From: Odiellus spinosus | Lineage: Eukaryota; Arthropoda; Arachnida; Opiliones; Phalangiidae | Assembly (NCBI GenBank): GCA_963920705.1 | Contig: OY987226.1 | Coordinates: 7,442,501 to 7,506,500, forward strand | Length of the DNA: 64,000 nucleotides | Direction of reading: 5' to 3' | Part shown: piece after piece, positions 1 through 64,000 of the stretch | Layout: the number at the start of each line of letters is the position of its first letter | Position numbering within the stretch: the stretch's first letter is position 1 | The notes under the pieces: model-generated | What the model was told of the DNA's origin: nothing | Seen by the model: only the letters and a program-made list of their open reading frames with translations | Databases searched by the model: none | Made by a program: the position numbers and the translations under genes

Positions 1-794
1 AGTCCATGTCGAATTGGCAGAAGGGGAAAATCTATAAAATGTGCGATTATATCCATGGTTTATTGACTAATTTAGAGTCTACTTGATTTGGGCTAAAAAT
101 CTGAAGAATAAAATCATACTAAACGTCTCATTTGTAGGATTAAAATGAGTCAAACATATTAGTTTAGAAGAGATTTTAACTAAAAATACACCAGCAAGTT
201 TCATACGCGTGTAATATACATACTAAAACGAACTTTGGGGATGAACCCACTTTGCAAAAATTGTTGGATTATATTAACGCCATTTTTTTTTTATCTTACA
301 TATTTTATCTGGTTGTATGGTTCATGGGCGCATGTAAAAATATTTGAGGCAAATATTCACGACAACCCACATTCTTTTAAAGATGCTAAAACCTAGTTTA
401 AACGGTTCAAAGGAAAGGGGGTGGGTATGCGTTGAAACATTTTAGGGGACTATATGGTTTTTAAGCCTAATCTATATAGCGAGTCCAGAAAGAAATATTG
501 CGAGGGGCCCCGATAAGTATAAAATTTCCAAGATACACTTTTCTCGCTTCAACAAGCTCGCGTTCGTGTGAATGGAGTTGGGGTTGGTTCGGATACACCC
601 TTCTCTTGCCATCCCTTAATTAAAATTAGACTTTTATTTGATTAATTAACCATGCCCGTTCCTTGTCAGTGATGGTTAGATAACTTAATTTCATATAATT
701 TATGAATATGGTTTAAATTCTGCTCTGAATTCAAAATTTATCATATTGAAAGATTCAAATTAAAATTAAGTAAAATACAGATTTAGAAATCTAG

Positions 795-1240
795 ATAAAA
801 CAGAATTTGAAAATTGGCACAAAGGTCATTGAATTTGAAAATTGGCGCAAAGGTCATTGGATTTGACAATTGGCACAAAGGTCATAGAATTTGAAAATTG
901 GGCTAAATGGTCATATAATTCGAAAATTGGGCTAAAAGGTCATAGAATTTGAAAATTGGGCTGAAATTTGAGGTCATAGAATTTGAAAATTGGGCTAAAA
1001 AGTCATGGGAAAAGTCATGCTACTTGAAAATTGTGATAAATATGAAAATTAGACTAAATTAAAAATCATTGAAATACTCAGATAGTTTGAAAAGTTGGCC
1101 CAAAGGTCGGAGAAAAGTATGATAATTTGAAAATTGGGCCAAAAAAAATCAGAGGAAAGTCGAGAATTTTGAAATTATGGACACTTCCATGAGAAAAGTC
1201 GGGTAATTTCGAAATTCAACACAATTTTAGGAAAAGGCTG
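795..1240. repeat. Degenerate tandem repeat, unit about 28-30 bp
   Basis: Repeats of GAATTTGAAAATTGGCACAA + AGGTCATA with growing divergence toward the right, where units become ...TTGAAAATTGGGCCAAAA. Non-coding. Confidence 0.85.
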
Positions 1241-4200
1241 TGGAACTGTGTCATTGAGCAATGTCGAAAGCAAAATAATATCATTGAACAAAAACGTTTA
1301 ACATTGAGTGTCGGTCAAAACAAGCAAAAGTTTCAAATGCGAACTAAACTCGAGAGTGAACCTAAAAACCAAAATCCTCCAGACTAGAAAATTCAAAACA
1401 TTTTAGTTCCCCTCTAAAAATCTCGTGGCATTCCCGTCTGTATGTTGGATAAGAAGGACTTATGAGTATACACACACGTTGTTTCGTTGAAAGTGTGGGA
1501 GTGTTGACAAGATTCTTGACTCACCCACCCTTCTTTTCGTTCCTTTCTTGCCCTCTCATTCTATATAGGATTCGAATTGTGTTTCTTCCTATTAGTTTTC
1601 ATCTCATCGTGAATTATAGTCCGCGCGAACAAGGTCTCCCGACCTTATTTTTCTAATCGGATATTTTCGGGGCGACGTCTAATTTGTCTGGCTAGCTTCA
1701 ACAAGGGATAGTTTCAGATATTCTTCATCCTTTCATTCCATTACAATTTCTTAAAGGTCAACTCTTGAGATATCCAATGGCACAAATACGTAAAGGACTG
1801 TTACTTACTGATACTTATAAACGTGCCTAGACGATGACTTAAATAACTTTAGTAATTTCTTATCACATTAAGCTTTCAGCGCGTGGCAACACAATCCAAA
1901 ACTGATTAAAAATTAGTTTTATTGACATAAACATCAAGTTGGTTTAGAAGGTGTCACCTAGGATTATCTCGTTATCTCTTTTGCTTTTTATTTTACAAGG
2001 TCTTTGAATGATCTATTTAGATATTTTTTACGTTTAGTAAGTGAATAAAATATAATTTAAATAATAATTGTTAAATTTATCTTATAACAAAGTTATTGAA
2101 AAGTCAAATAACACACCTTTTGGCTAGTTTGAAGTGAAGGGCTAGTACGTTTGCTGATAGTATTAAAGTTTACATTTATGGACTTTTGTAAATATTATAT
2201 TGGATATTACCTTTCAAAAATCTAAATTATCCATTAGTCTTGCCCTTGAAGATTTGTACATCACTGGGTTAGGGGGTTAGTCCTATATAGTTTTGATTGT
2301 TAATTTACGACTGTGTTTTACAAAGAAGCTTTGTATTTTGTTTTGAAATCGTTATGGGAGATTAATTTTCATAATGAGAGTACTTTTCGATATAGTTAGA
2401 TACCCTGTCTTAATTGCGTGTAAAATTGTTAGTAATTGCTTTTGATAAGCGATTATATAAAACGGACGTAACTTTCTCGACGCCAACTAAAAATCATTCT
2501 AAGTTTGCAGTACGAACAAGCTTAAGGTTTCGTTCATTTTGATTTAAAGAGAATCTTAAACGACGAAACAAATTTTAATTATTGATTTATTTATTTTTTG
2601 CGTTGCACCAAATCCGTTGAAAATTTAAAGAAATCAACTTTTCCCTGAGCTTAAGAATTTTTGATAAAACGTGTTATCACCATACGCGAACAAAGGCTTT
2701 TCTCAATGGCTCCTTATTGGTCATTTCGTTTATTTCAAATTTCACAAATAAACATGAAATTTTAAAAATGAAAATTTATTCAGCGAAAATTGCAAAGGAG
2801 TTGGTAATTTCTTTAAGTGCAAGACTCAAAATAAATTGTTGGATCTTTAAGTACGCCTTTCAAAGCATGATTGTAGCTTTGAATTAGTTGTAATCTCAGA
2901 CTGTTATTTTAACTTATAGCTTCCTTTTAACAAGGCTCCCGTGGAGGAAGGATATTCTTGTTTAATTCCCACCGGAAATAACGAGACATTCTCGTCACAT
3001 GGACATTATAAAGTTAAACTTGTCCGTATCTATTACACGAAAGAAACGCGATTCGTAAAAAAACTGCTTTCAATGTATAACAGTTATGTTTGTAGGATTG
3101 TGCACGAGTTATCAAATGATAATTAGGCTTTTTGTCTGCAGTTTGCGGAGCCCCTAATGATGTGGGAGACATCCCAACGACATACGGTTACGAGCGATAA
3201 GGATTATATCTCTGATGTTATGTGTATTTAAAAGTACACAACCTTGCTTATCAGTAATAATTGCAATAGAGAACATGTTTCTTTATATGCTAAATTTTAC
3301 GTTAAAAGTAAGGTTGTAAAATACTTTAGCTGATTCAAAAGGTCATAGTTTATCAAAGAGGATTATTTTTTCCTGTAATTTCGATAGTTTCTGATATTTT
3401 TTTGATTTTGAATAAATTTATAAAATTGTGATTGTATATCAAAACACAAAACTTCACCTTAAATACCAAAATCATTATAGACTGTCCAATTAGAAATATT
3501 ACCTTTCTTTTAAAGGGTAGTTATTTGTGAAAGGGTCGGCTGAAATAAACTGATTTAAAAATTTAATATCTGGCCATCCTGAGTTGTAATAAAAAAATAG
3601 ATCTGGGGATTTTTAATAAAGTTTTAATGAACATTTTAACCCTTCTAATCGATTAAAAATAACTCTTCGTTATCCCTTTACGACATAATTAATTTAATTT
3701 ATAATATAAAAATATATATTTAAGAATATCAGTCAATAAAACATATTAGAGGTGTCCTTAAAGGCGTTGCTTTTCCACTAAAAACATATAAGTCTAAAAT
3801 AACCTTTTGACTTTTGGGATTTTCGCTTTCAAATATGGTAATTTCTTAAAATATTTTGATGTCTTGATTACTAATCTTTCTTTTTTTTGTAAAGGGTATA
3901 TCAACGTGGCCTCCTAATACAACGAAGTTGTACTTAGCATTGATGGATTGGGCAAAATTTTTAGCGATTTTTTAAATGAGAGACCTGAAACAAAAAGATG
4001 ATCGTGACATTGATGAAATACTATCCATAACTTTTATCTTTCTATAGAGTCAATTGGAATTTTCAGTAGTCTCAAAGTTATGGGTCCTTCAATATCTATA
4101 GTTTTTGTTTCAAGAGACTGGCTTCGTGTGTGTAGAGAATTTAAGTTGGTTTAGAATATTGAAATAAACTAGTTTTTCCAAAAATGTTTCTCGCGTGCAA

Positions 4201-4532
4201 AATGGTACAAATCTAAATTTATTCGGACTGCAATATTTGGAAAAGAACTCGCCGCTTTTTGTATTAGCTCGTATTTAGTTTTCAGATATGGTGGCATGTC
4301 AAAAAAAAAACGATATTCTTGTAATCGATAGCCAATCAATGTCTCATTATTTTCACATTAGTTTCATTTATAATCTATATTAGTTTATATTACAATAAAT
4401 ATATTTGAGAAATTAATTCCTATCTAGGTGGCATTTATGCTAATTTGAGAAGTAATTTAATTATAATTACATTATTATAAAGCTTCAATTTTGATGAACA
4501 GAGCAGGATCTAGCTATTTAACAAGTTACATC
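1241..4532. other. No gene seen (1.2-4.5 kb)
   Basis: AT-rich DNA. Open frames at 1462-1656 and 2941-3126 are short and resemble nothing I know. No TIR element or array was recognised. Probably FREM intron 3 or flank. The first 794 bp are likewise featureless. Confidence 0.6.
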
Positions 4533-5326
4533 AAAGGTAAATTGAAGTCTAAAAACAAGTGATTTTATATCGATTGATGATCGTTAATATAAAACGAATT
4601 CACTAGACAAGATTCACAAACAAATATTTAACTTGAAACCATTTTTTTCCATTTTACTGGGAAAGTAGGCTTAGCACGAAACAGAGTTTCAAATTTAGTA
4701 GATAAAGAGTCTTCAGCCAATCACGTGAGAAACGCGTGCTTTATTCTGACAAAAGGTTGCAAACAATGCCTATAAGACACCTTTGGTTTTACTCGATAGA
4801 TGGATATATTTTAAAGGCATGATATCAAACTCTCAATGCATCCTTGTTAAGCCTACTTTCCGAATAAATATTTCTAGCTTAATATTTGATTATAATGTTT
4901 TTTACTGGTATCAGAAGCCGATGAAACCCTCCTTTGAAGTCTATTACTAACGGGTCTTGTCTACCCCTCTCTGTATGGGTTATTCTCAAAAGGCGCGATT
5001 CGTACGCCTCCTAACGGTAGATGTTTTCGGAGCGGGAGTTCGTCCACCGAATATCTCTAGCAGCCTCGGAGTTCGTCAAAAAAAAACGTCGTCGTTTGTG
5101 GAGAGAGAGAATTTCCAATTTTCCGTAGACAGGGGGGATGAAGTAGGACCCCTTCTAACTCGTAAAATTGGGAATTTTACCCATACAGAGAGGAGCGCTA
5201 TATGGAACATTGGAGTAGTAGACTTCAAAGGAGGGTTTCATCGGCTTCTGCTGGTATATAACACTTTAGTTAACAATAAGGAATCGATAGAAAATTACTT
5301 GTTTAGGGCCTTTATTCTCCCTTTAA
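4533..5326. mobile_element. MITE family X, copy 1, interrupted by family A
   Basis: Degraded family X element. The left arm (AAAGGTAAATTG...AACAAGTGATTTTATATCGA) runs from 4533 and the right arm ends ATTCTCCCTTTAA at 5326. GTAGGCTTAGC and its inverted partner GTTAAGCCTAC mark the arm/core borders. Family A copy 1 plus one TSD copy (4912-5257) interrupts the right arm; removing it leaves about 450 bp. The core is of the type also seen at 38107. Confidence 0.7.
4912..5250. mobile_element. MITE family A, copy 1, 339 bp
   Basis: TIRs of about 36 bp begin CAGAAGCCGATGAAACCCTC. The perfect 7-bp TSD CTGGTAT lies at 4905-4911 and 5251-5257. A second inverted pair, CCTCTCTGTATGGGT and its complement, lies farther in, so the element can fold back extensively. 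It is inserted in the right arm of an older family X element. The long open frame crossing it on the plus strand is a by-product. Confidence 0.93.
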
Positions 5327-6149
5327 TAATACACCAACTAATTCAGAAACGAATCAAATTTAGATTGGACCAAATTGATGTATTTCCATCAACTGCTTAG
5401 TTAATTTAATATATCGTCTGCTTGTTATTAAAGCAAACACCAATGAAATGTAGTCTTTCTTTCAAAGATCAAGTGGTTTTTAGGCTTTAAAGATTGTCAA
5501 GAACTCGTATTTGACCATTCTCGCGTCATAAATAACTTTGGCGCTGATTGTCTTAAATCCCAAGGACGATAAATACTTGGAGATCTTCCTGTTTCATCGG
5601 CTATTTTCGTACTTCCGGTTAAAAATATGGTCCATTTCGTTCATATTTTAAGCCCCTCAGGTTCCGTAGTATACATATATAAACAGCCGTTGTAATCTAC
5701 CTATCCCCATAAACTGTCGGAAGGTTCATTTTCTCGTCTCATATTCCGATGCTATCATCTTAAAAACCCGCGAGACAGTTTTAAACGTCGCGTCCCCATT
5801 GCCCCCAAGTCAACAAAATCAACAAAAATTAATCAATTTTGGCATTTGACGCGATAACGTTTTCAATTTTTTTGCTAGCTCAGACGTCATATTTTTGTTC
5901 GGGCCGCGAGGGAAAGAAGGGGATTAACGTGTTGAAATACGTATCAGAGAATCATTAGCTCATCTTGAATTTCTCTACACCGTGAGACACCCTTAGAATG
6001 GCTCTGGCTTTAGGCTTAAAAATCAGGTTTTCAATAGAAATTCAATTGCTAAAAGCTATGTGGTTAATTTGCAAGAGTTCTGTATTTTATTCCCAGCCTC
6101 ACGAACTAAATTTCCCTTTTTATAACACAATTGAGAAAAATAGCCACGG

Positions 6150-6438
6150 TTCGAAGCATCTCATCAAATATGGGGTAAAATCTCCCATACTAGTGACCAA
6201 TGACCAATATGTGGGATGCAGGATCTCCATGATCAATTTCATTGATCGCTACTAGTCCCTATACGGATAGTTCAGGATATCTGCATGAATCCGGCTAAGC
6301 CTATTTTGATGGTAAGTTATAAATTTATTCTTAGTTCAATATTTGTTTGCAATTTTTCTACTGTTGGATTAGACTTATTTAAATGAAAAGGAATAGATAA
6401 AAAAACTCAGTTGCTGTTAGGTTGCATTCTCCCTTTAA
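6150..6438. mobile_element. MITE family X, copy 2 (left arm not recognisable)
   Basis: The right arm (GGCTAAGCCTATTTTGATGG... to TTGCATTCTCCCTTTAA, 6290-6438) is clear and ends in TTAA. The core contains GCAGGATCTCCATGATCAAT, shared with the copies at 13029 and 55156. The left boundary is uncertain. Confidence 0.65.
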
Positions 6439-9400
6439 AGCGTTTGTAGATTGCAAATTTATACAATTTTACCGAAACATTATACAGCTAGGACGGGTAC
6501 CGTTTTTAGAACTCGTTCTTGTCCGCGATAGAGCACTTGACGATTGCGTCCCTGGTCTATCGCCCCCAAAATGGTCTAATCCATCGTCTAGGTCGTCCAT
6601 CTTAGCAACGCGTGTGTCGCCGGCCCATTTTCATCGAGGACAGTCGCGCGGTCCGGCCTTTAGAATGTCATTCGAGAGATTTATCACAGCCCCTTCTCAG
6701 TTACTAGCGGGCTTGTAGTAATGCCTAGCTATAGGTACCATGGCATGAGAATGCGTGAGAAGTTCTGACTTGCTGTAATGACTTGGGAACGGCGACACTT
6801 TTGTCCCTATACTTGACTCGTTGATTGAAGGCGCTAATTTAAATTATGTATCACGAGGGTTTCGAATGTCGTGTTAGGTATTTGGTATGTTTTTAAAGGG
6901 TGGGTGGAATATATATCGAAATATTGTTGTCACCATTCACCAGCAGCTAGGTGATAATGTTTTTTAAATTATCTAATTACTAATATGTATTTAACGCCAA
7001 TCAGATATGTTAGAACTGACGATGATATGACGCAGTTATAAACAATGATACCTTTCAAATCGAAAGTAAAATGTGAAATGAAAACGAACAATTCAGGTCA
7101 TTGGTTTTATCGCGCTGAGCACGATGTTACAATTCTTAACGGTTGGAAAAATATTAGAAAACAAAGAGTACAAGCTAGGTCGAATAGAGAAACATTAATT
7201 GGTTACTACACGCAGGTTAATTAATTTATGTACTCATTCAATTCTGTTTATAAAGGTTAGAACATATCTTCGGCATTCTCATTGTGCTAAGGGTCAAAGC
7301 TGCAAAGTAAATTACTGATGTGATATTGTCCCGCATATATGGACAATCGCAATAGTACTGGACATCTCCATTGGTTGTTCGAATTGATAATTATGTCATC
7401 TCCTTCATCGTGAGAAGATATAATGTTTCCATTAGTTCTGACTGTCGCCAAAAACTACCAAATTTGATCATTTCTAATTTTTTAATCTCTCTATCGTAGT
7501 ACGTGTTATCCGAGTGTAACTTGTTTCACCCTCTATTTCGGTTATTTTTAGTCTAAAAACTGATCGCATCGCGGTAAACAGAACCCGTCCACCGTGTGTT
7601 AGTCTTACCTACGACTTTTTCCCGCCCCCAGCAGCTCCTTATATATAGATTTCCCGCGCTGTCTGTATTACGGGAGCCGTTTTAGGTTAACCTTTGGAAC
7701 TCAAGACGAGGCACGAGGGAATCCACGAGGGTTAGTGTGACGAATCAGTATCAATTACCTCGAATCTTTAACTGAACAAGCCAGTTTTCTTTTCCCTAAA
7801 TCTTGGCAGACAAGCGCTGATGGTTTCTTTACCTTATAGCTAAGGATAAAAACATTCGGTTCTACCTCGTCCCTTCTAAATGACTTTCGCATCAGTCTCC
7901 TTAGTCGTTGAAAGATTGCCAAGGGTAGATTAGTTTCTTAATGAGAATGGGGCCCATTTTTTTACGTAAGTCCGCCCTAAAACGGCAATTGATGAAACGT
8001 AGTTGCGAGTTACTGTTGTCCTAAGTAAATTATGTCATAGGGGCAATTTTAAGGACCTATCTACCCTAGACATTAATTGATAATATCGGAAGGATTCGGT
8101 AGTCGAATTTTACCCGAGATTTTAGGCCATAGATTGGGTTAAACTATATAGGATACGAATGGTTAATTTTAGTTTGTGATTACAGACTAGATTTTCAATC
8201 TGGGGTGTATTATTTCTGTCAACAGTCAACGAGTTCCTTTTATAGATGCTATTCAGGGATTTTGGGTCATGTAGGCTCTATAATGAGATCCTGGGAAAAT
8301 TAGGTTTAATCAGTCAAGTCAGTATTATTTTGCTTCAAGGCATATAAAGCCAGAGAAGTAAAATTAAAGCGTTTTCCAAATTTATAATTAAGATTAGAGT
8401 GGTATTTCGACTTCCACAACTTTCTAATTAAGTCTTAAAAAATTTTAAATTGTCAATTGACCGTGGTTTGAGAAATCGTATAATTATTATTTAAAAGTTA
8501 AATTGGTCCAAGGTTTTCCTAATTAATAGTATATATTTTGAGAATTGAGCATAGTTGGAGGGAAAAGAGTCTTCCGGAAGACACTCTTGAGCTGGTTGTA
8601 CACCTGAGTTCAGGCCTTAACAGTCCAAAGACTTGGAACACTTAAATGTAACAATTCGGAATAGCGTCTTCAACGGCACGAAACCCCAACTGAACTTACC
8701 ATGCATGCCTTCAGTTATCTTAAGCCCTTTGCGGCCACGTGTGTGTGCATATGTAACATCTAAAGGATGCACACAGACCTATTTTCACGCGTTCACACTC
8801 GTGCGCTCATAGAAGTACAATTAGGTCTTTGTGAATCCGGCTTAACGAGTATTAACCAACCCGAAATTTTATTAGTTAAAGCCATTTTAAATTTACCATC
8901 TTTAGGACAGCTATAATTTATTTTAACTATATTTAAGATAATATTTAAATACCATACTAAATTGCTAGATGATTGAAAAAAAAAAAAACACACCACCACA
9001 CCCATTCTGTTACGTTTGTCATCTACCCTACTTTTATACAGACTGGTTTTGTATATGGAGGAATAAAATAAACATTGAATCCTCTTCAAAATTTGCTATT
9101 TTTCAATCAAATCTGCTCCCCTCTCCATATAATCATCAACCGTCGATCGTGTAATAAACGATAATTTCAAACCTGCCAACTTAAATAACACACCGTGTGG
9201 AAAGGAATCTTTAAACTTTAGAATAAAAAAAAAAAAAAAAAAAAACACTTTCATATCCCTTCATAAATCCAATCCAATCTCGTTATAGTTTGCTCTAAAA
9301 CTATCATATCTTAATTAAACCTTATCAGCTATTGCCCATATTTTATAAGGGAAGAACCACAGTCGCAAAACCTACTCGAATTTAAAGGGAAGTTTTAAAA

Positions 9401-9586
9401 ATGAAAATATTGAAGATTCGCGAATAAATGCTCGGATTTCGTAGAAATTTCATTATTTGAATCCTTATATCATTTCAATTGAGAAGGTACCATAATAGTG
9501 TGTGTAATATCAACCTAACTCAATTAAAAATTATTCCAAAATTAATTTTAAAAATCAATATTGACATAAATCTTTTGACAAAGATT
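6439..9586. other. No gene seen (6.4-9.6 kb)
   Basis: A GC-richer patch at 6480-6720 is open on the plus strand for 98 codons, but its protein is unrecognisable. A TATATATA box lies near 7642, with a GC-rich stretch after it and no open frame. A 14-bp palindrome GTCTTCCGGAAGAC lies at 8569-8582. A pure A run lies near 9228-9244. The gap 5327-6149 is also empty. Confidence 0.55.
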
Positions 9587-9741
9587 ATCTAAAAATATTT
9601 GGTTAATCAGTTAATCATAAAAAATAATCGGTTAATTATTCGCGATTACATTGCATTTATCATAGACATCCCGTGGATAATTTCAAAATATGAATAAAGA
9701 TAAAACAAACAGAAATTATGTTACCCAAACCCCGACCTCTA
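9587..9741. mobile_element. MITE family W, copy 2
   Basis: The right end CCAAACCCCGACCTCTA (9725-9741) is identical to copy 1. The interior (TCAGTTAATCAT, CGATTACATT, GAATAAAGATAAAA) is in the same order. The left end has decayed (TCTAAAAATATTTGG). Confidence 0.7.
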
Positions 9742-10100
9742 CTTTTGACATAATTTAATTATAATCTGGAATTCATTAATTTAGATCATAGTCCAAGGAA
9801 GAGCTCCACACCTCAACGACTGTAAAAACTTTATAAATATACTTTTGACCTTGCTGACGTGAGTGGCAACGAAAAAAATATATTTGGTTGCCCTGAATAC
9901 GACCGGGTTTTGCCTAAGAAAAATAAGACCAACCATGGAATGGAGTCGTGGACTATCGACGTGCACTAAAACCAGGCAAATATTTCTTATTTATTTATGA
10001 ATGCCTGATAAAATAAAGCCAGATAATATAGTGTAAAACCCGTTATTTTGAAAATAAACAACTCTGTGTTTTTATTTTGATTATATACTTCAAGACTAAT

Positions 10101-10217
10101 AACCTCTTCAGACGAGGCGTAATTAGCCTGTTTAATCAGAATTAACCGAGGTTTACATATGTCCTTCAGTTCAATAAACCTCAGTTAAGTCTGATTAAAC
10201 CTCGATCTGAAGAGGTA
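10101..10217. mobile_element. MITE family Y, copy 1 (117 bp)
   Basis: Small fold-back element. ACCTCTTCAGACGAGGCGTA at the left pairs imperfectly with the inverted right end ...TCTGAAGAGGTA. The inner inverted motif TTAACCGAGGTTTACAT faces TAAACCTCAGTTAA. Ends begin TA/ACC, consistent with a TA-target (Tc1/mariner-like) origin. Confidence 0.75.
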
Positions 10218-10647
10218 TGCCAGTAGTTTGTTTAAACAACAAAATATTTCGTCTTTAATTTTGAAATTAAGGCTGCATTTGGATTTCTTTTTCAACCTCC
10301 CTTAAATTGACAATCTTATCCTATATAGCCTGCATGGGTAAATTGATGTGGAAAATATTTGGTAAAAATCTCTACACCCAAAGGATCAGACCATTGAGGA
10401 TTTGAGGTTCCCTATATATATACAGTATATATGGCCGTTATTTCTAAGATAAAAAGCTTCGATCGACTTTTTTATCGTTGAGGATGGTTCGTGAAAAGAA
10501 AACAGACTGTCGTATTTACGCCTGCCTAACTTTCCGAAAGAGTCGCCAGAGCAATATTCGTAGTCAAGTGACGTCCAAAATTATCTATATAATATTTTTT
10601 TGGACCGAAAGAGCAATGGTTACATTTGCGCTAACTACACCCGATGG

Positions 10648-10676
10648 GACGCCTTCTCGCGCGAAGAGAAGGCGTC
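10648..10676. repeat. Perfect 11-bp hairpin in a GC-rich island
   Basis: GACGCCTTCTC, a seven-base loop (GCGCGAA), then the exact complement GAGAAGGCGTC. It lies in a 150-bp island much richer in G+C than its surroundings (about 10620-10780). A weaker hairpin, CCATCTCCC...AAGATGG, follows at about 10729. No gene could be assigned. Confidence 0.7.
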
Positions 10677-10865
10677 GATGACACGTCCGCGGCTGTGTCC
10701 CGGACCCAGCCCTGTCTTTAGGCAGCTTCCCATCTCCCGGAGAAGATGGAAATTCTAATAAATTCCGGGCGACTCATTCTAACTTTGGGCGTACAGGGTG
10801 TTTTTGGTGTTTTGGTTGAAGGGGATTATTTTCGAGTCTCGACCAGTTTGGTATATTACTTAAGC

Positions 10866-11143
10866 ATAAAGCCGCGTTCATACTAGGCCTTGGAATTGAT
10901 TTAAACCGTTTCAAAACGTTTGGCTAGAGTCGTGTGAACGGGTAACTGTCTTTTTTTCGAATCAATTTGATTTGATTTCTCGGGAACCAGTATCGTACCG
11001 ATTCCGTTTCAACAACCGATAACTGAAGTTACAATAAATCGATCTATAAAGGAAATAAGTGAACACATGACTGGCGATTGGAATATCGGTTTGATTTTAA
11101 CGATACAAATCGACTAATAAACGCTAGTGTGACCGTAGCTTTA
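10866..11143. mobile_element. MITE family Z, copy 1 (278 bp)
   Basis: TAAAGCCGCGTTCATACTAG at the left faces CTAGTGTGACCGTAGCTTTA at the right (16 of 20 bases match when inverted). The interior has repeated (A)ACCGATT and CAACAACCGAT motifs. Related pieces follow directly at 11144-11270, which look like part of a second, overlapping copy. Confidence 0.68.
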
Positions 11144-11270
11144 CTTGAGTCTTGGAATCGATTCAAAACGTTTCAAAATTTCACGAAGAGGGAACTGTTT
11201 TTCATGAATCGATTTGAATCGGAAACTGCTTCGGGAACTATTTCAAACCGATTCGTTTTGAACAGCAGAC

Positions 11271-11416
11271 ATAAGCCCTGTTCACACTGAAGAATTTGAA
11301 ACAGTTTTGGAAAGGTCAAAATAGAAACATTCGGGGTCAAAGGTGAAGATGCATTGTTAAGAAATCCAATTATTTGTCTAAAAAGTCGAATTCAACATTC
11401 AAAACGGTAGCTAAGC
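11271..11416. mobile_element. MITE family Z-like, copy 2
   Basis: The left end ATAAGCCCTGTTCACACTGA is typical of the family. The right end GGTAGCTAAGCC is a weak inverted match. The interior resembles 42834-43029 (AAGGTCAAAATAGAAACATT). Confidence 0.5.
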
Positions 11417-13028
11417 CTACATTAAAAGGTAATAAATTTAGGTAGTAAAAACGCCCAAATATTAGGGCATGCAAGAAAAAGTAACCCTATTTGATGTTCG
11501 TTCTCGTATTTCGCAAATAAATTTTTGGATACATTGGTTGTTTGTTTGTTTATAATTCGTATTATCATAATTAATTAACAACCTCTTCTCAGTGCGAAAA
11601 TTAAGAACACCCTGTACGAAATAACGGTAGCTTCAAAGAGAAGCAGGGCGGGCGACATTTCGGCGTAATTAAATAGTAGGCGGCTGTAGTTTTTCGGTGC
11701 GAGTCTTTTGATGGTGTATATAGCCGCTGCCATCTTATATTTATATAGTCACGCTAAAGCATGCGAGCGGAAAGTATACGTCACGGCTCTTTAAAGTACT
11801 ATTAAATGGGAGCCGGGCTCGATTTAAGGACTCTACTCGAGCGGAAAAATAAAGTTAGAATATAAATATATAAATTTTCCTATTCGGGGGTACCATCGCC
11901 TTTAAAACCGTCCCTGGTCGTAAAGTATCGTCGCAACCAACCAATCACGCCGCTAAATAGATAAAGCTACTAAATTCTGTATGCCCCTTTATGCGTGCTA
12001 GCCATTTTCGAGAAAGTGGCCACGACATTTGGGCGAATTAAGGCTAGAAGCGATACGAGTCTCAAAAGGGATGATGTCTTAATTGTATATTAGTGATTTA
12101 TTTATTGGAAAAGACGTTTTCTGTACTGATCAGCATCTTTTGAAGTTTATTCTTAATATTTAATCAGAAGTTAGCCAAAAACAGTTTTTGTTTTAAAAGC
12201 TTATGTCTTCGTATATCCAATTTTATAAATTTTAATTTTTTTAGTAAGAGCTAAAAATGGAATCACCATGCCAAAAAACGTATTCGAGAATTTCTGGCCA
12301 TTATTTCAGGCTTTATCAGTGCTTGTAATGTCCTAACATTACAAACGTAATGTTACCAAAGTTTAGAAATTAATTTAAATACCAATAAGTGTCTAAAAAT
12401 TGTGAAAAAATTGTCAAATACATTTTTATCAATTCCTTCCACTGAAAAAATGTTTTGGGGGAAACTCTCGTGTGGTAATTGTTTAGTACTAGCTACAATT
12501 GGGGTACAATTTTCATGTGGTAATATTACCGACTTAAAAATACATATATATATACGGTAGTTCTCAGACACGCGCATATTATATAGTTTTATAACGAGAA
12601 AACAGTTTTTTAGCGCCCCCTTAAATTTATCGAGGCCACGATATTTTAACGTCGTGATACACGACCGATATATGGTGGGTTTCTTGGTGGTATATAGTTC
12701 GTTTATGATACGATAATTTATGTCCAGCACTGCCGGGCGGAATCCCGGTCGTAAATATATCTGTTAGTAGCTATTAACGCCCCTATATTCTCTCATTTAG
12801 ACCCTAAATTCTCCACTATAACCTGGGATTTCGATTTGTGTAACGTATAACGCGTAATTCCATAACAGTTTATATAAGTGTTATATATATATATAGTTTC
12901 CGTTTTGGGGCGCGGACGTGATTAACATATTTGAATTGCAAATTTCGGCATCCCGCGCCGAAATTAATTTGTTTTATCGAATCTCATCAAAATTTGATTT
13001 CACACATAGAAATTCGAATCAATTTTGT
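11417..13028. other. No gene seen (11.4-13.0 kb)
   Basis: Mixed AT-rich DNA with a GC-richer patch at 11640-11960 that has stops in all frames I checked. The minus-strand open frame at 12353-12730 is AT-rich and unlike any known protein. The gaps 13409-14270 and 14694-15423 likewise hold nothing supported. Confidence 0.55.
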
Positions 13029-13408
13029 TTAAAGGGAGAATGCAACCCAAAAAAAGTCATTTTTATCGATTCGTTATCGTTTAAATAGGCCTAGTCCAAC
13101 AGTAAAAAAAATTAAAAATAAATATTAAAACTAGAAATAAATTTAAAACTTACCTAGAATATAGGCTTAGCTGGAGTCATGGAGATCACCTGAACAGTGA
13201 ACCCACCATACAAGGATTATCGACGAATGTAATTGATCGATGCCTCTTATACGGGGAATGCAGGATCTCCATGATCAATATCATCGGGGAGGTTAGGAAA
13301 TCTCCACGAAGTTAACTAAGTCTATTTTGATGGTAAATTTTGAATTTATTTCTAGTTTAATATGTGTTTGGCCTATTTAAACGTTAATTAATTGCATTCT
13401 CCCTTTAA
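13029..13408. mobile_element. MITE family X, copy 3, complete (380 bp)
   Basis: Best-preserved copy. TTAA|AGGGAGAATGCAA at the left and TTGCATTCTCCCT|TTAA at the right, so both ends carry TTAA, the TSD of piggyBac/Kolobok-type elements. Arms of roughly 130 bp end at the TAGGCTTAGCTGG border. The core carries GGAGATCACC and GCAGGATCTCCATGATCAAT. No coding content. Confidence 0.85.
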
Positions 13409-14270
13409 GGGGAAGGTGAAAATAAATTATTTTGGTAAAAGTGATGCTGTCAAAAATATATTTCGGAGGTCTAGAATTTTTTTTTTTTTATGTTATAAAC
13501 ATTATTCTAAATTTTACAGTCTTTGGGTTGTAGCGTCTTTAATATATATGTTATATAAATATATTTAATTTTTCCCACGTAGAATGTGGGAAAAACGCCA
13601 TTAATTTCAAAGCTAGACAAATATTCCCTATTTATTTATGAATCCCTGGTTATATCTAAAGTATTTCACCCAGAGTCATTTAAAATTAAATTCACTTTGC
13701 TCGCTGTTTTCTAAAATACGATTGAAATAAAATAGAATGGAACCCACACAGCGCTTAAGACCCTATCCCATACACAAATTACCGCTTTTTAGATAAAATT
13801 AGATAAACCATATGATATTCAAAATCAGTTTACTGTACGCGTCAATCCATACGCTTTTCTCTATCTCTAAGTACCGAAACAGTGAGATTATAAGCTAGTC
13901 TTGCTTTTTACGTTCTGAATTTTCAGAAGGTTAAAAGCTAGACTATATTAGTAGTTAGTCTCAATCTCCGTTCCATTTTTCGCTCGTAAAATAAGTGTGG
14001 AATCGTGATGGCATCTAGAATAGATCGTAAAAAGTTGAAAATTTACCTAAAAAGGAATATCAGACCCAATTTGAACACCCGACTTAAATTTGTTTCGGTG
14101 GAAACAGTCAAAAATGAGTTCACTAAATAAATTCTAAATTCGAGTAAACAAAAAAATATAATTTTTGACCAACGTAAAATCTGATTGGGTGGTATTCCAT
14201 GGTTGACGACTTAAGCCGAGGCGGTAACACGCTGACTTAAAACCTTAATCTTGTAGTAATTCAAGGGAGA

Positions 14271-14693
14271 ATGCAACCTAACAACAAGTGACTTTTATCG
14301 ATTTCTTATTGTTTAAAAATGACTAATCCACCATTAAAAATTTACAAACAAATATTGAACTAAAAATAAATTTAAAACTTACCCAGAAACAAAGGCTTAG
14401 CAGATTTCATTGAGATCCTAAAATTCTTCAATATTGATGGATCAGCGACCAATGAGCAAGGCCCATCGTTAAGAAGAGATCTCCACGAGTTTCCAATAAC
14501 ATTCGATTGGTCGCTGACCCATCAATGGGAAGAAATTCAGGATCACCATGAATATGTAGCTAAGCCTAAAAGTCGGGGTAAGATTTAAATTTATTTCTAG
14601 TTTAATATTGGTTTGTAATTTTTTTTACTGGTGGATTAGGTCTATTTAAACCATAAGGAATCGATAAAAAGTCACTTTGCATTCTCATTTTAA
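14271..14693. mobile_element. MITE family X, copy 4 (about 423 bp)
   Basis: Left end TCAAGGGAGAATGCAACC, right end GCATTCTCATTTTAA, with family X arms. The core differs from copy 3: it contains CATTCGATTGGTCGCTGACC with a partial inverted partner (GATGGATCAGCGACCAATGA), shared with the copy at 30529. Confidence 0.82.
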
Positions 14694-15423
14694 GCGGAGT
14701 AAAGGGACTATTTTACTCCGGTGTTTCAGTTTTATCAACAAAATCGGGCTTTTGATTTTTCATTCAGGCTCCCTTTATGTTTAAGCAACCATTTCTGATA
14801 ATTTGGCAAGGACTCCTTTTTACTTTACGCGGTTTAACATCGCGTATCAATGCGCCTTAGTTTCCTTAATTCTTACCGGATCTCTTGAACGAGTGTAATT
14901 TAATTTATTTGTCGATAATAAACTTTGGAAAAATACCTGATTTTCCACACAAGATATACTGATCTTGGATAGTTTGTCATCGTAAATTTTACCAGATTAT
15001 ACCTGTTTATACATGCATTTTAATCCTGAATTTTGTCGAAATGTCGCTATGTTAAATGGACCCCTTGAAATTTGTACGAAATTTAATTCCGGAAAGGTAA
15101 AGAAACCGATATAAATATCGATTACCAGTCCGTTTTTATTTTGATAAAAAAAAACTCGATTTTGGTTTGACCGATAAGGAGGGAAGTTTTATTGGAGAAT
15201 TAAATGCAATTACCCTACGTACGTGGGCTGGAAATGAAACATAGTACAATTTTATGATAGGGGTTCGCCGACTTGTTGAATCCCTTCCTTTAAGTTGTAT
15301 TGGGATGCTTTTTAGATTAATACGTAATGTTTTAAAACTTAAAAAAAAAGCAACAACTAAAAAATATCTGCTTATTTTTGGCAAAATAATAAGACATTTT
15401 TGTAAAAATATTTCAATTGGTTA

Positions 15424-16090
15424 AAAAAGGACATCCAATTAAATTTTAATATCTAAAAGGACATCCATTTAAATTTTAATATCTAAAAGGACATCCAATT
15501 AAATTTTAATATCTAAAAGGACATCCAATTAAATTTTAATATCTAAAATTACAACCAACTAAATTTTAGTTCTTGGAAGGACATCCAATTAAATTTTAGC
15601 CTTTGAAAGGACATCCATTTAAATTTTAACCTTTGAAAGGACATCCAAATAAATTTTAACCTTTGAAAGGACATCCAAATAAATTTTAGCTTTTGGAAGG
15701 ACATTAAATTTTAGCCTTTGGAAGGACATTAAATTAAAATTTAACCTTTGGAAGGACAACCAATTAAATTTTAACCTTTGGAAGGACAACCAATTAAATT
15801 TTAGCCTTTGGAAGGACAACCAATTAAATTTTAGCCTTTGGAAGGACAACCAATTAAATTTTAGCCTTTGGAAGGACAACCAATTAAATTTTAGCCTTTG
15901 GAAGGACATTCAATTAAATTTTAGCCTTTGGAAGGACATTCAATTAAATTTTAGCCTTTGGAAGGACATTCAATTAAATTTTAGCCTTTGGAAGGACATG
16001 CAATTAACCTTTGAAGGGACAAACAATTAAATTAAGCTTTTGAATAGTCAGCAAATGATATTTTAGTCTTTGTAAGGACAACAAATCGAG
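15424..16090. repeat. Minisatellite, 30-bp unit, about 22 copies
   Basis: Tandem units of the type AAGGACATCCAATTAAATTT followed by a variable ten bases. The left third ends units with TAATATCT, the right part with TAGCCTTTGG. Several late units have ACAACC or ACATTC instead of ACATCC. Because 30 is divisible by three, one minus-strand frame stays open at 15619-15909 as a repeated ten-residue unit; I do not regard it as a gene. Confidence 0.95.
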
Positions 16091-19000
16091 CCTTAATTGG
16101 AATTTTACAAACTACTAGTGCTGTACTTAAAATTTAAGTAATGATTCTAGTTTTACACGCCGTGAAATCCCGATAAAAAAAATGCGTTTACGAAAAGATG
16201 GGGGATCATAAAAAGTCTCTTTATCGTTTATTAATTAAACCACCCGCCGTTTACTGGCGATTTTTCTAATAGTTTATAGCGTGTCTGTAAGTGTTGGCTG
16301 CCAGCCGCGCCACGGAAACATATTCCCAAACAGTTTTTCTTTGACACACGGCTCGCTTTGAGTCTTGTATTTTTTTGAGAAAAGACACCCAAGGGTTGTT
16401 ACTTGTTAGCGAAGAAAAAAATATGATTAATTGGATATGAAAATGGGAGAAAAAAATGGCGTTTGCTAGAGAGTTATAACAGAGCTTTTTCTTTAATAAT
16501 GCATACCCTTATTTAAGTACAATTTTAATGATAAAGTGCGAGCTAAATGGCATTTAAATTGTGTGGGGCTCTTTTTAGACGCAAGTTTGAAGTAATTTGA
16601 TATAATGAATGGAGAAGTTATTGTATAATAGGGATTTTACACCAATGGTTAGAATAAAATCAAGAAAAAAAATCCTTTCCAGGGAAGTAATGACCTTTTA
16701 ACAAAAGTTAAAATACTTAACGAAATACGCCAAATTGTATAGTTACTAAATCATTCTTCTAAAAACACCTCAAATTTGTATTTTGAAACTGTTTCCACGG
16801 AAATCCTTCGTTGCATTTCCTCGAAAATATTATAATTTACCAAAGTACCATGTTTATTCAGCCTAAATATACGAAATTTTCAAAAAGTATAGAAAAGTTA
16901 AAAAATGCGAATACTAAATCAAATTACGTTTGAATTCCAAAGTGCCAGGGATAACAAATTCTGCGAATTCTCTCCTATCAGGATAAAAATAAATTACACA
17001 CTCGTGTAGATTTTGTAATGAAAGGGGTAGAACCAGAAGCGCGTCTCTTTGAATACCAATTGGCCGTGACTAAAGCTAAAAAAAATTAACAGAAGGGTTC
17101 AGCGATAGTGAATGTCAGTATTAAGTTTCAGCGTGTACTAAAAACTAGGCTATTTTCTTCATCAAATGTCAAAGACTCGGTTATTTAAAGCTACAAACAT
17201 TTCAGATTGATACCGACTATAAAATCATAATTAACCGAGGTTTACAGCGCATTTAAAGGTCTTCTTCCCTCGATATCCAATGAAACAATTTGGGCGCATA
17301 TCTTTGATCTTAGTGACAGCCCAAACTGATTCTGAATACGAACTATTTCAGATTAAGTGTTCAGTGCAAGCCAAGTTAATTTAATTTAGTTAAAGAGATG
17401 CTATTACAGATTTTTCTTGAGATTTTTCATGTAATAGACAGATATTAAAATAATTTTATATTTTCATTTAAGAGTTTATTAAAATCACGTCGTCTTAAAG
17501 TTGTAAAATTTGGAATATAGTTTATGGTATAAATTATAACCAAAAGTCTATCAATAGTTTAATACTATCAGCAAAGGTTCTGTTTTACGTCATAGCCTAT
17601 CGCTTAAAAGTAGTCCAAAAAGTCATCACACCTGTCTGACTCGAGTAATTTGGACTCGACCTCGATATTTTGAGCCGGGAGGGAGAGACGTATTTTAAAT
17701 TTAGGCGGGTCGCGCTTGAGTATAATGTTTTCTCCCCTCAACTCCGGAATTTCCCCAAAGAGTGGCGCTTCCGATTTCACTATTTACACCAACACCGGCC
17801 GCTAGAGCGTCTCGAATCAGAATCTGCCGGTACATTTACCTGGACCTTTGTTCATAATATTAAGCTACAGGGCGTTGTTTATTATAACCCATAGATTTAA
17901 AAATTATTACACCAAGTACATTCAAGTTATCTGGGGGATTAGATTTCTACTCGTTGAAGATTCAAAGTGAAATACTTTCGTACTCCCATTGAATAAAACT
18001 AGTTTCTAAAGGGTGCCGCGTCATGTTTTCATAATCTTTTAGAGAAAGGGTTCTTGAATTTCTGCAACACCACCTCGTATGGTAAAATGATTAATAGGAT
18101 TTTTTAGCGACTTTTAAACTCCTTGCTCGCTTTCTTGAAATATGTATACTACAAACCCGTTCTTAATTGTATTAAGAAACGATTAATCAAAAGTGTGTTT
18201 CGGGATATTTTGTGGCAATTTTTATGTTCGATCGGCGTTTTTTTAAACGAAAAATTTCATCAAAATAATAAATTTGATTCGGTGATTGTGGTAGAAATTT
18301 GGTGAAAATACTAGATTTTTGTTGGAATTTTTTTAATTTTTTATCAATTCATCATGATGAAGTTTTATTTTTATGCAAGACTGGTTATTAAACTTGTGAA
18401 ACGTAAGGCGGATTGATATTCAATAGTACCGTAATCGCGCGAGTCGTGTGAACTGAATTTTCCATTTTTTCGAATTTAAAAAAAAAAAAAAAAAAAAAAA
18501 GTATTGTTGAATTTTTCCCCCCATTTTCGTCTATTTGGTTGAATTTGGAAGAAATTTTCTAATTTCGAACATTTTTGGCAAAATTACAAGATTTTTCCTC
18601 ATTAAGAAAGCTGATTCCTTCCTTAATTTATTTAAGAAAATAGAAATGAATAGTAAAATCTGACGTCACACGTATGGGGAATTTTTAAAGATTAAATTGA
18701 GTGAGATATACTTGCATATACGTTTAATTTAATTATTATCGTTTCCAAGATCAAGTTGTACTATCCCTTTAAATAAATTCACGATTGGAATATACCATTC
18801 TTAAAAAAAATACCAATTGCATAGAAAAATATAAACCCGTAAAAAACGAATAAGTCATAGAGGCGCTATTTGGCAGATTTGACTCCCATTATCACCCGGC
18901 AAAGATCTACAGCGATGACGAAGATATTAATAAGGCCTTTTTTTCACACGTTCATGCGTGGCCCTTTTGAAGTTCGTACCGAAATCGTATAAAAATCCCA

Positions 19001-22000
19001 TATTTTCCAATTACAGATCTATCTCGGAAACCCATTTCCAGCAATGACGCTTTACTTTTTCATAGACCTTTTCGATTGAATTCGGCGCCGTCATCAGTCC
19101 CGCCTTTACGCGTTTTATAACGCTATCTTTACATACGTTATGAATGGTTACACGAGTTATTAAATTAAAAAAGTCTGTAAAGGGTAGCCCCTAAAGAGAA
19201 GGGATTTTTAGTACCAAAACAGAAGGAAGTTTCAACTTAAACAATACTATAGACTAACTTCTATCTCGTAGAAATCGTTAAATATTAAAGTTTTTATCTT
19301 AGTACGTGATGAAATTTTAATCTGATTCCATTGCATTTTCGTCTCGTAAATCATAAATCTCCATTACGAAGTTATTCACTTCTTACGCTCCCCGAAAAAA
19401 AAAATAGCGTCGACAATATTTTAAAAAAACTTTGGGCAGTACCCCTCCTCTTACATTTGTGTTCAAGAAGAGTTGGCTAAGACTACTTTTATTTCAACGA
19501 GGTTTAACACTGTGTGTTCACTGTTCATACGCTGACGTAGCTTTGGATATTACAAGTCCTCTGCAACCGTAAAAATTTAAACTTATTTTTAGATAATGTA
19601 GTGATTTTATGCTAGAACGGAGAAAGATACTGGTGGGATTTTGTTCAAAAACATTTTGCAAAGTAAAGAGAAATATTAAACTTCAAAGGGGAAAGTTGTT
19701 TAAAATAAAAGTTGAACAAACTAGGGATATTGAAATGGATTATTAATATTTTTTTATGGAATTTTGTAATTAAATTTTTGTAATTAAATAAGCAGACGCT
19801 GCTGTTCTTACCCTCTTCTCGCAATTAGCCGTGGTTAAATCAGATTTAACCGAAGTTTACATAGCCTTCTCAGTTCAATAAACCTCGGTTAATTGTGATT
19901 AAACCACGGTTAAGTCTGAATAAACCGGCTAGTTACGCCTCGTCTGAAAAGGGTATAAGGGTTGATCACTTTACGTAGCTTTGACTGTAGTAAATTGATT
20001 ACAAAAGGCTGTTAAAAGTTTAATGATTAAATAGACAATTGTAGAATGAAGCCTCTACTTTATCTTGTTTCGTAATTTACTAATTAAGAAGATGAGTAAT
20101 GAAATACGTTTGCCATTATCTTATCGGAAACAAGTCATCAATAAAACTTTTTTCCAAAACATCAGATTGATAAATGATAATTTCGAAGAGTATATTTTAG
20201 GCCTAGAATTTAATCTTTTGAAAAATTGCAATAATAATTAACTGGGATGTTCTGTTATTTATTGATAAGTTAAGAACGTTTCTCTGCATACGCTATGCAA
20301 TAAAGAGAACTATATTTCATTATATATTCTTCATACACCCTTTGAGAATGCGATTCAAATTATTTGATTTCATCAGCGTTGATTCAAACAAATTAATTCT
20401 ATCGCACTTTAGTTGGTTGTATTCTCTCTCTGAGGAAAGTATTGAAAAAAACCATATTTCTTATTTTTCGTTTTTAGAACCTTTTAGTAGGCAAGTAGAA
20501 AAAAAACCTTTGTTCAACCATTTTAGCGTCTGGCCTCTTAATAGATTTTTTTTTTTCTAAAAGGATGGTACATTCGCATTATTCAATATAGTCATTGAAG
20601 AAATGTTGTGGGAATTTAGAAACAGCTGGTAAGTGGATAAACCGTTATTTCAAGCATTTTCCAACCTTCCGCGCTTTGCCTCAAGTTAACTGAACAAGAG
20701 ACTATAGTTAAAATATGGTTTTTTAACCATAGCCGGCCCTTTTCTGATTGTTAAGGCTGATTCCTCGTACCGGTGAGTATCTTGTTAGTTGCAATAGAAG
20801 AAGTATGTCGGAAGGTAGGGAGAAAGAGATAAGAGTGTTTGAAAATACAATGAAAAGACCTTCAGCTAAGTTTTGGCTTAATTATTACAAATTTCAAACG
20901 ATGTAGGCATATTTTTGTATGAGAAATATAATTTTATCTATTTAAATAAAGCCAATGCTAAATAATTGGGGAAGGGCCAGTAAATGGACGGCGTTAGAAG
21001 TTAATTTTCTTCATTTTTATAAGCTTTGGTTTAATTGGTTTCTATCTTGGATACGATTTGCTTTGAGAGAAAGTGTTGTCTATGAAAAGGGGGGGGGGGC
21101 CTCTTATAGTAACAACGTAGGCTACATCGCTAGAGGGACCAATTTCTTAAGCAGCCCCCATTTAATCATTACCGTGAAATTCTCTCTCTTCGTTGTTATA
21201 AAGTATATATACGGTGGAATATGATGACGCCTTGTACATACGTAGCACCCTGGGCCTGATCCTTATCTCTACCATCGTTAAAAACCATATAGGCATAGAT
21301 AAAGAAGGCTAGAACTTTGGAGGTAAAATGTTACATCTTAATACGTTGCGCGTTATGTTTCTTATAGAAATATTGATTGTTCGAAAATGGTCTGTTACTG
21401 TTGAGTTTCATTCATGATAACAAGTCACACTGTTGTTCAAGTAAAATCATTGGTTCAAAATTGATATAGAAGACAAGAAGCATTTGTTTAAAGTTCTATT
21501 TAGACCATACAACCTTTCCAGTTAACTCGTGTAAGTATAAGCTGACTGAATTGACTCATGAATAAATTGTCTGAACGTACAAAGTTTTTTTTACGTTAGA
21601 TCTCTATAATAGATCGTAAACGTATACCTACAGAATTGCGCGAACAGAAATGTGGAATAGATTATCAGTGACAAATCTTGGGCCCCCCTTGTATTCCAGA
21701 ATCAGATCCGTCGTCTGCTAAAGTATTGTTACCTATCTTTTATATGTTATAAGCACACAGGTACAGACGTATTTGTATTATTTATAATGTGACTTATAAT
21801 ACTTATGGTAACTACAAAAATGTTGAATTTTAAACGCATTTTTCAATTTACCAAATATGAAACTTAAAACATTTTTGCCTTCGAGTGCGCCGCATTGCTC
21901 CGTTATACCCACCCAAGCGAGGGGTGGTTAAAAATAAGTAGACGGTGGTTTTTCTCAATTTCTGAGCAAAAGAGAACCGTTATAGTCTTTAAACCGTAAA

Positions 22001-22491
22001 TCGTGAGTCTCGAATAAGTACGTTTTAATCATTATATAAATATACACCCCATTTTTGACTAGAAAATTACACATTACTTATTAAGACGTTTAGTTTTAAG
22101 CAAACGGGATAAGTAACGGGGAATATATGTGGGTCAGATAGTAATTGCCCCCACTCGTATGCCATAAATCCGGGATTGTACGATATGTACGAACATATAA
22201 TACCATTTGTCATATACCGAGTATACCGTTTTAACAAAGTGAGTTATTATTTTTGTTGAACTCATTCGCAAATGTCAGCGAATGCAAAGCTAGAATACGT
22301 TTGACTCTTTCACTTGTTCTGAAAGAGATAGAGCCTCGACTAATTTCACTCGCTGAAATATCGCAATGTTTCCGATTGCGTAGACTGATCGTTTTATTTG
22401 AGTCAATAAGACACGATTCAGGGGAACAAGTAAAAACAGTTTGATGGGTGTTTACAATTGCTTACCTATCCAGTATTGACACTCACTATTT
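16091..22491. other. Presumed FREM intron 3: no exon seen
   Basis: Apart from family Y copy 2 and a loose family Y fragment at 17228-17245, nothing was recognised. I looked on the minus strand for the rest of CSPG repeat 12 and for Calx-beta-like sequence, without success; exons shorter than about 150 bp could be missed. An A run lies near 18478-18500. Open frames at 17670-17894, 20342-20560, 20955-21224 and 22253-22444 are not convincing genes. Confidence 0.5.
19809..19955. mobile_element. MITE family Y, copy 2 (147 bp)
   Basis: TACCCTCTTCTCGCAATTAGC at the left; the right end CTAGTTACGCCTCGTCTGAA leads to GGGTA. The same inner TTAACCGAAGTTTACAT/CAATAAACCTCGGTTAA pair as copy 1. Ends in TA. 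Confidence 0.78.
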
Positions 22492-22541
22492 CTAGATTAA
22501 ATCAAACGTACAGTAATATTGATAGATTATAAAAAGCTTAC

Positions 22542-25500
22542 CTTGGGTGAAATTGGTAACTCGCTGCTTGTTTTTTGAATTGAACATGATTCCGTGTTTC
22601 GGCTGCGTCGTGATGATGTAGAGTAGATTCGAATCGTTACTATCCCTATCTTTAACGCACAAAACTTTACTGTCGAACGCGAAACCCATTTGTCCGTTTA
22701 AAATTGTACTTAACGAAGAAAGTCCCTTATTCGCGACTAAATGAGGCGGTTTATTGTCCACGGCGTAAATTTCGATAGTGAGTTTTTCGGGGCGCGACGT
22801 TTGGTCGTTTAAATTAGGATGCACGAAAAATTGACCGTGTGTACCGTCCGTTACGGTAAACGCGAACTCGTCCCTAACACTCTCGCTACCATCGTGTTGG
22901 TAACTTATTTTGTTCTCGGTTAAATCTGACATCGTGAACGAATTTACCACACCTAGTTCAATGTTTATGATTTGTCCGTGTAAGGGTTGTTCAACGATTT
23001 TAATTTTGAGCGAATCTTCCGGGGTGTCCTTGTCTTCGACTTTTAACTCAAACGGGGTGATTAGTTTGCGACCACCTTCGCGAACTCTCATCGGGGAGAC
23101 GTAAAGAACTGGTTTTTTGTTATCAACGTCGCTGATTGAGATCCTGAAGGTTCTGTAAACTGAATTGTATCCGTCAGTTACCTCGAATTCGAAGCTATCC
23201 ATTTTTAGTTCGTCCTGACTGGTATGAACGTAGTAAATCTTATTTCCGGCTAAATCTAATTGGGTAAATGTAGTTATGAATACTAAAGGCGCGTCCGTGC
23301 TCTCTAAATGACCTTTAAGAGGAGGTCGCGTTATGGTGAATCTCAAATGTTCGTCGTTGCTATTGATATCGCTAGTACTGAGGATATCCGTTGTTAGGGT
23401 TATTTTACCGCCTTCTGGTAGTTCAACTCCCCGGTTGATGACGTGGGGGTACGAAATGTCGATGCCTTCTACTTGCACCCAGAAGTAACGATCAATTAGG
23501 GTGTTGGTACCGTCAGTGACGTCGAATTTGATCAAATCGCGAACACCTTCCGAACCTGTGTGAATGTATTTGATGTTTTCCGTATCAATGTCGTATTGGG
23601 TAAAGTTGAAACCCGTTGTTAAGTTGTACAATTCAGTTCCGCTTTCTTCTTCGATGTAGGCTAAGTACCCGTGACGCGGGGGTTGTCTAACTACGAAAGT
23701 TAGATTGCTATCAACCGAGTCGAAATCTTCGGCTTTTAAATCGTAGTTGGTGATGGTACGAACTTCCCCGGCTGTTACTTCGAGGCCGTTGTTGATGGTT
23801 AGTCTTGGGGTTTCGTCATCCATTGGTATAATCATTACTATCACCGTTTTTCTGGTTCGGTACAATCCGTCTGTTAATTCTAATTCAAAAGTGTCCTTGA
23901 TCGTTTCGCTGTCGTCGTGATGGTAAACCACGTTTGAACTGGTGGCCGCGATATCGTCTAAAGTAAAATCGCTTATTTCGAACGTTCCCGTGCTTAGTTG
24001 GGTGACAATCAAACCGTGTTTAGGTTTGCGAATGACAGTGAAACTTAGATTTTGCGAAGGAACGTCCAAGTCCACCGCGTTTAAGATTGGCAAGTCGATT
24101 TGTAAATCCATTCCCTCCATTACGATGAATTCGCGCAAGTGTATTTGCGGGTGCTCGTCGTTTTTGGGCTCAATTTCGATTTCCAAGTCAAATTTGGGTG
24201 AAAAATTAACCCCGTCCGAGCAACTGAAGGTTAGTCTATCTTCAACGGGTTCAACTCCGCTGTGGGATCCTTGGTAGTACGCGATATATCCGTTTTGTAC
24301 GTCCGATATGGTGAAAGCTGTTATCGGTAAACCAGCCCGTGATTTTTCCGAACCAGGAAGGGGCGAGATGTTTTCCAAGTAACCGTGATGCGGTTGCTCA
24401 TCAATGACGCACACGATTTCCGAATCGTCCGTATCTATATCGGCCGCGCTAATGTCGTGAGATGTGAGGAATACTTTACCAGCTTCTTCAACCTTGATTG
24501 GGTTTGATACCATTACAACCGGTGGTACGTTATCCTTGGGTATGATGGACACGGCGACCAGTATCTGATCTATTCTGGTACCTTCGACGACCCAGTTTTG
24601 CGACAGATCGGATACTGTAAGGTTGAAACTATCTTCGGCTACGTCTTTCCCAATTTCGTCCCCATTATGGACGTAATACACCTTACCATCTTCAATATCC
24701 TTTTGTTTAAATTGAGCTGCGGCGAAACGACCATCTACTTCAATGACACCGTGTTTCGGGTTGGAAGAGATAATAAATGCAATCATCAAATCATTCGTGT
24801 CTGGATCAGAGGCTCGTAAGAGTTTGGAGTTTATTTGAACTCGTCCCCCTTCTTCGGCGGTTAATTGAATACCGTAGGAACCAGGGTTTAAATGTAACTT
24901 GGGAGCTTCGTCGTCAACCAGACTAACGTGAATGTTAACTGGTATAGGCACGCGGTGAATCCCGTCCGACACTTCTAATTGGAGTAAGTCTTGATTACGT
25001 TCATCGCCTCCGTTTACGTAGGTAACGTCGCCGTTTTGAATATCGTTTCTTGTAAAAATGTCCCGCGACTCTAGTTTCCTACCTCTCAGTTCCAACGCAC
25101 CGTGTTTTGGCGGGTCCGCTACCGAAAATATGATAAAGTCATGAAGAGTGTCCGCGTCAGACGCGTCCAGAACTTCTGGGGTAATGTTAAACCTTCCATT
25201 TTCATATACGTGAAATCCAGTGTTTAATATGACGGGTGGTTTATTGTTAACAGGCTTTAATAAAATTCTAAACGTTTGATCGCGCAGGATATTATCGCTG
25301 CTATCTATTACTTCAAAATCGAATTGAATTATGCGTGGTACTATTCCCATTTCAACAGGCGGTGGACGGTAGGCGATTTTGTGATGGTTAATCTCGGCTT
25401 GAGTAAATTCGTCAACGACTCTGTCGATTCTGTCGGAGTAAACTAACGTTCCTGGGTTCATAGGGTTGTTCAGGTCAGTGTCGTAAGGTCTACGCGTAAC

Positions 25501-26757
25501 CCTGATAGTTAGAAATCGATCTTTTGTATCCAAATCCGTATAACGTATGTGTTTTTTCGTTAATTTTGTAACCTGAAATTCTTCAACAGATACTTCTAAT
25601 GGCGTTCCAAGAAATAATTTTGGTTGTATGTCGTCTTGGGATTCAATTTTGATCACCAATTCTTGCTCAGGAGATTCGTTGGGTGGTGTATGATCGTCCG
25701 AAACTTTAAACTTGAGTTTATTAATAACCGTTTGGGTGCTGTGAAGACCAACGAATCTGTAAAATAATTTTCCTTCATTCAAGTCACTTTGCGACCACGA
25801 TGTCACCACCCTTTCGTATACCCCCTCGGAGAGGGTCCAGTTGCCCGGATCTTCCGGTACGTCAGTTTGTTTGATTAAGACCTGACTGTCTAACGGTATC
25901 GGCGAGATAAGGGTAAATTTGATTGTTGAATCGTCACTATCGATATCAGTGGCGCTCAGGACGAATGAAGACAACTCCGCGTCCTCACCCTTCCTTACGT
26001 TCAATCCCATGTTTACGTTTAAAACTGGCGGTTCGTCGTCCGAAGGGTAAACCGATATGGGGAACAGAAACTCGATTCGGTGTTGACCATCGTCTAATCG
26101 AAATATGATATTATCGGTGTAAGTATCCGTACCGTCGTGCTGATATATTATAACCCCCACGTCCAAATCAGCCGGCGAGAAATGCTTAACTGGTACGCCT
26201 AACATCAATAGTTTTCCGTGTCTTAGTCCATCAACCACGGATAATGATACATCTTCTATATTATCCTCATCCGCGATCTGTAAATTCTTGGAGCTTTGCA
26301 ATTTCCTTGATTGTCCCTCGACTAACATTAATCCAGTGTTCCTGGTAGCCAACGGTGCTAGCGTGTTCATGGGCTTGACTATGATCATTAACGAAAACGG
26401 ATCAGAAGCTTTGCCGTCCGAATCGATCACTTCCATCTCAACTTGGAATACCCTTTGGGTTTTTGAATCTGAAGACGGTGGTATGAAGGCGATTTTTAAA
26501 TCATCGATGTCTTTCTGATAGAATGATGTTACGGGGACTGTAACGTCATCGGTACTGACGATTTGACCTTCACTATAACCTAGAGGTATGGTTATGTTGA
26601 ATATCAATCGGTCTTCCGGCGTTTCGGCATCTTCCGCTGCTAAGATACTCCGAGTAATAGCGGTCATAACGAATTGATTTACATCCATTAGTAATAAGGA
26701 GTTGAAACTAGGTTGGGGTTGAGAATTTTCTTGTCCCTCTTGGATAAGTACCATGAC
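22542..26757 (-). CDS. Frem: FREM-type matrix protein, coding exon 3 (twelve CSPG repeats, 3' end not in view)
   Basis: 4,216-nt exon, open throughout (1,405 codons plus one base). The acceptor TTTACGCAG ends at 26758; the donor AAG|GTAAGC has its GT at 22541-22540. It encodes twelve successive CSPG (NG2-type) repeats of about 110-125 residues. Each has a D-x-D-x-x-x-x-x-L-x-F core, a PKHG or PxxG turn, FTQ-x-DI-x-x-x-x-I-x-Y-x-H, and a final V-x-DG. Examples are PPKHGALE, QPHHGYLE and FTQYDIDTENIKYIH. Twelve is the usual FRAS1/FREM number. Repeat 12 is cut by the exon end just after NFTQ, so the next exon must start in phase 1 and finish it. Family members then carry Calx-beta domains and, in FREM1, a C-type lectin domain; none is visible to the left. 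About 1,657 residues are encoded in the window, against roughly 2,200-3,200 for complete family members. The giant repeat exon resembles vertebrate FREM2 (from memory), so FREM2-like is the better guess, but the paralog is unresolved. Confidence 0.93.
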
Positions 26758-27531
26758 CTGCGTAAAGAGGGATAAAAAAGGAGATATACTCGTAATTGTT
26801 TCAATTTTAAGAATAAAAATTCATCTTTCACGCTTTGGAAGATACGTCGGGGGTATTTACTTAAGGGTAATTATTTCTTTTCCCCATTTTTCTCTTTGCT
26901 TAGATAATTATTTTAGTAATACGAATCAATTAATAAAAGAAAATCTTAACTCCGCTGCCATAAGTAAGCCTAGGGTCTTGTTTCACACGTTGGCGACTGG
27001 CGGCCTCGCCGTAATTAACAGTATCGTAAAGATTATATAATCATCCCCTTGATTCATTACACGATTTTTATAAACAGCGGGGTCTTTAAAGGGGTGTAAC
27101 AAGTTGGGTAAGCTTCGACTTCGAATCCCTTGACCGAAAATAGAAATAGGTTTTTACCATGTTCTTCGAAAACTACTTTTGCAACTGAAACTATTTCTCT
27201 TGCTCGTGTGGAATAATTTTGAAATGCTACACTGATTTAGACCGTTTATACCTTAATTTATCAAATATTTATTTAATTTTTTTCTTATTAATTCTTAAAC
27301 ACAGACTTTCCTTCCGTTGTCAATCAACTTAACACCCCATAGAATCATATTTTAGAATAAAAACTTAAACTCTATATTCGTGAACGGAATTAAACCCCTG
27401 GTTTTAAATTAATTACAGGGTGTTGACGCGAAATCTTAGCCGGGGAGGTAATTATTTAATTGACGATAAGAGAGACGAAAGAAGGCCGAGGAACGTATCC
27501 AGAGAAAGTTATAAGGAAAGGTTTAACGTAC

Positions 27532-28141
27532 CTGAAAATATTCCTGTTTGATAAAATTTCCTTCTCGGTCAGTCAGTTGGACGATCATGGGTATATAATC
27601 CTTATTAGGCGAATCGTGAAAGGTGTGACGGTATCTGATATCCGATCTTAAAAACTGTCCGCATTCTTTCACGATACCCGGTTCGGTGTCGTTGACCACG
27701 TGACCGTAAGTAGGCGGTCCATCCATCTTCGGGACAATTGTCACTTCACACGTTTGAGTCGAAGGATCAAAGTTAAACTGTAGGATACTTTCATCCAAAG
27801 GTCCGCTAATCCCCATTAATCGGTTGACCAGTATCGGGGCGTTTTTGTTGACGATTTCTAATTGTTCGAATGACACTTGGACGTGAACGGAGAGTGGTAA
27901 GATGACCGTATCCTCTTCGGTATCATACCGGACAAGTAGCTTAATTTTATCTTGTTGGGGAGTCCGAGCACCGTAGTGGGAGTAACGAACTTCTTCTGGT
28001 CCGAATTGACACGGGAAATGAACCGGGGTTAATTGACCAGGTCGTTGGGTCAAAGGGTCATTTTGGATGACTCGAACCGTGCAACGGTGGCCTGGTCGAA
28101 CTTCGATATTTAATTCGTTTACCGGGTCTAGGAATACCGAC
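27532..28141 (-). CDS. Frem: FREM-type matrix protein, coding exon 2 (amino-terminal domain)
   Basis: 610-nt internal exon. The acceptor TTATTATAG ends at 28142 and the donor GTACGT starts at 27531. It completes the Arg codon from exon 1 and ends on a whole codon. It encodes the conserved amino-terminal region of FREM proteins, residues about 50-252. Visible hallmarks are RSVFLDP, PGHRCTVRV, the FPCQFGPEEVRYSHYGAR block, and a RYDTEEDTVILPL segment; these are among the best conserved parts of FREM1/2/3. Four cysteines are spaced as in secreted proteins. In vertebrates FRAS1/FREM proteins assemble at epithelial basement membranes and stabilise epithelium-mesenchyme adhesion; a similar extracellular role here is inference. 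Intron 2 is 774 bp (26758-27531). Confidence 0.9.
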
Positions 28142-29160
28142 CTATAATAAAAAGTTTGGGATTTATATTTTGAATGTGAATGTGTATGCTAAGAATTATA
28201 ATATAAATGCGTTAAAAATTGAATTTAAACCAATTTTATCGATTGGGAAAAGTATCAATTTTGTTAATAATTATTATTTAAAATATATTTTAAAGAGACT
28301 AAGATTAAAATTTTGAACCGATTTCTAAAATATCCGTAATTTGGAAATACTTTTTAGGCGTTTTTGGAGCCATTTTCCTAGGATATACAAATCCCATCAT
28401 AAATTCTGTAGTTGCTTATTTCTCGAGGATTGTAATTAGCATTACCCTGGAAAAATTACTGCCTAAATTAAGGATTAATTACACTAAAATAAATCAGTGT
28501 TTAAAAGAGTTTAAACATTATCTAAAAGTATTTAAAGTGATGCTGCCCCCATTGTTATTTCATAAGTAAATGAGTTATGCATTTATTTTTTTTAACATCC
28601 TTAACGCTTTATAATCCGAAAATTCTACACAAATTTCTTATGGATTTCATAAGAAATCGGTCACGACATCATATCTTAAGTGTAATTTACATATTTTTCA
28701 CTAATAATTTAAAGTGCTAAGGCCGTCAGCAATTTTTTTTCGAAGGCCGATGGATTATATTTTAAGATTTCACGTCTTTGATCGAGTTAACGAGTTTTTA
28801 CGTAATTTCAAAATTAAAATGCCAAATGTTTCTATAAAAAATAAAGCTATATAAAATTTGCCACTGAGAATGTGCGAGAATCAACTGTAGAATCTATAAT
28901 ATCCACACTACCATAGTGATGACATATTATTGCGGCTAATTTGTTTTACAATAAATTTCGAAGATTTTATAAAATATTTATTTTTACTGTGTCATTTATT
29001 TATGATATAATAAGTTAAGAAACCTTTTTTTAACAATTTTTCCATAAAATTATAAATTAAATTATATTTGGAGCTCATGAAAAAAAAACCTTGACAGCCT
29101 CACTTTCATAATTTCACTGTTATTATATCAATTAGTTGTTATGAAAAAAAAAGCGCTTAC

Positions 29161-29306
29161 CTTCCAAACGGTACTTGAATACCGGCGTTGACTTTGACAA
29201 TATCATTCTCTGTCAATTCATCATCGTGATGTTGTAATTTCGTTTGACCCAACAAACACGTTAATGCCAGTAGAATGCGGGTCAAAAATTGGTCCGCTTC
29301 TTTCAT
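29161..29306 (-). CDS. Frem: FREM-type matrix protein, coding exon 1 (signal peptide)
   Basis: First coding exon of a FRAS1/FREM-family extracellular matrix protein. Seen: ATG at 29306 (minus), 48 codons plus two bases, then AAG|GTAAGC, with the donor GT at 29160-29159. Residues about 10-18 (ILLALTCLL) form a hydrophobic signal-peptide core. An acidic stretch follows, then VNAGIQVPFGR, which matches the 'G-x-x-V-P-x-G-R' start of the mature FREM amino-terminal domain. The split last codon (AG+G, Arg) joins in frame to exon 2. The start is the only ATG ahead of the signal peptide. The exon ends one residue before the Ser-Val of the family motif, and that junction supports the splice. Intron 1 is 1,019 bp (28142-29160). 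Confidence 0.88.
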
Positions 29307-30528
29307 CCTTGCCTCCTATATTAATCGATTCCTGCCAGCCAAAATCGCGTCTGTGGATTAAATCAATGTCTCTTTATAGTTTATTGTAGATCTTCTTCAA
29401 ACGGGGGACGGATATCCCGTAAAAAAAAAAAATGAGGGCAAATAGAACTTGACTTTTTTTGATCCTATTGTTTATATTAAAAAGTACTCTCACACACGAG
29501 GAATGATGAGGAAAACACAAATATAGAAGAGAGAAAGAGAGTTGAGTGTGAGATAAAAAGTATGTGAGGGTTGCTTAGCAACTTAGTGCAACTTAAGAAC
29601 AACTTCTCTATGGGATGCGAATTCGAAAATGAACTCTCTCTAGCATCTAAACTTTCATTTTTTGTTTGGCTAGGGGATTTTTTTTTTCTTTTTCTTTTCT
29701 ATCTTACTATCTTGGCCCTCTATCGTCGACCGGGTGAACTAGAGCTATTTTAGGGGGTGGGTTGAAAAGGGGGTTCACGGTTCTTAAGGTTTTACCCCCC
29801 AGCACCCCGCGTGTGAGAGGTTTTTTAGGGGTTACGCAACGAAATTGCCAGGCTCGAAATTTTCGCCTTGTTATAAGTTTTAAAAGTTTAGACAGACCGG
29901 TAAAGATTAAGTGTCACGCGAACTTTCTACTTTACTATTAGTGAAGACTAAAGATTTCCTTTATTCACAAGTTGAGGAACGATGTTATATATTTTACGAG
30001 TTATATTAAAATCGACATAAGCTGAAATTCTTGGGAATTAGATTTGGTTACTTTTTTTTTAATGGTTTTTACATCTCAAGGTTAATTGAGTTGATATTGA
30101 GAAATTTTAAAATTGGATACCTTTAACAAATGCATTTATATTAGTTTATATTCTGTTTTATTTCAATATTATTATTATTCTTCACCTAATTTTTTAAATA
30201 TTTAAATTTTTAATGAATAATTAATGGTACTGATACAAAAATTAGGGCTTCCTCATTACGGCAACCTGATCTGATTAATTAGGTAGAAATATTCATATCT
30301 GATGAAAACTGTTCGAAGATGAGAAGTCATAATCGAGATTAAACAAAAATAAAACGACAAATTTCTAATTTGTCCAGACTACCGGCTGGAAATACTAACA
30401 CTATGGATATATGATCTCAAGATTCAATAGGTTATAAGTTTGTTCTTAAGTAGTTGGGCAATTGGTGGATTGATACACAATTGTAAAACTCGCAAAAAAT
30501 AACAGTCCTTGCAAACTCCCATTGATCC
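29307..30528. other. FREM 5' flank
   Basis: Holds the FREM promoter by position, but no TATA/Inr pair stands out. A GA/CT-rich stretch at about 29485-29560 and G-runs at 29753-29785 (GGGGGTGGG...GGGGG) are the only notable features. Confidence 0.4.
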
Positions 30529-30897
30529 TTAGAGGGAGAATTGAACCTAACAAGTGATTCTTTATCGTTTAAATAGGCGTAATACACCAGTAAAAAAATG
30601 TACAAACAAATATTTAACTAGAAATAAATTTAAAACTTATCAGGAAAATAGGCTTAGCTAATCATATTCTCAAGGATTCAAGGAGATACCGAATGGGTTA
30701 GCCAGTTATTAAGGCGACTTCCAATAACATTCGATTGGTCGCTGACCTATCAATTCGAAGAAATTCTAAATCTCCTTAAATCCAGCTAAGCCTATTTTTG
30801 GGGTAAGTTTTTAATTTATTCCTTATTTAATTAGGCTTAATTAAACGATAAGGAATCGATAAAAAACACTTATATTTAGGTTGCATTCTCCCTTTAA
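30529..30897. mobile_element. MITE family X, copy 5 (about 369 bp)
   Basis: Left end AGAGGGAGAATTGAACCTAA, right end TTGCATTCTCCCTTTAA. Arms match copies 3 and 4. The core shares CCAATAACATTCGATTGGTC with copy 4. Confidence 0.82.
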
Positions 30898-33800
30898 AGA
30901 GCATAGTCACAGGTTTATGTAATTTGGTCATGGAAAACATGAGATTTTCAAGTAATTTTAAATAGAAAAAAAGTTGTGACTCCCTTCGTCGTTAATTACT
31001 TAGACATTCAAGCAACCAACTTACGACTCTTAAATATTTTCATCCACCTTATATATAACATGAGATTTTATTAATTTGCTTTTCATCTTGTTGTAAATCA
31101 AATCACGAAGATTACGGAGGTTTTTTCAAAATAAATTCGCTTAAAAGGTCTATTAATCTAACCGTTCCGTAATTATTTTTTTATTATTATCTAAAGCATT
31201 CTTTGTTCAAGACGAAACAAAATTTACATGATTATATTTCTATTGAAAAAGAACAATAACTAGACTGAGGCCCCTAGAAGAAAGGGGATTTCCACCTCAT
31301 AGCTGAAACCCTGGTTAATTTTGCATTTACTACAAGACAAGGATAACTTTTATAACAATATATTTTTAAGCTAAAGTTGACGCAAACTCGGATTGATTCT
31401 GAATATAAAAATAATTTTTCCCTGATTTCTCTGGACGGCCCATCTTGCAGACCGAGCCTCTTTTTCAAGCACTCTGGCCTCGAGACCATAAACCAATTTT
31501 TCATTTCCTAATGCTCCTACATACAGAATCAGTTTCAGATATCATCACACGTATTAAAAAAGATTGGGATTTAAAAAGGGATGAAAGAAAATTATATTTA
31601 GCCTATCTTTGTTAAAACTAACTGATGTTGACTATCATTTATTTGAAGTTCAGATTGTAGCGTTAAACATAATAGATTAGTAATTAAATCTCTTCAAAAT
31701 CAATTAGATTCAATATAAATTTATTTTCATGTGTACTGAAATTAACAAACGTGCAATTTCTATTAAAGTGAGGCAGTCATGGGTTTATAATGATGGAATT
31801 TGAGCACAAAAATAATTATTAAAAATCTCACACAAGACATACCTTTATTAATTGTTAACAATGATTCATTATAAAAGTTGCTCAAAAGGTTCGCCATAGG
31901 AACGAATTCACACACACGAGTCTTTCGAAAGATTCTTGCACTTTGGAAGATTCCAGGCATGTTCCGGATTGTTTCGATATCGTAGATTTAGAAAAATCCT
32001 AAAATCAAGAAAGTGATACATCAGTTTTCATTTGCTCTTTAATATTTTCATGAATCTAAGTCAAGCGTACAATTAAGGTTTTAGAGTAATGTTTTCCACA
32101 TGTTCTTTGGTTCATAAACGAGTTCTTGGTAGAACATGAATGTGGTTTTGTAATCTCTTGAACATGAGACGAACTCCCTTGAAATAAATTCGATGATAAT
32201 AAATCATGATATCGATTTAACTACCATTAATGTAAATCTCCCTAATTTTCATGAAATCGCCTGCCGATGATTAGTGTATTACATTGCGAAACGTGAAGTG
32301 CGTGATCTTTGCCAGAAGTCGTTTAAATAACGTGTATGGACTTTTAATATTAACCCTTTTTACACGGAAGGGTTCTTTAAAGGTTACTTTAATTAATAAC
32401 TGAAATTGATGGTAGCCAGGACTCTCGCGTTTTCATTTTCAAGGCGGGAATTTTCCCAGTAATTTATCATCTAAGAACAAAGCGGCGTTTAAACAGTTTT
32501 CCCCAAAATTACTGTAAAATCAGTTCATAATTTCAAAACCTTTTTTTTTTTTTTTTTTTTTTTTTTTATGGCTAGCCAATTCAACTTATTCTTAAGTAAT
32601 ATTTGAATAAATTAATTTTTATTAATTTTGTGATAAGCAATATTTGAATCATTTCAACTGAATTTTATATTTTAAAGTAAACTCGATTCGGGTCTTATCA
32701 AATTGATTTCGCGAATTAACTCTTTAAAAATTGTAATAATTGTTTTTACATGCTCGTGACGTCGTAATTGCTTTTCATTTCAATGTGCTCCCATATAGAT
32801 TAACGCCAGAATTCGGCTTAATTTGTTCAAAATTAATTAATTTGGAAAATTCCAACAATATTCGACCAAATATATCAAATGAATTAACCTGAATTCAACA
32901 AAATTGGAGTAATATTTCAAATGTCTTTTGTCCATTGCGTTTTAATAAATTTTGTTCAATTCTGATCATATTGATAGGGAATATTCGAATTCTTAAAACT
33001 TTAAATAATAATTAAGTATTAAAGTAAAAGATTAATAATTCTTACTGATATAAAAATGTAGCTCAATTTATTTCAAAAGAAAATTAATTAATATAACAGC
33101 ACGAACTTAATATCTACAAGTTGAAATACGTGAATAGCCCGAAGGAGTTAAGGATATCATATCTTATAAAACTAAAACAAAAAGAAAGCGAGTCTATTAT
33201 TTTCATGAAAAATTCCGCGCAATCCATCCCATGTAGATTATTCTCCAAATTCACAGTTAATTCCCCATATTAATCAGAGCTTCTCTGATCGTTTGAGATA
33301 TCGTTACCGCTGGAGTATTTTCCAAACGGGATAGATTAAATATATAAATGGTATTTAAGCCCTTTAAATGTATCTTTAGTATTATCGTGGATAATTGCGT
33401 AATAACCGTGATACGAAGCTTTTAAAGTGTATCCCGCCCATGATAAAGTTTGGGTTGCTTTAAAGGAACACATACAAATTCCAAAACTTTGAAATTTTTA
33501 CCCACAAGGGAGGCTGAAGAGGAAAATGAAGTTTATTTTTATTGATTTAGCTTCTAAGAATGAGACTTGGACCTTCCAAAAATCCAAACCCTTCTGATTT
33601 TGGCATTCAATAAGAAGCAGAAGCTCCGACTAATTAAATTGACCAAAACCCTTTTCGTAAGATTGAAATTTCGCTTAAAACCCAGCGGCTCAAAACACGA
33701 TTTTAAATTTCTGTTTGCAAGAAAGGTTTCGTGAAATTTAATATAATTTACTATCAATTTCAAGAACTAGTTTGAAATAGACATTTTTATGACCGTCTTC

Positions 33801-35351
33801 CTTTAAAAACGGAGTTAAAAAATGAAGACTTACTTTGAAGGGTATATTAAATGTCGAGACAAGAATGAGGAGCTCGCACGTGAAGGGTTGAGATGAAAGA
33901 TAAATATTTCAAGTTGAAATTTCAATGTATAACCTGAAATAGAAGCTAGCCCGGATACCAGTCTGTCCTTTCTTTTACTTTAGCGCATTGCCACAATACG
34001 TGGAGAAATTCAAAGCTACTGGTAATTAAATTCAGAGCATAGAGCATTTAAATTGATTAATAATTAGTTTTTTTTTTTTAAATATAAATAATTCATAGAT
34101 CTGTCTGTTAGCAGCAGTTTCTAAGTATATACGGTATTGAAATTCCGTCTGAAATGGACTTTTCTTCCCGTCTCCGCTTCTGTTCTGAATTATAGTAGCG
34201 GTAAGCTTAACGGCGGCATGTGTTTATCTTAAGAATTTTCACTTTAATAATCGGGCAATTTGGAGGGAAAGTATTTTTTTTAAGTTTAAAAGTTTTAGAC
34301 AGAAAGTGGAACGATATGGATAGTCAGGAATGCGAGCAAAGGAGAATTTAATCAGGGTCTTAAAAACGTAACGGATGGTATTTTGTACCATTTTTAGATA
34401 GAAATGACGGAGTTTAATTGAGATTTATAGAGATAATGAATATCCCTTTGAACCGAAAATGGTTTAAAATTTATTCCTATCTAAAATTATAGACATTTAC
34501 GGCTTTTTTTATAGCTTTTTAAAGTTAGTATAGTTTGTGGGAAAGAATAGTAATTTTATGATGGATAGTGCACGGTATACGTTTTCTTCCGAAAGTACGT
34601 TATAGTCAAGGGTCAATATTTAATCAGGTTTCGCGATAATTCGCAGTTAATTATCTAAGATGCGAAATTAAGAAATTTCAGATTAAAAAAGAAAAGTCAG
34701 AATTGCTCGATGCTCTAATGAGAGTCCGTATTTGAAAATAAATAGCGTGTGTTTAAAGAAACAATTGGCCAGTACTGAGACTTGAAAAGTTTTTTTAACA
34801 GTCCGAGTTGATGTTAAAAATTAAACAGGGGTAAAAATTAAAAGGGGTCGATAATTTTACTACCTTTCAAATCTGAAATCATCTAATTTTCTCACGCTTG
34901 TATCTACTTTTAATTATGCCACCTCAGTGGTTATATCCCATAATATCAATGCTCATATGGTATAAAAAATATATGATAGGTCTATAATATTCTTGTAAAA
35001 TTAATCGCCTCAATTTGACATCCAGAACTGAAATAAATTGTAAATGAGAATCCGTTCTAATGTACCGTAATGATTATAACATATTATACGAAACTGCCAC
35101 TAGAATGCTTTAATCATTATTGTTTCGAGGTGTCGGACTAACAGAAACTATACACCGATAGCCTCTTACACGTGTGTGTAATTTTCGTCACTTTCACGAG
35201 GCGCAAAAAAACATTCGATGTTAATTACAGGTCGACTGAACCGAGGCGGTGAATAAATTTCCTTAAGGCTATATTATGGAGAATATTTACCTCTGTTTTT
35301 GGGCATATCTCAAAAAATAAATTTCTGATACAAGGGACGCCTAGGATGATA
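30898..35351. other. Intergenic, no gene seen (30.9-35.4 kb)
   Basis: AT-rich. Minus-strand open frames at 31274-31504, 31763-31960 and 33554-33763 are short and unrecognised. A T run of about 27 bases lies near 32540-32567. Confidence 0.55.
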
Positions 35352-35412
35352 TAAAGTCGCATTCACGCTAGAGAAACAGTTTTGAAGCGTTTATTTGGCC
35401 GGTGTGACGTAG
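35352..35412. mobile_element. MITE family Z, short internally deleted remnant
   Basis: TAAAGTCGCATTCACGCTAG resembles the family left end, and GGTGTGACGTAG, 30 bp on, resembles the family right end. The whole piece is about 60 bp, so it is probably a deletion derivative or a solo-end pair. Confidence 0.4.
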
Positions 35413-35470
35413 AATAACATTTGTATATAGAGCTCGGAATTCGTATAATTTTTATTAATTGGATAGAATC

Positions 35471-35889
35471 AGAGGTATATAATAACCCCCTTTGGGGGGA
35501 AGTATGAAAGGTAGGCAAAATCGACGAACAACAAGTGCCCGGCGTAAATCGCGGCGGATCGACACACCGCTTTACTCCCAAAAAATAGTTACACCATTTT
35601 GAACCTCACTAAATTTTCCCTACGAGCACTTCCGGAACTCGCGAGCTGAAGTCAACCTTCGACTCCATTTTAACAGACAGCCTGACTCCTGAGACAGGAA
35701 GTTCTAAACACAAATCGAGCCGTCTTGTTTATACAAAGACCATTAACTAGAGTAGCGACATTGAGAAGTCCAGCGCGAGCTAGTGGCCTAGATAGTCAGC
35801 AGCGGGCTCTTGTTGTTCGTGATTTTTAGCATTGGTATATAGTATAGGGGTTTTCATACTTCCCCCGAAGGGGGTTATTATATACCTCT
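35471..35889. mobile_element. MITE family U, 419 bp, with 9-bp target duplication
   Basis: TIRs of 38-39 bp begin AGAGGTATATAATAACCCCC and continue to GGGGGAAGTATGAAA, with one mismatch and one indel. A perfect 9-bp TSD GATAGAATC lies at 35462-35470 and 35890-35898. An inner inverted pair, CGAACAACAAG / CTTGTTGTTCG, extends the fold-back. A 9-bp TSD is typical of Mutator-like elements, so a MULE-type MITE is inferred. The interior is unusually rich in G+C and has no recognisable transposase. Confidence 0.9.
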
Positions 35890-36412
35890 GATAGAATCTA
35901 CTAAAGTTTGATTAAAAATAGACTATTTTCATTCAAAGTAAAAAACAATCCATATCCGTTTTAATCCAAAAATTACCTTCTTAGAATATTCTCCGCGTTA
36001 TACGTTCGGATAAAAAAATCTAAATTTATTTTCCTGAAAAATAATTAATAAAAAATAATTTAAAATCTTAGTTTCGTTGTTTTATTTATATTCTTCAAAT
36101 TAAAAGATAATTTGAAATATTTTTCTGAATCAGGAAGCAGCTATCTCGTTTATTAATTGAATAGCATCATTTCGGTTAGTAATTGTAAGGTTAAGTCTTT
36201 GGAATTTTATGTTACTACTACTGTATACAATACTCCTTGCATGTAGAGAACCGTTTTCTTTAGTCTTTGTAAAATGCAACCTCGCCAATAGGAAAGCTAA
36301 GTTTAGTCGTAACTTAAGTATGGATCTCAATAATCAAATGTAACTTGTTAGAAAACTTTATTATATTATTAAACAAAAGTATTTATTTTGCTACTATAAC
36401 CTATAAGTATAA

Positions 36413-36722
36413 CCAAGAATCCATTCAGGTTCCATAAGAATATGGGAGCATAGCTTTAGCCTCTGGTACCATCCTCCCAAACTTTGTAACAAAAGTGCGT
36501 CCGCAATTTTCGCAACATTTGAACGCTTAGATCTTTTTTCGGTCGGCTCCATTTTTATTAACTAAAATATTATGTCAAGGTCGTTAGTGGCGCGGGTTAA
36601 TAATATAATGTCAGGAGCGATTTACTTGAAAAATCGATTCGAACTTTTGCTACAAAGTTTGGGAGGATGGTTATTGAATCGCGGCCCTCCCATATTCTTA
36701 TGGAACCTGAATGGATTCTTGG
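36413..36722. mobile_element. MITE family V, 310 bp, with 5-bp target duplication
   Basis: Long TIRs of about 85 bp (imperfect internally) begin CCAAGAATCCATTCAGGTTC and continue through ATAAGAATATGGGAG. Nearer the centre, ATCCTCCCAAACTTTGTA faces TACAAAGTTTGGGAGGAT. Perfect 5-bp TSD TATAA at 36408-36412 and 36723-36727. No coding content. The superfamily is not settled. Confidence 0.88.
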
Positions 36723-38106
36723 TATAACCCAGGTAAATATAATATTTTTGAATGTACTGAACCTGACTGAATATAAATATCAAACCACCTCGTGTCAGAA
36801 GCCTGAACTATTTCTCCCCAGGTACAAAGTAGTTTTTGGGTGATTACAAAAGTGGAGCCTAACCCACCTCAATATTCTGATACAAGTACGTTATTTGGTG
36901 GTCTAAGCAGAAAGCTCTTGTCTAAATATGATTAGCAGCTTAAAAATAACATCGAAAACGGTTAAAGTGAAAAGTGCGAACGAAGCTTTAAACTCATGCA
37001 CTCTGCTGAAGGAAAATTTCAAAAGCATCTTCTTGATGGATTTTTTTTTTGCAAAAAGAGGGGGACCCACCACTTATTATACCAGGCACTGATAAAAATC
37101 TTCACCCGCTTATTATCTATTGACTTTCAAAAAGTTCATTACAGGTCTAAATTTCAGCATGAACTTAAACCATTATCTAGTTCGGAAATAAAAGTATTTT
37201 TATGAACTCTAAAAGGACAAGCATTAATTAAAAAGTGGTGTTTTGATACGAATTCAGCTCCATGAATAATTAAACCAAAAACACCAGTAATTAAAAACAA
37301 AACCTTAGAGTATTTAAAATACTAACTGGTTAAAAGAATTTGAAATTTAAATAGGCAAAAAAATACTTTTTATTTTTACGAAATATTTAAAAAAAAAGTT
37401 GTTTAGAATTGGGTTTCGCTATTATACTTCATAGATATACCACTTTATTATTGGCTTCGCATATGTGCTGCCAAAGGGGTTAACACTGTCGATTTCCAAA
37501 ATGAATGGAGACCTGGCCTAGCGCCTTCTAAATTGATTACGCTCATAAGCCTATAAGCTTGACTACCCTTTGTGTCTTCATTCGTTTAACGAGACTTGCT
37601 CTTGAAATGAAGTTATTCCCTTTTTTCGTATTGAATTCTTAAGGTGAGATAAACTTGATAGGAGAATAGCAATTACCTTAGAAGTGTGAAATGTAACTCT
37701 GTGTTTTTCTTCTCGATTGGGGGAACGGTAAAAATCGCTTTGCAATCAAGATTTTAATTGTTTTAAGTGATAAATTTCGGAATAACTTTGTACCAGATCA
37801 CGGCTCTTGTTCTTAGGAAGGTAATTTTTTGATGATGCCGCCTAATTATAAGGTAACAGGATGTAGAAACTGTATATACGAACGGTATATTGCGGTGATG
37901 TACATTAACCGCTATTTAGGAACATTCTGAAATTATTTCGTTATTGCGTAGGTTTGAATTTCACTTATTAATATTTATTATTTAATTACTACTGTATCAT
38001 ATACGTTTACGTTGATAATTTATAGAATGTATAGTGACCTATATATTTGGTTTTTATGTAACAACAAAAACATATTTTTCAAAAGTGTGTAAATTTGTTA
38101 GTGGAA

Positions 38107-38320
38107 AAAAAGGAGAATGCAACCAGAACACAAGTGTTTTTCTATCGACTGCTTATCATTTAAATAGGCCTAACCCACTAGTTAAAAATTTAGAACAAAA
38201 TTAAGCAACAATTCAATTTTTAACTTACCCGGATCGGGTTAACAAAAATCCATGGAGAGTTTGATATCTCGAAACCAATAAAGTAAGAAGTGCTCGAGTT
38301 ATAAGGCTTAAGAGGCGCGC
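38107..38320. mobile_element. MITE family X, copy 6 (left arm and part of the core)
   Basis: Left arm AAAAGGAGAATGCAACCAGA through the CTTACCCGG border, followed by core CCATGGAGAGTTTGATATC. That core is the inverse of the core segment in copy 1. No right arm follows, so the copy is truncated or deleted. Confidence 0.65.
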
Positions 38321-41300
38321 TTTGGCTCATTGTCCTAGAATGTTGTTTAACGAAGAATCTGTAAGTAGAAAGTACGACATTAACCTTTCAAAAGGATTAC
38401 ATTATAAATCTACATCATTTGTGCCTATAACAAAATTTAAATTCGAGCTTCCCGTACTTAAAGTTTTTAAGCTCGTGGCCCCTTGTGTATGAAAATGAAA
38501 TGTTTACACTCGCATGGGTGTTAATGATTAGGGCGAACAGCAACCAATTTCTTATCGACCAACTATAGAGAATAATATTAGGGTGTGTCGAATTCGTGCA
38601 TGAACTTCGCGTAGATAACTTAAGATGTAAAGATCCGTAAGCCAATTAGTTCTGACAAAACTCTAACGCATCTATTATTCCATTTGGATCCTATAGATGT
38701 TGCTCGTTTCCATCACAAGCTTGGCGCCTTACTCTATCGAACGAAATAAAACTATCAAACGGTGTCTGAGCTCGAGCTGAGTCAAATTACAGGGTGTATA
38801 TAAAGAACGGAAGATAGTGACGTTTTCAGAGCCTACGCCTACTACATTTTATAACCGCTTATAATGGTTTTATTAAAGAGAATAGAGTATTCAACCCTCC
38901 TCCACTCCATATCCCTTCGTCTTATTCTAATAAATACAAAGCGCCAGTTCAATTTGGGCCTCGCAACAAAAAGGGAATCATTTTTCATTCTAAAACAACT
39001 TATTATATACGTTTGCGCGGTAGGAGAAACAAAAATTTATTTCGGTTGTCATCGTCATCAAAGAGAGAGCGATCGAGAGAAATAAAAAGCCGTTATCTTA
39101 TTTAAGTTCTTATTGCATCCGTGATTGTCTGTGTATGTAGTTTTTTTATTGACCTTAACATACTTTTTTTTTTTTTTGAAAGGACGTTACCAATTTATCG
39201 AATTTTTCAATAACTACGTGGATTTGGTTTTATTTTATGTAATTAATAATTTAAAGGGATTAACAATTAATATTTAATGGATTAAGAGCGTTAAGATACG
39301 AATAAATACGTTTTTCGTTAATTTATAGATAATTTACCAGTTAATTCTCAATATTTAGAATGGTAACAAATAATTTCGAGTGAAGGAGCGTTTTCAAAAC
39401 ATTTTCCATTATTTTTTATAGGTATATGATATGGCTTAATTCGCAACTTTGTTAACGGTAAATTAACGATAACCGTTTGATTTTTATGATTTTAACGCTC
39501 ATAATAAACTACAAATAAAATGTAGCCCAAGGGTTATAAACTTCAAAAGTATTTGTTTTTATATTTCAATTTTTTCACTACTAACACATAGAATACTACG
39601 CGATTAAGCTGGTTTTCAACTGGTTTTCTATAAGAACGGGAAATAGGCTAAAACCTCTAAATCAATCAACTTCGATCATGGATTTATTAATAGTGGCCTA
39701 AGATTGACAGCAGACAGAAAAAATTGAAAATTGTTCAATCCTAACTTAACCTAACGGCCGCAATTGGTAAAGTGAATTTAGGGCCTATGTCTGTTAGGTA
39801 AAATTGAATGCATACGGATCACAATCTACAATCAAACGCTAGCTTCATCGTAAATTGGTGAAATTTCACGAACAAATTAACTAATAAAGGTCTTTATTAA
39901 ATTTTTTTGAAGCAACGTTATTTAGTAAAAACTAACAGTTTCTATGGAAGATCCCGCCTATTTTATTTTTATTTTTTTATCTATCCCGAATTTTAAGAAA
40001 CTTAACTGTAAAAGTGTTTCGTACACCCAAAACTCTCACGAAAAGTGTACTTGGCCATCTTAAATTGCAATCACTTTGTATTCTGTCGTCGAAGCACACT
40101 TATGAGCAACGCGCCCTCATCTTCTCGTTCTATAACATTAAGTAAACATTTTTTATTCATCTCGATGTGCTTTATATAGCGGGAAGGAATAAGGAAATGG
40201 GGCACCATATACTTCGATTGGCTCCTAGCCGTTTGTAATATTTTTTAACCATTTTGTATTATTCCGCCATGGTTTTCGCTAGTTTGCGTTCTATTAATGA
40301 ACTAAACTATATAGTCTCGAGTGTTGAATATTGTAAAAGAGTATAGCGTCTAGCAATTCCTCACGTATAGACGAAGAAGGGTGTATCCCAATCCCGAGAG
40401 TCTCAGCGGGTGAATCGATTACGATTTTTTTTTTACTCTATCGGCACTTTCTTACTCTGGGCCAACGATAAGAGGATCTATACGTCGATAATCAATGTTA
40501 CCGTGAATTGATAGTAGGGGTAGAAAAGGGTCTGACCGCATTCGATAGCGCTGTGAAAATAATTTGCTTTCAATTGATTCAGGTACATTCGATCGATTTG
40601 CAAATGATCGAAATGAGAAAAAATAAATTATAAATGATGGACAAAATATCTTTCAAACTGAACTCAATGGTTTGACCGCGGTTACACCAAAAACAATGTC
40701 CTCAATGACAAATAATTGCCATCGAGTCAACATTAGACCCACATCACTAACCGTAACATATTTTATTGTAAATACCTGGAGCTTTTCTTGGATACAAAAT
40801 CGAACTTATAACCTAGCTTAATTAATTTGTATTCAATGACAATTAAGTTAAGTAATTGCTCCGGATACTACTTCCAAAGCTGCGAACCTCTCCTAAATGT
40901 TTATTTTTTAAAACTGATAAATGGAAACACTTTTTGATGAAATGGAACCATTATTCGATCACTTGAGATTCGACCAAATGGCACATAATGGAAGCGAAGA
41001 TAACTAGGTCCCACTTCATATCAAAAGTGATTTCTTTGAATAGGCTTTCTCGGCGAAGCGGACTATATGGATTCGTTCCGCGGCGGTAGGTTTTTTTCTA
41101 TAGGAATGCGTTACTTATAAGCTAGGTCTAGAAAATACGGTAGGAGGCCCCCAACAGAAACCAAACAGTAGAACACTTTAGAGAAGTACCACCCACGGAA
41201 TGCTTATGGTTCGATTAAAATACTCCGAATACTCAAAAGGCGTCGGACAAATTTCGCAGCCTTGGAACTACCGAAACCCTTTACACTAAGGAAGGAGGGA

Positions 41301-41539
41301 TGAAGGTGTGTCCTGAGCCTTTCACGTATCGAACTCTCAACTACTCTGGGTGCTTGCAAGCCTGCGAATATCTGGAAATACTATATATAACGTTCAATTT
41401 TACCGCGTTCTTCAAAGATATGAGAATTTTATTGGGTCTCGCATGTGGATATTAAATACTAAGACAAAAAACTGCAGTGGTGTAGCTATAGACACGCCAG
41501 GGAATTCAAATATTGAGCCAAAGGCTCAGGAAAAAATTC

Positions 41540-41990
41540 AATGATTTTGAAAAATTTAATACTTTTAGGATAATGTAAGTAAATTTAAAATCGGAGCTAA
41601 CGTAATATTTTTTCGTGACTTTAAGGAAATATCAATTAAGTTGGATATTCACATAAGTTTATAGAAAATAGTCAGTGAATTTGAAATTTAAGGTTTAGGC
41701 AAAAACCAATAAATGTGAAATAAAATTAGGTTATGGAAAAAACTCAGCGAATAGTTCAGGGGTAAACTTGGGAATCATAAACCCAGATTTTGCAAACCGC
41801 AGTTAAATTTAGCAGGATTTGACAAACTGATTACGAAGGATTCCGCGGACGCAAAAATATTCTGACAAAATTTAATAGATTTGAAATAAAATCGACTAAT
41901 ATTGCAAAAGTGAAAGCCAGTGGATTTGAATATTGCTCTTAGATTGAGAGAATAAGTTAGTCTGTGAAAAAGAAACCCAACTTTATCTTA
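41540..41990. repeat. Very degenerate repeat tract
   Basis: Recurring GTGAATTTGAAAT-, -GATTTGAAATAAAAT- and GCAAAAACC-like pieces at irregular spacing, similar in style to the array at 795-1240. The boundaries and period are uncertain. Confidence 0.35.
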
Positions 41991-42833
41991 AAAAAACGTT
42001 AAACTAGTAGTAAGGTTATAAATTATGCCATATAAAAGAACAAAAAACTTTTCTTCTTAGATGTAGTTAAAATCCATGATTTCATCCTACACATAACTGT
42101 CAAATTCCTTTTATTATCTAGCAACATTTTGTATAACATTCCTTTTCTCGTAACTTATCCGATGAGCCACAAATTTAAGGGGCGGCAGATTTTAACTTTA
42201 AACGCGCTAAGCGATCAATCACCGAAAACATTGATGAATAATTCAAAAGGGGCTGAGGTTAGCTTGTCAAATCAAGGCGGGTGTAAAACTTAACACCTTT
42301 CGTACCTAGGTGTCTTTTAAAGAGGGTCTCCCTCGCCCATTTGCAAGGACCTTAAAGACTTCATCGGAGAAATTCTCTTTCGCGGATGAGTGCAGGGGTG
42401 GAATAGTTTAACCCTTGGCAAATACCACTTCGAGAGACAAGTAAAGTTTCGCTTCTTAAATTTGACTTAAAATTGCGCAGTTCATGCCTCACGCTGCTAT
42501 TTTTTCAAAGGACAAGTGTACCGTAATGTACGTCCATCTAAAGATACAGTCAACAATTTATTTCGTTAATAAATTCGCCTTATTTTTGGCATTAAATTAA
42601 ACTTTGGCGCTCCTCCTTGGAAACGGAGTTTAGCCAATGGGAGAGGTTCCTCCTGACTAGATGTTTGAAGGTTATCATTTAAACTAGGCTAACTATCTCT
42701 TTTCGAAATTAAATTCGATCTTTTACTACTCATGTAACTTTATTTACAAAGACTTTCAACTTTGGAGTCAAATTATTTAACTTTTTCCGTGAGATCTGCC
42801 CTTTAACTGTCAATATTTGACTCCTATAGTCAC

Positions 42834-43029
42834 TTAAGCCGTGTTCAGACTAGAAACTTTGAAAGGATTTTGACACGTTTTCGAAAAGTCAAATTATAAC
42901 ATTTCGCTGTCACTATAGAGTAAATATTTGATACAGAAATGCAATTATTATCTTGAATAGTCGATTTTATCCTTCAAAGAGGTTTGAAAACGCTTTTTAA
43001 AGTACCAAATGTGAACGTAGCTTTAGTTA
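42834..43029. mobile_element. MITE family Z-like, copy 3 (196 bp)
   Basis: TTAAGCCGTGTTCAGACTAG at the left faces AATGTGAACGTAGCTTTAGT at the right. The subterminal TTTGAAA and TTTTCGAAAAG motifs are shared with the other copies. Confidence 0.65.
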
Positions 43030-44176
43030 CCGGGACATTGTATATTTTGAAGTATTTAGTCATCATTAATAAATAAATATGACATATTTTCTCAGGGGGG
43101 CCACTGCATTTTGTGACCACCGACGGCGAAGAGTTGATTCCGCGGCTTTTTTTCCCTCAAGTAGCGCTATGGTTGTAGGTGGCATTAACTAAACACTAAT
43201 TGTATAGTTGCAAAGCGTGGGGAAACCACACTTCAGAGAAATTTAATATTAGGGGAAACTCGTCTGATAGTAATTATTTTCAATCGACTAGATGAAACCA
43301 AGGTATTTCTAGGAATACTACCTTTAATTTTAAACTTATCATTAATCACGCTTTTTCCCTTATTTGACGTAGTCAAGTGGAAAAAGATGCATATATTTTT
43401 GTCAGTTTTGTTCCGAAGTTAATTAAAAATACGTCAAAATAAAGGTGTAACAATTTTAATAAAGGTTTTAATTAGTTTGGAATTTAAGTTGAAAATATAT
43501 AATCCATATACATGCGGGAAAAAAATTGACAGCATCACTTCAAATTGGGTATAGTGTACCAATGATTTTGGGAAGAGTAAACAAGTTTCGATCCCTAACG
43601 CGCGACAACTCAATCTATGATGCTCTAGACTGTGAGAAATAAGTGGAAATAACCACTTTTCCCTGCATTATTACCTAAAGATCAGTAACTTCCAGCTTCA
43701 TTTGGGGTGCAGTTATACAGTTTTTGAACTGAAGAAATTCACAAATAGAATTCCACATCGCGGGGACTGGCATTGTCCGATTTCGTTTTATACCACTTAT
43801 TTTTCACCCGATTTCCTTACAGATTTTTCTGTCACAAACGCTTAATATACGCTTTATTGAATTCAATTATATTGTTAAAATCGATTTGGATTGCAGCTCG
43901 TATCAACCTTGAATTCTGGTTACATCTTTAGTTAAAATCAATTGAAGTTACCCGAACTTTAAGGGATAGTAACACGTAGACTAAGTCTTTTTATATACGT
44001 ATTAATTATCATTAAAATATAATAATTATAGTAATCTTCATTTACGGAGAATTTAAAATCTCATCAACCAGCAAATGAGGGAGACTCCAGTTTGAAACGT
44101 TTTACTGTCGAAATGAAGTAAAGTGATTGTCTGGAGACTGGTTATCAACGAGATTTCAAACTTTACATGTAAAGCA

Positions 44177-44329
44177 TACCTTTTAAGACGAGGCGTAACG
44201 AGTCGGTTTCATCAGATTTTACCGATGTTTAATCACTATTAACCGATGTTTATTGAACTAAGAAGGCTATGTAAACCTCGGTTAAATTTGATTAAACCAC
44301 GGCTAATTACGCCTCGTCTGAAGTGGGTA
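44177..44329. mobile_element. MITE family Y, copy 3 (153 bp)
   Basis: TACCTTTTAAGACGAGGCGT at the left; TACGCCTCGTCTGAAGTGGG then TA at the right. Inverted GACGAGGCGTAA ends are exact. It lies next to a family X fragment. Confidence 0.8.
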
Positions 44330-44336
44330 TTACAGA

Positions 44337-44462
44337 GTGAGTTTAAATCTCAATAAATTGATTTGCAATTCAATATTTGTTTGTTTAATTTTTTTACCAG
44401 TCAATTTTAGTGGGATAAGAAATCGTAAACAAATCACTACTTTTAAGGTTTCATTCTCTAAG
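44337..44462. mobile_element. MITE family X, copy 9 (degraded right-arm fragment)
   Basis: TTCAATATTTGTTTGTTTAA, TTTTTTTACCAG, GATAAGAAATCG and GGTTTCATTCTC follow the order of a family X right arm. Heavily diverged, with no left arm. It begins immediately after family Y copy 3. Confidence 0.5.
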
Positions 44463-45369
44463 TTCAAGTCCCTTATAGACCTCAATCAATTTTGGCTACT
44501 TATACTGGAGTTAATTTACTTATGGTGAAGTATACAGTTTAATATTTAAAAAACATAAATCGTGACTGGTATTTCGCCAAAATACACGCAAATGAATGAA
44601 TATTATTAAGTAGTTTCATTAAAGTGAGACTTTTACTTATTTTTCAGGAACACGAAATGGAGGTGCGTAGCATTTTTGGATATAGTTGAAAAACTATTCT
44701 AGAAAAATGGCACAGCAGTTAAAGTACATATTGTATAATCGTCATTTTCAAAATAAAGTTTTTAAAATAAAAATTCCCCGGAATTGTACGTCATCACTAA
44801 GGCACGTGATAAGGTTGCTTTCAGGCAGTCTTTTTGTCGTAAATACACAATCTAGGAAGCTCTACCTATTGTATTAAACTTACATCTAATTACGTTCCAG
44901 AAATAAACTACCTCCATATTTTTGACATTTCCATTTTAAAATTTTTTAAGAACACGTCAACCCAGAGGTATACAATTTTGAATATGGCGTTCGATATAGT
45001 TTGATAAAACTAAAAAATTTAATCTAAAAATGGTGACGGCCTTACTTTAATTAGTAAAATCTAATTAAGGAATACGGAAATGTAAATGATGTGGCGTTGG
45101 GTACACGCGACTCTTAATTCCCCTACTTTCAAAGCGCCCTATGAGCTCTTTTAGAAGATTATCCATTTGAAATACTGGAAAAACAATCCGCCTTACATAA
45201 TTTTTCCCAGGCCTGTAACAGGTATACAAAAAGAAAAGGCAAAAAACAGAATTCAAGGTCTATTAACGATTTTAGTTGCGCAATTTTCCCATTTATGATC
45301 TAATACAATAGCTAACTCCTGGCTCTTTTACTGCTCCGTATGAAATATGAAGATAGGTGTAAATTTTAT

Positions 45370-45708
45370 CAGAAGCCGATGAAACCCTCCTTTGAAGTCT
45401 ATTACTCCCGGGTCTTGTCTACCCCTCTCTGTATGGGTTAGTTTCAAAAAGCGCGATTCGTACGCCTCCTAACGGTAGATATTTTCGGAGCGGGAGTTCG
45501 TCGAGCGAATATCTCTAGCAGCCTTGGAGTTCGTCAAAAAAAAACGTCGTCGTTTGTGGAAAGAGAGAATTTCCAATTTTCCGTAGACAGGGGGTATGAA
45601 GTAGGACCCCTCCGATCTCGTAAAATTGGGAATTTTACCCATACAGAGAGGAGCGCTATATGGAACATTAGAGTAGTAGACTTCAAAGGAGGGTTTCATC
45701 GGCTTCTG
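45370..45708. mobile_element. MITE family A, copy 2, 339 bp
   Basis: Same length and nearly the same sequence as the copy at 4912-5250, in the same orientation, with a few substitutions. Perfect 7-bp TSD ATTTTAT at 45363-45369 and 45709-45715. It lies about 350 bp upstream of the Gr start. The minus-strand open frame inside it is not a gene. Confidence 0.93.
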
Positions 45709-46056
45709 ATTTTATGAATAATAACACTTAAGCAAATTAAAACAGTCTACATTATAGCCAGTGAAAGATTAATGTCGTGTTCTTTCACTTTTATTAGTTG
45801 TATTTCCACTTCGGCATGCCATAGTAAGGTTAAACTCTACACGTGTAATCAAATTATCTAGATTAGAAATACCAAGGAACATTAGAGGCGTATTTTTCGT
45901 GGTAAAAAGGTGCGCAAGATTCATGACTGAAATAATTGTTTATTTAGAGAACTATGTAAGAAAAACTCGCGTGTTTAAACTGTTCTCGCGAAATAACATT
46001 CTTAGTTTGTGTACCACTAGTTAAAAGTGAAGAATTCTTCAATTAAGCTTCAAAAG

Positions 46057-47622
46057 ATGTTTTCTAGAAATGTTGTCGCTTTTACTCCTCCAAAATCGAG
46101 GAATTTGAATTCAACACCGTTATGCGTATCGAGAAATTTCATGTTTAACTTTTTCTACAAGTTTCTTTATAAAATCGGATTATTTCGTGTTAAGAAGCGG
46201 TTCAGCCTCGTTAAATGGATAACATTCTTCCAGAAATAGATGAACCGAAATTATCAACGAGAGCTTAGATTGGGAAATGCATTTTATTTGGAGTGAATGG
46301 GGAGGGTAAGCACTGGGGGAATGGGCTTCCTCGGCCTCAATGAAATACCGAGGAGGATCTTGGGAAACTGATCGCCCCACGAAGCGACGGCTGCAAACCA
46401 AGCCAGGTGGCGCATTCAACGTTTCTCGGCTAGGCGAAATTCCGCGGGGGAGGGGGCTACAACTGTCGTCTAAGAGAGGGGAAACGGAGAACTTGCCTGT
46501 GGCGTTAGAGGAATAGCTCGTTGATAATTTCGGTTCATCTATTTCTGATTCTTCGTAGTAAACATTTACAGCTTGTTTATAAGCGGCGTGGCGTTGGAAC
46601 ATTGTTATATGAACTGGAACGAAAAGACAAACTTATTTCTACCCGTTGCCGACGCGATACGAATGTTATCGGCAGCGTATATTCTTAATTTGTGCTATTT
46701 CGGAAAAATGGCTTTACCCAGTTGCTACAAAGTTTTGACTATCTGTTCCACGAGAATCACCATGCCTAAGTTGTCACCCATAATTACAGTTTCTGTATTA
46801 TTGATATTTATCTTTAACTTAATCGTAATAATAATGAAAGGCGTAATGCTAAGCGATCCAGTTGGAACGAGAGAATACGTCAAGCGTTTCGTCTTCAACA
46901 GCGAATATTTGAAGACTCTTTCAGTCCCAGCTTACGTAATAATCGTGTTAAAAAACTTATCGTGGTACTTTGTTCTTTTCTTCGGCTTCGCATTTCAATC
47001 TTTTTTCGCTCTGACAATGGAAACGTTTCGAATTCAAGTATGCGCGCTATCAGAGCAAGTTCATATCTCAAAGAATATAAGTCACCTATGTCGTCTACAC
47101 GATCAATTATTCGCTGCAGTTTACGCCTTGAATTCTGAATTTACACACGTTATTACTTTATGGTTAATTGAGTGGATAGCCATATTTTGTCTTTACGTAC
47201 CCATTGTGGTACAAAGAATAGCGGATCCTAACTCTGTAATGTTCAACTTAATATTTTTCTTACTCAACGTAATATCTCCGCTTTTTAGTATAGGCCTAGT
47301 TTTCTCAACACTGGCTCTGGTTAGTGATTGTAACGGTTCTTTGGTCGCCGCTTCTCACCGTCGCATTTTACTAAGAATTGATAAATTGTCAAATCAAGAT
47401 CAAGCGTTAGAAAACTATTTGATGAACAAATTGAATAGCGGTTTAATACATTTCACTTTCTTTAAATGTGAAATTATCGATAAATCTTTCAATTTAAGCG
47501 TAGTTACCGCGGTCGTGTCGTATCTATGTTTTATTTTGTCGATGATTCAAGCTGAGAGTAAAACGGCAGAAACAATCTCTCCAAACTGTAATTGTTCATT
47601 TAAAAATATCACAGCGTTTTAG
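46057..47622 (+). pseudogene. Gr: Gustatory receptor (7tm_7) gene split by a MITE in membrane helix 1
   Basis: Insect gustatory receptor, a ligand-gated cation channel family of chemosensory neurons. The 5' part is open from ATG 46057 to 46230 (58 codons, ending KWITFF). The 3' part is open in the same frame from 46555 (VVNIYSLF) to the TAG at 47620-47622 (355 codons). Between them sits a 317-bp MITE plus one TSD copy, 324 bp in all and divisible by three. The two parts therefore belong to one frame of 413 residues, a normal Gr length, with seven hydrophobic helices; the insertion lies inside helix 1. Family signs are the HLCRLHDQL...ALN block ahead of helix 5 and a TM7 motif SYLCFILSMIQ that resembles the Gr TY-x5-QF signature. 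An in-frame TAG at 46237-46239, inside the MITE, ends translation after 60 codons. A residual start at 46609 would give 337 residues without helix 1. No other stop or frameshift was seen, so the lesion is young. The ligand and Gr subfamily are unknown. Confidence 0.85.
46231..46547. mobile_element. MITE family B, 317 bp, inserted in the Gr coding sequence
   Basis: Perfect 31-bp TIRs at 46231-46261 and 46517-46547, beginning CAGAAATAGATGAACCGAAA. They are flanked by a perfect 7-bp TSD, ATTCTTC, at 46224-46230 and 46548-46554. The interior is richer in G+C than the flanks and encodes no transposase that I recognise. The CAGAA terminus and 7-bp TSD match family A, so both probably used the same transposase. 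The 140-codon open frame on the minus strand here is a by-product of this insert. Identical TIRs and TSD indicate a recent event. Confidence 0.93.
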
Positions 47623-47772
47623 TTTTATGAATTTATTTTAATCTTAATTGAAATTGAAGCTCGTTACAGCTCGAATACTAAATTATTTTTAAAGTAAGAA
47701 TATAATTGAAAAAAATGTGATATCTAAACTTTATCTGATAATTAATCTGATGTACGGACTCTTCAAAACCAA

Positions 47773-47778
47773 AATAAA
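47773..47778 (+). promoter_or_regulatory. Candidate poly(A) signal of the Gr gene
   Basis: AATAAA about 150 bp after the Gr stop codon, followed by further A/T-rich overlapping copies. Position and sequence fit a 3'-end signal. In AT-rich DNA the hexamer is common, so this is only a plausible assignment. Confidence 0.45.
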
Positions 47779-50002
47779 TAATAAATGATCTAACAATTTT
47801 GATTTATTAAAGCCTACAATTGAAAGAATTGTTCATTTTCAAATTAAAAGCCACAAACAACCATCTTCCGTCCAACTGTTTTTCCCCAAACTCACCCAAA
47901 TTGGATTGCAACTGCTCAATTGACAACACTGAATGTTTCTGTTTAAAATAATCTAGGAAATGTCTACTTTTAAGTGGTGCAAAAGATTTAGGCCTAGGAG
48001 ATCGTAGTGAAAAGTTACGGTCATTTTTCGATAGGAGTCATATTTGGGATCACTTTTGATAATTTGCTCGATTTCTATCAGTGGTAGAGCATGAATGCAT
48101 GATTTTATTACCTATAAATATTCTAAGGAAAGTCTACTTTCTAATGGTGCAATCATTTTTAGTCTACAAGATCGTAAAGAAAAGTTTTGGCCATTTTATT
48201 ATAAGGATAATTTTTGCTCCTCGATTTCTATTAGTGGCAAAACATATTTTACGAGAGTCTTAAACAACTTTTCTTTCTTCCTGCCATCAACTCTATTAGT
48301 TCAAAGTTAGTAGACCAACTATAATTTATATTTCATTTTAAAGAAAGCGATATTATTTTCTCGTCATCTTGGTTATCATATAATGACTCAATTCGGGTAA
48401 CTAATATAATTCAAAAATGAAACACGGTTACGAGTTATTGCAGTTATAAAGATATGGGGAGAAAAAAGACCTAAATGGCACTCTAACGGTAACTTTTATA
48501 TAAATTCGGAGTTATGAGTGTAGACTTAAATATTTTCCCGCGATGTGTGGTCTGGAATACAGAACCGCTACGGAATACAGAGATTCAACTGAAGATGATG
48601 AAAAAAATGACTACTCTGGACGAATTTTTAACTCATCTACGATGAAACATGGGCACATTATAAGGTGATGAACAACCCAAAGCACGTTTTTAGATTACCC
48701 AACATATAGTATTTTAGGGATGTTGCTAATTTAATGATTATGTAGTACTATAATGTTGGCCATTGAAGGTAAAAATATCAATGCATATAAAGTAACTGCA
48801 TATTTATTTAGGATTTTTTATACTAATAAAAGCGTATATTCAAATTTTACACTTCGTTTTAAAGAATCTTCTTTAAAGGGCTAAAGACTCATTTTTCAAA
48901 AAGGGTCCCATTTTGGATTCAAATTATTAATTTACGCAATATTAAGTTGTTAGTTAAAACAGTGGCCGATGTTAAGTTTTGAAGTTAAGTGATTTTAAAA
49001 ATCCAATAATGTAAACTGCACTCTAGGATGTAAAAAATAAAATCTAACAGTAATGGACAAAATCTAGTATGGATGCAAACATAGAATTAGCATCCTACGA
49101 AAGCGTATTTAACGACAAACGACAACTTATCCTGTTAAAGAATGGAAGAGTATTTTTTCCAGTAATCCCCTGCGTTCGACAGTGGAGAACACAAATGTTT
49201 ATGATACCATATTTAAGTTAGGTGGATAAAATATGAGGTATTTCGACAAGTACGTCTTTGCGGCAAAATAAAAATTAATCTATGACTATTAACAATGGAC
49301 ACCGATCTTATAATAGATAAAGATGAGTAAGAAAACCTGCTTTCATTAGCGTCCTCTAACGGCAAACAGTGGCATAAATAGGAACTAACAAAACCATGTG
49401 ATCGTCTGCCTATTCTTTATCCATAACATACTCGCACGAGGTTTTGTAAGTTTCTTCTTTTGCCAATGTCTGCGGTTAGCGAAAGCTCATGAACGTCCGG
49501 TTTCGTTATTCATATTTGCCAATTCGGGAACATTTTTCAACCGTGACGCTACCATCTTGTTAATTTTATTTTTTATGTCTTTGCCGCGTTATAAATCCGC
49601 TGCAAAGTTTTCCTCCCACTGCCCCTTCGCGTGGTCCTTTTCTCAAAATAGTTTTTAATGCTCACATATGACTGGTATTATAGCGGGCAGTTTGCGGGAG
49701 GGGGCCCCATTTGGCCATTAAGATAAAAAAGAAGACGCGCCATACAAAACTTTATACAAGCTATTACCAGTCGGGATTCCATTAAAGATGACCATATAAA
49801 ACAAATCCCCCTCTTCATAATGCGGAGTTGCGAACCGAGTATGAGAAGGCGCAAGTCGGTAATTTACGACTGAAAAGCTCTAGAATAGATTCAAACTAGA
49901 CAGCTGATTACTGAAATAATTTTTGTCGAAGGTCTAGGGGTTATATTTTGAACTTTTTCATACTATTAAAAACCTCTAAAAATTTGGCATCTTTGTGTTG
50001 AC
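47779..50002. other. Intergenic between Gr and nwk
   Basis: No gene seen. Two diverged copies of a segment around CTAGGAAATGTCTACTTTTAAGT / CTAAGGAAAGTCTACTTTCTAA (about 47950-48060 and 48120-48235) form an old tandem duplication. The stretch also holds the short open frame at 49398-49658, which I do not believe. Also unassigned: 43030-44176, 44463-45362, 50316-50904 and 51074-51784. Confidence 0.5.
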
Positions 50003-50315
50003 GCCTGGAATATAGGCTTAGCTGGATTAAAGGCCTAGGATTTCTTCTGCCTGTCACCTGCCTGTTTCACTGGAAGTGGGCTCACCTTCTGAGCTTCCTA
50101 TTGGTTAGAAAGGCAAGAGAAAGCATGGAGGGCGAGTTTGTTTCCAGGGTAACAGGCAGAAGTAATCCTAGGCCTTTAATGAAGGCCCGTTTAAAATGTA
50201 TTTCTAGTTTAATATTTGTTTGTAATTTCTTTACTGGTGGACTATCGACGATTTAAACGATAAGGAATCGATAAAAAAAAACCTCGCTTGTAGTTAGATT
50301 GCATTCTCTCTTTAA
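50003..50315. mobile_element. MITE family X, copy 7 (left arm mostly lost, novel core)
   Basis: Begins near CCTGGAATATAGGCTTAGCTGG; the right arm ends GCATTCTCTCTTTAA at 50315. The core is unlike other copies: AAAGGCCTAGGATT...CTTCTGCCTGT at its left is repeated in inverted form at its right, enclosing about 100 bp of single-copy sequence. Confidence 0.72.
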
Positions 50316-50910
50316 GGATGTAAGGTATCTTATTGGATGAGGTGCAATTTCCGTCTGAATCAAACTATTTTACATATAGATACGCAAATTGAGGTGGTCT
50401 GTCCGTTCTATGGGATCGGAGACTATCAAAAATGTGATCTAAAATGAAGGGCGACCTTCTCAACTTGATATAAGTGGCAGGCTTTCTAGCGGGACATTGT
50501 TATTGACTACACAGAGACGTCAATCACTTTAATATGGGTTTTCTCCCTAGTGAAAAATAGCCCATTGTATACGGAATACAAAGTTCGGCAAACATTCTCA
50601 CAATGAATTATCAATGGGCACTCTACAGGGATCAAAAAGAACTCCCAGTGAGTGAGCTAAATTTCAAAATCGAATAATTTCCGGACTTCACGTAATATAT
50701 TCAAAAAAGAAGAAAAATATGGTTTGAACGGTGACCTTTGAGCCAATCAAGTAAACGTTTCCGCATTAGCGACGTGGCGGTGGAGTTGGTTTACACGATT
50801 TACAAATGATTATGTATTTTTTAAGAGGAATTTTAGGTTATTGTAAAGAGTTTTACTAATTATATTGTTAGAAGGAAACACTTAAGTTTTTAATTTTGGG
50901 TAGGATTTTG

Positions 50911-51067
50911 CCGAGGGGGCAGACACTCGTAAACTCAGGTGTACAAATTTTTTGAACTCTTTACACTATCAAAGCTGAACTCAAAGTTCATAAGAGTTCC
51001 CAACTCAATGCGCTGTCAAAGCTGAACTCAGTGAACTCAGCGAATTCAAGAGTGTCTGACCCCTCGG
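50911..51067. mobile_element. Short TIR element, 157 bp, with 6-bp target duplication
   Basis: 18-bp TIRs CCGAGGGGGCAGACACTC and GAGTGTCTGACCCCTCGG (one mismatch). Perfect 6-bp TSD ATTTTG at 50905-50910 and 51068-51073. The interior repeats GCTGAACTCA and GAACTC motifs. Only copy in the window. Confidence 0.85.
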
Positions 51068-51784
51068 ATTTTGCTGTAGAAAAAAGAAAAATTCACCCGG
51101 GTTATTTGATATGAAAATCGATTACCCAATCAGGTTTTGATAATTTAGAATTTTAGCTTCAAATCTATTGGTGCCAAGCTCGCGTATATAATCTATAGAA
51201 ATTAAAAAAATAGGCTGCTTTTATAAATAGGAAAAAAATCTAATATTGTCCAAAATACTGCAAATTGGAAAAATTCTGAATTCGATCAAATATTTAAATA
51301 GGAAAAAAAATTAAATGCAAAAAAGGGAACAAAATTCATTTTATATTTCTTTTGTTATTCTATGGGATCATAGAATATTCATTTGTTTTAACCAATTACT
51401 CGAAATTTTATAATGTTAATTATACAAATTCAATTACCGCAAATAATTTGTTGACTCGAATTCGAATCATTTTGAAATTTCATCTCTATTCGTATATTCC
51501 CATTAACTATAACAATATATCATGGATCAACTAAAACTAGGTAAAAATGTTAGCTAATCCATAATATCAAGAGATTTGTAAAATGTGAATCGAGAACAGC
51601 GCCATCATTCGTAATTCAAGCATTACACCACAAAATTGATAAAATCAAAACTAAGAATATAGTATGTTGTAATCTAATTAATAACGAAGTAAATTAATAA
51701 TGAATAAAATTACCTAAACATTCAAGGAAAAACACTTAATAGTTCAGATAACCCGCGATAGATAGAGCTAATCCCTATATACTG

Positions 51785-52203
51785 GTTGGTAATCCATAAA
51801 CAAGCCTCTAAGCATTGGCGGAGTTTCTCTCTTATGATGCGAAATGCCCCTAGAAATGCCGTAGTAGGGCTTCGGCGCAAACGTTTCTCTCTAACCCAGT
51901 CTCTCTCTCTCTTTCCGTTTCCTATAGTTACGAGAGATGTTTTAGGGATTCCTTTTCCAACCGTATCTAGTACATTACACTGCGGGCCAACACCGAAAAC
52001 TCAGCCGGATAGTCAGCTTAGCCGCAGAGCTATCGGTTCTCCTCTTTTCGAGCGAGAATTTTTCGCGTTTTCTACCCGCGAAACGAAAATCGACATGGGA
52101 CGTACTCGGGGTCAGAGAAGTCGCGATCAATGGACTATGCCATGCTAAAGGGTGAGACCGGAGCTCAAAAAATACAAGCATGGAACGGAAAAAGAGCTCT
52201 ACC
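51785..52203 (+). promoter_or_regulatory. nwk: nwk promoter/5' leader region with short upstream reading frames
   Basis: About 400 bp with higher G+C and more CpG than its surroundings, lying directly before the nwk start; it contains a CT-rich run near 51900-51920. An Inr-like TCAGCT occurs near 52014. A short upstream frame runs from ATG 52095 to the TAA at 52146-52148 (17 codons). A second ATG at 52180 is in frame with the main start, opened by the TGA at 52153, and would add eight residues (MERKKSST). The transcription start cannot be set from sequence alone. Confidence 0.5.
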
Positions 52204-52224
52204 ATGCAGCCACCGCCTAGAAAA
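52204..52224 (+). CDS. nwk: Nervous wreck (FCHSD-type F-BAR/SH3 protein), coding exon 1
   Basis: Seven-codon first coding exon, MQPPPRK, followed by the donor GTAAGA at 52225. MQPPPRK is the conserved extreme amino terminus of the FCHSD/nervous wreck family. The exon ends in phase 0 and joins exactly to exon 2, which restores the family sequence without gap or overlap. Nwk binds curved membrane through its F-BAR domain and recruits actin regulators through SH3 domains at synapses and endosomes (family knowledge). I chose ATG 52204 over the in-frame ATG 52180 because the family begins here. Intron 1 is 2,220 bp (52225-54444) and holds two tandem-repeat arrays. Confidence 0.88.
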
Positions 52225-52236
52225 GTAAGAAACGCT

Positions 52237-52850
52237 TACGGAATACTATTTCAAATCGAAAGGTCAAAACATTCAACTGGATTACGCTAGGAATTATTTT
52301 CGAATAAAATTACCTTTTAATCAAGAAATATATCACTTAATAAGGCTTATTTAAGCGATTTAAATTTGGTTTATCCGTTTCATTGTGGAATACTATTTCA
52401 AAATCAAATACGAAAACTTAAAATTAAATTAACTGACAGAAATTCATAGAAATATTTTAGGGAAAAATGGCTAGTTGGTTAAGATCAAAAGGCTTTCTCT
52501 AAACCTCATTAATCTGATTAAATTTATGACTATAACTTCCACGTGGGAAAATATTACTTAAATTAAATACTAAAAATGTTAAATAATTGGAATTTATTTG
52601 GAAAAATTACTTTTAAATCGAAGGGCGCTTAAAGTCTTTGGTTAATACCGTTCATTCCTGATTAAACTGATTACAATTATTATCTTAAACGAGGAAATCC
52701 TTAATTGGATTAATAGAAATTAATATAATTAATTTGGGAAAATTGCCCTTGGTTAAAATCGCGAAGCATTAACCCTAAACTTGATTAAACTGATGAAATT
52801 CACGACTATTTATTTCACAAGGGTATATTAGCTAAACTAAAGGCATGATC
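52237..52850. repeat. nwk: Diverged tandem repeat, period about 135-165 bp, in nwk intron 1
   Basis: Four units in a row share GGAAAAATTACC/GGAAAATTGCC, then a TTGGTTAAAATC-like stretch, CCTGATTAAACTGATTA, and CTTAATTGGATTAA. Unit starts are near 52296, 52463, 52603 and 52737. A related piece (GAATAAAATTACCTAAAC) occurs at about 51702, upstream of the first exon. Confidence 0.6.
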
Positions 52851-53951
52851 TGTAAAATTTTGAATAGTATGAAAATTTTTAAAAAATTTTGTATTTTTTA
52901 TGACAGCTTCACTTAAAATCATTCGATATATAAGAATCTTAACAACCAATCAGCGTTGATTGTTGGGTTTTGTTCCTAAATTATTCATAACTTTTACCTA
53001 TAAATTTTGGGTGTATAAAGATTTTTTTCACAGTAACATTAAGTCTTAGCTTATACCATATAAATTAACCCATTCTATTTATTCCTGCTTGTGGTGGAAT
53101 CGTGTATTAAGTCTAAAGTATAAGGCGTTAATACTTTTATGATAATTGGCAAGGTAAATTTCCAATTCGCAATTGATAAGGGTGCCAAATAAAGTCGGTA
53201 CAGGCAAATATAATAGTCTTATCTTATTATTAATAAACCTACGTACTATTCCTCTGTATTGATAAGGCCTAGTGCTCAATACCAGTTTGCAATAATAGCT
53301 AAAACTGAGGCGAATTAATAGGCAATAGTTAATCTCAAAGAGAATATAAATAGTTATTGCAAATTGTTCTCACAAGCAGGGAGTGTTATTTTATCGTTAG
53401 TGCTCTTTATACCTTGGATAATAACCCTAAGATTCCATCGCTTCGTTTTTAATCTTTACCTAACGGTAGTTGCGAGCAGGAACAGAAGTTCGAATTTGTT
53501 AATTTCTTAATTTAAACTCTCATGCCCTTTATTTAATAGAAATAGATATGTTTTTCAATACGGTATAAATAACCTCTGACCTTTAAGTTGAAACGATCGG
53601 GCCTATTTTATACGGGATTGTTGTTTGGAAATGCCGCCAGCTGGAAATAAATATGTATGTTTTAAACCCTTTGATATTTAATTTATAGCAATCGATTGCT
53701 AGGTTTTGTTATATATCCTCCATGCAACTTCAAATTCAGCGAAATTTTAAATTTTAAATTTTGAATCGTATTTTAAAAAATTATTTTGGGGTTGAGTTAT
53801 TCATTCTCGTTTCTATAACGTTGCTTTCTGTTTTGTAATGTTACATTTACAATTTAAACTCCATCTACTCCATGCGTTTCTTCCTTTTATAAACATTTTT
53901 ATATAAATTAAACTGCTCCACTAAAATTTATAATATTTTCTAAGTTTGAAA

Positions 53952-54343
53952 CTTTCGAATTTCTAAATGTACTAGTCCCTTTCGAATTTCTAAATGTACT
54001 AGTCCCTTTCGAATTTCTAAATGTACTAGTCCCTTTCGAATTTCTAAATGTACTAGTCCCTTTCGAATTTCTAAATGTACTAGTCCCTTTCGAATTTCTA
54101 AATGTACTCGTCCCTTTCGAATTTCTAAATGTACTCGTCCCTTTCGAATTTCTAAATGTACTCGTCCCTTTCGAATTTCTAAATGTACTCGTCCCTTTCG
54201 AATTTCTAAATGTACTAGTCCCTTTCGAATTTCTAAATGTACTAGTCCCTTTCGAATTTCTAAATGTACTAGTCCCTTTCGAATTTCTACAAGGTTCCTT
54301 TCTAAATTTCTACAAGGTTCCTTTCTAAACTACTATTTATTTT
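53952..54343. repeat. nwk: Minisatellite, 27-bp unit, in nwk intron 1
   Basis: Twelve full units (CTTTCGAATTTCTAAATGTA + CTAGTCC) start every 27 bp from 53952, then a partial unit and two diverged units ending ACAAGGTTC. Units differ at one position only: five with ACTAGT, four with ACTCGT, three with ACTAGT. It ends about 100 bp before the exon 2 acceptor. Confidence 0.96.
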
Positions 54344-54444
54344 GCATCCATATTAGATAACCTCATAGGTTTTTTTTATTCCATATGAAAATTTGTATAA
54401 TTAGTTTATTAATCCAATGATGTATATACTTTATTTTTGTACAG

Positions 54445-54542
54445 GCCAAGATCACCACTAGCTTGCGGAATACCCAGAACGAACAGCTGACAAAATTACA
54501 ATACAAACATCAAGTTGATATTGACCTACTTGACGATATAAG
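54445..54542 (+). CDS. nwk: Nervous wreck, coding exon 2 (start of the F-BAR domain)
   Basis: 98-nt exon with the acceptor TTTTTGTACAG ending at 54444 and the donor GTAAGC at 54543. It encodes 32 residues plus two bases (AG-, probably Arg). Read after exon 1, it gives the opening of an FCHSD-type F-BAR domain. The key block NEQLTKLQYKHQ, followed by DLLDDIR, corresponds to the family pattern EQ-x-TKLQ-x-KHQ...DLL-x-D-x-R, which is the first helix. The next exon must begin in phase 2. No matching exon with the family's ERE-Y-x-x-A-L-x-K-L block is visible up to 64000, so intron 2 is at least 9.4 kb. The rest (remaining F-BAR, two SH3 domains, proline-rich tail) lies beyond the window. Confidence 0.88.
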
Positions 54543-55155
54543 GTAAGCCTACTTTTAATATTATTACGTTATACAATAACGTCGTTAGCAGTGTTATAGT
54601 AGCTACGCGCGCTATGTACTGGTACTAGCTAGAGTTTACACTTACATCTACAAAACATTGATATGTAGAGGAAATTTAGAAAAAAACACTATGCAGGTCA
54701 AATAAATTTATTATATAGGTTGGAATCGGTTTGCATTTTAATGAGGTTTATAAATCTTATCATAAATTAAAAAATAAAAATAAGGCTTAAGGACTAGGTG
54801 TACGGCTTACAAAGGGTTTTAATCAGGGTTACGTAACGTATACTTGAGCTCGCATCTTTACTGCTAGAATAATTGGGCTCGGCTTTCGATGGGTTTAGAA
54901 TTTCTCCGTAATATTCCCTGTGGAAATCAGAACCTATACAGTTTTGTTTTACAAAGATCCCATTTAAAGGGATAAAGAAGTCGAGCAACGAGTAACTTAA
55001 CGTTAAAGACCAATTCTCTAGTGAGAAAAATTAAAACTAATAATATTTTTAACTTGCTCGGAAAGTAAAGTAGGCTTAATAATGATCTATGGAGAGTTAG
55101 ATATACAACTGAATTTGTGTCTAACCATCTGCGGTCTACCAGCGAAAGCGTAGAC

Positions 55156-55456
55156 ATTTTAAACTTACCCAGAAAATAGGCTTAACTGTATTCATGGAGA
55201 TCACCAGAACTCTCCATATAAAGACTAGAGACCAATGACATTAATCGATGATTCTTATATGGGGAATGCAGAATCTCCATGATCAATGTCATTGTTCCTA
55301 GTCCTTATAAAGGGAGTACAGGATATCTCTAAGCCTATTTTGATGGTAAGTTTTAAATTTATTTCTAATTTAATATTTTTTACTGTTGGATTGGGCTTAT
55401 TTGAATAAAAATCTATAAAAAAAAATCACTTGTGTTAGGTTGCATTCTACCTTTAA
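55156..55456. mobile_element. MITE family X, copy 8, in nwk intron 2
   Basis: The left border AAACTTACCCAGAAAATAGG is present; the right arm ends TGCATTCTACCTTTAA. The core is an imperfect inverted repeat around AATGACATT...AATGTCATTG and is related to copies 2 and 3. A degraded left arm may start as far back as about 54963, where further family X fragments (GTAGGCTTAATAATG) occur. Confidence 0.7.
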
Positions 55457-58400
55457 AGAGTTCAGTTTTCTAATATTTAGTCGAAGTTTAAGTGAGGCTG
55501 TCACGAATTTTTCATTAATTCCAAATGGAAATTGAGTAGCATTTCCGGTAAGATCATTAAACAAATTATTGAAATATATATACAATGACATAGAAAACAA
55601 TTAGAGCATCATTTTAATTAAACTCCTTTTGAAATATAGAGGGTTTTGTTCTATTTAGGAATAAACCCCAATATCATTAAAGATCCTATCATGTACATTA
55701 GTATTAATTACGGCAATTTATAGCTCGGGGGAAAAAGTCCGTCTCAATCACATTCGATTTGTTGTAAATCCAATTAAATAAACGTATAACCCATAATTGA
55801 TTCGGCGTAAACCAAAAAAAAAAAAAGTGTGTAGAAGATTTTTCTCAATTCGAACGGTTAACGTTTTTTTATCGATTGACGCCTAACAATTTCGGGTCAA
55901 AATATTTTCAGGCTCTTAGCTCGAATGTCGCGCCTTTTACACAACACGATCTCAAACAATCGCCGAGTGACCTCTCCTTGAACTTTATCCAAAAGTCAAA
56001 GAGAAAAAAATATTTTAACCCTTATGTCAAGTTATTGCCATTTTGGAATAAGGTTAGTTTTCAAAGGCTTCCTTTAGATATTGTGGAAAAGTGCAAGTAA
56101 CACAAAGCTAGAGTTCGTTCAAATAGTAGCTTTCCTTTTTCTTTGGGTGTAAAAAAACATCTGGATACGACCATCAGTTATATAAAAATAACCACATAAC
56201 ATTTAGAATAATAAGTATTGGTAAAAATTATTATTCCAAATGTTAATAGACGCATTTCGAATCAAGATTTTTTGTCCAAGAATCGAGCTTTTGCTTTAAA
56301 TTAATGTTGAAGCTTAAATAAAGCTTTTCATTAAACCCACGTTATCAGGCTTCAAGTTTCAGAAAAGTGGAGCCAAGGCGTAGGAAGCGGGGGAAAGGGT
56401 GGGGTCAAGCTACTTCGACCGTCGAACCTGGGGTAACTGACCCCCATATACTTTGGCCTTCGCCAATTTGTTCAGCCACTTCACTTAAAAATAACTTCCA
56501 ACGCCCTTGAAAGCGTATATCTAAATGAATTCGGTATAAGTTGCTCTTGAAAAAGCGAAACCAGAAGCTTGAAATTGGGGCTTAAACTAGTTATTTTAAT
56601 ATTTCTAACCACATCAATCGACCTTGCCGCAAAGTGTATTCTCTCTTTAGAGACGCACACTTTTCAAGAGCTGTTATGGCCTTATGGCCCTAGCTCTATT
56701 TTAAAACAGAAAAAGGAACAGAAAACGAGAATTATATAATTAAAACATATATATTTTTCGTTTTAGGTTTTTTAAAGTTCTATCATATCTGTAACATAAT
56801 TTTAAACTTTGCATAATATGATAATTGTCCTTTAAACTGAGGGAATTTCACCGTACAATCCCTTGTGTAATTCTATTCATATCAAGAATAAAATTTTATA
56901 AGGATTGCGATATAAATATTTCTTAACTTCTTTTATGTTTTTGGTGGTTTTTTTTTTTTGTTTTTTTTTTCCTTTTCTTTCATTCGGGTTTTAGGGAAAG
57001 ATTAGTGAAGTAATTTGCGAATATGGTTTCCGCCCTAATTGGAATTTTTATAGTACATTAGTTCCCTTTTTTTTTCTTTTTTTTTGGGGGTTTTGGTTTT
57101 TATTTTTGCGTGTTATAATACCAGGCATAATACAATTCATTATTTTTTCTTTGTGTAATTTAGTAAATTACAATAAGAGTAGAGGTGAGAGTTTTTTTTA
57201 AGATGAATGCAAATACATTTTTAAACTTTAATTAAATTTAATTATAATTTCTCAATAAATAGAGGTAGAATTGTAATATTCCTTTAGAAATAGAAGTAGA
57301 ATTGATCCTGTATCTAAGTAGGACGAGAGAGGTTTCTCACAGCGGAAACTATTACTAGTAATCGATTACTATTAAAAGTAATCGTCAAGATCCGGTAATC
57401 GATCCACAAAGTTCATACACGACTACTTACAACGATTACTCGCGCGCATACATGCGCAATTTAATTTTTCTATGCACATAAGTAAACTCGAAAGTATTCC
57501 TAAGTAAACATTTCAAGTAATCATGGTAATAGATTACTTTAATTGTAATCGGATCAGCCCAGTATGCACGCAAAAACATGGTTGCTAGCAAGGGTATTAA
57601 CCAACTCCTAAATTACCTAGATGCGCCACGTTTATTAGCGACATGAAAGCGCCTGTTTGATTTTGGCCTTAGAGACCATAGAATCATTGCACTATCACGT
57701 GCCTACTTCGCAAAAAACTACAATTTTCTATCTTATTCTCATCCAAGATACTTGAATATAAAAAATACGTTATTTTCAAAATAATTGTAGAATATTTCAA
57801 AGAAATAAGAATCTGTTTGATTTTTAATTATTCGTTAAGTGTTTATATAAATGGATTTAAACATTTCGTTTATAAAGGCGCGCAGTCCCTTGACGATTGA
57901 GCGAGCGAGCTGACTGGCTAGCAATTAACTTTAGCTATGCTTTCAGGAGCTAATGGTAAATCCTATTGTTCGTTTCGTTTTAAAAATCAATAAATTATGA
58001 CAAATTCACAAGGCAATAACTTATTTAATATATAACGAAAATTAGAAAGTTATACCCAGTTTTGCCTGTTTTAAAATGGAGTCTTCCTTTTAAAACTTAA
58101 TTAAATTTATCCTCTACTGTAGCTTTAAATTAAACCGACAGTACAATTAAGAGGAAAGTCAACTGGTTAAAGTCAGTGGTTTATTCAGACATCATGGTGT
58201 TTTTGTGAAATTGTTACGAAAAAAACTACACCCTCAAAAAGAAAGGTTTTCACTATTTAAAATTATCTCGTATTTTGTAAAAATTTTATTACACCCTAGA
58301 AACGGAACCAAATTCCCATAAATAAATTGGGTCATGATGGTGAGCTGTTAACCCTTCATATTTTGTTCAAGAATGAAGGAAAGTTAACTAAATATGAAGG

Positions 58401-60110
58401 AAAAGCTAAGGCGGATCAATACACAATTTTAATCGTCATATGGGATAAAAGTAGTTTTAGAAACTGCTCTTGAACAGAAAAGTATTGAAATATAAGCATG
58501 ACATGTCACCCTCTGTCTTAAATATTTACTTTATCTGGAGAGGATGGTGGTTCCTCCCACACTTTATCCCTGAACACAACAGAGGTAGATGTTCCCACAG
58601 TGTTCTACCAGCTAAGAAATAGAAGGAGGCTTGAAAATTTCCTATCCATTAGCCCAGAAAATTGACTTTGCGATATAGGATTTCCACTAAAGTGTTTTTA
58701 ACCACGATGAGAAACTACTTTTAGTAAAGGTGGAGAGTGTTGAAATTTAATTCGGCTTGGAAAAACGTTACTTCGTACTTTTCCCTCCAATAGCTTCTGA
58801 TCTTGAGAAACTTTATATACGAAATAAAAAGACTATAGTGAAGTATTCCGACATTCGAGAGACCAACCCTTTCACTTTTGAGAGCTTAGACCATACATGT
58901 ATGTCTATTTTTGTTTTAGATCGTTAATTGTGAGGAAGTACACGTTTTTACCCTTAATTATAATTAGGATTGTAATAAATTGCTTTATTTAATTATTTTC
59001 TGAATATCTTGCCTACATTTCTATTATTTTAAATATTATTTACCATTTTCCACAACTTTTTGATCATGTACAATATAAGAAAAAATTATATTTATTATTT
59101 ACCATTTTTTACACGTTTTTGACTATTTATAACTATCCCATGTACAAGTAATATTTTTGTAGCCCTGCGCTATAAGATTCACTTTGTACGTTCTCGGCTT
59201 TCACGAATTAGTTCTTGTTATAAATTAACTACTTTGCTTCAAGCGTGGTTTTCATACTAGTGACAGTTTAGGCGGAATGATACGAAATTTAAATGTAATA
59301 AACTTATATATATAAACACGTGAGTACGTGAAAGTGGTATACCGGCATTTGGTTGTAATGCATTCTCGTGTTGAATCAATTGATCCAACTTAGAGCCCGG
59401 GGAGAAACTCGCTTTTAGCATTAAATTCAATAACCGTAGAGCCGTGAAATCGGGCAACAGCGCCGCTATACGGTGTGGCTTCTCTTTGCGTACGAAAAGT
59501 TTAAGCCAAGGCCTACGAAATAATTTGCATCTTGTTCCATTCCCCTTTAAGCTTTTCACTAGATCTCCTTCGAGTGTTCAATGAAATTAGTTTTGCGTAT
59601 AAAATGCCTCTTTTAGAAGTTCTATGTAAAAGCTCAGATAGTTTAATTTGGCAATCGCGGAGGCGTAGTCCTATTTCGTTTCGCGTGTGGTGTTAGGAAG
59701 CACGGTTCGATAAACAATTATCCTTCAATTCAATGCCTAATATATATTGTTCTCTAAAGCATATTAAAGGAACCTATTTCTTTGCTTTCTTACGACACAA
59801 ATAGGATATGGAGTTAAGAAAATATATCTAGAACAGTTTAATTACGATATTCAAATAAGTACCTTTAAAATTTGAGCTTACAGGTCGACCAAAATTTTTA
59901 ATTCCACTCTTGGAGAGTTATATTCGAGCCAACATTGGGCATGACAAAAATAAGCCAAAATAGGACCTAATTATTAATTTTTACCGTTATTAGAATTAAG
60001 ACTTCGATTTCCCCGAAAATTCATTTTCTAACGATGGCGAATTCTATGGCCTTGCACGTAAATTACCGAAAATGAGAATAAATTAGTTCAACTAGGATAC
60101 CACCTTTAAT
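55457..60110. other. nwk: nwk intron 2, no exon seen
   Basis: Long intron sequence with T-rich runs near 56950 and 57068 and the fold-back at 57336. A 100-codon minus-strand open frame at 59257-59559 sits in a GC-richer patch and is unrecognised. The rest of the intron (60257-61394, 61675-62944, 63861-64000) likewise shows no exon. Confidence 0.5.
57336..57560. repeat. Fold-back segment rich in TAATCG/CGATTA motifs, nwk intron 2
   Basis: AGTAATCGATTACT is a 14-bp palindrome. AGTAATCGTC, GGTAATCGATCC, ACGATTACTCG, GTAATAGATTAC and TTGTAATCGG follow within 220 bp. The two ends are imperfect inverted copies. Either a decayed MITE or a cluster of homeodomain-type sites. Confidence 0.4.
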
Positions 60111-60256
60111 TAGAGATCGGGGTTTGGACGAGATAATCCACAATTATCAGTTAATTATTAATAATAATCAGTTAAATTTTTCGATTACATTAAATTTATC
60201 AAATTACGAATAAAGATAAAATAATCAGAAATATCTTTTCCAAACCCCGACCTCTA
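60111..60256. mobile_element. MITE family W, copy 1 (146 bp), in nwk intron 2
   Basis: 17-bp TIRs TAGAGATCGGGGTTTGG / CCAAACCCCGACCTCTA, one mismatch when inverted. The interior is an AT-rich TCAGTTAATTATT run. Both ends carry TA, suggesting a TA target site. Confidence 0.8.
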
Positions 60257-61104
60257 CATCTTTTATAAAAACTTTATTCTCGTCGCTAGAAAACGATAGA
60301 AATATTCGAGTTACAATGAAAAATATAGTTTTACGTTTAATCATTAGGATTTTAAATTTTTTTCGTGTAAAAATGTGGTTAATTAACTAACTCCTTAATT
60401 GCTTCCATCACTCCAATTTAGTGAAAAACCTTTATTTTTTGCGAGGTTTATAGTTTTTTTATTCCGTAAGAAGTTCACATAAACACCATAATTTCTGACT
60501 TCCCTCTTAATTGACATTTACTTCAAACTAACCAAATTAACGATCTACACGGTTAGAAGTTTTAAGTAGAAAATTCCCCGAGAGAGTTTTCGCAATATTA
60601 AGAAACTCCCTCCCGCATTTAAAAGTGTTCGCAAATTGCCTTGCTCTTATGTATCCGAATCTTGCGCCAAGCCACAGGCTAAAACCTTCCAACGATTTAA
60701 GTTAATTTTAAATAAGCAGTTTTACGGCGTTCTTGGAATGGCTGTATATTTATAAATTTTCTTGGAAATTGATGGACCCTATTTTAAATTTTTCCCTGAT
60801 GTTATGGGTAATCTAAACCCTAATCTTATAAATTTATTAGCAATCCATGCAGACACGAACGCCTGTCCAACGAAAGGATAAAGTAGAAAAAGACCCACCG
60901 AAAAAAACTCAGCCCATATGGCTAGTCGTAAAGTATATCTTAACACTGAGAGATCATATCATAAGAGATATTTTTTTCTTTATATTTCTTCATGTATATC
61001 CTAACTCGACCAGTTTTTGGGAAGAAAAACAGGTCATTTCCTTTTGATATATTACATCTTTTTCAATCAAATCATATTGAAGAGACTTTTGTTCAAGGGA
61101 AGAT

Positions 61105-61200
61105 AGCTTAATAAGAAAAGCGTAGGCGGATTGATACATAACGTTCAACCACATAGAGAACCAAATAGTGTGCAAATTCGTGATGAAAAAGAGTAACGAA
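61105..61200. repeat. Dispersed repeat T, copy 1
   Basis: Shares AGGCGGATTGATACA, then CA/TAGAGAA...AAATAGT-x-CA-GCAAATTC and ATGAA, with 62945-63035 in the same order. Shorter matches (GCGGATTGATA, GTGGATTGATACACAATT, GCGGATCAATACACAATTTT) occur near 18408, 30473 and 58411. Family identity unknown, possibly an old SINE or MITE end. Confidence 0.5.
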
Positions 61201-61394
61201 GTTACGCAGATTCTTAATATCTTTTGTAAACATTTGAAGGCGTTTGAAGCGCGGTTGTTATAGTAAATAAACTGAAGTGAAAATCAACACCGAAATAAGA
61301 AATGTATAAATTGAATCAAAATTGAGCGGAATCCTTTTTAGTTACGATAAAAACTAGTTTTGAGTCACTATAATGTTCGTGCTTATGTCCGCCA

Positions 61395-61674
61395 CCACTG
61401 TCAAATGCTATGATAACTTTAGCATTTCTTAATCGGTTTGAAAAGGTAAAAATCAAACCGATATTGGAATCGTTTTCAGCGTCATGCGTTCGATTTATTG
61501 TAGCTTCATCTATCGGTTGTTGAAACCGAATCGGTATGAAACTGGTTTCCGAAGGAGTTTCGAGAAATAGAATCAAATATATTCGAGAAAAGACGATTTC
61601 CCGTTCACACGACTTCAGGGAAACGTTTTGAAACGGTTTAAATCGATTAAAAGGCCAGGATGAACGCGGCTTTA
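61395..61674. mobile_element. MITE family Z, copy 4 (inverted relative to copy 1)
   Basis: The right end GGCCAGGATGAACGCGGCTTTA is the complement of the left end of copy 1, preceded by inverted AAACGTTTTGAAACGG. The interior AAATCAAACCGATATTGGAA mirrors copy 1. The left end is degraded. A loose fragment of the same family (GAAACTGCTTCGGGAACC, CAAACCGATTCGG) lies at about 62150-62235. Confidence 0.6.
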
Positions 61675-62944
61675 GAGTTAGCGTTCCATCGCTATGACCC
61701 CAGCCTGTTGGCTTCGGTGCGTACGTCTATATTTTATTCATCCTTATATTTTTATTTTTAAAACAGAGCGAACTAACTAGATTTTTAAATGCAAATCGAC
61801 CGGGCATTAAGTGAGCTCACCGCTTAGTGTGAAAACACTTAAAACGGAAAACCAAAAAGTTGAATTTAATCTTAAAAAAAAAAAAATTACTTCGGCCGCG
61901 GTTTCAATTATGAACTTAACTAGGGTAGCAAAAACAAGTCGTCACGTTGCGTAACTACTGTGACCCCACGCAGACCATCTGGTTTCTCGATTTTTGTAAC
62001 ATAATTAGACTTGTAAATATTGACTATTTTCACTACGCGTAACTTTCTACAGATCGATTTTGTAAGGCATCTGGGACTATAATTTTATTTTAAAGTAAAG
62101 GACCAGAATAAATATAATTTGACCCGCAGTCGTGAGAACGAGAAATGTTTTTTCTCCAATCGATTTCTCGAAACTGCTTCGGGAACCATGCAGTTTCAAA
62201 CCGATTCGGCTTCAACAACCAACAGATGAAACTATATAATAAGTCGGTTTATGAATATGATGCGTGAGAAAATGGCGCTTAAAACAATTCTGATAGATTT
62301 TAATTTCAGTTTGATCTGGAATTCGATATGGATATGTAAGTGTCATCATAGCTGTAAGGCAGTAGTCATGCAGCTCACAAAAAAGAAAATTTATCGGACA
62401 ATGTCTAGCGCTTATTTCCGTTATCTCCAAAGAAATTATAGACATTAGTGATACTCAACATGGGAACTCAAGAATTTTTCACATAATTTTTAACCTCGTT
62501 AAAAAAGATGCTATTAAATGCACCCCATTATAATTTAGAAAGATAATCTCGGCTCCATTTTTGCGACTCAATCCTTCTTATATACATTTACGCGTTGTCT
62601 TTACATTCTTTGACAGCTAGAGTACATAACACATCCGCCTCATAAATATTTAAGAGGTGTATATGGAAAGAAGGAAGGGTATTTCTCTTTTTACGCGAAA
62701 CTTGAGATTGTATTTTGGCGGAGCATGAAGACTAAAGTCTTTCAATAGCGCGGTCAGCGTCTTATCCCTATACCACTCTCAAACGTACAGTTCGTCCACT
62801 GACTTAAAGGTAATTGAAAGAAAGGCTTGTCGAATGAGATAAGAGTTGCGAATGACGCGTGATATCTCTTTTCTCTCGGGCTTTAACTCTATTTCTTTAC
62901 CCTAGTGAACGCGCTTCAATGCATAAACTTCCGTTCAAGAGAAA

Positions 62945-63035
62945 TTGATTTAATAAAAAACTCAGGCGGATTGATACAAAATGATAAATCTGATAGAGAA
63001 GAAAATAGTTCACGCAATTCTTCATGAACACGAAT
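62945..63035. repeat. Dispersed repeat T, copy 2
   Basis: ACTCAGGCGGATTGATACAA, GATAGAGAAGAAAATAGTTC and ACGCAATTCTTCATGAACAC match copy 1 in order. It ends next to the 406-bp tandem duplication. Confidence 0.5.
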
Positions 63036-63047
63036 ATAGAGGCTCTA

Positions 63048-63860
63048 AAACTTTTACTACATTGTTGGGGCGAGAGTTTTTGGGTGAAAAAAATCTAGGA
63101 TTAAGTTTGAATTGGCCGGTGGGTGTAAAACTGAAAAAAAGGCTTAACTAAAGGCGATGTATATTTATTAAATTTATGTTTGACGTCTATTTCGAGTGAA
63201 GAAACTTTATAAAATTTGACAGTTTTTTTATATCTTTTTTTACCCCAAAAAGTTTGACAAATTTTTTATTTAAAATTACATTTAAAATTATATTTAAGTT
63301 TTAACGTATATCCGATATTGTAAACCAGAAATGAATCACTTGAAGAAGAATGCTAGACTTTCAGTTTAGTGATAATTCAAGCCTTTTTTCATTTTCCCAA
63401 ATCTATAGCTTGGGGGAATTCTATCAGAGCGTAGTTTTGTGCAACTTATAGAGAAACTTTTACTACATTGTTGGGGCGAGAGTTTTTGGGTGAAAAAAAT
63501 CTAGGATTAAGTTTGAATTGGCCGGAGGGTGTAAAACTGAAAAAAAAAGGCTTAACTAAAGGCGATGTATATTTATTAAATTTATGTTTGACGTCTATTT
63601 CGAGTGAAGAAACTTTATAAAATTGACAGTTTTTTTATATCTTTTTTTACCCCAAAAAGTTTGACAAATTTTTTATTTAAAATTACATTTAAAATTATAT
63701 TTAAGTTTTAACGTATATCCGATATTGTAAACCAGAAATGAATCACTTGAAGAAGAATGCTAGACTTTCAGTTTAGTGATAATTCAAGCCTTTTTTCATT
63801 TTCCCAAATCTATAGCTTGGGGGAATTCTATCAGAGCGTAGTTTTGTGCAACTTATAGAG
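63048..63860. repeat. Head-to-tail duplication of a 406-bp segment
   Basis: 63048-63453 is repeated at 63454-63860. The copies differ by only a few changes: GGTGGG/GGAGGG, a longer A run in copy 2, and AAATTTGAC/AAATTGAC. The junction shares AAAC. No open frame of note. Either a very recent tandem duplication or an assembly artefact from two haplotypes. Confidence 0.95.
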
Positions 63861-64000
63861 AAAAGCTCGAAGTTCTTGCCCCTATCTTGTTTCAATCCGA
63901 AAATTTTATTAAAGGGCTAAAGACTGCATTATATATTTATGTTTCAATTTATTACATTGATTTAGTTATATATATCATTTACGATATAATATTTGTTTAA

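Follow-up and report, generated by a model that had tools for sequence, protein, structure and literature searches.

Membership of the gustatory receptor (Gr) family rests mainly on topology, with sequence identity falling to as little as 8% between members (PMC9998090). The gustatory-receptor-like (Grl) proteins presented in the same account have the length and topology of Grs, while the sequence features that define the family are almost completely missing from them. Intronless Gr genes, Gr pseudogenes and turnover of the family have all been described (PMC3732137, PMC2680840). For Heliconius, the published Gr models span 258-477 aa, and the description includes intronless Grs, Gr pseudogenes with internal stops, and gains and losses of receptors between species (PMC3732137). 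One study has examined transposable elements in the vicinity of Gr clusters of Spodoptera (PMC9339325). Among mobile elements of the P superfamily, the Drosophila P element is reported to have 31-bp ends and to make 8-bp duplications (PMC7776569), the P elements and P-MITEs of Anopheles gambiae have ends of 27-31 bp and duplications of 8 bp (PMC1562414), and Galileo makes duplications that are mostly 7 bp and sometimes 8 bp long (PMC4168063).

Here we describe a locus in which a MITE has probably inserted into an intronless 413-codon gene encoding a receptor-type protein with seven helices, leaving a null allele or a young pseudogene. It lies in a 64-kb stretch of AT-rich DNA, which its contents suggest to be arthropod; the whole of this stretch was analysed and is referred to below as the window. 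As in the Gr pseudogenes of Heliconius, at least as these are presented in PMC3732137, a single-exon receptor-like gene appears to have been inactivated by stops; unlike in those cases, the cause here is an intact mobile element accompanied by its duplication. No MITE-split gustatory receptor is named in the titles and opening lines of abstracts among the literature matches listed, which is not a proof of absence.

A 317-bp element interrupts an otherwise open frame

Two open segments on the plus strand share one reading frame and are separated by 324 bp. The first, at 46057-46230, comprises an ATG and 57 further codons (58 codons), the last of which encode the beginning of hydrophobic helix 1. 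The second, at 46555-47622, comprises 355 codons followed by a TAG, and encodes the remainder of helix 1 and helices 2-7; its product is called the C part below. The insert between them consists of a 317-bp element with terminal inverted repeats (TIRs), at 46231-46547, and the second copy of a 7-bp flank, ATTCTTC. The element has a GC content of 0.50, carries no strand assignment and reads CAGAAATAG...CTATTTCTG. Its left TIR (46231-46261, plus strand) and right TIR (46517-46547, minus strand) are both 31 bp long and perfect, the arms being 100% complementary across the 31 nt, and the two copies of ATTCTTC that form the target-site duplication (TSD) occupy 46224-46230 and 46548-46554 on the plus strand. 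The element thus has the TIRs, the TSD, the short length and the lack of coding capacity by which non-autonomous MITEs are recognized. A 150-aa ORF that crosses it on the minus strand had no Pfam match at E 0.01. Only one copy of the family is present in the window, where the other matches were the element's own arms and short chance words, and its TIR had no matches in viral contigs or in prokaryotic genome contigs.

When the two segments were fused at a single ATTCTTC, a frame of 413 codons (413 aa) was obtained, with no further stop or frameshift anywhere along it. It encodes seven hydrophobic segments, called as 19-residue windows with a Kyte-Doolittle mean above 1.3. Helix 1 corresponds to residues 54-72 of the joined frame, and the insertion site lies after residue 58, hence within that helix. 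Continued into the element, the frame gives Gln-Lys-stop, the TAG at 46237-46239 being the third codon of the element, and seven in-frame stops are found across the inserted 324 bp. Since 324 is divisible by three, the lesion consists of these seven stops, with no frameshift. On the right side the frame is open only from 46549, immediately preceded by a TGA at 46546-46548, as read from the letters. The gene reads as a single exon, with one open frame through to the stop. The original prediction had set out most of this anatomy, namely the segment coordinates, the 317-bp element and its 7-bp TSD copy adding up to 324 bp, the seven-helix frame of 413 residues, the TAG three codons into the element, the split inside helix 1, the perfect TIRs and TSD, and the otherwise undamaged frame; the coordinates proved exact to the base, and every other part of the description was reproduced.

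The interrupted gene is likely to encode a chemoreceptor-type protein

The length of 413 aa, the seven segments and the basic N-terminus of the joined frame are consistent with the length and topology of Grs, and to that extent argue against a protein from outside the family. The first 53 residues contain 11 K/R and no D/E. The loops assigned to the inside carry 25 K/R and 10 D/E, compared to 9 K/R and 8 D/E in those assigned to the outside, and hydropathy and charge, the only basis here, favour a topology with the N-terminus inside. Insect gustatory and odorant receptors share this layout. In helix 7, the motif SYLCFILSM retains the Y and the five hydrophobic residues of the Gr motif TYhhhhhQF, with T replaced by S, Q by S and F by M. 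It is also at helix 7 that the residues agree best with those of solved Grs, though not clearly above chance.

It is possible that the same insertion struck another seven-helix protein with the N-terminus inside, such as an odorant receptor (Or) or a Grl, and although we do not favour this reading we take it seriously. The loss of the Q and F from the helix-7 motif speaks for it, and so do the searches for sequence similarity. Neither part of the frame matched any Pfam family at E 1, 7tm_7 included, and the C part matched none even at E 10. Tests against Gr sequences gave results close to chance. With a helix-7 profile built from five solved Gr helix-7 segments, the last 120 residues scored 2.2 bits; of 2000 shuffles of these residues, HMMER reported 1430, and 34 did as well. 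The whole C part scored 0.2 bits, a value that 118 of its 2000 shuffles attained (1253 reported), and another ORF of the window, at 0.8 bits, scored above it. With a profile of Gr helices 5-7, 268 of 2000 block shuffles scored at least as high (1994 reported). Global alignment to Gr43a gave z values of 0.96 (BLOSUM45) and 0.49 (BLOSUM62), and alignment to 8vc1 gave 0.96 and -1.13 with the same two matrices. The Grl proteins of Drosophila, as described in PMC9998090, provide a precedent for a protein with this length, the seven-helix plan and little of the Gr signature; no structural match was obtained here.

Searched against PDB sequences, the C part matched only two saposin chains, with E about 1, which is chance. 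A single-sequence AlphaFold2 model of the C part (pLDDT 42.4) was too poor to be used, and was discarded together with its Foldseek search, in which the best E was 7. No relatives of the C part were confirmed in viral contigs, and no credible paralogue of the receptor was found in the 64-kb window, the best other E being 1.1 with the joined frame and 0.94 with the C part. We conclude that a receptor of the Gr, Or or Grl type is likely, and that a strict gustatory receptor, as originally predicted, is plausible from its topology: the label is based on that topology, the loop plan and the degenerate helix-7 motif, Pfam does not recover it, and the alignments are at best marginal compared to shuffles.

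The element is unlikely to be removed by splicing

The receptor-type gene would be intact if the element lay in an intron. In that case the true first exon would be located upstream, the segment 46057-46230 would be open by chance, and the acceptor TTCTTCGTAG at 46558, or TTTACAG at 46571, would connect that upstream exon with the long one. According to the description in PMC2680840, most insect Gr genes contain an intron near the 3' end, so that introns are common in the family. We ranked splice sites with hand-set matrices based on general metazoan frequencies, whose values order the sites and are not probabilities. The acceptors at 46558 and 46571 ranked highest to the right of the element; among the AGs of the window, the former falls at the 94th percentile and the latter at the 87th. 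On the donor side, 16 GT sites were listed between 46000 and 46236; none exceeded the 85th percentile of window GTs, and all those inside the first segment were at or below the 54th. Combining donors at 46060-46236 with acceptors at 46547-46720 yielded 15 frame-preserving introns; in none of them did the donor exceed the 54th percentile, and each would cost at least 16 residues. A strong donor, GTAAGC at 46306, is located past the first stop and is therefore unable to rescue the frame. It is thus unlikely that the element is spliced out of the transcript.

Further upstream, four first exons consisting of an ATG and a donor at or above the 95th percentile could be joined in frame. The best of them, 44246-44336 joined to 46558, would provide a basic N-terminus of 30 residues and a fair helix 1 with a hydropathy of 1.40, compared to 1.87 in the contiguous frame. 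Such candidates are, however, expected at chance level. We generated 100 Markov versions of the region 41000-46056, from which the candidate starting at 40988 is excluded and in which three of the four remain; 16 of them held at least three candidates, 30 reached a hydropathy of 1.40, and 2 reached 1.87.

If the first exon lies upstream, chance must also have left 58 codons open in exactly the right frame. As a background, 174-bp stretches were placed on either strand of sampled non-genic parts of the window; 880 of the 34,292 placements (2.6%) were stop-free, a proportion inflated because the sample takes in two open tandem arrays, near 15.4-16.0 kb and 53.9-54.3 kb. The strongly basic composition and the continuation into helix 1 would have to be explained by chance as well: among the 880 stop-free placements, the net positive charge of the first segment was reached by 36, at least 11 K/R with no D/E were found in 14, and an equally good helix 1 was formed with the C part by 102. 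Thirteen of them started with ATG. Codon usage, by contrast, does not argue for the first segment and leaves room for the intron. The segment scored below the mean of stop-free noncoding stretches, with 227 of 323 scoring equal or higher, and was outscored by one reverse frame; the score had been trained on FREM-like exons and the C part, so that most of the training set came from a very different protein. Taken together, these statistics make it likely that 46057-46230 is part of the gene, and an intron around the element unlikely. The original assignment of this segment to the receptor frame is thus likely on statistical grounds, without support from codon usage.

Four other elements in the window have the same kind of ends and duplication

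The whole window was scanned for paired inverted ends of 12 bp, matching exactly, with identical flanks of 5-11 bp. The scan returned nine rows, four of which were shifted versions, and these represent five distinct elements of four families. Ten first-order Markov sequences gave 0, 0, 0, 0, 0, 0, 1, 0, 0 and 0 rows in the same scan. A stricter version with flanks of exactly 7 bp gave 7 rows in the window, 5 of them with 20/20 matching ends, and 1, 0, 0, 0, 0, 0, 1 and 0 rows in eight Markov sequences.

Two of the elements, at 4912-5250 (TSD CTGGTAT) and 45370-45708 (TSD ATTTTAT, no strand assigned), are 339-bp copies of one family, designated CAGAAGCCG after the letters with which it starts, and are identical at 324 of 339 sites (95.6%). 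The latter copy sits 348 bp upstream of the ATG of the receptor-like gene. The elements at 35470-35890 (421 bp, TSD ATAGAAT, TIRs with two mismatches) and 36414-36721 (308 bp, TSD GTATAAC) are each present as a single copy in the window, with 523 bp between them. All five elements have CA...TG ends; their inverted repeats measure about 30-35 bp, the elements are 308-421 bp long, and their GC content is 0.40-0.50 compared to roughly 0.33 in the background. The only TSD length that fits all five is 7 bp. It was the sole length reported for 46231-46547 and 4912-5250; the TSDs of 36414-36721 and 45370-45708 can alternatively be read as 5 bp, and that of 35470-35890 as 5 or 9 bp. A 157-bp stretch at 50911-51067, with imperfect inverted ends (18/20) and identical flanks of 6 or 8 bp, may be an older element or chance.

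Because four families share one TSD length and one kind of end, their sequences point to a single transposase type for all five elements. Judged from the TSD and the ends, this would most likely be a transposase of the P superfamily, for which TSDs of 7-8 bp are expected and to which the 7 bp found here conform. Elements of the hAT type make 8-bp duplications, and a hAT-type origin fits less well. Neither a transposase nor an autonomous element was found in the 64-kb window, and the TIR of the CAGAAGCCG family had no matches in viral contigs.

In the accounts of P-superfamily elements cited above, TIRs near 30 bp and perfect TSDs recur, and the window elements resemble them in both. With 7 bp, their TSD is that of Galileo, whereas canonical P and the Anopheles P-MITEs have 8 bp (PMC4168063, PMC7776569, PMC1562414). 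Galileo itself is described as having long TIRs, unlike the window elements, and the Anopheles P-MITEs are described as AT-rich, in contrast to the GC content given above. The likeness to P-type elements is one of TIR and TSD structure.

Several other features were recorded in the window. The minus strand at 22492-28188 contains large exons of a FREM/FRAS1-like extracellular-matrix gene, with Pfam matches to Frem_N (E 2.8e-73) and to Cadherin_3 repeats (12 stretches, E 4e-208). Tandem arrays are found at 15427-16007 (30-bp unit, 19.5 copies, 91% match) and at 53952-54289 (27-bp unit, 12.5 copies, 99% match). Near the window end, at 63048-63863, a 407-bp unit is present as a tandem duplicate with 99% match, which could be recent or an assembly artefact. 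Rfam and tRNA scans of the whole window gave no matches.

The insertion is probably fairly recent

The insertion had been called young on account of its perfect TIRs and TSD and of the undamaged frame. With no difference at 31 TIR pairs and 7 TSD pairs, a divergence of up to 7.6% (95% bound) is allowed, and perfect ends by themselves therefore say little about youth. The intact frame is more informative. Substitutions that create a stop make up 177 of the 3717 possible in the 413-codon frame (4.8%), and the undamaged state of this frame bounds the neutral divergence since loss at about 1.0-2.5%, where 2.5-1.0% corresponds to an assumed 0.05-0.2 indels per substitution. The claim of youth thus stands in the form of this bound, and the insertion is probably fairly recent. 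At typical rates, the bound is compatible with polymorphism in a large population, and just as well with an insertion that is fixed and dates back some millions of years. We would suggest only tentatively, and with some doubt, that the insertion still segregates as a presence/absence allele in a chemoreceptor gene, generated by a currently active group of elements with 7-bp TSDs that is represented by four families in 64 kb. That the element inserted into a gene already dead and decaying is quite improbable: selection does not act on insertions into pseudogenes, and the degenerate helix-7 motif would fit such a history, but the 413 codons show no other stop or frameshift, and all the neutral time since loss would have to fit within about 1.0-2.5%.

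A model for the probable loss of the gene

In the explanation that we consider probable, a non-autonomous cut-and-paste MITE was moved by a transposase, most likely one of the P superfamily, whose source lies elsewhere in the genome. The MITE would have landed directly behind codon 58 of a gene that has 413 codons and no introns and that encodes a seven-helix membrane protein with its N-terminus inside, probably a divergent insect/arthropod channel of the gustatory-receptor type. The target would have been cut with a 7-bp stagger, and its repair would have left ATTCTTC on each side. The resulting 324-bp insert preserves the frame and adds seven stops, the first as the third codon of the element. 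A transcript of the interrupted gene would be expected to yield only a 60-residue peptide, or a six-helix fragment from the next in-frame ATG at 46609, which is the first ATG in the C part and from which the product is without helix 1. The interrupted copy would thus represent a null allele or a young pseudogene.

This is a new case of a familiar event, in which a chemoreceptor-like gene is disrupted by a MITE, and as such an instance of ordinary gene loss. Alone, the locus is one more disrupted receptor-like gene. Short mobile-element insertions of this kind are a plain route to smaller chemoreceptor repertoires, and in an undecayed case with a readable empty site the allele frequency and any effect on taste or host choice would be directly measurable. 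If the allele is indeed segregating, one species would carry natural knock-outs of a taste-type receptor.
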